Assembly: GCF_032854445.1 (NCBI RefSeq)
Contig: NC_088295.1
Location: 88,706,644 to 88,770,643 of the forward strand
Source: Liolophura sinensis
Taxonomy: Eukaryota; Mollusca; Polyplacophora; Chitonida; Chitonidae
Length of the DNA: 64,000 nt
Reading direction: 5' to 3'
Shown: one piece after another, positions 1-64,000 of the stretch
Position numbering within the stretch: position 1 is the first letter of the stretch
Layout of the letters: each line of letters starts with the position of its first letter
Notes under the pieces: model-generated
Database searches by the model: none
Told to the model about the DNA's origin: nothing
What the model saw: only the letters and a program-made list of their open reading frames with translations
Position numbers and translations under genes: made by a program

Positions 1-430
1 AAAAAATCAGCATACGAATTCCCTTGATTTTTACAGAATATCAAGATAAAATTTTCTTTAAACAGCAATTTGGTTGGGTGATTCACTTCATTGTTTGAAG
101 TTATTTCCTGCTTTTTCAATGTTTACATCAGTTAGACCTCTATGCACTGATATGGGACTTGAATCCAAATCTTAATCAAATAGACTAGAAGAAAACGACC
201 CAAATACTACTACATTCTCAAGAAGAAATGTACATCCAGTGCTTCTCCTTTATTAATATTTGAGATGGGAAAATTAAAATTGAAAAATAATGGCTAACTT
301 TAGGTTTCTGAATCCTTCATTCACATACTTTCAATACAAACGTGTCGTTAACATAAAATCATACACTTACATGTTCCAAGAGAAAATACAATGAATGTAA
401 CTTAAAATGTAATACCAATTAACGACCATG
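1..430. other. AT-rich intronic sequence of amine oxidase gene, nothing recognised
   Basis: No exon, RNA gene or repeat recognised. Because the amine oxidase exon at 816-1072 ends in a good splice donor pointing left, this is presumably intron of that gene. Confidence 0.4.
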
Positions 431-640
431 TTACTGGTGGCCGAGTGGTCCAGGCTCTCTGCCTGCCGGATCACTGCCGTACGTGGGACGGTTCGGTAGC
501 AGCCTGCAGATGATCATGAGTTTCCCCGGGGCTCTGCTAGGTTTCTTCCCACTATAATGCTGACCATCGTCGTATAGGTGAAATATCCTTGAGTACGGCG
601 TAAAGCACTAATCAATGAAACAAATAAATAAATACGGATC
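431..640 (+). repeat. tRNA-derived SINE, nearly complete copy
   Basis: The head contains TGGCCGAGTGGT, an excellent tRNA/Pol III A box, followed about 45 bases later by a B-box-like GGTTCGGTA. The body has the blocks shared with at least nine other copies in the window: a GGGCTCTG block, a CCCACTATAATGCTG block, and a GAAATATCCTTGAGTACGGCG block. It ends in an AAATAAATAAATA tail. The head is most like tRNA-Ser or tRNA-Leu. This is the best-preserved copy and can serve as the reference for the family here. Confidence 0.8.
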
Positions 641-815
641 ACCGTAGCCTCCCACCTAAGTTTTGCTTAAACCTTCACTGTAACGAGGATTATTACTCAG
701 GTGAAATACTAAGCATATGAAATCAGCATACATATATTTTGTACACAGTTAAACTTTGCTTGTAATTTTCTAAGAACGTAACTAATAAAGTTAGTTGATG
801 TTGTTTACAACTTAC

Positions 816-1072
816 ATATCTAACATCTTGGTGTATCCAAGCACTGGTATTTTGTCAGAACCCGGTGAAGTATCAGTCTCAAAGTATCCATCATACAGAT
901 ATTTTGTGCTCAGTTTATCTACGGTATCTCCGAAGAAGAACTCATGCTCAGCCAGAAATGTTTGTGAGAGAGGATCCTCAATCAGCTGATACTGATTGAC
1001 TTGTCTCAAAGCGGAGTATACGGATATGTCTTTTTCCAAGTTTGATGAGAGATTCCCCACAGCTTTGAAAGC
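816..1072 (-). CDS. Amine oxidase exon 3
   Basis: Acceptor TATATAG before 1072 and donor GATAT|GTAAGT at 816. The 85-codon segment contains LAEHEFFFGDTVDKLSTKYL and KIPVLGYTKML, matching the region where family members have an EFxFGxxxDxLSxKY block followed by a GYxxL motif. Ends in phase 2; further exons must lie left of the window. Confidence 0.75.
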
Positions 1073-3758
1073 CTATATACAAGCAATGAATTAGATGAGA
1101 ACAGCTTTGAAAGTATCAGTCGAAGGTTTCATACAGATATTCAGATCTGATTCCGACTCAAAAAGTTTTCATACAAAAACAACACTTTTAATGGATCTTG
1201 TGCCATTTTAATGAAGGCTTTCAAAGAGGAAAATTTACTGTTCCTTTATAATAATTATTTTGTACGGTCTGTCTGACATTATTAATGTATACAAATCTAT
1301 ACATATGTAAACATAAAATATATACTTGATTGTATGGTTATGGTTATTCTTCATTCAGACAATTCAATATATATATATATATATATGCTCTGTTCCCGTC
1401 GATTTCAAACCATTCGATCAAAACCGCGCGTTTGTTTTTGACATTAGAAATCAGTTGTGTGCTCCACGTTTCGCAGCACATATAGGCTATGCATGAAGCT
1501 TAACTCGTACCTTGTTCACGCTATCAGACGCTGCCTCTACCTTTGTGTCGCTTTAAGGTATAGAATCATTTTAGAATCAAGTACAAGCCATCCAGAATAA
1601 TTCGCGTCAATCATCGGCAGGTTTAATTCATTATGCAGTTTGACAACAGCGTTGTTGTCGTTTGGGTCATGAATGAAACTAGCTCCCATATCAATTCCCA
1701 GACCTGAAAAAAACCCAGAAAAGTGCTACATCGGTAAGCTCCCTTTGGCACGCTTTGACACCACAATTCATGCTTCCGTATCGGATGATGTGGAAGTTTG
1801 GATCATACTCCTTACAGCTCCCCGGATAACGGATGTAATCCCATGCCATTTTGGATATAATTTCTTCTGCTCCTGCGGGTTTTTCGCTTTTTGTTGTTGT
1901 TTTTAGGGTAATATCATTTTGTATGACTGGCTTCAAAGTTTATTCTAGTTTTCAATTTTGTATTTTTTCCGGAAATGGAGGTGGATGCACAATAAGCAAA
2001 AGCAGCGAAAAAGTCCACTTTCGCCTTTTATCAGGGATTTGAGTTGTCTCAGGGGACGAGGATTATCAGGCCCGGAGCGTTCGGGTCTCGCAGATGTATA
2101 TTCTGTATCTATATATAGATGTACAGTGTAGAATGTAAAAGACAGGTGGTACAGGTGACAGGGTTGAAATATTACATCTGACGACGTGCATGTAAATGAA
2201 GTGAGTTGAAACTATGGCAGAGTCAACAATGTAATTATTAGCAACATTGGTTTTAACCGGTAACATTTACCCTGTTGCTACGACTACAACTTAAGATCTT
2301 ACTCTTCAGGGTTATCGCCCTTTTGTAGTTATATCGCCCTTAAGTTTCCATATACTTAAATCACATCTACTGGCCAACCAAATTGAAGATTGAGCCAATA
2401 AGGCCATGTAGTCAGCTCAGCCGGCGGGGCAGTGTCGTCATTTTTTGTCAGTTGGTAGCAGAGAAGTTTGGATGGCTATTGTGGTGCGATCAGTAGAACA
2501 TCGGAGGGCAAGGAAGTATTAAAACCATCTATTTTAATCACCGCACGTAATGATGTTATATAGCTTGTTTACTAGCTTTGGGTGTCCTTTTTGCTAGTTA
2601 ACTTGTGACCACAGAGCCAATGGTTGGTGGAGACATTGAAAATGTTGTTAATGATAAAACATTTGCTACCCATGGAAATCAGCTAGCACCTCAGTCGACG
2701 ATGCCTCATGCACACATGCAAGAGGAAGACTGTTTCCATTCTGCATTTCTATTCCAAAAGTGTTTGTTTCAAAGAGAGGGATCAATGGATGCAGTGTTTA
2801 TTGTAGTGTTTTGATTCCGAGCTCCGGTAAACATTTTATCAGTAACTGTAAGTAGCAGTTCAAGTCAATGTTTTGGTTATCCTGACCATTTATCCAGTCA
2901 TGTTTATGTCTACTATTGGCCGAAAGAAAGACATCGTTGGTTTGGTTGTCTCGATGAGAAATAACCGCACTAAAAATTAGAATCTTACAAAATTACATTA
3001 AATGGGATGTACAATATAAATTACGAAACACTTATTATTTTATCATAATTAATTTCCACGGTGCAAACGATCTGTTTCCCGCAAAACATGTTTTAAATTT
3101 CTCTTCCTCTCATCTTTGTAGTCAGTATTAGACATGTTGACAACAACCTACATATGGTCTGCAGAAACATGCTCTAGTACTACAGCGTCGGCACTAACTT
3201 CTGATTAACGACGACACAGTACTTCTGCGCCCTTTGAAATCTTTTAAGTATATTTTGTATAGAATATTTTTCTCTTTCATTTCCAGTGTCTTACTATTAC
3301 AGTGTTTGTGCGTGTTTTTGTGTAAATGATAAACTGTGACGTATATTTAAGTCCTCGGCCCAGTTTCACAAAGATGTCGCACATGTACGATAATCGCACA
3401 TATAGTACAATGGTACGTTAATAGTGACGTACAAAATATCGTACGACAAATGTACGATAAAAAAATGTCGTACGCCGCTTTGTTAAACTGGAACCTGTTC
3501 TGTACTGAGATTGTGTGAATTTGCCTTGTAAATGTATAATGACTTACCTGTTGTTATTTGAAAACTTTCAGTATTTGTCCATATTCTTCCCCCGTAACGA
3601 TTGGGTCTGGCTTCTAAGACGGTCACTTTGTACTGTCCAGCGTCGGTCAGTGCTCTGGCAGTAGCCAGTCCAGACGCCACTGCACCTATCACAATAATTT
3701 CCGGAGAACTCTGAACGCTGTAAGCGCCAATCGATGCTAGCAAGAAGAACGACAACAT
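816..3758 (-). CDS. Flavin amine-oxidase-like gene, 5' part only, frameshifted
   Basis: Three exons: 3758-3548, 1703-1511 and 1072-816, running off the left edge. Product begins with a signal peptide (MLSFFLLASIGAYS), then an FAD-binding Rossmann segment (IIVIGAVASGLATARAL), the LEARPNRYGGRIWT motif, DMGASFIHD, and an EFFFGDTVDKLSTKY block, in the order seen in polyamine/monoamine oxidases and L-amino-acid oxidases. Such enzymes oxidise amines with FAD and release peroxide; the signal peptide suggests secretion. Two oddities: the second glycine of GxGxxG is valine, and exon 2 is one base short of keeping frame, with a stop just after the break. It is either a young pseudogene, a sequence error, or a divergent gene. 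Substrate cannot be named. Confidence 0.75.
1073..1510. other. Amine oxidase intron with (AT)10 microsatellite
   Basis: Intron between exons 2 and 3. Holds a pure AT dinucleotide run at 1367-1386. A GCTTTCAAAG copy of the exon 3 start occurs at about 1216-1225, a probable chance or slippage copy. No additional exon found. Confidence 0.5.
1511..1703 (-). CDS. Amine oxidase exon 2, with frameshift near 1545-1557
   Basis: Acceptor TTTTTTCAG precedes 1703. The first part reads GIDMGASFIHDPNDNNAVV and LNLPMIDANYSGWLVLDSKM, typical of the family. It then hits a stop after LKATQR. In the next frame the exon reads DTKVEAASDSVNK up to a donor AACAAG|GTACGAG at 1511, which joins in phase with AFKAVGNLSS of exon 3. 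The exon is 193 bases; 192 or 195 in-phase bases would be needed, so one base appears lost (or two gained) around the CTTAAAGCG stretch. Confidence 0.65.
1704..3352. other. Long amine oxidase intron, no gene recognised
   Basis: Intron between amine oxidase exons 1 and 2. Short open frames here (for example 1691-1936 minus and 2605-2814 plus) show no family motif or paired splice sites. Apart from the small MITE at its right end I see nothing. Confidence 0.5.
3353..3495. mobile_element. Short foldback MITE with CCAGTTTCACAAAG-type ends
   Basis: Left end CCCAGTTTCACAAAG and right end CTTTGTTAAACTGG are imperfect inverted copies. The interior repeats CGTAC-containing palindromic blocks (GTACGATAA, ATCGTACGACA), so most of the ~140 bases can fold on itself. 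No coding capacity. It sits inside amine oxidase intron 1, about 55 bases from exon 1. Confidence 0.6.
3548..3758 (-). CDS. Amine oxidase exon 1: signal peptide and FAD-binding motif
   Basis: ATG at 3758 begins a 16-18 residue hydrophobic signal peptide. It continues through VIGAVASGLATAR and LEARPNRYGGRIWTN to a donor CAACAG|GTAAGTC at 3548 (phase 1). The canonical dinucleotide motif would be VIGAGASGL; here the middle Gly is Val. Joining to exon 2 gives GLGIDMGASF in frame, which supports the splice. The open frame extends 7 codons upstream of this ATG, but the signal peptide makes the ATG at 3758 the likely start. Confidence 0.75.
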
Positions 3759-4095
3759 TTTCTTGTAGAAGAAGCGCACATTCTCTGGTTACTGGCTTTA
3801 GGATGCAAGGACTAGGAGGACATTTAAATATCTTTTCAATTTTTTTTCAGCGTTGTATAAATATTTCTTTTCAGTCTGTTTAGCCTTAATTATACTAGTA
3901 CATCCTGTCCTGGGGCTCATTGTTTTGCTATTAAATAGGCTACATGCAATGCTCAGCTGAATTTCAAAGCGAAAAAAATGCAATTAAAAATGATTTTTTT
4001 CTCCAAGAAGTATCTATTGTCATATAAAAAGTGTGTTTCTTCGCTAAATTTATTTTATAAACGAAAATTTCCTTTGACTTCATGATTTGTTTACT

Positions 4096-4240
4096 GGCTG
4101 TAGCCTATGTAAGCGGCCAGTCCAGACGCCGCGGCACCTATCACTATAACTTCTGGAGCACTTTGAATGCTGTAAGCGTCAATCTATACCGCCACCACCA
4201 CCAACAACAACAACATTTTGTTGTAGAATTTATCTACCCT
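4096..4240 (-). pseudogene. Degraded duplicate of amine oxidase exon 1
   Basis: Read on the minus strand, the segment gives KFYNKM, a run of Leu/Val, a TAG stop, then IDAYSIQSAPEVIVIGAAAS and GLAAYIGYSQ followed by another stop. This aligns to exon 1 of the gene at 3548-3758 (FFYKKM ... IGAYSVQSSPEIIVIGAVAS). Similarity ends at ASGLA. It lacks the rest of the exon and any donor. It lies 0.35 kb upstream of the intact exon in the same orientation, so a tandem duplication that decayed is the simplest reading. Confidence 0.75.
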
Positions 4241-4264
4241 CATGGATGTCTTTCGGCCTCATGA

Positions 4265-5485
4265 ACTACGCATACATACCGTTTTGATGTTGTAAGGATA
4301 AGTTTCTTCAGTCAGTTTTGACGCTTGACTTGTTCCATTTCCGATTGACCTTATTTATATCTCTTGTCCGGGGGGGCAGTTCAAAATACAAAGCTTTTGA
4401 AAATTAAATACAGGTTATATAGAGAAAGCCACTGAGTCACGATCAACTCAAGTCTGATAACTTAATAAATGACATAGATATTCTTCGTAGCACGGGGGCC
4501 TCAATCTTTTTACCTTACTTATTAACTTGAATATTTATCAATCAGTGATGATTATCATTTACCGTTATGTCTCCGAAAATATTATTTCTATGTTTTGCAA
4601 ATTTTAACTATAATTGTTTTCTTATCTGATTTTAAAGGCGTCTTTCCTTTTTTAGATGTTTTCATTCTTATGTCGATTTATTGTTCGTACTTGTCCATGA
4701 CAATGGTAACACTGACTCCGCTCTATACTAAGTTGACAAAACTCTGTTTTGATCAGATACATTTCTATGTCAAGAGGCATGAAGGATCAATAGAAATTTT
4801 TTTTTTTAGATTTCAGGAGCCCCGAGGAAAACATTTGTACATTCATGATCATATCTAAACAAATATTATCATACAGGTTTAATGCTTTGTATAAATTAAA
4901 TTATAAACATATATTAGTATTTCAGTAATTCATTTAAGATTTTTCAGCATGCTTAACCTGAGACGAATGACGCATGCATTGTGTGTATATATACATGATA
5001 ATGTACGTTGACAGCACAAAACGGCAATGTCACGTGTTCTCATTGGTCAATGTTGGTCGTTAACCTATTATCGAGTTATATAACCTATCATTGATATGTA
5101 CCTGGTGTTCTTATTATTCCTTGTATAAATTTGCCTTTTTGTTTATGAATAATGTCATACAGGATGCACTTTGAAGAAATAATTTGGGTCGAATTTGTAT
5201 GAAATCATATTAAAATGCGATATCACATGGAATAAAGCTGGAGTCTATTTTAAAACATTTAATTGTCAAATATACTGGAAATGGGAAAGGTTTTAAACAT
5301 ATATTCCCTTAATGCTTAAACGCCTATATCACTTAAAGCTCAACAATAGCGCTATAAGAATCGAGTGGTTTAAAGTTTGTTATTCCGTTTAAATATTAAG
5401 GTTTTGGGGGGACAAAATTATTATCCTTATATATGTATTTAAAATGGGTAAGAATGCCCATGTAGAGTGCTGAAAACGAATTTAT
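4265..5485. other. Gene-free AT-rich stretch
   Basis: Upstream flank of the amine oxidase locus. No exon, tRNA or repeat recognised. Confidence 0.4.
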
Positions 5486-5632
5486 TGTTTTATTTATTTG
5501 ATTCTTATTTTATGCGCCGTACTCAGTTATATTTCACATATGCGACGGCCAGCATTATTGGTAGGGGGAAACCGGGCAGAGCCCGGGGAAACCCATGAAC
5601 TTACGGCCGCATACGGCCGGAGAGGAAGTCGG
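5486..5632 (-). repeat. SINE copy, minus orientation
   Basis: Reverse complement contains the family blocks GGTTTCCCC..GGGCTCTGCCCGG, AATGCTGGCCGTCGCATA and TGAGTACGGCGCATAAA, with an AATAAATAAA tail at the left. It is the only clearly minus-oriented copy in the window. Confidence 0.75.
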
Positions 5633-7684
5633 CTGAAAACTAATTTCAAAAATACACAATGGTTTGTATGACTGTTAATAATCTAAGGTAGCTGAAAACC
5701 GGTATGTCTGTCGGAAAGACGGCGCTTGGTTATAAGAGTGAAATAAACTGGGTGAAAGAAACTGGGTTACAGCACCAGGACAGTGATCTGCTTCTCCAAA
5801 ACAAGTGACCTAATTCATGAGAAAGAAGTGGTCTTTTTAACACAAAACAGGTTTATCACAAAATCTTCTTACTTATTATAAGTCCTGTTTCATTCAGGGT
5901 ATAAATAGCATCAAAATTGAACCTTCATGCATGACTTATTTACTGCTCTGTTTTCACTAAAACTTGACCGGACAGATCGCCTGCTGCTGCTATAAATCCG
6001 CTCAGATTTTACAGGTATAGGTGGTTACAGACCACGTGAACGGACATTATCAGGTCTTGTACTTTCCATATCTCAAATTCCAGTGTGACCTTCTGACCAT
6101 GTAGTTCAAAGTTTCGTCACGCAAACTAAACTTTCTATGATTGTGTCTAAGGGTCCACATATTCATCGTGTCGAATGTAGATCGTTGTGTGGGATGTATG
6201 AACAGTTGAAATCAAAGCGCAACTGAGATACATACTTTGTTGTCGACAGGTGATATTCTAGCATGGTACACGACTTGAATACTGATTTCACTCAGTCGCC
6301 CAGAACATACCTTGCGCCTTTCCAACTTTATTGAAAACTGTTGACGAACTCTTTTCTTTTTTTTCCTTTGCATGATTCCGCCATATTGTCGTGCATTATA
6401 TACTTTCTTAGTTATTTGGTGGTTTGTGTTAACCGTTGCCTTGTGAACTGGCGTTGCCATTATTGACCTGGAACGTCCGGCTCGGTTAACAGTTGGTATA
6501 CGAATGTCTGTTTTGACCCATAGATTCTAATTTTACCCGCATGTACTTGGACCTTTTGTACAATCTTACTTCATGTATCCTTTTGTGCCATTTTCACTGC
6601 ATGTGTATCGATCTCCTTTTGGAATGAAATCGGCAGTAATTTCATTCAACCAACCAAGCCATCGTGTAATCAATACATATGAAGCCACCTGTGTCTTGGA
6701 TAATCGCGTAGTTCTCAGTCAAGTCTGTCCTGAAGAGCCACCTGGTTTCTTGAACAAAATTTGTCTGTGACAAAATTTCTATCTGATGCGGTTTTTCATT
6801 TTTAGTTTTCAGACCTGATCAGAATTTCATCAAGAATTGTCGATAAGACTGTTACATTCCTTCTTATATTCTCAACTTCTGTTCGAATTGCACTATATTC
6901 GCATCACTAGAAGGCTCCCAACTGCGTTACTCAAATTTGTGGAATGCTGCCACATGCTCAGCTCTAAACTTCCTGTTTTCACAGAGACAAATAACCATAA
7001 ATAGAAATGAAGTGTCCAATAATTTAATTTAATTTTATATTGTGTGTTAAATTGTGGGCAAGATCATGCAAGTTATATCTGGCTAAAAACGTCTTATAAG
7101 TCACAACTTAGCCATGCAGTGCGAGTCCCTACTGGCTTGTACGAATGACCACTGAGACTGGTTAATTGGATATAAATTTAAACAATTTCTTACCCTACTG
7201 GGTTGTCTCCCCTCCGTCTGGCTATGTCTAACATACGATGACAATGGACAATGCATAAGCCTACTGGTGATTATGATGGGTAAAGTATGGTGACACCTGA
7301 AGAAATCATTACAAACAAAAAAGTTACAAGTTTTAAGGAAGTCTGCTTGTTTTTATTGCAATCACAATCCAATCTAATCATAAGAAAAGGTTATATTAAT
7401 GCAGAGACCGTTAAGTCAGTTTAGTTGTGTGAATATTCCATTAAGTAGTATCGTATTTGAACACATACTTAGATATGAGACATTTTGGTGTGAGACAGCA
7501 GCTTAAAAGAAAGACTTAATTGACGGAGGATACTGCATGGTAACATACAGCCTTAGATAACAAGTTTAAGATTAGTTCGGACCTTGACTTTACCTGAGAA
7601 ACTTACAGATTATCGCAAATGCCTTAATACAAAGGCTTTAGCAAGGACGTGACATGCACACTTGTGGATTTTGCTATTTGCTAT
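5633..7684. other. Gene-free stretch
   Basis: No open frame here has a recognisable family motif or good flanking splice sites. Nothing else identified. Confidence 0.4.
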
Positions 7685-7830
7685 TTAGACTGCGGGGTTT
7701 TGTCACAGGTATCCCGGCCAGTGAAGGTCGGTAGTTTTCTCCATCCATCAACATGGCCGCCGTCATATCATTGAAAATTCTTGAGCACGGCGTTAACTGC
7801 CACTCAAATCAAATCAAATGAAATCGTATG
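7685..7830 (+). repeat. Diverged SINE copy
   Basis: Shares the blocks TCCCGGCCAGTGAAGG, ACATGGCCGCCGTCATAT and TTGAGCACGGCGTTAA with the family, ending in a CAAATCAAATCAAATGAAAT tail. The head is not tRNA-like. Confidence 0.6.
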
Positions 7831-8167
7831 GTGGAATTAACGCTATTAGGTCTGCGTGGTGTTCTAAAATGTCTTGCAGACTAGCTCTGAGATCAGTTGG
7901 CCATGTTCCCAGCTTAACTTTCACGTTAACCGCTCGGAATGGTTATATTCACTAACCTGGAACTCGTTCCTGTCGCTTGCACTGCCCAGTATGTGCCAAA
8001 GCTGTGCGCAACGAAAAAGGTTTCCCGTGAATTCATATCACCTCACTATGCAGGAATGATGAGGACCATAACGTCACAACTAACACAAATTGTCCGACGT
8101 ATCCACTCGGACAGCATCCGAATTTCGCAAACCGCCATTTTCGAATCATGCATAAAACGTTGTTAGA

Positions 8168-8932
8168 GTGGATCTTCTCATGAAGAATTAGGATCATCCT
8201 TTTTCACAGTAGCTACTTGTGGATCTTCCCGTGAAGAATTAGGATCACCCTTTTTCACAGTAGCTACTTGTGGATCTTCCCGTGAAGAATTAGGATCATC
8301 CTTTTTCACAGTAGCTACTTGTGGATCTTCTCATGAAGAATTAGGATCATCCTTTTTCACAGTAGCTACTTGTGGATCTTCCCGTGAAGAATTAGGATCA
8401 TCCTTTTTCACAGTAGCTACTTGTGGATCTTCTCATGAAGAATTAGGATCATCCTTTTTCACAGTAGCTACTTGTGGATCTTCTCATGAAGAATTAGGAT
8501 CATCCTTTTTCACAGTAGCTACTTGTGGATCTTCCCGTGAAGAATTAGGATCATCCTTTTTCACAGTATCTACTTGTGGATCTTCCCGTGAAGAATTAGG
8601 ATCATCCTTTTTCACAGTAGCTACTTGTGGATCTTCTCATGAAGAATTAGGATCATCCTTTTTCACAGTAGCTACTTGTGGATCTTCCCATGAAGAATTA
8701 GGATCATCCTTTTCACAGTATCTACTTGTGGATCTTCTCGTGAAGAATTAGGATCATTCTTTTTCACAGTAGCTACTTGTGGATCTTCTCATGAAGAATT
8801 AGGATCATTCTTTTTCACAGTAGCTACTTGTGGATCTTCTCATGAAGAATTAGGATCATCCTTTTTCACAGTAGCTACTTGTGGATCTTCTCATGAAGAA
8901 TTAGGATCATTCTTTTTCACAGTAGCTACTTA
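8168..8932. repeat. 51-bp minisatellite, 15 copies
   Basis: Near-identical 51-base units starting GTGGATCTTC and ending GTAGCTACTT run without gaps (one unit is a base short). Two main variants alternate irregularly: TCTCATG and CCCGTG at unit positions 10-16. Each unit contains overlapping self-complementary pieces (GGATCATCC, TTCTCATGAAGAA). No gene is evident on either side. Confidence 0.95.
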
Positions 8933-11900
8933 TAGTTCCTTCTGTTCATTATTAAAAATATAAATCAATTTTAAAATTTCCAAACAAGTTGTCGAGTACC
9001 CTATTTAATGGTGTAGTTTTGGGGTTTATTCCAAACGTTCCACGAGTTTGTCTTTTTCCGGTCGATGCCGACTGCGACCGACTACCATCGAAAAATAGTG
9101 GTTAACGAAGTTTGGTTTGCTGACGACATGACAGGTATATTTGCTTAAAATGTAACATTATGGTTTCATTATGTATGTATAACTAGGTGGTTTGATGTCA
9201 GAATTACTTCAGCTTACAAGGGAACATGTTTTTGTAGCGCACAGTTTTTACTTGTTGAGGACACTCGAAAAGACCGACTTCCAGGTTACTGAATGAAAGA
9301 GTACAAATTTGGATTGATGAAATCTAAAGGCTGGTAAGAATGAATCAAATCTCAGATCTAATGTGCAAAGGTAAAATATACAATATGTCTCAGTATTTTT
9401 CCTTCTGTCCTTTTTGTGAGACCATTTACTTATTGCTTTCGCGGGATTGTGACAACGTTATTGGCATTTGGATACCACAAATCTTTGCAACACTTGAACA
9501 CTGTTACCCTGCATGAGGATTTCATTTGTTACTGGACGATTTGTGTCGTAATCCATTTCCTCCAGAACAAGCCGTTTCATAGACACCCTGATCCCACGGC
9601 GTTATGTCACTGTATTGACCAGGGAACACAGAATACCACGGTTTAGAGGATGTTGCTAACTGGACGCTCCCTGCCCTCGTCCTGTACCCCATCTCCGTGC
9701 GTTTGCGGTTAGATACACTGGGCTTGTGCACTCCCATATGCTGGGATCAAGTTACGTGAAGCGCTGTCCCTGTTGTCAAATCATCTAACAAAGAGAAAAT
9801 ATATTCTCCATCAAGAGAGAGTTAGTCACGAGACCTTAAGTATGGTAATTGACAGAGTTGGCCGAGGTGCTGATAATAGCGGCTTAGATTTCCACTCAGC
9901 ATTCTTTCCCAGGGGATAGGGTTACGATCACACGCGCAGACTGGCTCTAACACGCACAGCATCTCCCTCCTTTTTCGACGTCGACATGGAAAAAGGATTC
10001 CAAGATAGTCTCTATGCGTTAAACATGTCACTAGAATAAGCAGAGGTATTGCGAGGTATGTATCACAACTGAGGGGAGGGACATGTATATATCCTCACGG
10101 GAGAGGTGTATATCAAACCGAAGGGGGTGGGGGTGGGGAGGAGGAGTATGTATATCAAATTTTAAACTTTTAACCCTAGCGACCCGGTTTGTTTGGCGTT
10201 AGAATTTTCATAAAAAACATGTATATATAGTATGCACGCAGTTCATCACGGATGACAACAAATACTTGTATTACATCGCATTTTACTATAAAGGAAACAT
10301 GCTTGTAACAGTGCTCAGCATCCTGCACGCATTATACAGAGTAGATCAATCCATGCTTAATCATATATTACACATGGGGAATATATATGATACCCAGTTT
10401 ATCACATATTACAATGAGTACATCCATTATGTACACAGTTTTGTCACACATATTATAAGGAATACAAAATATTATGCACTTTATTACATATTACCATAAT
10501 GATTACGCTCATTATCTTTCAAGTGTAACACATGTTTTAAGCAACACACGCATTATTTACCCAGTTTGCCACATATTTTATCGAATACCGGCACACGCTT
10601 TAACAGTTTTTAAGAAGCTTTTTTTTAGGTATTACCTCACCTAGCTATAATATATCATGGAAGTTCTGATGCATTAAGGCTATACCTCGTACCTATCTCG
10701 TACTGAAGCCATACCTTCACACGCCATGGAAGTTCCGATGAATATATGGCATTAGCTGTATCTTGTTTTGATCTGAAAAATCCACTTTGCCGGAACTTTG
10801 CATGAACACTAGACAATTAGGTCATATAGCCCACTTTGGGTTCTAGATAATAAATAGGCGTGGCATCGATTCCACAAAGCAACTTTTGAGTCAAACTGAA
10901 CATTTTCACGATAATTGTTGTTTGGCTTCTTGGGCTCAAACTATATGTGTTTCCAGTTTTATGTCACAGGGCCCAAAGATAGCTGTTTATATCATATTTC
11001 CAAAGTATCTCTGTATAGGATCAGTTCCTCAACGTTATCATGAAGAGGAGAGAATGGTGTATTCTATTTCCTGATTTTATACGCAGTCACATGCGCAGGC
11101 ATGACGCTGTCATTAACACGGGACAATAAGGATGTTGTTACGATTACAGACGTCTGTTAATGTGAATGCAGACCCAGAAATCACCATTCAAACTGTCTTA
11201 AACAACATTTGTTTGATAGGAAGAACACGCAAGATAAATAGTATAAACCTGTAGCAGCCAGAAAGATATGTAGCAAAACATGTGTTTTTTGTGAGTTTCA
11301 AGAATTACAAAGTAACGCTAACAAAGATGTAGCACCGAGAACAGACATCTAGCCTTCATGTTGTGGTATTACATTTATGTGATTTTCAAGAATTACACGC
11401 ATGCAATGAAGTAGCGCCGAGAAAAGTTATGTAGTCTTCGTCATTGGTGTTGGCCATATAAATCATATTTCCTATGTATTTGCTTAGAATCTGTTAAAAG
11501 GACAAGAGAATTCCTGTTTCCTGGTTTTACTCCTTGACCTGCGCAAGGCCTGAAGTATATAGTCCTTACCATGAAGACCACGCGTGCTGACTAGTATAAA
11601 CGTGTAGCAGCCAGAAGGCAAGTACAATCCGTGGTTGGTATATTGTCTAAAGCATTGTCAAGAGCTGTGATACAAATAATGATGTAGCTCCAGTCAAAAA
11701 ACATAATATCTTCATGATCCAAACAAAGATTATCTTACAGGGCAAGGCAGTATAGCCCATCCACATTGACCTACGTAAAGAAGAATAATAATTTACTCGC
11801 TTTGATCCCGTGATTCAGCTCAGGGGTTTTTACCTTTTATAGCCTTAGTTACCACAAACAATAGCAACTTTTAGTGCTTCACATTCCGGGAATCTTTCCT

Positions 11901-12429
11901 CGCGGATACGTTCTTACTATTCTGTACGAAACTAGTCCAAAGTAGTTGTCAGGTTTCCGCATTTTAGTTAAAACACAGATAGTCCTCGGGAATGCGTTCT
12001 TACTGTTTTGTCTGAAACTGGTCCGAAGCCATTCTAGATGCTTGGTTTCCATATTTTATAACTACAAGTTACACAATAAATTTAATGTGTTTTTCCAAAT
12101 TCCCTACGTTTTCAGGATGAAAATTATCTCGAGACATTTTGTGACTTACTTACATGTAATGGAATATATTAAACCACATCACTATTAAGCTCTGTTGTGG
12201 TGGAGAGGCGTTGATATGATATAAATGTGTGACTTTCCCGCTGAATACTAGTTACTTCCAACTTAACAAAACTAGCAGGATTAGCCTCTTTCTTTACACC
12301 TGGGAATCGAAGCCTCTTAACATGGGTGTCAAGAAACCAGGCTGTGTTAGGGACGCTCAGAAGTCCCCAGAATATCTTAAGGGGTCAGTGTCTTGCGTGT
12401 GAATATGTATAAGTTTCCCAGAACAACCG
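8933..12429. other. Gene-free stretch with local duplications
   Basis: No gene recognised. Two diverged duplications are visible: a segment around 10980-11100 recurs at about 11455-11560 (ATCATATTTCC..TTTCCTGATTTTA vs TTTCCTGGTTTTA), and a segment at about 11889-11970 recurs at 11975-12060 (CGTTCTTACT..GTCC..). GTATAAAC[CG]TGTAGCAGCCAGAA occurs twice, near 11240 and 11595. A G-rich run lies at 10120-10145. Confidence 0.45.
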
Positions 12430-12945
12430 TGACGTGGCGGATATCAGGTGTGCTGGGCGCCGCTCCGCCCTGAACGCCATACCTGGACAGGTACCACAGT
12501 TTATACTGACTGCCTGCAGCGCCTCATCACCCAGCTGATCACCGTGACGCACCCAGCCAGAATTACATAACCTGGCAGCAGATAAGCGTCAGTGATACTT
12601 TCACACGTGCTTTTCCGGGCTCTGCGTTTGCATATTGTCTTACTCCGAGAATTAATTTTCAGGGAAATATTAATTCAGACCCGAACCTCTCGGTTTCGAG
12701 TCCGTGAACGGTCAAGTCCACTACTGATCTATCTGCTATTTAAGGCCCAGGTAGAAGACGGGTTGTCGGAGAAGACGTGGGTACATAGCAGCGTCCGGAT
12801 CCAAGCCCTCGAACCCAGGTACCCCTTTCGGGGGCACCGTGGATGGCGTTCCCTGGTCCCGGCGCCTAGTCGAGGCCGTGCGCGCATTGCCATGTTGTCT
12901 TGTACACAACTCAACCTGCCATCATCCCAGAGAAGGTAAGCACTC
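12430..12945 (+). promoter_or_regulatory. GC-richer patch with TATA-like box and splice donor (candidate promoter/first exon)
   Basis: Unlike its AT-rich surroundings this patch has many CpGs (GGGCGCCGCTCCGCC, GGCGCCTAGTCGAGGCCGTG). A TATTTAAGG TATA-like box lies at about 12736. A strong donor AGAGAAG|GTAAGCAC follows at 12936. A transcript starting near 12765 would give a ~170-base first exon, possibly coding MLSCTQLNLPSSQRR from the ATG at about 12891. I could not find a recognisable second exon downstream, so the gene is unproven. Confidence 0.3.
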
Positions 12946-14483
12946 CACTCTTTTCCTTCTGCTTGCTTTTCGCGCCTTTTTAACCCTGGACGTGATGGCG
13001 TTCAGCGTTTCAACAATTTCGAGAAAAAAATCACGTTAAACAGTAAACATTGGAATGAAAGCTATATCGCTGGCACATGTCAACTGTCACTGAGCCAGCA
13101 ATAGAACGCTGGATGCTGTCACTGCCCTCATGGATTAACCGCGTTACTGCAAGTTTGGGTGTAAACTGTTTAGGTATGGGGTTCGAATCCTTGTGCAATT
13201 TTCCACCTAGAGTCATAACCGTCGTTATCTGTTAAAATGACTCGTATAACAATGCTGAAAATGGCAGTGTCAAGAATATTGACCATGTGCAACTGTAGAA
13301 CTGTGGCGTTAAGACTTACGTGCAGGTTAAAGCAGGAAAACTCGCTGTCCATTGTCAGTGTTAATCCCACTAAGGGGTAGTATATATTGTGACAATTAAG
13401 CCACTTGAGGTTTTCATGTATACTTCACATTAAACCATGTTTTCTGTTATATTACTTGTACTATAATTTTCACACATAGATTTTTCGATATGCATACCGT
13501 GTAGAAAGGATTCGTCATATGACTATCATTGATTTGGATAGAGAAATCTTTTTTTCTCAGTCTCTTTCATATTTATATATTTTTTATATTTATTTATTTG
13601 TTTATGTTATTTTATTTATTTGGAAAGAAACTGTACATTTTTAAAGAATCCTGCTCTTTGAACTTAAATAGTTACAGTCTATGATCTGAAGTTGGTACTG
13701 TCTACTCATTTCGACTGTTCCCAGGCCTGCTGACTGATCTCCCAGCTGAGAGCCTGTATTTGCCTGTTCTAGATTAACCTATGCTTTATGCTTGGTTTAT
13801 TGTTCACAGAGGCGTTCCTTTTTATATGCTGTACGGTTTAAAATGGGTACTTTAAAAATAAAGAGTCATATTTTATTACAAGTACAGATAGCTGACTAGA
13901 GGTGAATAGACATCAAACATTCAGCATATAGTAAGTTCGCGTCTATTCTGGTTGTGGTATACCTGTCAGGGTGACAAACTCCTCACACTGATCAAACTGA
14001 GGCTGGTCCTGTGTGGATTGACAATCACTTGACTGTCGGCCATCGAAACCCAAAAACCAGTCTTAGTAAAGGTGTACGACAAGCCGTTTCGGTATTTTTC
14101 CGTTATAATACATATGTGCAAAGGAATAATAAGTTTTGGTGTATTTGTACATAATTGCAATGCATTTATACATAGAAAGAAATCTTTTGTATAGAAGTAA
14201 AATAAATTTTTATTTCCACTTATGTGCAAAACCTTTCCACATAGGTACAATAATCGTTTAGTTTACATATGTTCTGGAAAAAACTGGACATATGCACAAT
14301 TCTTTTGCAGACATGTATAATAATAAATAAATACAAAAACGGATTGCTATACAGGTGAACTAAACTCTTGCAATACGTCCCACTTTGGTAGTGCCAACCC
14401 TCATAGTTACGTTTACTTGTGGTAGATGTGTGCGGTATCAGATATACTCCACTTATTGTGTATAGCCTCATTTTACACATTTC
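12946..14483. other. Gene-free stretch
   Basis: A perfect B-box GGTTCGAATCC at about 13180 has no matching tRNA cloverleaf around it. Nothing else recognised. Confidence 0.4.
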
Positions 14484-14553
14484 AAATAGTCCGGTCGCCA
14501 CGATACGGCTGAAATATTGCCGATGTGGCATTAAGCCATAATCATTCATTCAA
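14484..14553 (+). repeat. Tail fragment of a second SINE type
   Basis: Contains GGTCGCCACGATACGGCTGAAATATTGCCGATGTGGCATTAAGCC (described piecewise: GTCGCCACGATA, CTGAAATATTGCCGATGTG) and ends CATTCATTCAAAT. This tail type, with GAAATATTGC-GATGTG-TTAA, differs from the main family and is common in molluscan repeats. Confidence 0.45.
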
Positions 14554-17500
14554 ATAGTCCGCAGTGTTTAAACATGTATCCACCCAGATCAGTTCAGACT
14601 GGAACTCGTGAATCAAAACCAACCAGATATATACTAGCGAAAGTCATACGGTACTCAACGTTAAAACTTACACTGCCATGCATCAGACACCTTCCCGTTG
14701 ATGTGGGCGCTCACTGCTTAGATTGTACAGTTTATGTCCTCCTATCTAATACAGCGATGGGTATTCTGTCTTGGTGTCTAGGATCTCGGAGTTGCGTATG
14801 CGAAAGCAAGGTGCCCTCGTACCGCATACATACACGTTATTATAACCATGTCAGAAATGTGAAACCGTGAATAATGAATGTCCTCATTTTAGCGTTAATT
14901 AATATGGTCCTGATGGTATATGTTGATAACAGTGTCGTATTATTGTGGTGAAATTGAAAAAGTAAAGTTGAAATTGTCTTTGATATCAAATTACCTACAC
15001 AATGCCTTTTGCCATCGTTTTTAAATTGTGTGCCGTCGGTTCAGTGAGTGCTGTATATAACAATCGACACTTTCCTATATCATAAAACACAGTCTGGTAC
15101 AATTTACGACTTCCTCTTGAGTTCAGGTTTATGCCATGTTCTTTTTATGAGATTTTCCACAGTGCTAACACCGCTGTTAAGTAGTTTTTTTAGCGGATTT
15201 CTCCGTGAGGGAGTTAGCTTAAATCATTTGAACTCGCAAACAGTGTTCACTTGGGGATATTATTGTATATAGCTGAGGTTCCTTCCAATGGCTCACGGTT
15301 GATGCTGAGGAGGTTGTACGTGGGTATACAGTAACACTTTCAATCAGAATACGCTTATCTATACGGCTTGATCCTTCCTGATAAACAATAGAACATTAAA
15401 GAACATTAGAAACATTTTATGAACAATTATTCACCAAGTATTTTGCATTTTTAACAGTTTGTTTTTGAGATGGTAACTGAAACAGTTATCTTGCTGGAGC
15501 AAATTGTAACATGCTATAATTGTGGTTGCTGTGGCCAAGGTTTTATGAAACCAGAATTAGGTGTACTTTCCAGTATGAGACAAATTTTCCATCGTGAACA
15601 TATTAAGGCAAATTGTTATAATACACAACAGAACAGCTTTTCTCTTGCTTGGATATAAAATTAACAAAGAGACCTCTGTTCCACATCGTCTTGGTTAATT
15701 TTCCGTTTGGCACGTGACAAGATGACACAATTTGATACTACTCTTTCCGTAATATTCTTGTATTATGGCAATATGTTATTGTTAAGCCATTCACATGTAA
15801 ATGCTTTATTCGTTATTCACCAGAAAATTATTGTTGGTCCTTTAGGTTTGTGGCCTCGAGAACTTTAATGAAAACGACACTGTATATGAAGGTGGCTGTA
15901 AATAGGAAAACAGTAACTGACTCTCTAGCTTTAGTGGAGATGACATGTAATGGTTCACGAGGCTGGAGTGTGAAAAGTTATACAGGTGTTTGAGTTGCCC
16001 GTGGGTGATAGCCGGGGAAGTGTGGGGTCGGTGAAGGTCCGAATACACAGACACAAGGGCACGTTCTCTCAACAGGCCCGGCTAGCTCGACCTGACAGCT
16101 TACATATGCACATGACCGGTGAAGTCGCTTCGCAGGCACTTGCCATCTTCGCGCCTCCAACCCCTGCGTAAAAGCTGGAAACAACAGATATGCCCACCAT
16201 AAAATTTCACACTTCTGGCTTCGAGGAAGGGAATGTTTTTCAAACCAAGCTTTTTTCTCTTGTTCAGAAAAAGACTTCTGCCTTTTTCACGACATTCCAA
16301 CGCGAAACTGCCAGCATAAAAATAACGCTGAACAAAGTTTTAAAGCTTCTGTAATAAGTTTATTTAAGGTTATCTGATGTAGGGCGCAATGCTCTAGACA
16401 ATTTTTGAATTTTTAGTGTAAAGGTGTTTTTTATGCATATAAAACCCAATAATACAGCAAAAAACACATAAAATTAAAATGTCACATACACGGATTTCCG
16501 CTGAAGACGTGAAACATATTTTCAATTAATATCCACATACGTGTAGATGTAAGGGGTATAAAGGAGTATATGTCTATGTGTTTGGATAGAAATCTCTTAT
16601 ATCATATGTTGTATAGCACACACCTATGTACACACACAGCAAACCCAGTGCTGGGACCATCCCTGCCTAGGTAAGCTGATACACACTGCTAATCAAGTTT
16701 GTAAGCGACACCGATTCTCATTTGCCCGTGAATTAGCATTAATTAGACGTGGGGCTAACCCGCTATAATTGGCTCCGAACAACACGAGGTTGAAGAAGTT
16801 AAAGTTAATGTATGTGTGTTCTAAAACTTAATTCAAGACGGCGTAAGATCGCGGGTGCGAATGTCTTATCCGTCGAGCTCTGATACGACAAATCTTACAT
16901 CTGCACAGGTACGCATGACCACCAAACTCCTGTCTTAAGTCGTTAACTTTCTAGAATGCTTGTCACCGACTAAAGTTCGCCAGCAGTCGTGAGGAAATCG
17001 TAAAGTGTGGTTAGATTCTCCCGTTTTATATGTGAAGTTGTGACCAGAAATCTTTACATTCACTTTCACGGGACCCTTTTTGAATATTAATTAACCATGG
17101 TGGGTACAAGCAGTTTAATTTACATCTCGCCATCGGGTTTATATTTCAGTGTGTAGTCACGCCTTCTCTCCCGCCTCGAATAAGTCCCAGGGTAACAGGA
17201 ACCACCTTTGTACCCTTGGCTAACCCGAATCCCCAATAAAGGACCGGGTGAAGAGAAGGGCACGGGTTTAGCTTGACAACAATTGAAGAGGACAACTGCA
17301 GCCTGGATGCGTTACAGTGTACCCTGGTCTGTACTATATTGTACAGTCCCGTCCCTTCATCAGCCTCGGACCCCCTCAACGTCATTGTACCCTCGGAACT
17401 GTATGATCCGGATCATACACTTTGCAAACAAGACAAAGGTAAGTCTATGCAACCAACCAGCTATAGTCATACAACTCAAACGCCGAGCAAAGAAAGTGTA

Positions 17501-18866
17501 TTGGTACCTCTGAGGGGAATATGGTTTTGTCTTTTTCCGTTTGAAATTTCCCGTCTGATGAGAGACTTGGGCGCACTCGACTGAATGTCCATTATCTTGT
17601 ACCTTTGCGGGAAATATGCATGGTTTTGGACACTCATGGACTCATGGTTTTCTTCCGTTGGACAACTAGATGTATTCTGATTGGACACCTAGAGGGATCA
17701 CGTGTTCTAATCTCCCTGGATTTAATGCAACATTTTCTCACAAAAAGCTAACAGTATCTTCAAGTATGAAGGTGGAATTAATTATTGTTTTGGTGAATGA
17801 ATTGTTCACGTTGTTTTCTATTTTGTTCAAATAATCCGACAGTTTATACCGTCATGTCTGTGTACAAGTGTCTATACATATAAACCTAATCGGTTTTACC
17901 CACGGTTACTCATGCCTTTGATGTATTCAGGTATGTGTTCAAGAGTAATATAAGTAAATTTGACAGGGAATTCCAGTGTACCTCTAGTAAATTATAGTGA
18001 ACTTAAGTTTAAGTTGAAGTGAGCCCTACATACACCTGACTTCAGTCAGATCAGCAAGTCACTCAACATATGGGCCTACCATTGTCATTGAAATGTGAAG
18101 ACATACAATGATAACTGCAATGGATCCTTGTCCAAACAACGGACGAGCTTTTGTGCTTGTCCGATTTTGTCTTCATATGATAAAGTCGGTAAATGTTTGT
18201 GTTTAATGCTGTACACTTACTCTAGCCTTCCTTTCCCCTCCTAACATTCTCCTTTCTTCTATTTTATACACTGCCTTGTCTTACGATTTCAACACCATCC
18301 CTTCATTGTGTATACCTACAATACGAGGAGACTGAGCGCTTCATTAACGAAGATATGGTGTAGTTTTATGCAATCTCACATGGCCTAGATATGCCACATG
18401 TTTATATCATGGCTGTTATGTGGTTGCACTGTAAATCACAGGCCCCGAAAGTAGAATTTTTAATACATTATGTATGAAGAAAGAAACTTAACACCGGCGT
18501 TGTCTGTCATGGAGAAGGGGTGGCTCGTAAACATGTTGGCTTTAGCCCTTCACTTGTCAGCCCGGAAATCACCCGGCTCAAACCGCTTTAGTTAAGTTTG
18601 AATTGCTAAACGATGCCTGTATGTGTTCCCTTGCTGGTAGAAGTTTTGTACCCTGGGAAATTGCGCATTGTTAAGTGACAAAATATATATTTATATTGAA
18701 CTCGATCAATGGTAAACAGATCATCAGCTAGGCGTCTTTTCGGCATCATGTTTCATGGCAGACACGACGCGTTCACACGCGTGAGCCACTACAATGCACC
18801 TATTTTCCTGAAAGAACAATCTAATATTCTCACCATGAAATACTCAGTTACCAGAGGTGACCGTAC
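14554..18866. other. Gene-free stretch with weak exon-like pieces
   Basis: An open frame at 17273-17440 ends at a donor-like ACAAAG|GTAAGTC and includes NVIVPSELYDPDHT, but has no recognised family or partner exon. A GC-richer stretch at 15990-16170 shows no gene. Otherwise nothing. Confidence 0.3.
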
Positions 18867-19319
18867 CTATGTTGTTCGCACCTGTATGTTGTCTGCACCT
18901 ATGGTGTCCACACTCTGTGCATCTTGTCTATACATATTCCCAAAATGAATCTTCGCATACAAATCTACCCACACAGACTGCAGATATAGGTGTATACGAG
19001 TCAATCTTTGGTAATCTAAAGTTCCCATGGAACACCCTATCCACGGAACAATCTGACTGTGAATCAGTTCATGTGATTTCACGGCTTCATACTCTCCGTC
19101 GAGCCCACAGTTCTTAATGAATAATTTGTCTCCTGCATAGCTCCGTCTTTGTACGGTTTCGCTAAAAATGCGAAAAAATGGATATATACGAAGTTTTTGA
19201 CGACCATATATGTTATCCGATGAGTATCGCTCTGTGGATTCTTTACCTTCGATCACTGTTTTGTCTGCTTTCAGGAATTCTTGGATGGCTCTGCAGATAG
19301 TGCAAGTATACCCATGCAA
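18867..19319 (-). CDS. Unrecognised 150-codon open frame, doubtful
   Basis: Longest open frame in the gene-poor part of the window, beginning MHGYTCTICRAIQEFLKA and containing YDYQRL-like and WIGCSMGTL segments. No domain is recognised, and no splice site or promoter context supports it. In 64 kb of AT-rich sequence one frame of this length is expected about by chance. Confidence 0.12.
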   Translation of the reverse strand: MHGYTCTICRAIQEFLKADKTVIEGKESTERYSSDNIYGRQKLRIYPFFRIFSETVQRRSYAGDKLFIKNCGLDGEYEAVKSHELIHSQIVPWIGCSMGTLDYQRLTRIHLYLQSVWVDLYAKIHFGNMYRQDAQSVDTIGADNIQVRTT

Positions 19320-21649
19320 GTACTTGTCCAGCAGTGAAAGACTTCAAACCAGAATGTTAACAACCCCATCAGAACCTAAGATACAAGGTTGTTTTCTGTA
19401 TGAGGACAGCAACTGTGAAATTCTGACCTGACTTCACGATAAAGGGAGCATCCGTCGACAGTCAGTTATAAAGAACTGTCATGGAGTTGCTCTCTTTACC
19501 GAACGAGTCACAAAGCATCGTGTCACGTGACCCCAACGTCCTCGCGTCCATGCAGTTGGTGTATTGACGTCCAGGAGCACAAAGTTAGGGTACAGTTATT
19601 GGTAAGTATGTAAAGATTGCAAAATTAATTCTTAATTATTAAATGTTGTCCATAATACCCTGGGCTCTGTTCCACAATGTAGCTAACAATGTGGCTAAAT
19701 TGATTGTACTCGATACTGCAACATATGTTTTTAATATATGCCCTCGTGGTAGCTACAATTCACTTCGCCTGTTGCTTTGTCGAACGGGACTATGTTGCCA
19801 AGTTTCTTGCTGCATGTTTTCGGCTATGTAACAGTCATTCGGTATCCACGCCATAAAGTTAATCGGAGACCATCGCGCATTTGTGTGTAAATTTTAACGT
19901 CATCTTGTTCTAGCAGAACAGAAAGAGTTCAGTGCAGAAGGGGAATAACTTTTCGAATTGGGAGCGCTAGTACAGGACATATCTTCCATGTACACATGGT
20001 TTGATTTTTACACAATTTATAGTCTTCTTTTATCCATCATACCTTTCATTTCTGTACGCAATATATTGTATGTATAGGTGACGAAACATCCAAATAAAAC
20101 ATGAAGAGATACAAAATATTCGTTGTTTTGTTTGTTGATAACATTATATATGTGCTACATGTATTATAAATATATGTATGTTGGAATTTGGAGGTGACAA
20201 AAAAGCAGCACATACCTGTATATGTTATGTAACACTCCCAAACTCCGTCATGCATGGCTTAATGAAGAGATTTGTCAGGTAACAGGTGAAGAGCAGTCCT
20301 TGGGTTTACACGGGGCACTCTTGCTCCCAACCCATAAATCTGACTGCCGTCAGATAATTTAAGACATTCAAATAAATAAATAAATTATAGCCATTTACTC
20401 GCAAGACAGTAAGTTTATCATATATGTGACGTGCCTGGAGTACAGAACTTTCCTTGTCATTCGGACATTTTATGGACAGCACCTAGACCAGTGATACCGG
20501 TGCTATAGTGGCCTGTATGCTGTGGGTGGGAAGTGGGTCATATCTGGTGACTTCCACAAAACGTGCCAGTAAGGTAGCGCAAAATGTAAGGAGGGTCGAT
20601 TGGCTGTGCATACCTGGATTAATATCAACCGGAGGTTCTTACCATAGGCCCTAATGGTAAGAAGTAGACACAGGTAGGCCCCCTATGTACATCGTGCGGT
20701 CCAGTGTATGGCCATTTCTGCTGTATATGTAACCTAATGGAGTAGAACTTTGAACCATTTACACCGATATATGTGGATATGTTTTCATATTTATGTTTTG
20801 AGATTTGCTGAATAAAACCCATCACCGGTGGTATATGCTATTACATACGGCGTAATGTCAGACATTGGCCTGATTTGGAGATTACAGAAGCACTATAGTA
20901 ATCATCATTTGTAGAGTATTTGATATGACAAGATTGGAAAGCGAAGCCGGACCCGGCATATGCTCACGTATATATACGTGAATACTGACCTGTACAACAC
21001 CATGCATACTGAAGGCTTTTCACTTGTAAAATTGCGGCCTGTCTAATGAGTGGAGGAAACCGGGATGGGCAGGGTAAACCATCGACTTTTGGCAAGTTTA
21101 ATACTGACGCGCTTTCAAAAGCGTGATGTTCAGGTATGCACATCATACTGATGGAGGACAAGTGATAACGACTGCTGGACTGTGCAAACGACTCATGGGC
21201 GTGGTCCACCGCTTATTGTCACAAATACCCTAGTGAGAGTGGCGGAATGTACAAACTCCCCATCCATGACAGGGTTTGAACCCACGTGCATCTCGTGTGT
21301 CATTGGGATTGGAAGGCAAGAACCCTCAAATAATTACATAAATAACTTTTACCATAACATTGATTCTATTATACACAAGACACTAAGTCATTAATTTTGT
21401 AATTGACCGTAATTGTCCAATAAACACCATAAACAATATGGAACATCCCCCTCACGTGTAACTGTGCTTCACGTGTATGCAAACTTTAAGCTTAAGACTT
21501 TTTGAGATCCCACTCCTAACAGTTAACTTAACATTGCTTTCACTGTTAGTCGACACCAACACCAACACCGACGCTCGGATTATGACATCAGCAGCATCTC
21601 ATGGATTCTTTGACATCAAAATATACGACTTATTGCATGGCTTCAAGTC
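19320..21649. other. Gene-free stretch with one weak start-exon candidate
   Basis: At 19481 a 28-codon frame (MELLSLPNESQSIVSRDPNV then LASMQLVY) follows a TATAAAG lying within a GACAGT...ACTGTC inverted repeat, and includes a CACGTG E-box. A donor-like GGTAAGTATG lies at about 19601. No downstream exon found, so this is not called as a gene. A short element with an AAATAAATAAAT tail lies at about 20270-20385. Confidence 0.25.
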
Positions 21650-21800
21650 GGGGGGTTTGTGTACAGGTTACTGGGAACCTGGTGGTCATTTTCTCCGCAC
21701 TTTTGCCAGCTTTCTTCCACCGATAGGCTAATCCTGACCACTTTCGGACAAAAGTAATGTTCTTAGTTAGGAATACAAAGCCTAATAACAAATAAATGTT
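21650..21800 (+). repeat. Diverged SINE copy
   Basis: Similar layout to the copy at 7685-7830: GGGGGTTTGTG, CATTTTCTCC, TTTCTTCCACC, ATCCTGACCACTTTCGG and an AATAACAAATAAATG tail. Weaker match than the other copies. Confidence 0.4.
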
Positions 21801-23109
21801 GAATGAGGGGTAAATACATCTAGGTTTGCCGTTATACCTGTAGACACGTCATAGTCAAAGTATATGCACATGCTGTCTGGAATAGGCAGGCCAGAGCACA
21901 TTTACTTTGTTGGGGCTTGCGAACCAATTTCACACTTACTCCTGAAAACAATTCATAGCTTCCCTATAAAATGATTCTCAGAACACGTGGAGCTACACAC
22001 AGTTTATAGGATCATTGTTACTTCATACAGGGGTCAAAAAGGTCATACGTCATCAAGAAAGTATCACACAAATCAGTCAACAGACAAGCCTGGAATCATG
22101 CATACAAGAATTACTGACTTTAATAACTTAAATTTCAAAGTGGAGGGAATACCTGTTTACACTATAAACTAACAACATATTTTTGTATTTTCACTTGAAC
22201 AAATATTTTGTACATAAATATACAGTACACTTTGTTATTTTGTACATGTTTCCCCCGCATATCACAAAGGCTTGGTAATTTGTGCTAACATCACCAGAAC
22301 CCCAGATCTGAGTCCTCATTATTATGGGAGATTCTGCATGTTCAGCACAATGAGTATGGACGGATATCATCAGTAAAGTGCTCCTGAAAAATGAGCAATA
22401 ACTGGACTGGTCTATAGATCAACAGGTACAAATCATTGGCCAGAAGAAAAGGGTGCAACGTGAACATCTGAAGGTACAGAAACATGAACAAGCCAATAGC
22501 CAATTCCAACTAATAAAATAGGATAGATAAATATTCATGTATACAAAATATAGCACAACATGTAACTGAGGTTTACATAGAAGTTCATGCCACTAGTGAC
22601 CTACCAAAAAATATAATCCACCAATTCCACAGAAGGTCAAGTTTTTGTATACACTTACCTTTGATGAACAGAAGTGCTGTGCTCTTAAAGACACCATAAA
22701 CACACACCTTTCAAGGAATTATAGTGATAAGAAGAAGTGATTGAACACAGAATGATATTCATAAAAAGACTACTTTGGGAAAAACAATAAACAGCCATGA
22801 AGACACCTTCACCATTTCTGAACAGAACATGAATCAATGCACAATAAAATAATCCCTGGACTACATGAATAACCTATAATAGAGACTGTGACACGGTGAA
22901 AGACAAGATCAACACACACTGTCTACATCACCTAGTCCTGGATTACTCCACATGTTCACAAGGTATGCAGCTACATGTATCACCTTCATTCATCTACGTA
23001 TCTACTTTATCCACAGGTATTATCCTAACAGACCTGGCTATAAAGTCAGCATGTTTAATCCAGATACTGAGCAAATGAAGTAAAGTATTTTATGTTACAT
23101 AGTAAGTAA
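21801..23109. other. Gene-free stretch downstream of WDR60
   Basis: On the minus strand this would be the WDR60 3' untranslated region and flank. An ATTAAA (minus, 23054-23059) about 0.54 kb after the stop codon is a possible poly(A) signal; no AATAAA was found closer. The reading is tentative. Confidence 0.3.
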
Positions 23110-23354
23110 GAATCTGTCCAGATATTAACCCATACTCTATCCTTGTAACTCAGTATGTTTCCAGCTAAACTCGGAATCTGTCCAGCTATGAACCCATACT
23201 TTGTCCTTGTAACTCAATATGTTTCCATCTAACTCAGAATCTGTCCAGATATTAACCCATACTTTGTCCTTGTAACTCAGTATGTTTCCTGGTAACTCAA
23301 AATCTGTCCAGATATCAACACATACTTTGTCCTTGTAACATAGAATGTTTCCAG
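23110..23354. repeat. ~60-bp tandem repeat, 4 copies, near WDR60 stop codon
   Basis: Four units of 59-61 bases beginning GAATCTGTCCAGATATTAAC and ending near CAGTATGTTTCCAG. The core AACTCAGAATCTGTCCAG closely matches AACTTAGAACCTGTCCAG at 23593-23610, which is the end of the last WDR60 exon including its stop codon. The array would lie in the WDR60 3' untranslated region. Confidence 0.85.
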
Positions 23355-23360
23355 AAAGTG

Positions 23361-23560
23361 TTGTCGAAAAAACTTATACTTAAGCTAGGCATACAAAAAA
23401 GCTTAAAACCCAACTCAACCTAACCAGTGTGTCGGGTTATAAGCACTTATGTATGCAAAATAACAATGTGGCCAGTTGTCACGGCCATCTGGGACTACAC
23501 TGGGTCTACATACAACCATCTTAAGTTGAGTTAAGGCTGAAGTGAGTTACATCTCAAGCA
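23361..23560. repeat. Short imperfect inverted repeat (foldback)
   Basis: The segment ACTTAAGC...AACCCAACTCAACCTAACC on the left pairs imperfectly with TTAAGTTGAGTTAAGG...TGAGTT on the right. It resembles a small MITE in the presumed WDR60 3' untranslated region. No target duplication identified. Confidence 0.4.
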
Positions 23561-23594
23561 CTGCCCAGGTGTGAACAGACTCTGTTGTCAAAAC

Positions 23595-23705
23595 TTAGAA
23601 CCTGTCCAGGTAACTGGTCAGAAAGTCCTCTTCAAAAGGCTGCTGTTCCACGAACACCTTAGTGATAGAATGAATCTCTGTTTTCCCGGATTCAAGGGTA
23701 ATCAC
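23595..23705 (-). CDS. DYNC2I1: WDR60 exon 27: C-terminus and stop
   Basis: Acceptor CTTGTTTGTAG. Encodes VITLESGKTEIHSITKVFVE then QQPFEEDFLTSYLDRF and TAA at 23595-23597. Confidence 0.9.
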   Translation of the reverse strand: MITLESGKTEIHSITKVFVEQQPFEEDFLTSYLDRF

Positions 23706-26700
23706 CTACAAACAAGAATTTGAAGAATCACACACAAGATATAAAAGCTTAATTTTATCACATAAAGACAAGAATGTGAAGAATCACACGCAAGATATAA
23801 GAGCTTGAGGTAATCACAATAAGCCACACAACACCACAAGGTTATTAAAATCAGTTACAGTTTCTTATGGATGATAACTTATATCAGCTCCTTTACACAT
23901 GGTAAGCCACAGTTCTGTACACGGGCTGTGAATGTTCCCAGAGTAGCCATGGAAGGAATGCTGGATACTCACCAGTTGCGGGTGTCTACCTGGCTCACCG
24001 CTCCCCCTGGAATAGGTGTCTGGAGACAAGGACAGACCTACAGCTCTGTGAGGGAAACAATGATACAAGACAAAGTTAAGGCACAACTCCACATTTTTAC
24101 ACTATTCAGCAAAGCATACGTTAACGTTACAAATCAAGAATATCCTAATTACATTAGACTAGTAACCATGTGAATGCAATACAGTCTTCCAGGGTAAGAG
24201 ATAATGTGACTATGTACTGTAACAAGTGGCAATACATGTCATAGAATGTTTTGTCATCTGAACCCACGTACAGTGTACGGTAACTCACCGTGGGTACAGC
24301 AAAAACAGCCTCAACAACAACAATAATGGAGCTTAAACTAATTATATTATAAGAATCGTAATTCCTTGTCTCAATCAGTGATGATAAAAAGCATTGATAA
24401 AGACGCAACAGCAGAAGAGGCAGCAGTAATAACTGTCACAGACAGAGTATATTATCCCACCGGGCTGACAACATGTTACAGCTGCACAGAAGCGGACAGG
24501 GCAATAGTTTCAGGTATACAGGTGAGAATCATGGGATCAGCGTTTACCTTCCTGGCTGTATCTGGTCAACAGATGCTGGGACAGAGTCAGTCTCCACCAG
24601 GTCATACACGGTCAGTGTGGAGTTATTATAGAGGATGTAGAACACTGCAGGCCTGCTGCGAGACCACTGGACACTGACCACACCAACGCCGTCATCCTGT
24701 GGTGGCCAGGTGATCAGGGCCTTTTCTGAAACACCAGCACACATCATAAAGTTAGATGCTATGACAACAAAACGTTTGACTGATTGATGTACTGACTGGC
24801 ATTTAATGCTGCACTCAGGATAGTATACGAGGGAAGGTTTACCATGGTCGTGGGTTTCCTCCTGGCTCTGTTCGGTTTCCTCCCACCATAATGCTGGCTC
24901 ACTGCGTATAAGTGAAATATTCTTCAATACAGTATAAAATACCAATCAAATACATAAATATATACATAAATGTAAACAGAGGAGACAGGAATATCTCAAG
25001 ACCTCCTTGAAAATTGCTGGGATTGAAGCCACGCAGTGACCCGAATATTACCTATTTTTGCGTTATTATATTAATGTTATGTTATTTGCGTCGGGTATAT
25101 TTCTCAAGAAGTAAAAGTTACAAACCTTTTGTTAATCCCACCCACAACATTGTTTGTTAAGTAAATCTTTAAAAATAATTAAAAAATTGAAAACCAAAAA
25201 GTCTGCCACAATATTTAGATGAGGTGCTGTGAATTAAGCAAAAATGGAGCATGTGCACAACTCTTTATGCCATGCCAGTTGTGGTACAATATGTGTATCT
25301 ACAGTATAATACTTAGATGGAGCAATACTGACCGAGTAGGAAAGATAGCATGATCACACTGTCAGTTTCTGTCACCCACACGTACCTCACTTGACATGTT
25401 TGTTTTGACCAGAACCTTCCAAACGCTAAGCATATGCTTCAGGTCCTGCCATTTACATATTAATGAGGCCAAATGGCCTGTGCTCTTTGTGTTGAATTCA
25501 AATAACAGCAGGACTTCTCCGGCCTTGTACCAGCTACATACTCAATGAATTTTTTTTATTTTAATGTGAGTAGTTATGATCGAGCTTTAAAACTTAAAAA
25601 ATTTGTTTAAAAATCCGAATTTTGGGCAACCATGTCACTTTAAACTGACATGGAGTGATAAAAAGACAAGCCCATGAACTGGGAGTCCATGACTTGTCCC
25701 TACCTCTGGCTATTGACAATTCCCCAAGCAGATTACAAATTACGGTCATAAAATCTACTCTCACTGTTCATGAGGTCTTGGTGACACTAAAATGAAATAA
25801 TAATGAGATCTTTGTGAAACGAAAAGGTTGACAATGCTCAAGTAGCAGTTTGTACACGACAACATTTGTTGAACATAACTTGTCTTTCGCCAATAGTGTG
25901 CGCATATCTGTCCGTCATATGTAGGACTTGCCAAAGGCTGGCCTTTCATTACAGGCACTCTGGTTTCCTCCATCTTTAAAACTGAATGTCATGTTGTAAG
26001 CAAAAATGTTTTGAATACACAATCAAATAATTAAATTAAACGAATATAAATAATATGACTGCTATGACATTTAAAAATCTGTCCCAAACACATGTAAAAA
26101 TGAAAATGTATTTTAGCCTTGTATTTTGCTACAGCTCTGCACATCCTTGAGCATGTGTGGTCACAGTATTTTTGTAATGTTAGACTTCTAAGCTGACCTT
26201 AGCACGATTGTGGAGCTTGACAACAATGAATATGTAAATTGTTCAGTGTGTTATGCAGATACACAGTTCAACCAGGTCTGAGAAAGAGAAATGGAAGATG
26301 CTGAGCACTTACTTGAGTTGGTATGATAGAGTCTGACCGTACCATCAGCACAACCAGCCTGAAACACACAACAACAATAAATACAGGCTTATAGATGTAG
26401 CTTTTGGACTAAAGTCTGCCTAGTGACCCATGCTACGATATAACAGCTTTCTTATCACAGAGACTGAGGCATAGTCAAGTAACGCAAGTCATGCAAAACA
26501 CTTCGTATCTGTCAACACGGGAATAATTAAACTTTTACACCCAGATTTCTTAACATAAAACACATACAATTTTGAACCTGCTTTTTTTAAAGTTTGAGTT
26601 CAGTTCTTTTATAAGTGATAACACCTACATGTATACATATGAAAGTCAACTTGGGTCAGGTTGAACAAAAAAAATGCTACTTACAAGAAAACAAGGTTTG

Positions 26701-29700
26701 CCAAATGGAGAAAAGTCCACACAAGTGATATTCACTGGAGCATCTGGAATGCCAAGTGCATGTATTAGTTATATCACTCAGGAGGTGTGTATATGTCAGA
26801 ACACGGTGGGTATAATAAGTGATACAACAGGTGACACAACTTTGAGACCACTAAGTTCAATACTTCAAGGGAAACAAATAAATGTACAGTTACAAAATAT
26901 CAAATCCAGCACTTCGATGCAGTTTTAATGTATAAGAGAATATAAAATACAGGTATAAACAACAGCAAAGACTGACTGTATACATGTCTACATATATACC
27001 TGACAAGCCTAGGTAGGAGCGAGGGATTGGCTTAGATCCAAATCTGACCCCATGAACAAGGAAACCCTGCCATAAAAGTATAATAAGACATCAGCACATA
27101 ATAAAACACACAGAGGCACATATAAAAGTGACACATACAAGGTCTGTCAGCAACTTATGGATGGTCGTGGGTTTCCCCCGGGGCTCTGCCTGGTTCCTCC
27201 CATCATAATGCTGGCCGCCGTTGCATAAGTGAAATATTCTTGAGTACAGCGTAAAACACCAATCAAATAAATAAATCAATTACAAAGACAAGAACATGTT
27301 AGAAAGTTCTGCCTCTCCTGACATAGATGTGGAAATAAATATCAATGTTAACACATGCGATATTGTAATCAGTCAAATACTGGAGATACTCTTAAATCAC
27401 TGAGACATAGGTGGACAGGTGGACACCATAATCTCCATAAACACAAAGTTTTGTCCATACTGCAGAAGCATGACAAACAAGATGAGACTCACAGCATCTG
27501 TGCCAACCACAAACTGGTTAGGGTCTGCCGGGTTCAGCCGAAGACAGGTGACCTTCAGGGCACTCCGCAGGCGTAGATCCCTAGGGGTAGTAGATAGTAC
27601 AGCAATAATGTTTTCATTTCATAAACATCGGATATTACGTACATGAATCATATATCAGCTGAAGTTCATGATGAGGAGAGTACATTAGAAGACATTAACC
27701 CTTCATTATAGACATCAGTGGCAAGTCTAAAAGAACAATACCTCAATTCCTGTCCGTTGGCCTACAAAGCAAGTCAGTAAGGTATTCAACTAAAACAGCT
27801 TATTTTAGGCTCTTTTAGGTCACTAGCACTTTCCTCTGAGAGTAAAGTTATCAAGGCTCCAATAACACCTGTGAGAGCCCTGGCCATTGACCGTAAGTCG
27901 TAACTCTATCTTAAAACACTTAACCCCATACCTGGCCGGATTGTCTAGTACAAAAGAGGAGCTCTTCAGAAGTTTCACCCTGCCTCCTGGTAAGAGGCCC
28001 AGATCAGAGGGGGAACCAGCTGGGTCAGGGGTTGGAATCTCTGCCACAACCTGAACAGGTAAAAATACACATACATTTGTAGCACCTCCAATCCTGCACA
28101 GGTGCTGAGAAGTAGATCTCTGACATCTGATATAACTAGATTATTTATTTATTCATCTATTTCTTTCTTCATCTATTAATTAGAAAAATTCACAACTGCA
28201 TTTAAAGTGCAGACCTTAATTCGTTGTCAATGGAAGTTACAACATAGTACAATTTCATTCAACTGGCGATGCAGACCTAAAAAGATAATGCATCTGATAG
28301 TACGCCAGTTTATGTAAAATGTCCTTGCTAATAACAGGATTTTGTTGAAGACAATCAAGTCAACATGATGTACTACAAAACAAACAGCATTAACCTATGG
28401 ATGTTGAATGTAAATTTCATACCTACCCATAAATTAACTGTGGCTGATTCATCCACTGAGACAATCTGAAAGGACGCTCCAGAGCCAGAATCTACAATGC
28501 AATGACAGTATTAAAGCTGAACAACTGAAATAGATTTGGATTAAAATTATAGATGGAACTGAACTTCACAAACTGAAGACGTTTGATTATCAGGGCTCGA
28601 GTCTTTAGTGTATGGTCATGTACAAAAGAGAACAAAAACCTGACCCGCCAACTTTTTCTGACAGCTTGGATTAAACCATAACGCCTCACCACAACACTCA
28701 TGTGCACACCCACTGCTGTCAGGCACAGAAGTAACACGCTTGAATGCAGCACTACTATCACAGAAGTACACTTATTGTTACAGAAGACCAAACCTTTTCT
28801 GTACACCTAGGTTACAAGAACTAAATACCACACGTATATATGTTACTTCAATTCCGTTTCATAGTTATGATGCAGGAACAAATCAGAATGGAAAAACAAA
28901 AGTTTCATACCGTCTGATATGGATGTAAGGCTTTTAGAACTGCAAAAACGAAAAAAGACATTTTAGTCAGGTACAAGTTATAACATACTTACCACCCTTT
29001 GAAAAACCCACAAAAATCAAAATATTCTTAATGTATAACTATATCTATAAACTGTAAACGAACCTAAACAAAAGGCCTATAAAACAAAAAATATAAGCTT
29101 AAAGTAAAAACAAAACTGTGTAAAGCTGCTGTTCCAGAATTTTCTCTACTAAGGACTGAATGATAGGTATGTTTAGGTATATTTTTTACTGCTTTACTGT
29201 TGTTCTATGTTGTGTTTAAGAATATTTCAAATGTCACAACAGTGATGAGATCTTCACGACTGAAGTTAACAATAGGGAGCCTAGAAAGCATAAAACGTTT
29301 TCAAGTATCTGAAGGATTCTCTGATACAAAGCCTCAAACAAGCCAGATATGGCTGGAAACATCATCAGTAAAGGGCAACAGGGCACATCTCACAAAGCTG
29401 TTGTAGCCCTGTGTCCCTATAACCCTATGACGAGTATCTCTCTTCACTGTATGCTACCATGAACATTACGTCAGTCAGATGCACAATGAAGCTGTATACT
29501 GTTATACCGTTCCAGGATATCTAGACAACTCAGACAGGTGCCTCCATAAGCTTTAGTAGCCATTAAACCTCTACGTTAGTCTTGTATAAAACTTTTTATT
29601 ATGCACTTACCTACATACAGCAGGTATTGTGGGGGTTACTGTGACAACAGAGCTCTGATGATTGTCATCACCTAGGACACCCGCTGGAGAAGGCAGAGAT

Positions 29701-32700
29701 AAAGAGCAAGGTCAGTACACACACCGGTATATAACACCTGACACAATAACACCCACGGCAACCATCGCATGGGGAAAAGGTTCTCTATCAAACATACTCA
29801 AGCTATTTTTATACATCACTGAGATATTCTTGGTTTCCATTGGTCAATACATAATCACATGATATTCCACAAAACACGAGATATAAAGGATAATGTGCTC
29901 AAGCATAGCCATGTCACACTCACACAGTAATACCCCACCTTCACAAGGCAATAGCCAACGATATGGCATTATCAACTACTTTTATTCTACTCCAGTTATC
30001 TCCCTTTGTGTGCTCTCTGACATCTGCCTGTCTGTAAACAACTGGCTATGACAATGGCTACTTCTGCTATCAGTGTAGAACTTCAGCAACTTAACAAATG
30101 AGCACATAAACTCTTATTTTTTGTTTACAGTGTAATGAAACATATGGTTCATATTGTGGAATGTTAGCCAGATGTCTGTGTCCCCACGCCTCACACACTG
30201 TAAGGTTAGGGTCAGGTATGTATCTGTGTTGTAGGTGGGATGTCTGAGCCAGATGTCTGTATCCCCAAACCTCACATATTGTACAGCTAGGGTCAGATAT
30301 GTACCTGTGTTGTAGGTGGGATGTCTGTATCCCCACACATTACACATGTACTGTAAGGTTAGTGTCAGATAAGTACCTGTGTTATAGGTCGGATGTCTGT
30401 ACCCCCACACATCACAAATGAACTGTAATGTTAGGGTCAGATAAGTAACTGTGTTGTAGGTGGGCTGTCTGAGGCAAATATCTGTATACCCAGACCTCTC
30501 ACAAAGTACAGAGGTTAGAGTCAGACACATACATGTGTTGTAGGTGGGGTGTCTGAGGCAGATGTCTGTGTCCCCAGACCTCACACATGTAAGGTAAGGT
30601 TAGGGTCAAACACATACCTGTGTTGTAGGTGGGGTGTCTGAGGCAGATGTCTGCGTCCCCAGACCTCACACACTGATGTAATGAGGCTGCTTCTCTTAGA
30701 TCCCACAACGCCAGAGATCCATCCACCTGGCAATGGAATAAAGCAGCTATATGAACAAACCACAGCTTCTGAACACCACTTCCTAAAATTGTGCACAAAG
30801 CAAGAAAAAAGCAAGAAAAAGTGTGTGTCGTTTTATTTTGAACGTGCCTCTTCAATACCAAGAGAAACCAGGTAGAAATATTAAAATCATATCACAGATA
30901 CACTATTGAACAGAGCTAACACCACAGTTCAACAAGATATATGATGAATAACTCCCCTATAAGCGAGTCCTCAACAACAAAATCTTTAACAGTTTCTGAA
31001 GATGAATCAGGCAGATGTGACGTTGAGTATAAAGGCAGTTATGCTGGAATGGCTTCATGTGCGCTTGGAAGTATGACATCATTACTGTGTCAGCAATGAG
31101 TGATCCACATTTAATTCCACATTAACCTTCATACAACAGAGGTTTTAATACAATGTATTTTTTTTACAATTTAGGAAAGCAATTCAGATCTCGATCCTTA
31201 TCATTTAACCCTACTTTAAGACATGCAGGTCTTGACAGTGGAGTAGCTCTTTAACACTGATACAAATTATGGTTTTCAAAATCTATATGGCCTCCACCAT
31301 CATCTTGAGAGAATACTGAATTATCATCATGTAACATATTCTGACAGTCCAAACAGATCCAAGGCAGCAGCTGGGGGAACCTGACAAGATTAGTGCATTA
31401 TCAGTCCTCATCATACATACATACATCATGCTGACCATTTCCATAGTTTGTTACTGAGTGTCTAGTCTCTGGGATTTGCGGGATACCAGACTTACCATAC
31501 CAGCAAACACCAGAGCTGAGTGAGATGGACTAAAACAGCAGGAGCCCACCATGGAATCACAGACCAGAATCCTGCAAACACACAATCAGAACATCACATG
31601 TCCACAAAATTCTACACCAGTATTTGTCTACTGCCCCAGAAATGGTTTACAGCTACTGTATTTCAAAAAGTATGTCAGAAGAACATGAACGTGTTAAAAT
31701 GATACTTATCTTCCAGCAACCTGTGGATGATCGTGGGTTTCCTCCTGGCTTCTCCCACGGTTTCCTTCCACCATAATTTTGTATTAGTGAAATATTCTTG
31801 AGTATGGCGTGAAACACCAGTCAAATAAACAAAATAATACTTCCGATGCTTACAATTAAATTCTTCTGATAGGAAATTAATCAAACTTAAAAAAACACAG
31901 AAAGTGGCTCTATAAGGTAGATGAATCAATGAGAGCCAAGTAAAATGTGCCATTTGACAAAATGATACAATGCACTGTGAAACAGAACAGAAATAGTATA
32001 TCTCAAGGCTGACCCATTAAAAGAAGTAAATCATCTTATTAACAGACATTCCTTGAGTTAAAAAACACAGGCAGAGCTTTCCAATAACAGTTGGCAGTAC
32101 CCCCAAAAAGAATGTTTTTGTTTCATAATGAAGTGTGGAATTGAAATATCAATAATACCAGACAACTGGTATCACATATGAATCCCTGGAGATCGGAGCG
32201 GTATATAAAAAGCTGCAGGTACACATGTGACTTGACTATTATACTTTGCCAATCAGTATCCCCATTTCTATGGAGTAAAAAGCCTCATGAGTTCTGTTGG
32301 AAACAAACACGCCTTTTGTGATATACTGTAAATCTTCAATCTGTGTAATTTATCCTTACAATTATTATGAAAATGATGCTAAAAATGATTTGTTTGTGTC
32401 ATTAAAGATACAAGCTTCATAAAATTGTGCAATTTGCAAATTTCTCTACATTCCACTATTCTCTCAGAAAATTTCAAAATATTTGTTGCACAGGCAGTTG
32501 AAAAGGTTAAGAATTAGGAAATACAGAGAAATTTGTGAAAACCTGTGCCTAGACATACTGGAATCCTGTCAACATTAGTCACTGCATGCGGTCCACTTTT
32601 CCGTCCATTTAAAGTACATACAATCCAACCTTGATATACTGAAATCTGAGAACTCTGAACAGCCGCTGAGTTAATTCATCCTCTTCTGTACAAGCAATGC

Positions 32701-35700
32701 TATTCCAACCAGTGTCCACTGTCCACTTCGCTGTCTTCCTGCTGCCGCTACCAATCCAGCTGATAAAGCCAAATGTTAATTCCAAAAGCAATGCTTTAAA
32801 ATGGCTGACCCCCAGTATCTGTCTACTATATAATTTTTTCATGACATGATGGTGTTCAATCATACAATATGCGGGAACAAGGATGACATTTCCGCACATG
32901 GTTCAGTTTCACAGGTTTCACAATACTTACTTCTGAGGTACCGACGGCTCAGTGGTGTTCCACACACACAGAACGCCCATCTGATCCAGCAAAGGGTTCT
33001 CCGTCAACTGCAATACAAAAACAAAGTTTGGATGATATACACCCTTGAATCAGTCTTTTCCCAGTAAAGGTTTCCCAATAATTTCACTGCAATGCCACAG
33101 TGCGTATAACCCTTACTTACATTGAGTATATGATATTGTTCACAATGAAATCATTATAACCATTAAGTAAGCTTTGCTATGGTGGAAATATGTATCTGGT
33201 AAATTCTGAACCATAGAAGAGAAGTACCAGAAAACCACAGCATGCTGATATTAAAATTTATTGAAATGTTAAATATGGACGCATTTGAATGAATACACTG
33301 CATTTTTTTTTCATTAACAATACATACCTGTTGGCTAGGACTGTATAAAGTCAACAGAAGATTTGATTGGCTGGGAGAAAAGTACATTTTTTGTACGTAA
33401 CGACCTACAAAATTTAAATGAAAAAGTAAATACATGTGTACGTGATAGTGAAGAAAAAAGCAATTAGGACACACAACTAGTTTTTATTGATTAAGAGACA
33501 GGAGAACAACAATTTTATATCTGCCGTCAAGTAAATGCTGCATAATGAGTGATTCAACACTAAGGTAAGCAACCCACGTTAACTGTGCTAAGACATGTCC
33601 TTCATAATTCCAGGACAGGTAGTTTACCTTGTAGGAAGGCAGGTGTGCCTAGGAGTGAGTAGCCTTCACTGGCCTGGATGTTAGACTGGTTAGTGGCCTC
33701 ACCCTCCTCCCCACACTTCTCCTCCTCCAGCAGAATTGAGATGACCTTGACACACACAAACACACACAGGGGCATAACTCAACACATGCTAAAAACTCAC
33801 ATCTCAGAAAATATAGCAAATTACAACCTGGTATTCAAAAAAACGCCGTCCGGTCCCCTCCATGGGCAGTCAGCCGATCTTGACCTTTCACATTACTGCC
33901 TACCAAAAAGCTACATGCACATACATAAGGCCAAAACGCCATTCTCAATACAACAAAAAGTAACAAACTAAATGTAAAGTATAAGGAAACCAACGGCTGA
34001 AAATGGTTACATGGTTCACCTCTTAATCATCAAACGAGGATGAAGCTTACCTGTCCAGCTTTGTTGATAAAGCGGCTAAGTTTACCCAGGTCTGCTGACA
34101 CAACTTTATGTATACTGATGGTTTCCTCTTCCTCATCAAGATGGCCGTCTCCTCCTGGCAACATCACAATACATCACAGTACACAAAAATACAGGAAAAA
34201 TTCTAGGCTTCTGACTTCTGACAGCGCTTTGGATAAGCTACAGCCTGGCACAACAGAGAATTGGTCTGTATATCTATGCAGTCACAGATGCATACTAAGA
34301 GATCGCATAGAGCTCACGCTCACAACCATGCAGACCCCTAGCTAGGATTGGTGAAGGCATGGGTGAAGAGTGTCTCAGCCAAATGAGCCGGCCGTTGGGG
34401 TCACGTCCGCCGGAAAACTTACATTGCCTGAAATGCTTTCGTTGCGTCAAAGCGTAATTTTATATCTAACATGAGGATAAATGAAATGGCCTAAAATGTT
34501 GTATTTCAGTAAGCTTTGAAATCCTCATAGTCAAACAGGATCCTTGATCACAAGGCTTGCTGCTGTACCCGATTCGATAGATATGACATCTGACCATAAC
34601 TGCTCCCGTGGGCCGTGGTGCCGGACTTCCATGTCAGCGACCTGGGTTCGACCAGGGTCACCATGGCAGGGAATTTTCTCATTCCACCACAGGCAGTTTA
34701 GTGGTTAATTTCATGGAATTTGGTGGCGGGGGGTGGACGACGTCACTTGTAGAATTGTACAAACGGGGCTACTGTAAGACAAGTGGGGAAGTTGTCAGTG
34801 ACTTGCCAATGATTGGTGGCTTACCCCGGTTTCTTCCAGGGGTTACCTCCACCCAGCTGACAATACTGACCCACCGTCATATAAGTGAAATAATCACGAG
34901 TATGGCATAAAACAACAATTAGTCAGTCAGTCAGTCAGTCAAACAAATATCTTACAGGATAATAAAATGTTAATTGAAACTGATTTTGGAAGCCCACCAT
35001 TTCAGTAGTTGCTGTGACAACAAAATCTTTCATATATTATCATTCCAGCCTTCCAAGATTTATTTTAACTAACTTTTGTTTTCAACTTTCTTTAGTTGAA
35101 GGGAAACAGGATCAATTACTTTTTACAGTAAATCGGGTTCGCCATCCCTCTAAAGCAGCAAAAATTTCCCTAACAGAAAGCAAACAGTTTATCAGGGGTC
35201 ATGCACTGTGGCTGTACTGAAAATAATTTCCTACATCAAAATCGTGTAACGTTTAACGGTAAACTGGGACTCAATAGTAAGCTGCAGTAAAAGTCAGCAC
35301 AACGGCATATTTGACAAACTTTAACCTGAAAACGCCTGTTTTCAGAGCCAATTAAAAGGCTAAAATATCGCCTTTGGAGGTTAAACTGAAATTTTACGTT
35401 GGGAAATCATCCTACCTTCAAAACACTGTTCTAGGATGGACTGACGCTTCCTAGACCACCAAGCTGAACTCAGTATGTTACTGTGTCAACTCAGTGAATC
35501 GCCATTCAAGGCACTACACGCGTAATTTACGATTTAGTAGGCCAAAGACCCCCATTAATTTTCCATAAGCGACAATGTTAACGTTTAGCGCTGTAGCTCA
35601 GTCCCAAACATTCCGAGGCCAATAAGCTTTGGTGCATACCTGGCCCAGCCTGTGAGAAAGAAGCCATAAAAATCTTGACATAGGTTGACCTTCAAAATCT

Positions 35701-38700
35701 GGACCTTTCCATGCCGGAAGCCGGGGAGGGGTGCCTAGCAACGCCAAGGGGACGTCACTCACAGCCTCATCACCACCTGTCTCCTTGTGTCCTCTCACCC
35801 AGAATTTCAAACTTTCATCAATAAAACTCATACCTGCCCAAAGCTTAGACAATTTCCATCATTTTGATACCAAGCATGCACCTGTACACCAAAAATGGCA
35901 GGCTAGCAGCAAAAAAAAGACTTTACACCCTAAAATGCACCAGAATTACAATCCCGAAAAACGGAAGATGTAATGGGGATCTGTGTCCAGTAAGCAATAG
36001 CTCAGCAAGGTCACAAAATTTAAGCATTTTCACACACATTCACACAGCCAGCCGATTTCTGGCACTTCGGAAACCATGCCTCAGGCACGCGAAATGTCTT
36101 AACTAACAGGTTTCGATTTGGAAGAAACTCTCGGGAATTGGAAACGAAAAATAAGTACACGTATGTACGAGATCATATGCCGATGGAATTATAGTGCATA
36201 AATTTACAAAGGACATTTTTAGACATGGCGCTAGGTACTGCGGATTCACAGAGGGATGGCGGACGTTCCGAGAGGCATGGCGGAGTGCCATTTGATAAAA
36301 CGCTAGCTAGGGCTCTGCGATGCCCCTCTGGAGAGATCAGAATACACTCTAATAAGGCGAGATCATGTACACTATATACATCTGACACATATGTACACCA
36401 CAAGAGACAAGCATCACTTGTAACTTGAGGAAAGTTCTATCAGTAAAGCTATACTCACGCCCACACACAACAGCGTCATCTGATGGGTGCTGCGACCATT
36501 TGTCCATGGATTCTAGCTCCTCTGTCTGGATTTCACGCTCAATGTTATCCTCATTTGTCTGGACATACACCTTCACAAACCAGAAAAGTGCACAGTTAGT
36601 TCACTCAATGCTAACCTCGTGTCAGGCCTGCCATGCCTGTTTTGTTTCAGGGTGGACAAAGTTACGGTTGTGCTGTAAGACAGACATACCTGTATTGTGT
36701 CAGGGCGACCAAAGGTATAGATATAGTGTGAGATAGACATACCTGTCTTGTGTCAGGGCAACCAAAGGTATAGATGTAGTGTGAGATAGACATACCTGTC
36801 TTGTGTCAAGGTGGCCAAAGTTATGGATGTGCTATGAGACAGACATACCTGTATTGTGTCAAGGTGGCCAAAGTTACGGTTGTGCTGTGAGACAGACATA
36901 CCTGTCTTGTGTTAGGGCGACCAAAGGTATAGATGTAGTGTGAGATAGACATACCTGTTTTGTTTCAGGGTGGACAAAGTTATAGTTGTGCTGTGAGACA
37001 CACATACCTGTCTTGTGTCAGGGTGACCAAAGGTATAGATGTAGTGTGAGATAGACATACCTGTTTTGTTTCAGGGTGGACAAAGTTACGGTTGTGCTGT
37101 GAGACAGACATACCTGTCTTGTATCAGGGCGACCAAAGGTACAGATGTAGTGTGAGACAGACATACCTTTTTTGTTTCAGGGTGGACAAAGTTACGGATG
37201 TGCTGTGAGACACACATACCTGTCTTGTGTCAGGGTGACCAAAGGTATAGATATAGTGTGAGATAGACATACCTGTCTTGTGTCAGGGTGACCAAAGGTA
37301 TAGATATAGTGTGAGATAGACATACCTGTTTTGTTTCAGTGTGGACAAAGTTACGGACGTGCTGTGAGGCAGACATACCCGCCTTGTGTCAGGGCGACCA
37401 AAGGTATAGATGTAGTGTGAGATAGACATACCTGTCTTGTGTCAGGGCAACCAAAGGTATAGATGTAGTGTGAGATAGACATACCTGTTTTGTTTCAGTG
37501 TGGACAAAGTTACAGATGTATTATGAGATAGACATACCTGTCTTGTGTCAGAGCACCCACAGGTATTGATTTAGCATGAGACAGACATACATGTACCTGT
37601 CTTGTGTCAGAGCGGCCAAAGTTACGGATGTACAGGTCATATTCCTTCACAGGGGGCAGGTCAAACATATCATATGAAGCCACATCCAGGTCAATCATTT
37701 GTAAAAGGTCACGCCCTCTGACACGTGTCTTGTTGCTGGTCTTGTCACTGAGTGTTCGTTGTTTGGCAGACACAAAGTTAATGAATGTTCTCTGCTGAGG
37801 AATCTTGTGATGGGACCTGTCATCCGAAGGTTCTGTCTGTGGTGACAAATACAAGGGAGTGAACTCATCTACTGAGAGCAAAAACAGGTTTGTATTTAAC
37901 ATCCCACAATATGGAAACAATAAAGGAACAAAAGCCTACTCCAACAAGTGATCTTAATCTCTGAAGATCAATCTGTCACACTCACAAATAAGATACTGTG
38001 TTAAAGCAAAGATTTGCTGGTGTAATTATTTTCAACTACCATTAATCCCAAGTAAGGCTTTAGAGCCAGGTATAACTCCTTCCAGCCCAAGGGGAGATGA
38101 TGCCCATGCCTGGGTTCACAAAACAATCTTACATTTCTGTCAAAATTTCAATCATTAAACATAGTGTGTTCCTTTCTGTTATTTTCAGCTGAAATTTGAT
38201 ACATAACAACTTACCCAGAATTTACAAGGTCAAGCAATATTTTGACCTTGTTCCATAAGAAATACCAATCTTAAGTAATTTGAAATTTTGGCTTAAGTCT
38301 ACGACTCCGGGGCCAAAAGTGTAAGCTAGGACACATAAAAATATATCGACAAAGTGACAGACAGATGGAAAGACTGATAATTACAATGTGATTGGGGTTA
38401 TAATTATAATGAAATTTCTACAAGTAAATATGAATTAAAAACTAATTTCCTGAACATTTTTTTTGAAGTCAGTAAATGAAAAAGAACAGACCGAGTCAGA
38501 TGCATAACTTCTACGTGATTCGGCCATGAGCCTGTCATTCTCCGCATCCAGCGCCTTCAACACTTCATCAACTTCATTCTGAGGCTGCGGAACAAAAACA
38601 CAGCAGAGAAATTTCAGAACACTTGGCAACATGAATTGTATTGACAATGTACCCAGATAAATGTCGTGTCTTCTTATGAAATGCAAGCTAAACCATTAGT

Positions 38701-41700
38701 TATGCATGTACACAAAAAAAAAGTAATCTGTTCTTACTATATGGGAATAAACTGTGCTTAAACTAGTTTACAAACACTATTAAACCTGTTAAGTCAAATG
38801 ATAAAATATAACAATTTATAACATGTACATGTACAAACCAAGTTAACAGTGAAAGATTTCCCTGGTAGTTTCCAACCACCATAATGCTGGGGTGTATTCT
38901 GGACTATGGTGTAATTAATTAAAGAACACCAATTAAAGAAATCAATAAATCAATCTCCAGGGTCTACATGTGGATGCGGTATCAATGTTAACATAACTTA
39001 GTATCAGTTAAAAAAACACAGCTCACAAAAACACTTAGTACAGACTTCAAACAAAAGGAGATGTTAGAGTTATGATGAGGTGAAGGGTTATTAGAACATC
39101 ACAGTGAGATTGAATAGACATCACACATGTGGCACTCAGATGTGAACCCAGCACTGCAATCCATATTACTAAAACTGGACAGATGGATAAAAAATGTGAT
39201 TACTGCAGCATTTGGGTGCCAGTTCCGTCCGAGAGAAGCTACATGAACTGAAGTGTTGGTAGGATGAGCAGACTCCTGTATAGTAACCTCCTTCAGCATT
39301 AAATAATATAAACACAAGAACTAAGTAAATAAAACTCCTGGATATCCATGTGAAATAGATGAACTCTGTAGTGCAAACAGCATAATACTGCCTTACTGTA
39401 AAAATAACTGTAAAGCAGTACTATGACATAACTACTAAAACAAGTTCATAAACATTGTAAATGTAAGTTTAAAGAGACAATCTACCCTGGCTAAGTGTAC
39501 AGAGAGATAAATTTGTATGCAGAGGAGCTTTACAGACAAGTGTTTGGTGAAGACAGGCACAATGAAGTCCTTACCTTGCCACTGTTACTGTCACTGTCCT
39601 CATCATCATCCTCAAAATCCTCATCATAGTCCTGCATTATAACAAGGACAATCATTCAGCTTTGTTTCTGTAACACAAAACTTCACAACCTTGCTAGTGA
39701 AACCAGTTTCCATAGTCAATGTGTCTATTATAGCAGGTGTGCCTGGGATAACAAACAACCCAAATTGTTCACTGTAATTTTCTTTATGCCATTAATCAAT
39801 AGGAATGTATTACCAGATCCACGGACAGGCACTCCAAATATCAAGCTATATTATACTATGCTATACTAGCCTACACCTTCAATACATAACAGTTTACCTC
39901 AAAGTCATCCTCGTAATCATCACCCACATCTTCAGCTGCAGGAGCTAAGTTTGCAGGCTCCCGGATATCTTTCTCCCCATCCCTTGAGGAAACCTGTAGA
40001 AGCAGATAGTAACAGAAACACAGTAGATGAAGATGTGACATTAACGTTTGCAGAATTTCCCAGATATCACTGGAATCATGACCCATAAGTGATATTCACC
40101 TAACAGCCATGTTTATCCATCCACCATATAAAATTGGCAACAATCAATAGGGGAGATTGATTTAAGATCTGTGATTCACCAAATATATAGAATACTGAAA
40201 AAGAAACATAGAAATGATGAAAAGATTTCACATGAGAGGGCATGAAAAATTGCTTGTAAATACACTGTATGGTCTTTCCAACTTATAAGGTGGTATATAA
40301 GTTGTCTTTGCATGATAACATTCTAAAGAAGTAAGTGATGCATGTCTAATAAATTTATCTGAATGTAAATCTTACATCTACATCCAAACACATACGTCTA
40401 ATGTGAATTATGGTAATATTTATGAATACAATAAAAATATAAACATGATTAAAATTCTGTTTATACACACAAATTCGAGCACAAATACATTTAATAAACA
40501 AATCTCCTATTGGATCATTATTATTCAAAGATAAAACACCAAAAGGTGGACCCAAATAACCATAATACAAAAATTCTTTTGAAAGAAAATCTAAAGAAAA
40601 TATTGAAGACAACATTTACAAAATAACTTTTTACACAAGTTTAAATAAGTCTACATAATTTTAATGTTTCCTCCATCCTTAACATATAATGTCAACTTAA
40701 CATCTATCTTGGTAACCCATTTAATATCTGGTGGAGCAATTCTGTGATATCCCAATGTTTTGGAAGTCAGGAGAGTGGTAACATAAAGCAATCAGCAAGC
40801 TGACATGATACTCTGAGACTACTCTGAAGTCTGGTGTCATTAGTACTGTAAAGGGGTGATGTATGTCCTTGATTCACTTAAAGATATATGGAATGCACCC
40901 GGGAGTTTCTCTAGATGAATCACTTGATACTTGGTGAATATAAGGCTAATTATTCCACTTCAGGCCAACAACCAGGAAACACAGCCACAATATCAACTTA
41001 TCGTTTCACAAACACAATCAGCCTCACACACTCCCTAACAATTATTTTATTCATCAATAAGATATCTTTTTTGTCTAAAATATGTTCATTTGTTAAAACC
41101 TAGTGCAGTCAAACTCATCCTACTACCAAATGTGCTGCAATATACAGAGGAGATTACATTGAAAATATAATGGTACTTTGTCCCTCAAGATTTACTTGTG
41201 TATCCATCGAGCTGGAGGTTTTGTTCTTGTTCATTGCATCAAGCCAATCAACAAGAGTTATCTCCCTTTAGACTCAATAATTCAAAAGTATACATTTTCA
41301 TCAAGTTTATTGCAAAACGCATGACATCCAAGGATTTCAAATAAAAAGAGCAAGCTAATGAAACATACCTCATCTTCCCTGGAATCATCATCTCTGTGGA
41401 GTCTTTTATCATCTTCATCTCTGTGCCATCTTCTATCATCATTTTTGTGATGCCTTCTATTGTCGTCATCTTTATGTCTTTTGTCATCATCTCTGTATCT
41501 TCTTCTGTCATCATCATCTTTGTGTCTTCTTCTCTCACCTTCATCTCTGTGTCTTCTTCTGTCATCATCACCTTTATGCCTTCTGCTGCCATCATCATCT
41601 CTGTGTCTTATTCTGTCATCATCATCTCTGTGTCTTCTTCTGTCCTTATCATCTCTGTGTCTCCTTCTGTCATCATCATCTCTGTGTCTTCTTCTGTCAT

Positions 41701-44700
41701 CATCATCCTTGTGTTTTCTTCTGTCATCATCACCTTTATGTCTTCTTCTGTCATCATCATCTTTATGTCTTTTTCTATCATCATCATCTCTGTGTCTTCT
41801 TTTGTCATCACCTTTATGTCTTTTTCGGTCTTCTTCATCTTTGTGCTCTCTCCTACCATCTTCCTTGTGTCTTCTCTCATCGTCATCTTTATGACGCCTT
41901 CTTTCATCATCCTTTTTGTGTCTTCTCTCATCATCATACCTGTCATCATTTTTTTTAGATTTCCGTCGTTCTTCATCTTTGGTCGACTTTCCTCTGTCCT
42001 CAGATGCATCTTTTCTTCGCCGCTCGCTGTCTTCCCTTTCTCGTTCATGGTGGGACTTTCTCTCCCCATCCCTGTCATGTTTTCTGTCATCATCCCCACG
42101 ATGTCTCTTATCCCGATCTCTGTTTCGGTGGTCACGCTCATCATTCCTACCATTATGTTTATTATCCTTGCTGTTTATTTGGTCCTCTACTTCTCTCTGT
42201 AAACAACAAATATATCTGCTTTAGATCCTATGTAGGATCACCGATAATAAAGTAGAAATAAAAGCATCTCCACATAGATTTTAACTGTTTACACTGGTTT
42301 TTAATTCTCTAGCCCAATTTTCATCACGAGAATTGATCTCGGGATAAGGAAAGAAAGCTACTGTAGTTTAAACTGTTAACTTTAGGTCATTTGTAGATGC
42401 CTTTATTTCTTCATTAATAAAAATACTGGTAAACCTGAAATTCATGTGAACATTAAGAATCAGTATCAGTACCAAAAGAGGGCATACCTCCTGCTTTATT
42501 TTTGTGTCGAGGAGTACACATCTAGAGCTGAGTACACAATCACACCAATTATACTAGCAGACAACATATCGTCTATATTCCACTACAGTCATCTCACAAG
42601 CACTCCGGAAATACCCTATGTATGTTCATATACAAATGCATGTGCATACAAATTACAGCAATGTGTAATACATGTATTCTCTGCTCTTATCTCAAAACTC
42701 TACCAAAGAAAATCATAGCCAAGCATAGGAAACCTAAAAATGAGGTCATTATTTTAGGCATCTTGGAATCGAGAAAATATCCTCCATTTTCAATATACAC
42801 AAAGAATGGGCAAGTAAATCACCTATTCAAATGGAATGTATATTTATAACTCACTGATTTCCTTTCTTCCCTCTTACGCCGATGCCTCTCTTCTCTTTCC
42901 TCATCTCTATTATAGCGGTCCTCTTTCTTGGCATCATATTTGTCCTTTAAATCAGACAGATCGGGAAGCACTTATACTGACAATAACATAATTGCATGCA
43001 TACTTTTATATTCTGAAAATATGTCTTTCTTTACTGCAAAATAATTTTGATCACTCAAAGTCTGATCAGAAGGCAATGGTCAGTAGGAGTGACTTCCCTT
43101 TATCCCAGACCACATAAATGCAATCACCATGACAATGGGATCTACACACAATTAAAACTCTAAATTTATTTTGATGGTAACAATGGAAAAGTAAAGATAA
43201 AAACTTTCTATCAAGCTAATGAAAAATGCTCCAAAAAACATTTCATTTCCAGTATTCTACAACTTAAATAGATTCTCAACTTGTGAATACTGTAATTACC
43301 CATAGTGAACATTTGGTGATGACTGTGTGAAATTTTTCCATTATTTTGTACACGTTACATTATTTTTATAGTTATGTGTTCTGAAACCAACAAAAGATAC
43401 ATAATTAAAGTACAGGACATTTTACAGCAAAACTGAACGAATGAAATGAAAGAACCATTAATGAATTTCTTTCACCATGAAATCTTCCAAAACAGGGGAA
43501 CCCTGTAAAGAACAATTTTGTAAAAGTTGGAACGCTTTGCATTCAGTTAACTATGCTACGAATAAAACTCACTTCATCCCTGGAGTGACGTGATCGGCTA
43601 CTGTCATTTTTATGCCGGGACTTCCTGTCATCTTCCTTGTCTTTACTATGCCTTTCCTTACGATCTGAAATTATAGACAACAACCAATGCTGGGAATGAA
43701 TACTGTCATGATTAACATCCAAATTTATCCCACATCCACAAAGGTAAGATTTTTTAGCAAAGTAATAGTCTAACTATAGAATTTACACTAAGCACAGAGT
43801 CAAAGTTACCCATGGGGATATTCAATAGTGCGTTGTTAACAATGATAAAAGATTAACAAGAAGTTCAAACAATAGCATGTGACAGAGTCTGTCCATAAAA
43901 CCCAAATAAAATTCAACTTTCAGATGGAACAAATCATAAACCTTTTAGAAACGATCAGCGTGGTTGTCCCTGCTTTAACACGACTCGTAGAGGCCAGTAG
44001 AAAACTATGAGATGTTCTTGTGTACAAATTAGTAAGCCTTCCTCGTAGATTTACAATGTAACCTCTTCCCTTCAAATGAAAGTGGCTTGTACTGGGCAAC
44101 TGCCCATGTTCAAATGCAGGTTCCACTGACTGTGGCTGGAAATTTGCCAGTTACCAGGTACATGCAGTGGGGCATTCCCTGTGCTGCATCGGTTTCTTTC
44201 ACTCATGACCCTGTCTGCATGTATATTCTGACATACAAGTGATTTTGCCACCTTTTAAAGCTCAGTGAAAATGCACATACAGTTGTCCTCATTCCACTAC
44301 TATTTAAGGTGGTAACCAGAAAAGGATTTTTTTTGTATAGTTTAATTTGAATATCAACACACGATAATCAACACATTAGACAAGGCTAATTAATTATTAT
44401 ACAGATGTGCTACTATTTTGACCTTTGTGGCCATGCAACTTTTCTCGTCTACCTTTCCCTTTATCATCTGCATTAGCCTTGTCTTTTTTGTGTTCTCTGC
44501 CATCCCTCTTGTCGCCCCGTTCACCCCGGATCTCTTTTAAGGACTTCTCTAATTCTTCTGGTCTCCATGTGTCCTCCTTCGATCTTGTCTATAATCAGAA
44601 CAAAATGTATCACAAATACCTGAAAATAGCTGAATGTAACACAATTTGTAGGCTTGCATGCCATGCATGTATACGTACCATTGTATAAAGCTTACAGTTA

Positions 44701-45709
44701 CACATGTATTAATTAGAGACCATCAGGTTTCATGTTCAAGCAGCACAAACTATTTAATTCAGTTACCATTTGACAAAACTTTAACCTAAAAAGTGTCAAT
44801 GCTACAATGACATCATGGTGATGTCACTTTGTGGAATAAGGTTGTCGCTATGGCACACTGGACCAGATCAGTGCATTACAATGCTCCATGATGAAGCATG
44901 ACATGTGCGTAGCTGCCCAAGATGGTGGCAGTGGCTAATAAGTGTATGCAGTGGAAGCCATCATGGCTGTAATAAATCTATTCTAAAGCGAATAGGGAGG
45001 TATGGTGGCAGTGCGTAGGTATGAACAAGACCTATTCGATAAAAAACACCATTGGCATGAGCCTTCGTTGAGTGCAAAATTAACACCGTTAGCATTGATA
45101 CTCCAATGATGCTTGACCAATGTTAAAAAAACGAGATGGGATCATGTCTTTTGGGGCTAACCAGCTGCCTGTACTTTAGTTTGAGATTGCTCTGACTCTT
45201 TGGTTTGGCAAAATTGGGTTCGGCCAAGGATGGCCCCAAACCAACGTCATAGCGCGTTTAAAAACCCAATGCAGTTACCTGCCCTTGTCAAATATATCGA
45301 GCACACCCTTTCACTCAGACCACCATCACGGAATCTCAGGTCCACGCAGCCTAGGAAATAGCCGATTGGCGTGCATGTGATACACTGACAGACGAAAAGA
45401 TAAGGAACATGTGTTTGCAAATTTCGGGCCATGGAGATGTACTAGATCTGGGTAATTACCAGTTTCTGTCTCAAACTCCGTGACACACTGCAACAGCAAC
45501 TGCATCAGGTTTTTAAATGAAGCACGCTGACGCTGGTTTGGGGCCATCCTTTGCCGAACAAAATTTTGCCAAAACTAACGTGTGAGAAGTCTCGGACTGA
45601 CCACATCACCATCATGTACTTCACCCTGCATATGTGCGCTCTCCTGGACACAAACCAAACGTTAGGAAGAAAGTGATAAAATATGACCGCAAACCTTTTC
45701 TGATGGCAT
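23595..45709 (-). CDS. DYNC2I1: WDR60 / dynein-2 intermediate chain 1 (whole gene, 27 exons)
   Basis: Intermediate chain of cytoplasmic dynein-2, the motor for retrograde intraflagellar transport in cilia. Residue order: TRSKEDTWRPEEL near the N-terminus, about 330 residues of Arg/Lys/His-Asp rich low-complexity sequence, the acidic YEDDFE/YDEDFED motifs, EVLKALDAENDRL, DLPPVKEYDLYIRNFG, YVQTNEDNIEREIQTEE, then a C-terminal WD-repeat propeller (GVLCVWN, GSLALWDLRE, SATVNLWVV, GTVRLYH, LTVYDL). Twenty-six exons from 44588 to 23595 sum to 3213 bases, exactly 1071 codons with stop, and every junction keeps phase. With the proposed first exon the protein is 1075 residues, close to the ~1066 of human WDR60. 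Weak points: the first exon and the donor of the exon at 38492-38584. It is divergently paired with E-Syt. Confidence 0.95.
23973..24045 (-). CDS. DYNC2I1: WDR60 exon 26
   Basis: Acceptor TTCCCTCACAG, donor CAACTG|GTGAGT. Encodes AVGLSLSPDTYSRGSGEPGR then HPQL, in phase with both neighbours. Other nearby AGs fall out of frame. Confidence 0.85.
24548..24725 (-). CDS. DYNC2I1: WDR60 exon 25: WSRSRPAVFYIL blade
   Basis: Acceptor GGTGTTTCAG, donor CCAGGAAG|GTAAACG. Encodes KKALITWPPQDDGVGVVSVQ, WSRSRPAVFYILYNNSTLTV and YDLVETDSVPASVDQ, matching WSPTRPAVFLV and IYIWDL of vertebrates. Confidence 0.96.
24825..24966 (+). repeat. SINE copy in WDR60 intron
   Basis: Contains ATGGTCGTGGGTTTCCTCCT, CACCATAATGCTGGCTC and AAGTGAAATATTCTTCAA, with an AAATACATAAATA tail. 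Antisense to WDR60. Confidence 0.8.
26313..26358 (-). CDS. DYNC2I1: WDR60 exon 24: AGCADGTVRLYH blade
   Basis: Acceptor GTGTTTCAG, donor CTCAA|GTAAGTG. Encodes AGCADGTVRLYHTNS. Confidence 0.95.
26685..26743 (-). CDS. DYNC2I1: WDR60 exon 23: VDFSPFGKPCFL
   Basis: Acceptor GGCATTCCAG, donor TTTCTT|GTAAGTA. Encodes DAPVNITCVDFSPFGKPCFL, matching the VIDFSPFGEPIFLAG segment across the next junction. Confidence 0.96.
27000..27066 (-). CDS. DYNC2I1: WDR60 exon 22
   Basis: Acceptor TTATGGCAG, donor TTGTCAG|GTATAT. Encodes GFLVHGVRFGSKPIPRSYLG then LS. Confidence 0.92.
27150..27280 (+). repeat. SINE copy in WDR60 intron
   Basis: Contains GATGGTCGTGGGTTTCCCCC, AATGCTGGCCGCCGTTGCAT and GAAATATTCTTGAGTACAGC with a CAAATAAATAAAT tail. 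Antisense to WDR60. Confidence 0.85.
27493..27580 (-). CDS. DYNC2I1: WDR60 exon 21
   Basis: Acceptor CTACCCCTAG, donor GATGCT|GTGAGTC. Encodes RDLRLRSALKVTCLRLNPAD then PNQFVVGTDA; the FxxGTD strand is conserved. Confidence 0.95.
27932..28050 (-). CDS. DYNC2I1: WDR60 exon 20: SDLGLLPGGRVKL
   Basis: Acceptor CCTGTTCAG, donor GGCCAG|GTATGG. Encodes VVAEIPTPDPAGSPSDLGLL and PGGRVKLLKSSSF, nearly identical to the SDLGLMPGGRVKL block of vertebrates. Confidence 0.96.
28427..28491 (-). CDS. DYNC2I1: WDR60 exon 19: VDESATVNLW blade
   Basis: Acceptor GCATTGTAG, donor TTATGG|GTAGGT. Encodes DSGSGASFQIVSVDESATVN then LW, matching SLDESGVLNVW of vertebrate WDR60. Confidence 0.95.
28911..28939 (-). CDS. 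DYNC2I1: WDR60 exon 18 (29-base microexon)
   Basis: Acceptor CGTTTTTGCAG, donor CAGACG|GTATGA. Encodes SSKSLTSISD; its phases (2 in, 1 out) bridge exons 17 and 19 exactly. Confidence 0.8.
29611..29683 (-). CDS. DYNC2I1: WDR60 exon 17
   Basis: Acceptor GCCTTCTCCAG, donor TGTAG|GTAAGTG. Encodes AGVLGDDNHQSSVVTVTPTI then PAVC, aligning with the GILxxxNHRSPL region of vertebrates. Confidence 0.9.
30150..30672. repeat. 68-86-bp tandem array of WDR60 exon 16 end plus donor
   Basis: Seven units counting the functional exon end, the last partial. Each reads (minus strand) TGTGTGAGGTCTGGGG...CCCACCTACAACACAG, then the start of the intron. The donor GT is intact in some units (4 and 5; unit 2 keeps GT with a changed last exon base) and lost in others (GT to TT in unit 3, GT to AT in unit 6). 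Units 4 and 5 share a 12-base deletion. Confidence 0.9.
30618..30726 (-). CDS. DYNC2I1: WDR60 exon 16: GSLALWDLRE blade
   Basis: Acceptor CATTGCCAG, donor AACACAG|GTATGTG, phase 0 to 1. Encodes VDGSLALWDLREAASLHQ followed by CVRSGDADICLRHPTYNT. Joining to the next exon gives PTYNTAGVL, which supports the splice. Distal tandem copies of the exon end read DIWLRHPTYNT, so this functional copy may have lost the usual Trp to Cys. The last 55 bases seed the adjoining array. Confidence 0.9.
31496..31571 (-). CDS. DYNC2I1: WDR60 exon 15
   Basis: Acceptor GTGTTTGCAG, donor GGTATG|GTAAGT. Encodes KILVCDSMVGSCCFSPSHSA then LVFAGM. Confidence 0.93.
31715..31850 (+). repeat. SINE copy in WDR60 intron
   Basis: Contains GATGATCGTGGGTTTCCTCC, GTGAAATATTCTTGAGTATG and a CAAATAAACAAA tail; the middle is shortened. 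Antisense to WDR60. Confidence 0.8.
32931..33007 (-). CDS. DYNC2I1: WDR60 exon 14: first WD blade (GVLCVWN)
   Basis: Acceptor GTATTGCAG, donor CAGAA|GTAAGT. Encodes LLDQMGVLCVWNTTEPSVPQ, matching the YVLCVWD strand of vertebrate WDR60. Confidence 0.93.
33328..33404 (-). CDS. DYNC2I1: WDR60 exon 13
   Basis: Acceptor ATTTTGTAG, donor CAACAG|GTATGT. Encodes RYVQKMYFSPSQSNLLLTLY then SPSQQ, leading into the first propeller blade. Confidence 0.9.
33628..33745 (-). CDS. DYNC2I1: WDR60 exon 12
   Basis: Acceptor TGTGTCAAG, donor CTACAAG|GTAAAC. Encodes VISILLEEEKCGEE and EGYSLLGTPAFLQ, matching the VMAVLLEE region before the WD repeats. Phase 0 to 1. Confidence 0.9.
34051..34154 (-). CDS. DYNC2I1: WDR60 exon 11
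   Basis: Acceptor GATGTTGCCAG, donor GGACAG|GTAAGC. Encodes DEEEETISIHKVVSADLGKL and SRFINKAGQ in phase with its neighbours. Confidence 0.85.
34600..34945 (+). repeat. Long SINE copy with tRNA-like head and (AGTC)n tail
   Basis: The head has a B-box-like GGTTCGACC at about 34645. The body ends with CCGTCATATAAGTGAAATAA and GAGTATGGCATAAAAC. The tail is (AGTC)5, unlike the usual (AAAT)n. Antisense to WDR60. Confidence 0.65.
35221..36458. other. WDR60 intron with GC-richer islands
   Basis: Intron between exons 10 and 11. Two GC-richer islands, 35640-35830 and 36225-36360, have short open frames and donor-like GTs. Since exons 10 and 11 already join in phase, neither is needed; an alternative exon is possible but unsupported. 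Confidence 0.3.
36459..36570 (-). CDS. DYNC2I1: WDR60 exon 10: YVQTNEDNIEREIQTEE
   Basis: Acceptor GGTTTGTGAAG, donor GTGGGC|GTGAGTA; phase 0 to 1. Encodes VYVQTNEDNIEREIQTEELE and WSQHPSDDAVVCG, closely matching vertebrate WDR60. Confidence 0.95.
36628..37596. repeat. ~53-bp minisatellite made from WDR60 exon 9 end plus donor
   Basis: About 18 units at a ~53-base period. On the minus strand each reads (C/T)CTTTGG(T/C)C.CCCTGACACA then AGACAG|GTATGTCT, copying the true exon end GGCCGCTCTGACACAAGACAG and its donor at 37597. Units alternate between two forms (CTTGTGTCAGGGCGACCAAAG and TTTGTTTCAGGGTGGACAAAG on the plus strand). The array fills most of the intron between exons 9 and 10. Confidence 0.9.
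37597..37836 (-). CDS. DYNC2I1: WDR60 exon 9: DLPPVKEYDLYIRNFG core
   Basis: Eighty codons, phase 0 to 0, acceptor GTCACCACAG. Encodes FINFVSAKQRTLSDK, LLQMIDLDVASYDMFDLPPV and KEYDLYIRNFGRSDTRQ, one of the best-conserved WDR60 segments. The donor is GACAG|GTACATG. The last ~35 bases and the donor are the seed of the tandem array in the following intron. Confidence 0.95.
38105..38325. mobile_element. Possible short foldback element
   Basis: Left GTTCACAAAACAATCTTAC...GTCAAAATTTCAA and right TTGAAATTTTGGCTTAAGTC are imperfect inverted copies about 200 bases apart, resembling the CAGTTTCACAAA-type MITE at 3353. Intronic in WDR60. Confidence 0.35.
38492..38584 (-). CDS. DYNC2I1: WDR60 exon 8: EVLKALDAENDRL helix
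   Basis: Acceptor TTGTTCCGCAG (CCTCAG six bases later is also possible, same frame). Encodes NEVDEVLKALDAENDRLMAE then SRRSYASDS, matching the conserved ALNAEN region of WDR60. The 3' end is uncertain: TCG|GTCTGT keeps phase but is weak; CAC|GTAGAA with a different next acceptor is an alternative. Confidence 0.8.
38845..38965 (+). repeat. Partial SINE copy in WDR60 intron
   Basis: Contains GATTTCCCTGGTAGTTTCC, ACCACCATAATGCTGG and an AATCAATAAATCAAT tail; body diverged. Antisense to WDR60. Confidence 0.6.
39575..39631 (-). CDS. DYNC2I1: WDR60 exon 7: acidic YDEDFED motif
   Basis: Acceptor ATAATGCAG, donor GGCAAG|GTAAGG; 19 codons, DYDEDFEDDDEDSDSNSGK. Confidence 0.9.
39898..39993 (-). CDS. 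DYNC2I1: WDR60 exon 6: acidic YEDDFE motif
   Basis: Acceptor TTCTACAG, donor TTTGAG|GTAAACT; 32 codons. Includes PAAEDVGDDYEDDFE, the acidic motif conserved in WDR60. Confidence 0.9.
39994..41368. other. WDR60 intron, nothing recognised
   Basis: AT-rich intron between exons 5 and 6 without repeat or gene signals. Confidence 0.5.
41369..42196 (-). CDS. DYNC2I1: WDR60 exon 5: 276-codon Arg/His/Asp repeat exon
   Basis: Acceptor TTGTTTACAG, donor GATGAG|GTATGTT; 828 bases, phase 0 to 0. It encodes the low-complexity N-terminal arm. The first third is irregular (DDRKHDRDGERKSHHERERE); then 8-9-residue units like RRRHKDDDD or RKHKDDDDR recur about 22 times from about 41950 to 41385. WDR60 proteins generally have a highly charged N-terminal arm, but the near-perfect 24-27 base repetition here is a local amplification. 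Long open frames on the opposite strand are shadows of this repeat. Confidence 0.9.
41385..41950. repeat. 24-27-bp coding minisatellite inside WDR60 exon 5
   Basis: Plus-strand unit resembles TCTGTCATCATCATCTCTGTGTCTTCT. Units differ mainly by whole-codon changes and keep the reading frame, so the length variation is compatible with coding. Confidence 0.85.
42855..42944 (-). CDS. DYNC2I1: WDR60 exon 4 (charged)
   Basis: Ninety bases, phase 0 to 0, encoding DKYDAKKEDRYNRDEEREER and HRRKREERKS. The acceptor (GTCTGATTTAAAG) is a poor consensus, but the donor TCA|GTGAGTT is good. Confidence 0.85.
43573..43664 (-). CDS. DYNC2I1: WDR60 exon 3 (charged)
   Basis: Acceptor TAATTTCAG, donor GATGAA|GTGAGT. 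Encodes DRKERHSKDKEDDRKSRH and a Ser/Arg stretch; enters in phase 1, leaves in phase 0. Confidence 0.9.
44453..44588 (-). CDS. DYNC2I1: WDR60 exon 2: conserved N-terminal KEDTWRPEEL motif
   Basis: Acceptor GATTATAG, donor GGGAAAG|GTAGAC. Encodes TRSKEDTWRPEELEKSLKEI and a following Gly/Arg/Lys/Asp-rich stretch. The DTW block is the conserved start of WDR60 proteins. Ends in phase 1. Confidence 0.9.
44589..45201. other. WDR60 first intron with CRE-like palindrome
   Basis: A perfect 19-base palindrome TGACATCATGGTGATGTCA lies at 44808-44826, containing two half sites of the TGACATCA (CRE/AP-1-like) kind. Nothing else recognised. Confidence 0.45.
45202..45575. mobile_element. ~370-bp inverted-repeat element near the shared promoter
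   Basis: Left arm 45203-45285 (TTTGGCAAAATTGGGTTCGG, AGGATGGCCCCAAACCAACG, TTTAAAAACCCAATGCAG) and right arm 45490-45574 read in reverse (TTTTGGCAAAATTTTGTTCG, AGGATGGCCCCAAACCAGCG, TTTAAAAACCTGATGCAG) match over ~80 bases. This is the structure of a MITE or other terminal-inverted-repeat remnant. No transposase and no clear target duplication. It lies in WDR60 intron 1. Confidence 0.75.
45695..45709 (-). CDS. DYNC2I1: WDR60 candidate first coding exon (MPSEK)
   Basis: ATG CCA TCA GAA AAG then GTTTGC gives a phase-0 donor. It would create MPSEK-TRSKEDTWRPEEL, similar in layout to vertebrate WDR60, whose short basic start precedes a TKDDTW motif. An in-frame stop lies at 45731-45733 and the -3 base is A. 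The donor is not a strong consensus, and other short exons cannot be excluded. Confidence 0.4.
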
Positions 45710-46254
45710 CTTTGTATGTAACCCGAATTGTCACACTTAACCTTGCATTGTCAGTGTGTCACCACTTAGTCCAATGTCCCCAGTTACATGTATTTTCTTC
45801 AGATTATTTACATCTCCAACGCCGCCATTTTCAAGCTTGTCAGGTATGTCCGTAAAGCGGACAGTTAGCTTTTTACGACATTCACATAATGGACTCGCCC
45901 AAATGAGTGGGGATAAACAAACTTATTTTCCTGAAAATAAGCCAGAAAATACTGAAGAGAGGCGCAAGATCAACCTATCCAAATTTGAACTCAAAAATAT
46001 ATTAATCTGTGTCAGAAGTGGTCCACTTACTTATGATATCGCTTTCTGCTAAGCTGTGCTATTTAGGACACCCCTACTATTCACGCAAAGGGTGTGACAA
46101 CGACCTGGTCCACAGTAATCAAGCCGGTCTGACGGAGAGGGTAGCAGGGGTTGAAACTCCAGAAGAAACTGTTTACAAACTACACCTGCGTCAAAGTCAA
46201 TTTCACTGATCAATGCTTGTCTGTCTCTGTGCTAGAGACTGATACGATTTGGAG
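45710..46254. promoter_or_regulatory. Bidirectional promoter region between WDR60 and E-Syt
   Basis: The 545 bases between the proposed WDR60 start (45709, minus) and the E-Syt start (46255, plus) must hold both promoters if the first exons are right. A perfect YY1-type site AAAATGGCGGC (minus, 45821-45831) lies ~120 bases upstream of the WDR60 ATG and points toward it, as YY1 sites near start sites usually do. No TATA box seen. Confidence 0.55.
45821..45831 (-). promoter_or_regulatory. YY1-type site AAAATGGCGGC
   Basis: Matches the AANATGGCGGC core exactly. The ATG within it opens a tiny upstream frame (MAALEM, then stop) ahead of the WDR60 start. Confidence 0.45.
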
Positions 46255-46539
46255 ATGGGGAACGAAAAGCAGTCTTCGCCTCGTCGCAAAACTGTTCAAG
46301 ACGAAACCCTGGTAGTGAAGTTGATCCAACAGTACTTCAAGTATGCAGGGCTGGTCTTGTTGATATGGCTAGTCGGATATTTTAACTTCAGCGTAAGCTG
46401 GCTGCTACTCGGCCTTGTTGTCTATGTGTGGAAAGTGAAATACCTGAGGCACAAGGAAATGAGAGTGCAAGTGGCACAAGAAACCGCAAAAGATGAGAGA
46501 GCTGCTATTTTAGCAAGGATGGATGATCTACCATCATGG
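46255..46539 (+). CDS. ESYT2: E-Syt exon 1: start and membrane hairpin
   Basis: ATG at 46255 follows an in-frame TGA at 46240. Encodes MGNEKQSSPRRKTVQDET, then LVLLIWLVGYFNFSVSWLLL and GLVVYVWKVKYL, a hairpin-like membrane anchor, then a charged stretch ending ILARMDDLPSW. Donor CATGG|GTAAGG. Confidence 0.95.
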
Positions 46540-49500
46540 GTAAGGCGTTATCATTACTCGCTGTAATTATCCTAAAAAAGGTGCCACACCCACTCCAAAC
46601 GTGTATTGGTTCCGTAATGTGAGTTTAAAATATTTAATTATATATATTTTAATATTATCACAACGTGTAATTTGTATAAAAAAGAGAAACAAACCATTTT
46701 TGTGCTGGTTATTAGGCAGTAATTGCTTGTCGTTGTTTTGGTGCTGCATTATAAATCATTTTAGTTGAAGTTCCACACTTACTTTCATTGAATGGAAACC
46801 CATGTGTTTAACATTTTTTGGATCAGTGCAAAGTATATTCAGTAAATGAAAACAAAACAACAGTTTGCCCTCAGTTATTTGCAAACTTTGAATATGAATT
46901 ATGTATCAAAGTACCAATGTCAGTGTTGAAACTTGAATAGTGCAAACATTCCTTCAGCATTTTGACTTCTGAAAACTGACTGTACACCCAAATGGAGTAA
47001 AATACCTTGGGTTAATTTGCTTTGGGTGAGAAAGGCCTAAAATTCTAAATTGGGTCATTTTGTGTCAAATTACCCCCCCCCCCCCAATTTTTTTTTTGCA
47101 GTGACTGCCTTAAATTATTTTGAAACAATTCTTACACATACCTTAGCATCTATGAGGAAGGCTTTCCAAGTTAAAGCTCCAATTTCTAAGTGGTTTTTGA
47201 GATACAGCCCTTCAAAAACACCATGCACTGTTCATTTTCAACAGGTTGAAAACACTTGTTTGCTCTGGAAACATTTATAGATGACTGTAATTTCCTATTC
47301 AAGGGGACTAGGTGTCTGGAAATCCACCTACCCAGGCTTTCAGAATATGACCTCAGAAAAGGAATGTATTCAGTACTATTGAGATAATAGCCCTTAAACA
47401 TCACACTTTGATTAAGGCTTCTATTAAATTTCGTATTTTCAGTGAGCTGCTATAGGTCAGGTGAAATATATAGAAGATCTTTATTAAATGGTTAACATTA
47501 TTTAGATGCATGTACATGGTCATTTGCACAAGAAAGCTTGACCACTTCAGAGCTTTATCTTTGATGTACTTGGTGTCTGAACTATGCTCCAGGACAAGCG
47601 ACTCTACAGTTTACCCCTTCTTTATCTTAACAGCTCAGCATGTTGACAGTTAAGACAGCTCTTTAAAATTTTTCTCACATCAAGATACACCTCTTCGCCA
47701 ACTATGGAAGAAAATTCAATGATTGTCCTACTGAAATTAAATTTTGAAAAACCCACCATCTGACATATGTTTTATGATCATTTCTGTACAGTATATATTG
47801 AACATGTATATGTATATATGAAATTTTACCACAAGACAGCAACAATGTTATTATAATGTCAGTACCCTTTATAGTTACCTGTAACCCATGCTAGACTTCA
47901 AGGTAAACATTATTTACACAGAAGTTTAAGAGCAGCAAGAGCCAATTGAACCATATCTACCAACTATACTTTACAACTGTTTCCAAGAAGTATTGATTAC
48001 ATTTTGCACTGATGGTAAGACTGAAATACGGAGAGTTTCAGCAGACACAGCTTCAGCTTAGTTTGTGCGGATTACAAGCATGACAGATGCATGTACATGC
48101 ATGTGTGATGTTATAAATGGTGCAGAACTGTGCTGTTGAGACACAAAATTTGTTTGATCTCATGCAACCATTTCAGTGTCAATGAGTAAAGATTAATGTT
48201 GAGCTCCAGTGAAACTTGTCATCTGAGTAATTAGCTAGTGTTCCAGCTGTAACAGATAATGATGCAAGGCAGTACCCACTGTCTGAGAATGAGTAGGAGA
48301 GAATGCTAGATTACCAGATTTTCTTCCTAAATATATACAGTAGTGAGCCATCCTACAAATAATCTGAGAAAAGTGGTTGACTGAAAGGTTCTGTTTTGCT
48401 CCAGGAATTGATGTGTTATAAATAACTTTCTAAGAGCACTGAAATGTGAGCTGTAAAACACATGTACACAAATGTATTTGTCACTTTTGATTGTAAAAAG
48501 TACTTTGATCCATTAATGTTTTTTATTTGTTTCCTGAAAGCAAGACAGCTAGTTTAATAGAATAATTTTGACAGTTTACTTCACTGTTGCATTTTAGCGA
48601 ATGTAGCGAATTGTAATAATGCTGTGTATAATGTGTGTACTTTTGAAGAAATGACATATTCCTTTGGAACCCAACATGTGATATCTACTGTCTGGCCAAG
48701 GTAGTGTTTGATTCTGTGATAGTTTCATGAAATATACAAAAACATCCTGGTTTTAACCTAATTATTCAACAACACAGTCACTGCACCACTCACATCACAA
48801 AGTCAAGCTACATGTATGCTTAAGACAGCGTACAATGTGAGATAGTGTTTGATGAAACTTTCTGCATGTTAATCTTACAGGTACCATCGGCTGAAACTGT
48901 TATGGGAACCCAAGCAATGAATCAGTACAGCATGTGTACTGAGCACTTTAATACTGTAATTAATGAACTTACTCATATTGTAATAACATTGTTGCTGTCA
49001 AGTGTTAAATTTTAAAATGTATAGGTACATTTTCAGTTTATAATATACAGAAATGATCATAAAACATATGTCTGGTGGTTAGCTTTTCAAAAAACTAATT
49101 TCAATAGAAGGAGTTGAGAACAACTCTTAAATATTATTCCATATGTGGCTAAGAGGTGTATCTTGATGTGAGAAAAAAATTCAAAGAGCTGTCAAACTGT
49201 CAGCGTGGTGAGCTGTTAAATTGTAGAGTCGTTTGTCCTGGAGCATACATGTAATTCAGACACCAAGCACATCGAAGATAAAGCTCTGAAGTGGTCAAGC
49301 TTTCTTGTGCAAATGACCATGTAACTAAATAATATTAACCAGGTAATACAGATCTTCTATACATTTCACCTGACCTATAGCAGCTCACTGAAAATACGAA
49401 ATTTTATAAAAAGCATTAATCAAAGTGTGATGTTTAAGGGCTATTATTTCAATAGTATTGAATATATTCCTTTTCTGAGTAGGAAAACCCCAGTAGATGG

Positions 49501-52500
49501 ATTTTCCTTGAATAGGAAATTACAGTCATCTATAAATGCTTCCGAACAAACAATAGTTTTGTGCCTGTTGAAAATGAACAGTGCATGGCGTTTCTAAAGG
49601 GCCATACCTCAAAAACCACTTAGAATTTGGAGCTATGACTTGAAAAACCTCCCTCATATATGCTAAGGTATGTTAAGGAATTAGTTTAAATTTCGATAAT
49701 TTTTTCTCCAAAAATCTGCATCATTGTCTCCAATCATGAACCTCCAGCAAGTGTTTTTTTTAATCTAAAAGAGTCAAAAAAGAAATTAAATTACTTGTCC
49801 ACATGTACCTTATCTATGATGAGTTAATTTTCGTTTTTTGAATTGAATTGGGGTAGTACTCACTTTTTTCACATTGGAGATCAGTCTTATGTGTGGAAGA
49901 AACCAGAATGCCAGAAGTAATATGAAGTTATGGGTGACATTGTATTCCACAACCTCATTGGTAAAAGGCCTGACATTTGCAGTGAGCTAACACTTTAGCC
50001 AAATGAGCCAGTTAGAGCCCCTGAAGTCAAGTTTACTAAGAGTAAACAGCTTTCTCCAAAAAAAATAAATAAATAAATAAAAAAAAAATTTCTTCAAACT
50101 TTGGGCTCAGTAGCATAAAACCACAAGAGGCAACACAAGTAAATATCTGCAGGCAACGAAGAGAATAACATTTGAAACTTAAATTGTGAGAAGACCTGCT
50201 TTTTGGAAGATTTCAACTCAACCCCTGGGACATTTTAATATTGCTTCAGATTTTAATAATACATGTACATATGTCGCAAATTTAATATGTCACCAGCTGT
50301 TGTTAATAATATCACATATTGCTTTTAATGGTCAGAATTCACTAATATGTGTACTTTTTGCACAACGATTTGGTGTCGTGGAAAAGAGCAAAAAAAAATA
50401 TGTATATCAGACATTCCTACTTATCCGTGTGTAAACAAATCAAGCAAGAAATCAATATTCTCTGCATGCCACATGCATTCATGTTTTCACTGAAGAGCGA
50501 GCACTGGACATATAAAGTGTATATTGTATAAACATTGATTGAAATCGGATGGTTGGGCCTCCAGCAGGACATGGGCCTGCAGCAGGTTATGGGCCTTCTG
50601 CACATTGGATGGTGCAGTATTTTCAGACTGGGGTGCAAGCTGTTTCATTCTCTAATGGAGTTTTCCTGTTTCGTCAGAAGTTTTAGCCACTTGACTGGAC
50701 ACATGAAACCTGTATTATTCTGATCTGTATATATATACATGTATATAATCCACTGTCTGTGAACATATGCCTCAAACCTACAGTGTTTGTATTTGCACTG
50801 TGCAAAATGTAGAGCATAGGAACACCCCCATTATATCCACATAATACACATGTACTGTACATGAAATACATGCATAGAATAATAACAATGTGTTTACCAA
50901 CTGAAAGCATTTGTGTATGAAAAATAACATCTAAATATCTTTTTAAAGAATAATAAATGTCAGTCACACATTTAGTGTGAGAAAGATACTTAGAATCGTA
51001 TGGGTTCCTCTAGACGTGTGCTAAACATTATTAGCCTTCACATGAGCCGCCATCTGTGATATCCATGTGTAACATACAGGCTACTTGTGCTGGTACAAAA
51101 TAATACATCCACTTCAAGAGACAAACATTTTTGGTGTTTAACAATATTTAGTCATATTTAGTCAGATTTCCAGTACGCACAAATTTAAAACTTTGACTTG
51201 AGTCAAACCTCAGTAAGTTTTGTCCAATATTATTTTTGTTTAAAGAACAGTGAGGGGCCTCTTTCACAAATTTGTTAGGTCGTATTTCTTGTAACTTTTT
51301 TCATGGAAAACAACTAGTTTCTAGTGCCATAAGGTGACATTATTTACAAGAAAAGTTACGAAAAATTGATTTATCTTAAAGTTATGTGAATGTCTACCCT
51401 GGGATGGATGATGAGGCTGTAATGTTTGATAGTGCATCAGTCACACAAAACTATATCCATTTTAAGCTTGGTGAATCTACTCAACTGAGTGAACCGGTGA
51501 ACTGCAGGAGAAGGCAAACATATTGTGGAATGCTGTTAACTGCATGTGCATGGTTTTTACACCTGTTTGTGACCAATCTACTGCTACATCCTGCAGGGTT
51601 ACCTCCATCCATCTATAAATACACATGTACATGTATATTCTGTTGTGTAGAAATGTATTTGCACCAGTAGGTTAATAGGTCATCTGAGCAAAATGGATGA
51701 GCCAAGTAAATGGCACGCCATGAAGTATCTGTTTAGCGAGTTCTGTCCAGATCATACATTGTACGTAACATTTTCAATCGCAGTGTTCTCCATTCTGGCA
51801 AAGTTTTCACCTGACAATTTTTTATGTAATACTCCTGTGCATAGTGTAAAATAATAGTCAGATAAGTAAATAAATGCAGCTATGGGCATTTCTTTGCGTG
51901 TTTCTATAAATGCCTTGTTGATGACAAGGGCAAGAGGGATTATTATAAATGTTTATTATTTAACATATGACACAAAACACAAGTATGATATCAGTGCTCC
52001 AAAAGCACAAAAAAATCAACTTTATTCTTATATAGCCATAAGAAAAATCTAGTATTTTAATACAACATTGTGACCACACATCCAGCCCAGTTGGATTTTA
52101 GAAATGCTACCTTTGTAAAAGGACAGACACTGTTATTTAAGAACACATGTTGAATCCGTGGGATGGTTCTTACTGGTAAAGTGCTAAAGTGTGCTCTTAT
52201 TGTATACCCTGAGCTGAGGATCCATATTGGAATCCATCTCTGGCTCACATGGATGAAATTTTGTCACTGGCACTTGGGAATATTGACCATATTTAACTTT
52301 TATCTTTCCAGGTTATCTTTCCGGATGTTGAGAGAGCAGAGTGGATGAACAAGGTGAGTATCTGGGGAAATAAGGTGATCACGCTTCACCTGCTGCAGGA
52401 TATATTTTTGTACATGTACATGTAAGTGTTCAAAAAAAGTGTTTATATCCATCAATGAAGCATCCAACCCTAAAGTTTGCTTTTTTATATTTGTGATGCT

Positions 52501-55500
52501 GCATAGCCAAAATAATGCAGTTCAAAGTATGTAAAATCTCGTACTTGAGAAAATCAAAAGCACCAGCATGTCATCAGTTTTATTCAGATGTTAATTCTGC
52601 CTGTAACTCGAGCGCACAGCTATGGACTAATGCTGACTGAATCAACTTGCATGACATCAGAATCTTCAGTTTCCTTGTCACCAGCCACCCACTCATCATC
52701 TCACCTGTACACCCATGTCCGAAAACATTGAGGTGGCTGACTGGTTAGAGTGTACTGCTCAATCGTAGGAGCCCTAGGTTCAACTCTGTCAATCATCAAT
52801 CCATTTAACCACCCACCCACCTGTACCCGTCAGGCCCTGGGTTCAACCCTCTCAGTCATCACCCCACCACCCATTTAGTTATCAACCACCCACTTGTTTT
52901 GAAACCAATGCAGTCGCTGTGAGCTCAAATCCAGCTCATGCTGGCTTCCTCTCCGGTCATATGTGGGAAGGTTTGCCAACAACCTGCAGATGGTCGTGGG
53001 TTTCCTCCAGGCTCTGCCAGGTTTCCTCCCACCATAACGCTGGCCGCCCTCGTATATATGAAATATTCTTGAGTATGGCATAAAACGGCAATCAAATAAA
53101 TAAAATAAATAAATAATGTACAAGTCCATGCTGATTAAGAACGTCTGGGTGGCACAGTGAAAGGAGCGTGGTGCCTTGAATGTGGTGTATCTGGTGTACA
53201 CTCTCATGTTGGGACACACCTGATTATAGAATCAGTAACATTTGTGCCTTGAATGTGGTGTATCTGGGGTAAAGTCTCAAGTTGAGAGACACCTGATTAT
53301 AGAATCAGTAACATTTGTGCCTTGAATGTGGTGTATCTGGGGTAAAGTCTCAAGTTGAGACACACCTGATTTTAAAATCGGTAACATTTGTGCCTTGAAT
53401 ATGGTGTATCTGGTGTAAAGTCTCAAGTTGAGACACACCTGGTTTTAAAATCGGTAACATTTGTGCCTTGAATATGGTGTATCTGGTGTACACTCTCAAG
53501 TTGAGAGACACCTGATCATAGAATCAGTAACATTTGTGCCTTGAATATGGTGTATCTGGTGTACACTCTCAAGTTGAGATGCACCTGATTATAGAATCAG
53601 TAACATTGGTGCCTTGAATATGGTGTATCTGGGGTAAAGTCTCAAGTTGAGAGACACCTGATTATAGAATCAGTAACATTTGTGCCTTGAATGTGGTGTA
53701 TCTGGTGTAAAGTCTCAAGTTGAGACACACCTGATTATAGAATATGGTAACATTTGTGCCTTGAATGTGGTGTATCTGGTGTACACTCTCAAGTTGAGAC
53801 ACACCTGATTATAGAATACGGTAACATTTGTCCCTTGAATGTGGTGTATCTGGTGTAAAGTCTCAAGTTGAGACACACCTGATTTTAAAATCGGTAACAT
53901 TTGTGCCTTGAATATGGTGTATCTGGTGTAAAGTCTCAAGTTGAGACGCACCTGATTATAGAATACAGTAACATTTGTGCCTTGAATGTGGTGTATCTGG
54001 TGTACACTCTCAAGTTGAGACACACCTGATTATAGAATCAGTAACATTTGTGCCTTGAATGTGGTGTATCTGGTGTACACTCTCAAGTTGAGACACACCT
54101 GATTTTAAAATCGGTAACATTTGTGCCTTGAATATAGTGTATCTGGTGTAAAGTCTCAAGTTGAGACACACCTGATTATAGAATACGGTAACATTGGTGC
54201 CTTGAATGTGGTGTATCTGGTGTACACTCTCAAGTTGAGACACACCTGATTATAGAATACGGTAACATTTGTGCCTTGAATATGGTGTATCTGGTGTACA
54301 CTCTCAAGTTGAGACACACCTGATTATAGAATCGGTAACATTTGTGCCTTGAATATGGTGTATCTGGTGTACACTCTCAAGTTGAGATGCACCTGATTAT
54401 AGAATCAGTAACATTGGTGCCTTGAATATGGTGTATCTGGTGTAAAGTCTCAAGTTGAGACACACCTGATTATAGAATACGGTAACATTTGTGCCTTGAA
54501 TGTGGTGTATCTGGTGTACACTCTCAAGTTGAGACACACCTGATTATAGAATCGGTAACATTTGTGCCTTGAATATGGTGTATCTGGTGTACACTCTCAA
54601 GTTGAGACGCACCTGATCATAGAATACGGTAACATTTGTGCCTTGAATATGGTGTATCTGGTGTAAAGTCTCAAGTTGAGACACACCTGATCATAGAATA
54701 CGGTAACATTTGTGCCTTGAATATGGTGTATCTGGTGTACACTCTCAAGTTGAGACGCACCTGATTATAGAATACGGTAACATTTGTGCCTTGAATATGG
54801 TGTATCTGGTGTACACTCTCAAGTTGAGACACACCTGATCATAGAATACGGTAACATTTGTGCCTTGAATGTGGTGTATCTGGTGTACACTCTCAAGTTG
54901 AGACACACCTGATTTTAAAATCGGTAACATTTGTGCCTTGAATATGGTGTATCTGGTGTAAAGTCTCAAGTTGAGACGCACCTGATTATAGAATACGGTA
55001 ACATTGGTGCCTTGAATGTGGTGTATCTGGTGTACACTCTCAAGTTGAGACACACCTGATTATAGAATCAGTAACATTTGTGCCTTGAATGTGGTGTATC
55101 TGGTGTACACTCTCAAGTTGAGACACACCTGATTTTAAAATCGGTAACATTTGTGCCTTGAATATAGTGTATCTGGTGTAAAGTCTCAAGTTGAGACACA
55201 CCTGATTATAGAATACGGTAACATTGGTGCCTTGAATGTGGTGTATCTGGTGTACACTCTCAAGTTGAGACGCACCTGATTATAGAATACGGTAACATTT
55301 GTGCCTTGAATATGGTGTATCTGGTGTACACTCTCAAGTTGAGACACACCTGATTATAGAATCGGTAACATTTGTGCCTTGAATATGGTGTATCTGGTGT
55401 ACACTCTCAAGTTGAGACGCACCTGATTATAGAATCAGTAACATTGGTGCCTTGAATATGGTGTATCTGGTGTAAAGTCTCAAGTTGAGACACACCTGAT

Positions 55501-58500
55501 CATAGAATACGGTAACATTGGTGCCTTGAATGTGGTGTATCTGGTGTACACTCTCAAGTTGAGACACACCTGATCATAGAATCAGTAACATTTGTGCCTT
55601 GAATATGGTGTATCTGGTGTAAAGTCTCAAGTTGAGACACACCTGATCATAGAATACGGTAACATTTGTGCCTTGAATGTGGTGTATCTGGTGTACACTC
55701 TCAAGTTGAGATGCACCTGATTATAGAATACGGTAACATTTGTGCCTTGAATATGGTGTATCTGGTGTACACTCTCAAGTTGAGACACACCTGATTATAG
55801 AATCGGTAACATTTGTGCCTTGAATATGGTGTATCTGGTGTACACTCTCAAGTTGAGACACACCTGATCATAGAATACGGTAACATTTGTGCCTTGAATG
55901 TGGTGTATCTGGTGTACACTCTCAAGTTGAGACACACCTGATCATAGAATCAGTAACATTGGTGCCTTGAATATGGTGTATCTGGTGTAAAGTCTCAAGT
56001 TGAGACACACCTGATCATAGAATACGGTAACATTTGTGCCTTGAATATGGTGTATCTGGTGTAAAGTCTCAAGTTGAGACACACCTGATTATAGAATACG
56101 GTAACATTTGTGCCTTGAATATGGTGTATCTGGTGTACACTCTCAAGTTGAGACACACCTGATTATAGAATACGGTAACATTGGTGCCTTGAATATGGTG
56201 TATCTGGTGTACACTCTCAAGTTGAGACACACCTGATCATAGAATACGGTAACATTTGTGCCTTGAATGTGGTGTATCTGGTGTACACTCTCAAGTTGAG
56301 ACACACCTGATCATAGAATCAGTAACATTGGTGCCTTGAATATGGTGTATCTGGTGTAAAGTCGCAAGTTGAGACACACCTGATTATAGAATACGGTAAC
56401 ATTTGTGCCTTGAATATGGTGTATCTGGTGTAAAGACTCAAGTTGAGACACACCTGATTATAGAATACGGTAACATTGGTGCCTTGAATATGGTGTATCT
56501 GGTGTACACTCTCAAGTTGAGACACACCTGATTATAGAATACGGTAACATTTGTGCCTTGAATATGGTGTATCTGGTGTAAAGTCTCAAGTTGAGACACA
56601 CCTGATTATAGAATACGGTAACATTTGTGCCTTGAATATGGTGTATCTGGTGTACACTCTCAAGTTGAGACGCACCTGATTATAGAATACGGTAACATTG
56701 GTGCCTTGAATATGGTGTATCTGGTGTACACTCTCAAGTTGAGACACACCTGATTATAGAATCGGTAACATTGGTGCCTTGAATATGGTGTATCTGGTGT
56801 ACACTCTCAAGTTGAGACACACCTGATCATAGAATCAGTAACATTGGTGCCTTGAATATGGTGTATCTGGTGTACACTCTCAAGTTGAGGCACACCTGAT
56901 TATAGAATCGGTAACATTTGTGCCTTGAATATGGTGTATCGGGTGTAAAGACTCAAGTTGAGACACACCTGATTATAGAATACGGTAACATTTGTGCCTT
57001 GAATATGGTGTATCTGGTGTACACTCTCAAGTTGAGGCACACCTGATTATAGAATCGGTAACATTTGTGCCTTGAATATGGTGTATCTGGTGTAAAGTCT
57101 CAAGTTGAGACACACCTGATTATAGAATACGGTAACATTTGTGCCTTGAATATGGTGTATCTGGTGTACACTCTCAAGTTGAGACACACCTGATTATAGA
57201 ATCAGTAACATTGGTGCCTTGAATATGGTGTATCTGGTGTAAAGTCTCAAGTTGAGACACACCTGATTATAGAATACGGTAACATTCGTGCCTTGAATAT
57301 GGTGTATCTGGTGTACACTCTCAAGTTGAGACACACCTGATCATAGAATACGGTAACATTGGTGCCTTGAATATGGTGTATCTGGTGTACACTCTCAAGT
57401 TGAGACACACCTGATTATAGAATCAGTAACATTGGTGCCTTGAATATGGTGTATCTGGTGTACACTCTCAAGTTGAGACACACCTGATCATAGAATCAGT
57501 AACATTGGTGCCTTGAATATGGTGTATCTGGTGTACACTCTCAAGTTGAGGCACACCTGATTATAGAATCGGTAACATTGGTGCCTTGAATATGGTGTAT
57601 CTGGTGTAAAGACTCAAGTTGAGACACACCTGATTATAGAATCAGTAACATTGGTATCACCTCATTTCATGCTATGCCCAGTATTAGAGGAATACACCAC
57701 ATTCGTTAGTCTTGATGTATAAATGACTGAGTAGGGCATCGATGTGTCATGTGCAGCATGACATTTCAGTGAGACACGGTTATAAATGCTAGCATTGAGT
57801 CTCCTCGGTTACATGGACAACTTGCAAACACTGATTTGATTTGACGTTAAACCTCCAACAAACTACCTCCAATGACAAACAAACATTTGAATGCTTCTCC
57901 ATCAGATGATATCAGTATTGATTGACAAATTGTTGTCAGAATTCCAGAGATATCATCATGGAAAAGGTTTTGTTTGTCACTCAAGTTTGATGTTGTCAGT
58001 TGAGACTGATGCTGCCATCTATTTGCCCTACATTTGGAGTTATGCACCAGGTGCTTGGTGGAACCGCAGCAATCCACACTGAAACCAGATCCAGAGACCC
58101 TGTAAAATTACAGACACACTCCTACATGTATCTCCAGGGACTATAATATACTTGACAGTAGGATTCATTAGCCGTGTGGCAAACAGAGCATTTTTTACCA
58201 TGTGCATGTTCAGTTATTGCTTGACTTTAATGGAAATAGGACAGTGTTTTAATGTACATGTACTTTTCTGAGGCACCAATGCAACAAATCCTTAACCAGA
58301 CCTGTGTTTGTAGGTTTGCATGTTTGCAGCTGACTTTTGCTTTTTTTCAGCCCTAGTTGCAGCCGTATCTAGTATTTTATAGCCCAAGCCAAAGTTACAC
58401 TGTAGCCCAAAAATTATAGCCCATAATATTGTAGCCAAATTCTCTTGCATTACACTTCCGGCACTTTGAAGTACATGAATGGTTGGCAAATGCTCATCAA

Positions 58501-61500
58501 AACAAATTTGTTCTTTTCGATCAGGAATATGACATGTTTGCTAACAAAAGCAAACTTTTGCTCTGGATAAAATATATTCATATACATTTGCCAGACTGTA
58601 GAAAAGTATTGAATGTCATATAAAATATTCGCCAATTTCCCATAGTGTCAATCAAGTAGCAGCTGCAACTGTGTGCTTCATATATGCAAATGTATCTGTG
58701 TATTTCTTCAGCCCCTTGCTGCTCTGCGACCATTATTAAGTACCTGTGATCATGTGTGCCTGACTTCCATGACAAGATGCCAGCTTTGTGCTAACATCTC
58801 CCTGTGATCACGTGTGCCTGACTGGCATGTCAAGATGCCAGCTTTGTGCTAACATCTCCCTGTGATCATGTGTGCCAGACTGGCATGTCAAGATGCCAGC
58901 TTTGTGCTAACATCTCCCTGTGATCATGTGTGCCAGACTGGCATGTCAAAATGCCGGCTTTGTGCTAACATCTCCCTGTGATCATGTGTGCCTGGCTGGC
59001 ATGTCAAAATGCCGGCTTGGTGCTAACATCTCCTTGTGATCATGTGTGCCTGACTGGCATGACAAGATGCCAGCTTTGTGCTAACATCTCCCTATGATCA
59101 TGTGTGCCTGACTGGCATGACAAGATGCCGGCTTGGTGCTAACATCTCCTTGTGATCATGTGTGCCTGACTGGCATGACAAGATGCCGGCTTTATGCTAA
59201 CATCTCCCTGTGATCATGTGTGCCTGGCTGGCATGACAAAATGCCGGCTTTGTGCTAACATCTCCCTGTGATCATGTGTGCCAGACTGGCATGTCAAAAT
59301 GCCAGCTTTGTGCTAACATCTCCCTGTGATCATATGTGCCTGACTGGCATGTCAAGATGCCGGCTTTGTGCTAACATCTCCCTATGATCATGTGTGCCTG
59401 ACTGGCATGACAAAATGCCAGCTTTATGCTAACATCTCCTTGTGATCATGTGTGCCTGACTGGCATGACAAGATGCCGGCTTTATGCTAACATCTCCCTG
59501 TGATCATGTGTGCCTGGCTGGAATGACAAAATGCCAGCTTTGTGCTAACATCTCCCTGTGATCATGTGCGCCAGACTGGCATGTCAAGATGCCGGCTTTG
59601 TGCTAACATCTCCCTGTGATCATGTGTGCCAGACTGACATGTCAAGATGCCAGCTTTGTGCTAACATCTCCCTGTGATCATTTGTGCCTGGCTGGCATGT
59701 CAAGATGCCAGCTTTGTGCTAACATCTCCCTGTGATCATGTGTGCCTGACTGGCATGTCAATATGCCGTCTTTATGCTAACATCTCCCTGTGTCATGTGT
59801 GCCTGGCTGGCATGACAAAATGCCAGCTTTATGCTAACATCTCCCTATGATCATGTGTGCCTGACTGGCATGTCAAGATGCCAGCTTTGTGCTAACATCT
59901 CCCTATGATCATGTGTGCCTGACTGGCATGTCAAAATGCCGGCTTTGTGCTAACATCTCCCTGTGATCATGTGTGCCTGACTGGCATGACAAGATGCCGG
60001 CTTTGTGCTAGCATCTCCCTAATAGTATGGCCAACTCTACCCACTAGTGTCATGTTACACTGCCAGACCCCACCCTACATGATCACTTCCCTCTGCTGCT
60101 CATTCACTCTGACAACTCCCACATTTCAGGAAATACCTACCTCTATCACTAGTGTGAGATGATTTCAGCAAATTTCAAAGTAGTCAACTGGCAATGCGTT
60201 CCTGATGTACATGTACCGTTATAGACATGCAGGTACATGTGAGCTTGTTTGCAGGATAATGTGTTCAAATTATGGCCACATAAAGCAGTATTTATTGATA
60301 CATTGATTAATTTAGCCATTGTATTGTGAGGATAGCTTAATGCCATATGTGAGCACCTAGGTGGTGTCAGAGATCTGAAGGGTTGTTGTCAGGACGACCC
60401 CAGCACCATAGCTGATCCTGTGGTGATGTGTTTAAGTGATTGTCAAATTACAATCTACATGAACATGCAGCGCTGTAATTTGTAAAGGCATGTAATTTAT
60501 AAGATAACCTTCATATTTGTAAAGAGTGTCAGATAACATGTGTGCAATCTTATACCTGTGGTACCTAACAACTAGAGACTTATTGTCAGAATGAACTCTT
60601 CAACATGTACGATCCATATGCTACCCACAGCCCAGGTTACCTCAGCCCAGCTAGGTCAAACACCTACATTAATCATGACAGACTGTCTCGGTCTTCATTT
60701 AGGTCATGTTACCCTACCCTACCATGACAATAGTGGGTGGTGGAAATGCCTTGTGCATAGTGCATGGTTCTGTAACAATACATCATAGACATGTAACCTC
60801 AGTGTGCTGTGTTTAACTCCCACAGTGTGTGGTTGACTGGTAAATACCCGTATATGCTGAATACTACAGACATGGACCACATTACCTGTCTTGTCATCTG
60901 TAGTTACTAGTGTCCATTTGCGCTGACAAAAAATATTGTATATTTTAACAAAAGCACAACAAACTGAACGAAAAAAATGTAAACGGATGAGGGCAGTGTG
61001 TAATGGATGTGCTATTTTAAATCAGTTTGGTGTGCTTTGTGTTACCTATCAGTGTGCTGTGTGTTACATATCAGTGTGCTGTGTGTTACATATCAGTGTG
61101 CTGTGTGTTACCTATCAGTGTGCTGTGTGTTACATTTCAGTGTGTTACATATCAGTGTGTTACATATCAGTGTGCTATGTGTTCCATATCAGTGTGCTGC
61201 ATGTTACATGTCAGTGTGCTGCATCTTACACATCATTGTGGTCTGTGTTACACATCAATGTGCTCTGTTACATATCTGTGCTCTGTGTACGTATCAGTGT
61301 GCTGTGTGCTACAGATCTTTGTGCTGTGTTACCTATCAGTGTGCTGTGTGTTACATATCAGTGTGCTGTGAGTTACATATCAGTGTGTTACATTTCAGTG
61401 TGCTGTGTGTTCCATATCAGTGTGCCGCATGTTACATGTCAGTGTGCTGCATGTTACACATTGTGGTCTGTGTTACACATCAGTGTGCTCTGTGTTACAT

Positions 61501-61967
61501 ATCAGTGTGCTCTGTTACATATCTGTGCTCTGTGTACATATCAGTGTGCTGTGTGCTACAGATCTTTGTGCTGTGTGTTAGAGGTCATTGTGTGATGTGT
61601 GTTACAGATCATCATGTTGTATGTTACATATCAATGTGATGTGTGTTACAGATCAGTGTGCTGTTGTTAGAGGTCATTGTGTAATATGTGTTACAGATCA
61701 GTGTGCTGTGTTTTAAAGATCATGATGTTGTGTGTTACAGATCAGTGTGCTGTTGTTCGAGGTCATTGTGTAATATGTGTTACAGATCAGTGTGCTGTGT
61801 TTTACAGATCATCATGTTGTGTGTTACAGATCATAGACCAGATGTGGCCATATGTAGGGGACTATGTGGTTGACTACATCAAGACTAGCCTGGAGCCATC
61901 CATCAAGAAGAGTCTACCAGGCTCACTCCAGTCCTTCAAATTTGTAAAGATGGATTTGGGAGACATT
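46255..61967 (+). CDS. ESYT2: Extended synaptotagmin (E-Syt), first three coding exons
   Basis: E-Syts are ER-anchored tethers that bind the plasma membrane through C2 domains and move lipids with an SMP domain. Exons 46255-46539, 52312-52353 and 61830-61967 are all phase 0 and give 155 codons: a charged N-terminus, a hydrophobic hairpin anchor (residues ~28-55), a Lys/Arg/Glu-rich linker, LPSW-VIFPDVERAEWMNK, then the SMP domain start IIDQMWPYVGDYVVDYIK. The WxxFPDxERAEWxNK motif is diagnostic. The SMP remainder and C2 domains must lie right of 64000. The symbol is by homology; invertebrates usually have one E-Syt equally related to vertebrate ESYT1-3. Two huge introns (5.8 and 9.5 kb) carry the window's largest repeats. 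Confidence 0.95.
46540..47099. other. E-Syt intron 1, left part; poly(C)/poly(T) run
   Basis: A C13-14 run followed by T9 lies at about 47071-47098 immediately before the large inverted repeat. Otherwise nothing recognised. Confidence 0.4.
47100..49690. mobile_element. Large foldback element with ~0.75-kb inverted arms
   Basis: Arm 47100-47880 (plus) matches arm 48955-49690 read in reverse over its whole length with moderate divergence. Shared blocks include CATACCTTAGCAT, ACCATGCACTGTTCATTTTC / GCCATGCACTGTTCATTTTC, GAGCTGCTATAGGTCAGGTG, CTTTCTTGTGCAAATGACC-complements and GACAGCAACAATGTTATTA. The ~1.07 kb spacer has no transposase-like frame. A non-autonomous foldback DNA transposon is the likeliest identity. 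Confidence 0.85.
49691..51692. other. E-Syt intron 1, right part
   Basis: No exon recognised. At about 51250-51370 a CTTTCACAAATTTGTTAGG...AAGTTACGAAAAA segment resembles a small CACAAA-type foldback element. Short open frames at 50186-50434 and 51386-51670 have no family match. Confidence 0.35.
51693..51854 (+). CDS. Small open frame, possible alternative E-Syt first exon
   Basis: A 53-codon frame reads MDEPSKWHAMKYLFSEFCPD then HTLYVTFSIAVFSILAKF. A donor-like TTGTAC|GTAACA at 51764 is phase 0 and would join in frame to VIFPDVERAEW 0.55 kb downstream. That transcript would lack the membrane hairpin. No homology is recognised, so it may be chance. Confidence 0.2.
   Translation: MDEPSKWHAMKYLFSEFCPDHTLYVTFSIAVFSILAKFSPDNFLCNTPVHSVK
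51855..52311. other. E-Syt intron 1 sequence before exon 2
   Basis: AT-rich, nothing recognised apart from the exon 2 acceptor at its right end. Confidence 0.4.
52312..52353 (+). CDS. ESYT2: E-Syt exon 2 (42-base microexon)
   Basis: Acceptor TATCTTTCCAG, donor AACAAG|GTGAGT. Encodes VIFPDVERAEWMNK, the most conserved E-Syt motif just before the SMP domain. Confidence 0.97.
52725..53115 (+). repeat. SINE copy with tRNA-like head
   Basis: Head TGGCTGACTGGTTAGAG (A box) and AGGTTCAACTC (B box) about 40 bases later are tRNA-like. The body at 52975-53080 has CAGATGGTCGTGGGTTTCC, ATAACGCTGGCCGCCC and GAAATATTCTTGAGTATGG, with an AAATAAATAAA tail. A second GGTTCAACC at about 52843 suggests a duplicated or composite head. 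Sense to E-Syt. Confidence 0.8.
53168..57655. repeat. ~73-bp satellite, about 61 copies, E-Syt intron 2
   Basis: Units of 72-74 bases contain GTGCCTTGAATATGGTGTAT, CTGGTGTA(AAG/CAC), TCTCAAGTTGAGACACACCT and GAAT(ACGG/CGG/CAG)TAAC. Variation is concentrated at a few positions (AAG/CAC, TTATAG/TCATAG/TTTTAA, TTTG/TTGG), and blocks of several units recur together, as in higher-order repeats. Open frames here are by-products of the repeat. Confidence 0.97.
57656..58740. other. Gap between two satellites in E-Syt intron 2
   Basis: Unique-looking AT-rich sequence. A short TTTATAGCCC / TGTAGCCC / TATAGCCC repetition lies near 58375-58440. No exon recognised. Confidence 0.45.
58741..60022. repeat. 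58-bp minisatellite, about 22 copies, with hairpin
   Basis: Unit: TGTGATCATGTGTGCCTGAC, TGGCATGACAAGATGCCAGC, TTTGTGCTAACATCTCCC. CTGGCAT and ATGCCAG within the unit are perfect inverted copies with a 6-base loop. Main variants are GACA/GTCA, AAGA/AAAA and CCAGC/CCGGC. Confidence 0.97.
60023..61029. other. E-Syt intron 2 between arrays
   Basis: No exon or repeat recognised. Confidence 0.4.
61030..61829. repeat. 15-22-bp minisatellite running into the E-Syt exon 3 acceptor
   Basis: Units like TCAGTGTGCTGTGTGTTACATA (22 bases, with 15-base and longer variants) fill 800 bases. In the right third the unit becomes GTGTTACAGATCA(GTG/TCATG), which is the same as the real acceptor and exon start GTGTTACAG|ATCATAG. 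Long plus-strand frames of Cys/Val/Tyr-rich sequence are artefacts of the repeat. Confidence 0.95.
61830..61967 (+). CDS. ESYT2: E-Syt exon 3: start of SMP domain
   Basis: Acceptor GTGTTACAG directly follows a tandem array of the same sequence. Encodes IIDQMWPYVGDYVVDYIKTS, LEPSIKKSLPGSLQSFKFVK and MDLGDI. Donor GACATT|GTAAGT. Confidence 0.97.
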
Positions 61968-63179
61968 GTAAGTCAGACTGATAGAATTACATGTACATGT
62001 AATTTTTGAATTCATGTGATTAGTTGATAGTAAAGTCTTTTTCTCCTTCATCCCTGGTACAGAAGCTGCAGACACATGGGTTTGCTGGTATCTTTGTTTT
62101 CAGGCTATTGCTTAGGTGTCTGCATTCCCACTCACCCACTATAAGGCTGTTTACCAAATCACTTAACTTCCATAGGACTGTTTGTACATATAGCTGTACT
62201 ACTGACTGAACTTCAGTTTTTTCACTATGCTGTTTTTGGCACATACAGTGGTATTCTTTAAATTTGTGGTATATGTTTAATATTTGTGTAGTGGCCTTAG
62301 GGAAAGATTATGGTTTATATATAATGGTACATTTACAAAGAACATTTACATGTTTAAGACATTTAGTTTTACATGCATTACGGTTGCATTGTCTATAAAT
62401 GCTGCTGAGTCAGTATACAGATATGTCTGAGGTTACATGTAATTATACAGGAGCATGCTCGTTAGACAGTTGCGTGAGTTAATCCATAGTCTGTATAAAG
62501 AACGCAGATTATCTCTGTATCATGTCATTGCCTGACTGTTGCATGAAGAATGTCACTGAATCAGTGAGTGGCAAGCAGTGTTAGCCTGGGGCAAAAGTTG
62601 CTATCCATCATCCTCACCACTGTGCTTAATAACGAGCGTGGTGTGGGCATTCAGTTCAGGTGAGCTTGCACCAGATTGTAAACACAAGTTTATGTATGCG
62701 TGACTCGCTCCATATTCATGGTTTTATCCACGCATGTCTGTATTACTGGAAAACACTTTTTTTATGATAAAACAGGTGTATAAATATATGCCTTTCGGAA
62801 GAAATAACAACTGACAGCTGTTTTAGTATTCATGGTGTAGTGTTCATGAATGCATGATTAGATTACTACAGTTTATGTGTCCAGCAACTTATAGGAGGGT
62901 TAGCGTAACTGTTCAACCTTGTCAACCGCCTCTGCAACTGTTGTACTGAAACATTCTGAGAGAACTGCAGGGTGGAGAGGAATAAATTGCACAGTTTTAT
63001 GATGCTTGCATCTTTAATGACACAAACAAATCATTTTTAGCGTTAATTTTATAATAATTGTATTCATAAATTCCACTGAAGAAGTGCTTTAGTGGTTGAG
63101 AAGACTGATGACTTACAGTACATAATCATGTGGACCAGGTAGCCTGGTACCTATGAGGCTCTGTAAGCAGATGTGTATT
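61968..63179. other. E-Syt intron 3, left part
   Basis: AT-rich with no exon recognised; the next SMP-domain exon is not in the window. Confidence 0.45.
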
Positions 63180-63945
63180 TCCCTGACATCAAAAACAAGG
63201 AATCCCCTGAATCCTGATAACTGTATACTGTATTTCACTGACATGGAAAACAAGGAATCCCCTGAATCCTGGTAACTGTATACTGTATTTCAATGACATG
63301 GAAAACAAGGAATCCCCTGAATCCTGGTAACTGTATACTGTATTTCACTGATGTTGAAAACAAGGAATCCCCTGAATCCTGGTAACTGTATACTGTATTT
63401 CACTGATGTTGAAAACAAGGAATCCCTTGAATCCTGATAACTGTATACTGTATTTTGCTGACGTTGAAAACAAGGAATCTCCTGAATCCTGATAACTGTA
63501 TACTGTATTTTGCTGACGTTGAAAACAAGGAATCCCCTGAATCCTGATAACTGTATACTGTATTTTGCTGACGTTGAAAACAAGGAATCCCCTGAATCCT
63601 GACAACTGTATACTGTATTTCACTGATGTTGAAAACAAGGAATCCCTTGAATCCTGATAACTGTATACTGTATTTTGCTGACGTTGAAAACAAGGAATCC
63701 CCTGAATCCTGACAACTGTATACTGTATTTTGCTGACGTTGAAAACAAGGAATCCACTGAATCCTGATAACTGTATACTGTATTTTATTGACATTGAAAA
63801 CAAGGAATCCCCTGAATCCTGGTAACTGTATACTGTATTTCACTGATGTTGAAATCAATGAATCCCCTGAATCCTGGTAACTGTGTACTGTATTTCGCTG
63901 GCATTGAAATCAATGAATCCCCTGAATCCTGATAACTGTATACTG
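63180..63945. repeat. 55-bp minisatellite, 14 copies, E-Syt intron 3
   Basis: Unit: AAAACAAGGAATCCCCTGAA, TCCTGATAACTGTATACTGT, ATTTTGCTGACGTTG. Two main forms end TTTCACTGATGTTG or TTTTGCTGACGTTG. Two right-most units carry AATCAATG for AACAAGG. It appears to finish just before the window edge. Confidence 0.95.
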
Positions 63946-64000
63946 TATTTCACCCAAATTTTAGCGTTTTTCAGGTAAATGTATTCTGATTGACTTATTC

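Follow-up and report, generated by a model that had tools for sequence, protein, structure and literature searches.

Background

Tandem arrays that span exon-intron borders are already known, as far as the available passages of the sources describe them, from amphioxus (as "mirages"), the human CBS VNTR, human border repeats and AGGT dual sites. Amphioxus mirages were described in Adh3, in the globin genes BflGb6 and BflGb9, in TnC and in PGBD5; in these accounts both 5' and 3' borders are affected, many copies retain AG/GT, and normal splicing is reported to be left undisturbed (PMC3087553, PMC3902484). The human CBS VNTR, c.1444_1467+7(16_21), has a 31-bp unit which by its name comprises 24 exonic and 7 intronic bases and is present in 16 - 21 copies (PMC2630376). 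In human segmental duplications, internal tandem repeats at exon-intron borders were described with 27 intron modifications (PMC2812944), and dual-specific AGGT splice sites in tandem repeats were described in UBC and VCX3A (PMC10809524).

Here we describe an array in the WDR60/DYNC2I1 gene of the chiton Liolophura sinensis, located in a stretch of 64,000 nucleotides that was analysed as a whole (the window, G000:C1:88706644-88770643), together with the frequency of similar arrays in the same genome. As in the amphioxus mirages, the chiton array spans an exon-intron border and its copies keep splice signals; amphioxus, however, is a cephalochordate and the chiton a mollusc, the BflGb6 haplotypes described have 6 and 3 units as compared to 18 in WDR60, and recurrence in the chiton was counted over exon samples, whereas the amphioxus passages concern single genes. 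The unit consists of an exon end plus a donor in both the CBS VNTR, which is reportedly associated with effects on enzyme activity (judging from a reference title), and the WDR60 array, but it measures 31 bp in the former and 53 bp in the latter, and the CBS repeat is polymorphic while the WDR60 array is known from one assembly. The human border repeats likewise represent minisatellite expansion at borders (PMC2812944), but they occur in primate paralogues of recent origin, for which RNA evidence is available and new introns are described, whereas the chiton array is known from DNA alone. AGGT dual sites share with the chiton array the repeated AG|GT elements in register; they were shown to be spliced and mark coding monomers in UBC, whereas the chiton repeats are intronic and their decoy donors predicted.

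The WDR60 array thus falls in a known kind, while a recurrence frequency of such arrays in a mollusc was not found in print; neither the recurrence nor the prior description of such arrays had been part of an earlier note on this DNA. In the open-licence literature, covered by titles and the beginnings of abstracts, no border arrays in a mollusc were found, the matches for minisatellites in chitons concerned Theileria parasites only, and the available part of an earthworm paper on intronic minisatellites does not describe border-derived units.

Structure of the WDR60 array

The array and its surroundings comprise the following features.

37597..37871, minus strand: WDR60/DYNC2I1 exon VDEFTP...SDTRQ (open frame and splice signals; human DYNC2I1 alignment; 5' end, 37871, by eye)
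37597..37632, minus strand: presumed seed, i.e., the last 36 exon bases, present in every unit (identities in 18/18 units)
37589..37599, minus strand: authentic 5' splice site CAG|GTACATGT (U1 duplex -7.1 kcal/mol; human alignment across the join)
36637..37596, minus strand: minisatellite of 18 units x 53 bp, with 6 extra bases ahead of the first (TRF, spacing, identities)
36636..37537, minus strand: decoy donors, with first intronic bases at 37537 and then every 53 to 36636 (17 GT, last GC)
36459..36570, minus strand: next WDR60 exon VYVQTNEDNIEREIQTEEL..., protein VYVQTNEDN (acceptor AG ends at 36571; 3' end by eye)

The intron that holds the array is 1026 nt long (first base 37596, last base 36571), and the array occupies 960 of these bases; TRF placed it at 36632-37594, with a 53-bp unit, 18.2 copies, 81% matches and zero indels. 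Each unit is composed of 17 nt of intron-like sequence and a 36-nt copy of the exon end. The earlier note had described the array as copies of the last ~35 exon bases plus the donor, and this description holds for all 18 units, with a copied part of 36 nt and 27-31 of 36 positions identical to the exon end in each unit. This similarity is far above chance, as the best ungapped match to the exon's last 36 nt elsewhere (gene's strand, window positions 23000-45000) reached 20/36 (mean 8.9), and when the final 40 nt of the exon were locally aligned with the array, the score was 50 as compared to a maximum of 23 among 300 shuffles. The copies do not share the single sequence that had been claimed for them, as the exact ending GACACAAGACAG is present in 7 of the 18 units, while GAAACAAAACAG is present in 5 and other variants in 6 (by-eye count).

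Relative to the units, six extra bases (GTACAT) follow the real donor; the first decoy donor is therefore located 59 nt downstream of the real one, and the later decoys follow at 53-nt intervals. Nine units represent one type (type A) and eight another (type B), with mean differences per 53 sites of 2.9 within type A, 6.2 within type B and 12.1 between types. The unit on the exon side (u1) fits neither type, whereas the unit on the far side (u18) is an ordinary type B unit; 17 consecutive bases are identical between u1 and the exon end, yet with 29/36 identities overall u1 is no closer to that end than the other units. Human DYNC2I1 (6rlb_C) aligns without gaps over the join of the two exons (DTRQ|VYVQ as compared to human NTKQ|AYVQ). 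As the sequence of the exon VDEFTP...SDTRQ is conserved in the human protein, the exon predates the array, which is the derived element, and the proposal that amplification took place at the exon-intron border is well supported.

Other arrays in the window

Three further arrays in the window extend into, or copy, the border of a known or putative exon.

30166..30675, minus strand: second border-seeded array, at the WDR60 WD-repeat exon ...LRHPTYNT, last base 30618 (exon tail and donor copied five times, 72-85 nt apart)
23697..23818, minus strand: weak acceptor-side array of 2.2 copies x 56 bp that covers the first 9 nt of the putative last exon of WDR60, first base 23705 (TRF)
61030..61833, plus strand: 22-bp array extending into the acceptor of the SMP-like exon that begins at 61830, with only 4 nt of this exon covered (six exact copies of TTACAG|ATCA as decoy acceptors)

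Of these arrays, the two on the acceptor side are weak cases. The SMP-like exon at 61830, which we take to be extended-synaptotagmin-like, matched Pfam SMP_LBD below threshold (E = 0.0087; 16 bits as compared to a cut-off of 27), and a PDB search with an SMP-like peptide gave no matches. The window also contains a 27-bp coding repeat (RRRHKDDDD-like; 41384-41937, minus strand) in a putative N-terminal exon of WDR60, as well as two long minisatellites between the reading frame at 46243 and the SMP-like exon, i.e., a 74-bp array of 61 copies at 53171-57652, whose unit carries CAGGTGTGTC on the minus strand, and a 58-bp array of 22 copies at 58743-60020.

Frequency of border-straddling arrays in the chiton genome

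The frequency of arrays (period 20 or more, score 100 or more) that straddle the border of a domain match was determined in two samples of short exons. The kinase sample comprised 53 short-exon loci with 60 matches (101 kb), hand-picked among matches under 400 nt with their sequence unseen beforehand; kinase matches of the same size at C7:20735049, C1:64605010, C1:64598502 and C2:1036372 were left out. For the helicase sample, loci with matches shorter than 300 nt were taken in table order up to the 39th (43 matches, 64 kb). The straddling rule was adopted once the kinase result was known, ahead of the helicase scan. Borders in these samples represent the ends of Pfam matches rather than proven exon ends, and exons without a match add borders that the counts do not see.

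The kinase loci contained 14 arrays, 5 of which straddled a match border, at 5/53 loci (L038 and L041 on the acceptor side; L053, L062 and L077 on the donor side); among the 16 arrays of the helicase loci there were also 5 straddling arrays, at 5/39 loci and all on the donor side (L094, L095, L100, L118 and L120). The pooled number of straddling arrays (10/30 arrays in 92 loci) was greater than the 1.9 expected under random seeding, with none of 50,000 draws reaching 10, and also greater than the 3.5 expected under a stricter placement of whole arrays (P = 0.0015). For the kinase sample alone, the expected numbers were 0.7 under seeding (P = 0.00035) and 1.5 under whole-array placement (P = 0.013), and for the helicase sample alone 1.2 (P = 0.004) and 2.0 (P = 0.04), respectively; each sample taken singly is only modestly significant under the stricter placement. 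L062 passes the straddling rule at its limit (5 nt inside), and without it the count is 9/30. L121 straddles a border as judged from an exon end read by eye and is outside the 10, and three arrays that begin just beyond a match end (L113, L074 and L115) were likewise left uncounted. Among 28 long-exon kinase loci, no array touched the domain match (scored against the match and not against exon ends), and 4 arrays of the same size class were located elsewhere in these loci; the three samples together thus show straddling arrays at 10/120 loci.

At positions 272-847 of L041, which carries a kinase exon that we assume to be PAS-kinase-like, an 80-bp array copies the intron end, the acceptor and 18-39 exon bases, and AG is kept in six copies. 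At positions 737-1316 of L120, on a presumably Dicer-like helicase exon, the 122-bp units are mostly exonic.

The genome (609,464,459 bases in 632 contigs) was searched at the DNA level with sequences of four of these arrays. With 317 bases of the WDR60 array as the query, 5 matches were obtained, all in the array itself and its exon end, and matches of the second WDR60 array and of the L041 and L120 arrays were confined to their own neighbourhoods. With the qualification that this search ignores very common words, a dispersed satellite or a transposon-borne repeat is ruled out, including the independent genome-wide satellite that the earlier note had named as the finding that would speak against it. 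A further block of copies of the L120 array is located approx. 370 bases past the searched stretch. In the same genome, a concatemer-like contig (G000:C99) shows seven mitochondrial COX1 matches, beside a single mitochondrial contig (C632). The reading frames of the mitochondrial contig fit the gene order ancestral to molluscs.

Donor strength and predicted splicing

Donor strength was calculated as the duplex energy with the chiton's own U1 RNA, which starts ATACTTACCTG (locus L125). At G000:C10:30033968-30140539 there are at least 34 U1 snRNA matches, at least 33 of them over the Rfam cut-off and most approx. 2 kb apart in tandem; these counts are lower bounds, as 42 of 8309 candidates were scored.

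Eighteen decoy donors had been claimed for the WDR60 array; there are eighteen units, but only 17 carry GT (15 with CAG|GTATGT, one with CGG| and one with AAG|), and the last carries GC (GCATGG). The duplex energy of the real donor (CAG|GTACAT) was -7.1, as compared to -6.8 to -10.2 for the GT decoys and -4.5 for the GC decoy. The greater strength claimed for the decoys relative to the real donor therefore applies to 16 of the 18, with two decoys being weaker. Pairing is weak (-1.9) at a tandem alternative site located 6 nt downstream of the real donor. Use of the first decoy would add 59 nt and shift the frame, which our computation bears out as previously proposed, and use of any of decoys 2-18 would bring a stop codon into the message, as codon 29 of the retained intron; messages that use a decoy should therefore be lost.

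In total, we scored 11 donor-side arrays (the two in the window, the eight counted in the samples and L121). Copies were scored if they showed at least 20/30 identities to the real border, and 17 of the 18 WDR60 units were therefore scored. GT was kept in 85 of the 92 scored copies, and 61/92 equalled or exceeded the strength of the real donor. In the second WDR60 array, on the other hand, the real donor (-10.2) was stronger than 5/5 copies, and GT was lost in 2/5. A weaker first site facing stronger copies, as the earlier note had it, is thus found by U1 pairing in the array at 36637..37596, but is not supported as a general rule among the other arrays.

Origin of the array

We consider it very probable that the WDR60 array is a minisatellite seeded at the border, i.e., a mirage, which arose when the border was tandemly duplicated and expanded, with splicing most likely taking place at the first donor. 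A segment of approx. 53-59 bp across the end of the conserved WDR60 exon and the adjoining 5' splice site would have been duplicated in tandem; slippage, unequal exchange or gene conversion may then have expanded the array to the point where most of the intron was filled, and during this expansion the units would have drifted into two main types. Each copy would thus carry an exon end and a usable-looking donor. Exon definition provides a general basis for the splicing machinery to ignore copies of splice sites within an intron, and amphioxus mirages are said, in the passages available, not to disturb splicing; by analogy, the spliceosome presumably keeps the exon-proximal WDR60 donor. This first, exon-attached donor is most likely the one used because it alone stands beside a real exon with acceptor and enhancers, and because it is transcribed first.

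The array may alternatively be an ordinary minisatellite that started at the border by chance, and minisatellites are abundant in this genome (30 arrays in the 92 sampled loci). The share of sampled arrays that straddle a match border, however, exceeds the expected numbers under both placement models, and we therefore regard a chance origin as unlikely. We judge as improbable, too, that the array is what remains of an intron gain, in which tandem duplication of an AGGT-bearing exonic stretch made the intron itself. Intron birth by tandem duplication has reportedly been found in a potato gene (PMC4974935), and the 22-bp unit of L094 resembles exon sequence throughout (by eye); in the passages available, this model was also put forward for the amphioxus globins. 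It predicts that the array should hold the start of the next exon as well, but the head of the next WDR60 exon scored 14 against the array as compared to a shuffled mean of 13.1 (P = 0.38), and the next-exon head was also not above shuffles in L077 (P = 0.12) and L118 (P = 0.62; 40 nt from the match start, with approx. 6 intron bases included). The model is thus unsupported in 3/3 arrays, one of them with an inexact exon start, while the tail of the previous exon exceeded all 300 shuffles in the same three arrays. Moreover, the units of WDR60, L100, L118 and L120 are part exon and part intron.

The decoys might also be functional, either as an array of U1-binding sites or as potential 36-nt in-frame mini-exons, tuning splicing, retention or early polyadenylation. 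In line with such a role, GT is retained in most scored copies, and seven WDR60 units have an AG directly ahead of an open 36-nt exon copy (by eye). Furthermore, in arrays of at least six copies (six arrays), variability was lower in the donor hexamer than at shifted positions (minor-base fraction of 0.050 as compared to 0.096; P = 0.012), with P = 0.06 for GT alone. The lower variability is a hint only, however, as the copies were chosen by a similarity that spans the donor; in two of the six arrays (L053 and L100) another part of the unit varied less than the hexamer, and the losses of GT in the second WDR60 array also argue against such a role. Overall, a functional role appears very unlikely. 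An assembly or read artefact, to which tandem repeats are liable, is scarcely credible, as the WDR60 copies differ among themselves and the array is under 1 kb long, whereas the genome was assembled from HiFi reads with a mean length of 8,347 bp, as given in the part of the source available (PMC11068029); the species of that assembly was later corrected to Liolophura sinensis (PMC12441733).

Conclusions

The border-seeded origin of the WDR60 array can be set beside a broader proposal, for and against which we consider the chances to be evenly balanced, i.e., that splice borders in the chiton, chiefly donor sites, are preferred birthplaces of minisatellites. Approx. one short exon in ten would then carry an array of its own border, with a donor motif steadier than the rest of the unit, and a genome-wide, lineage-level process would feed duplicate splice sites into introns. 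The phenomenon is now countable in a mollusc, while the available amphioxus passages describe single genes. If splice borders are lineage-wide hot spots of tandem duplication, the chiton would offer many natural tests of how the spliceosome chooses among near-identical sites, and also of whether introns grow, or new exons arise, from such arrays.
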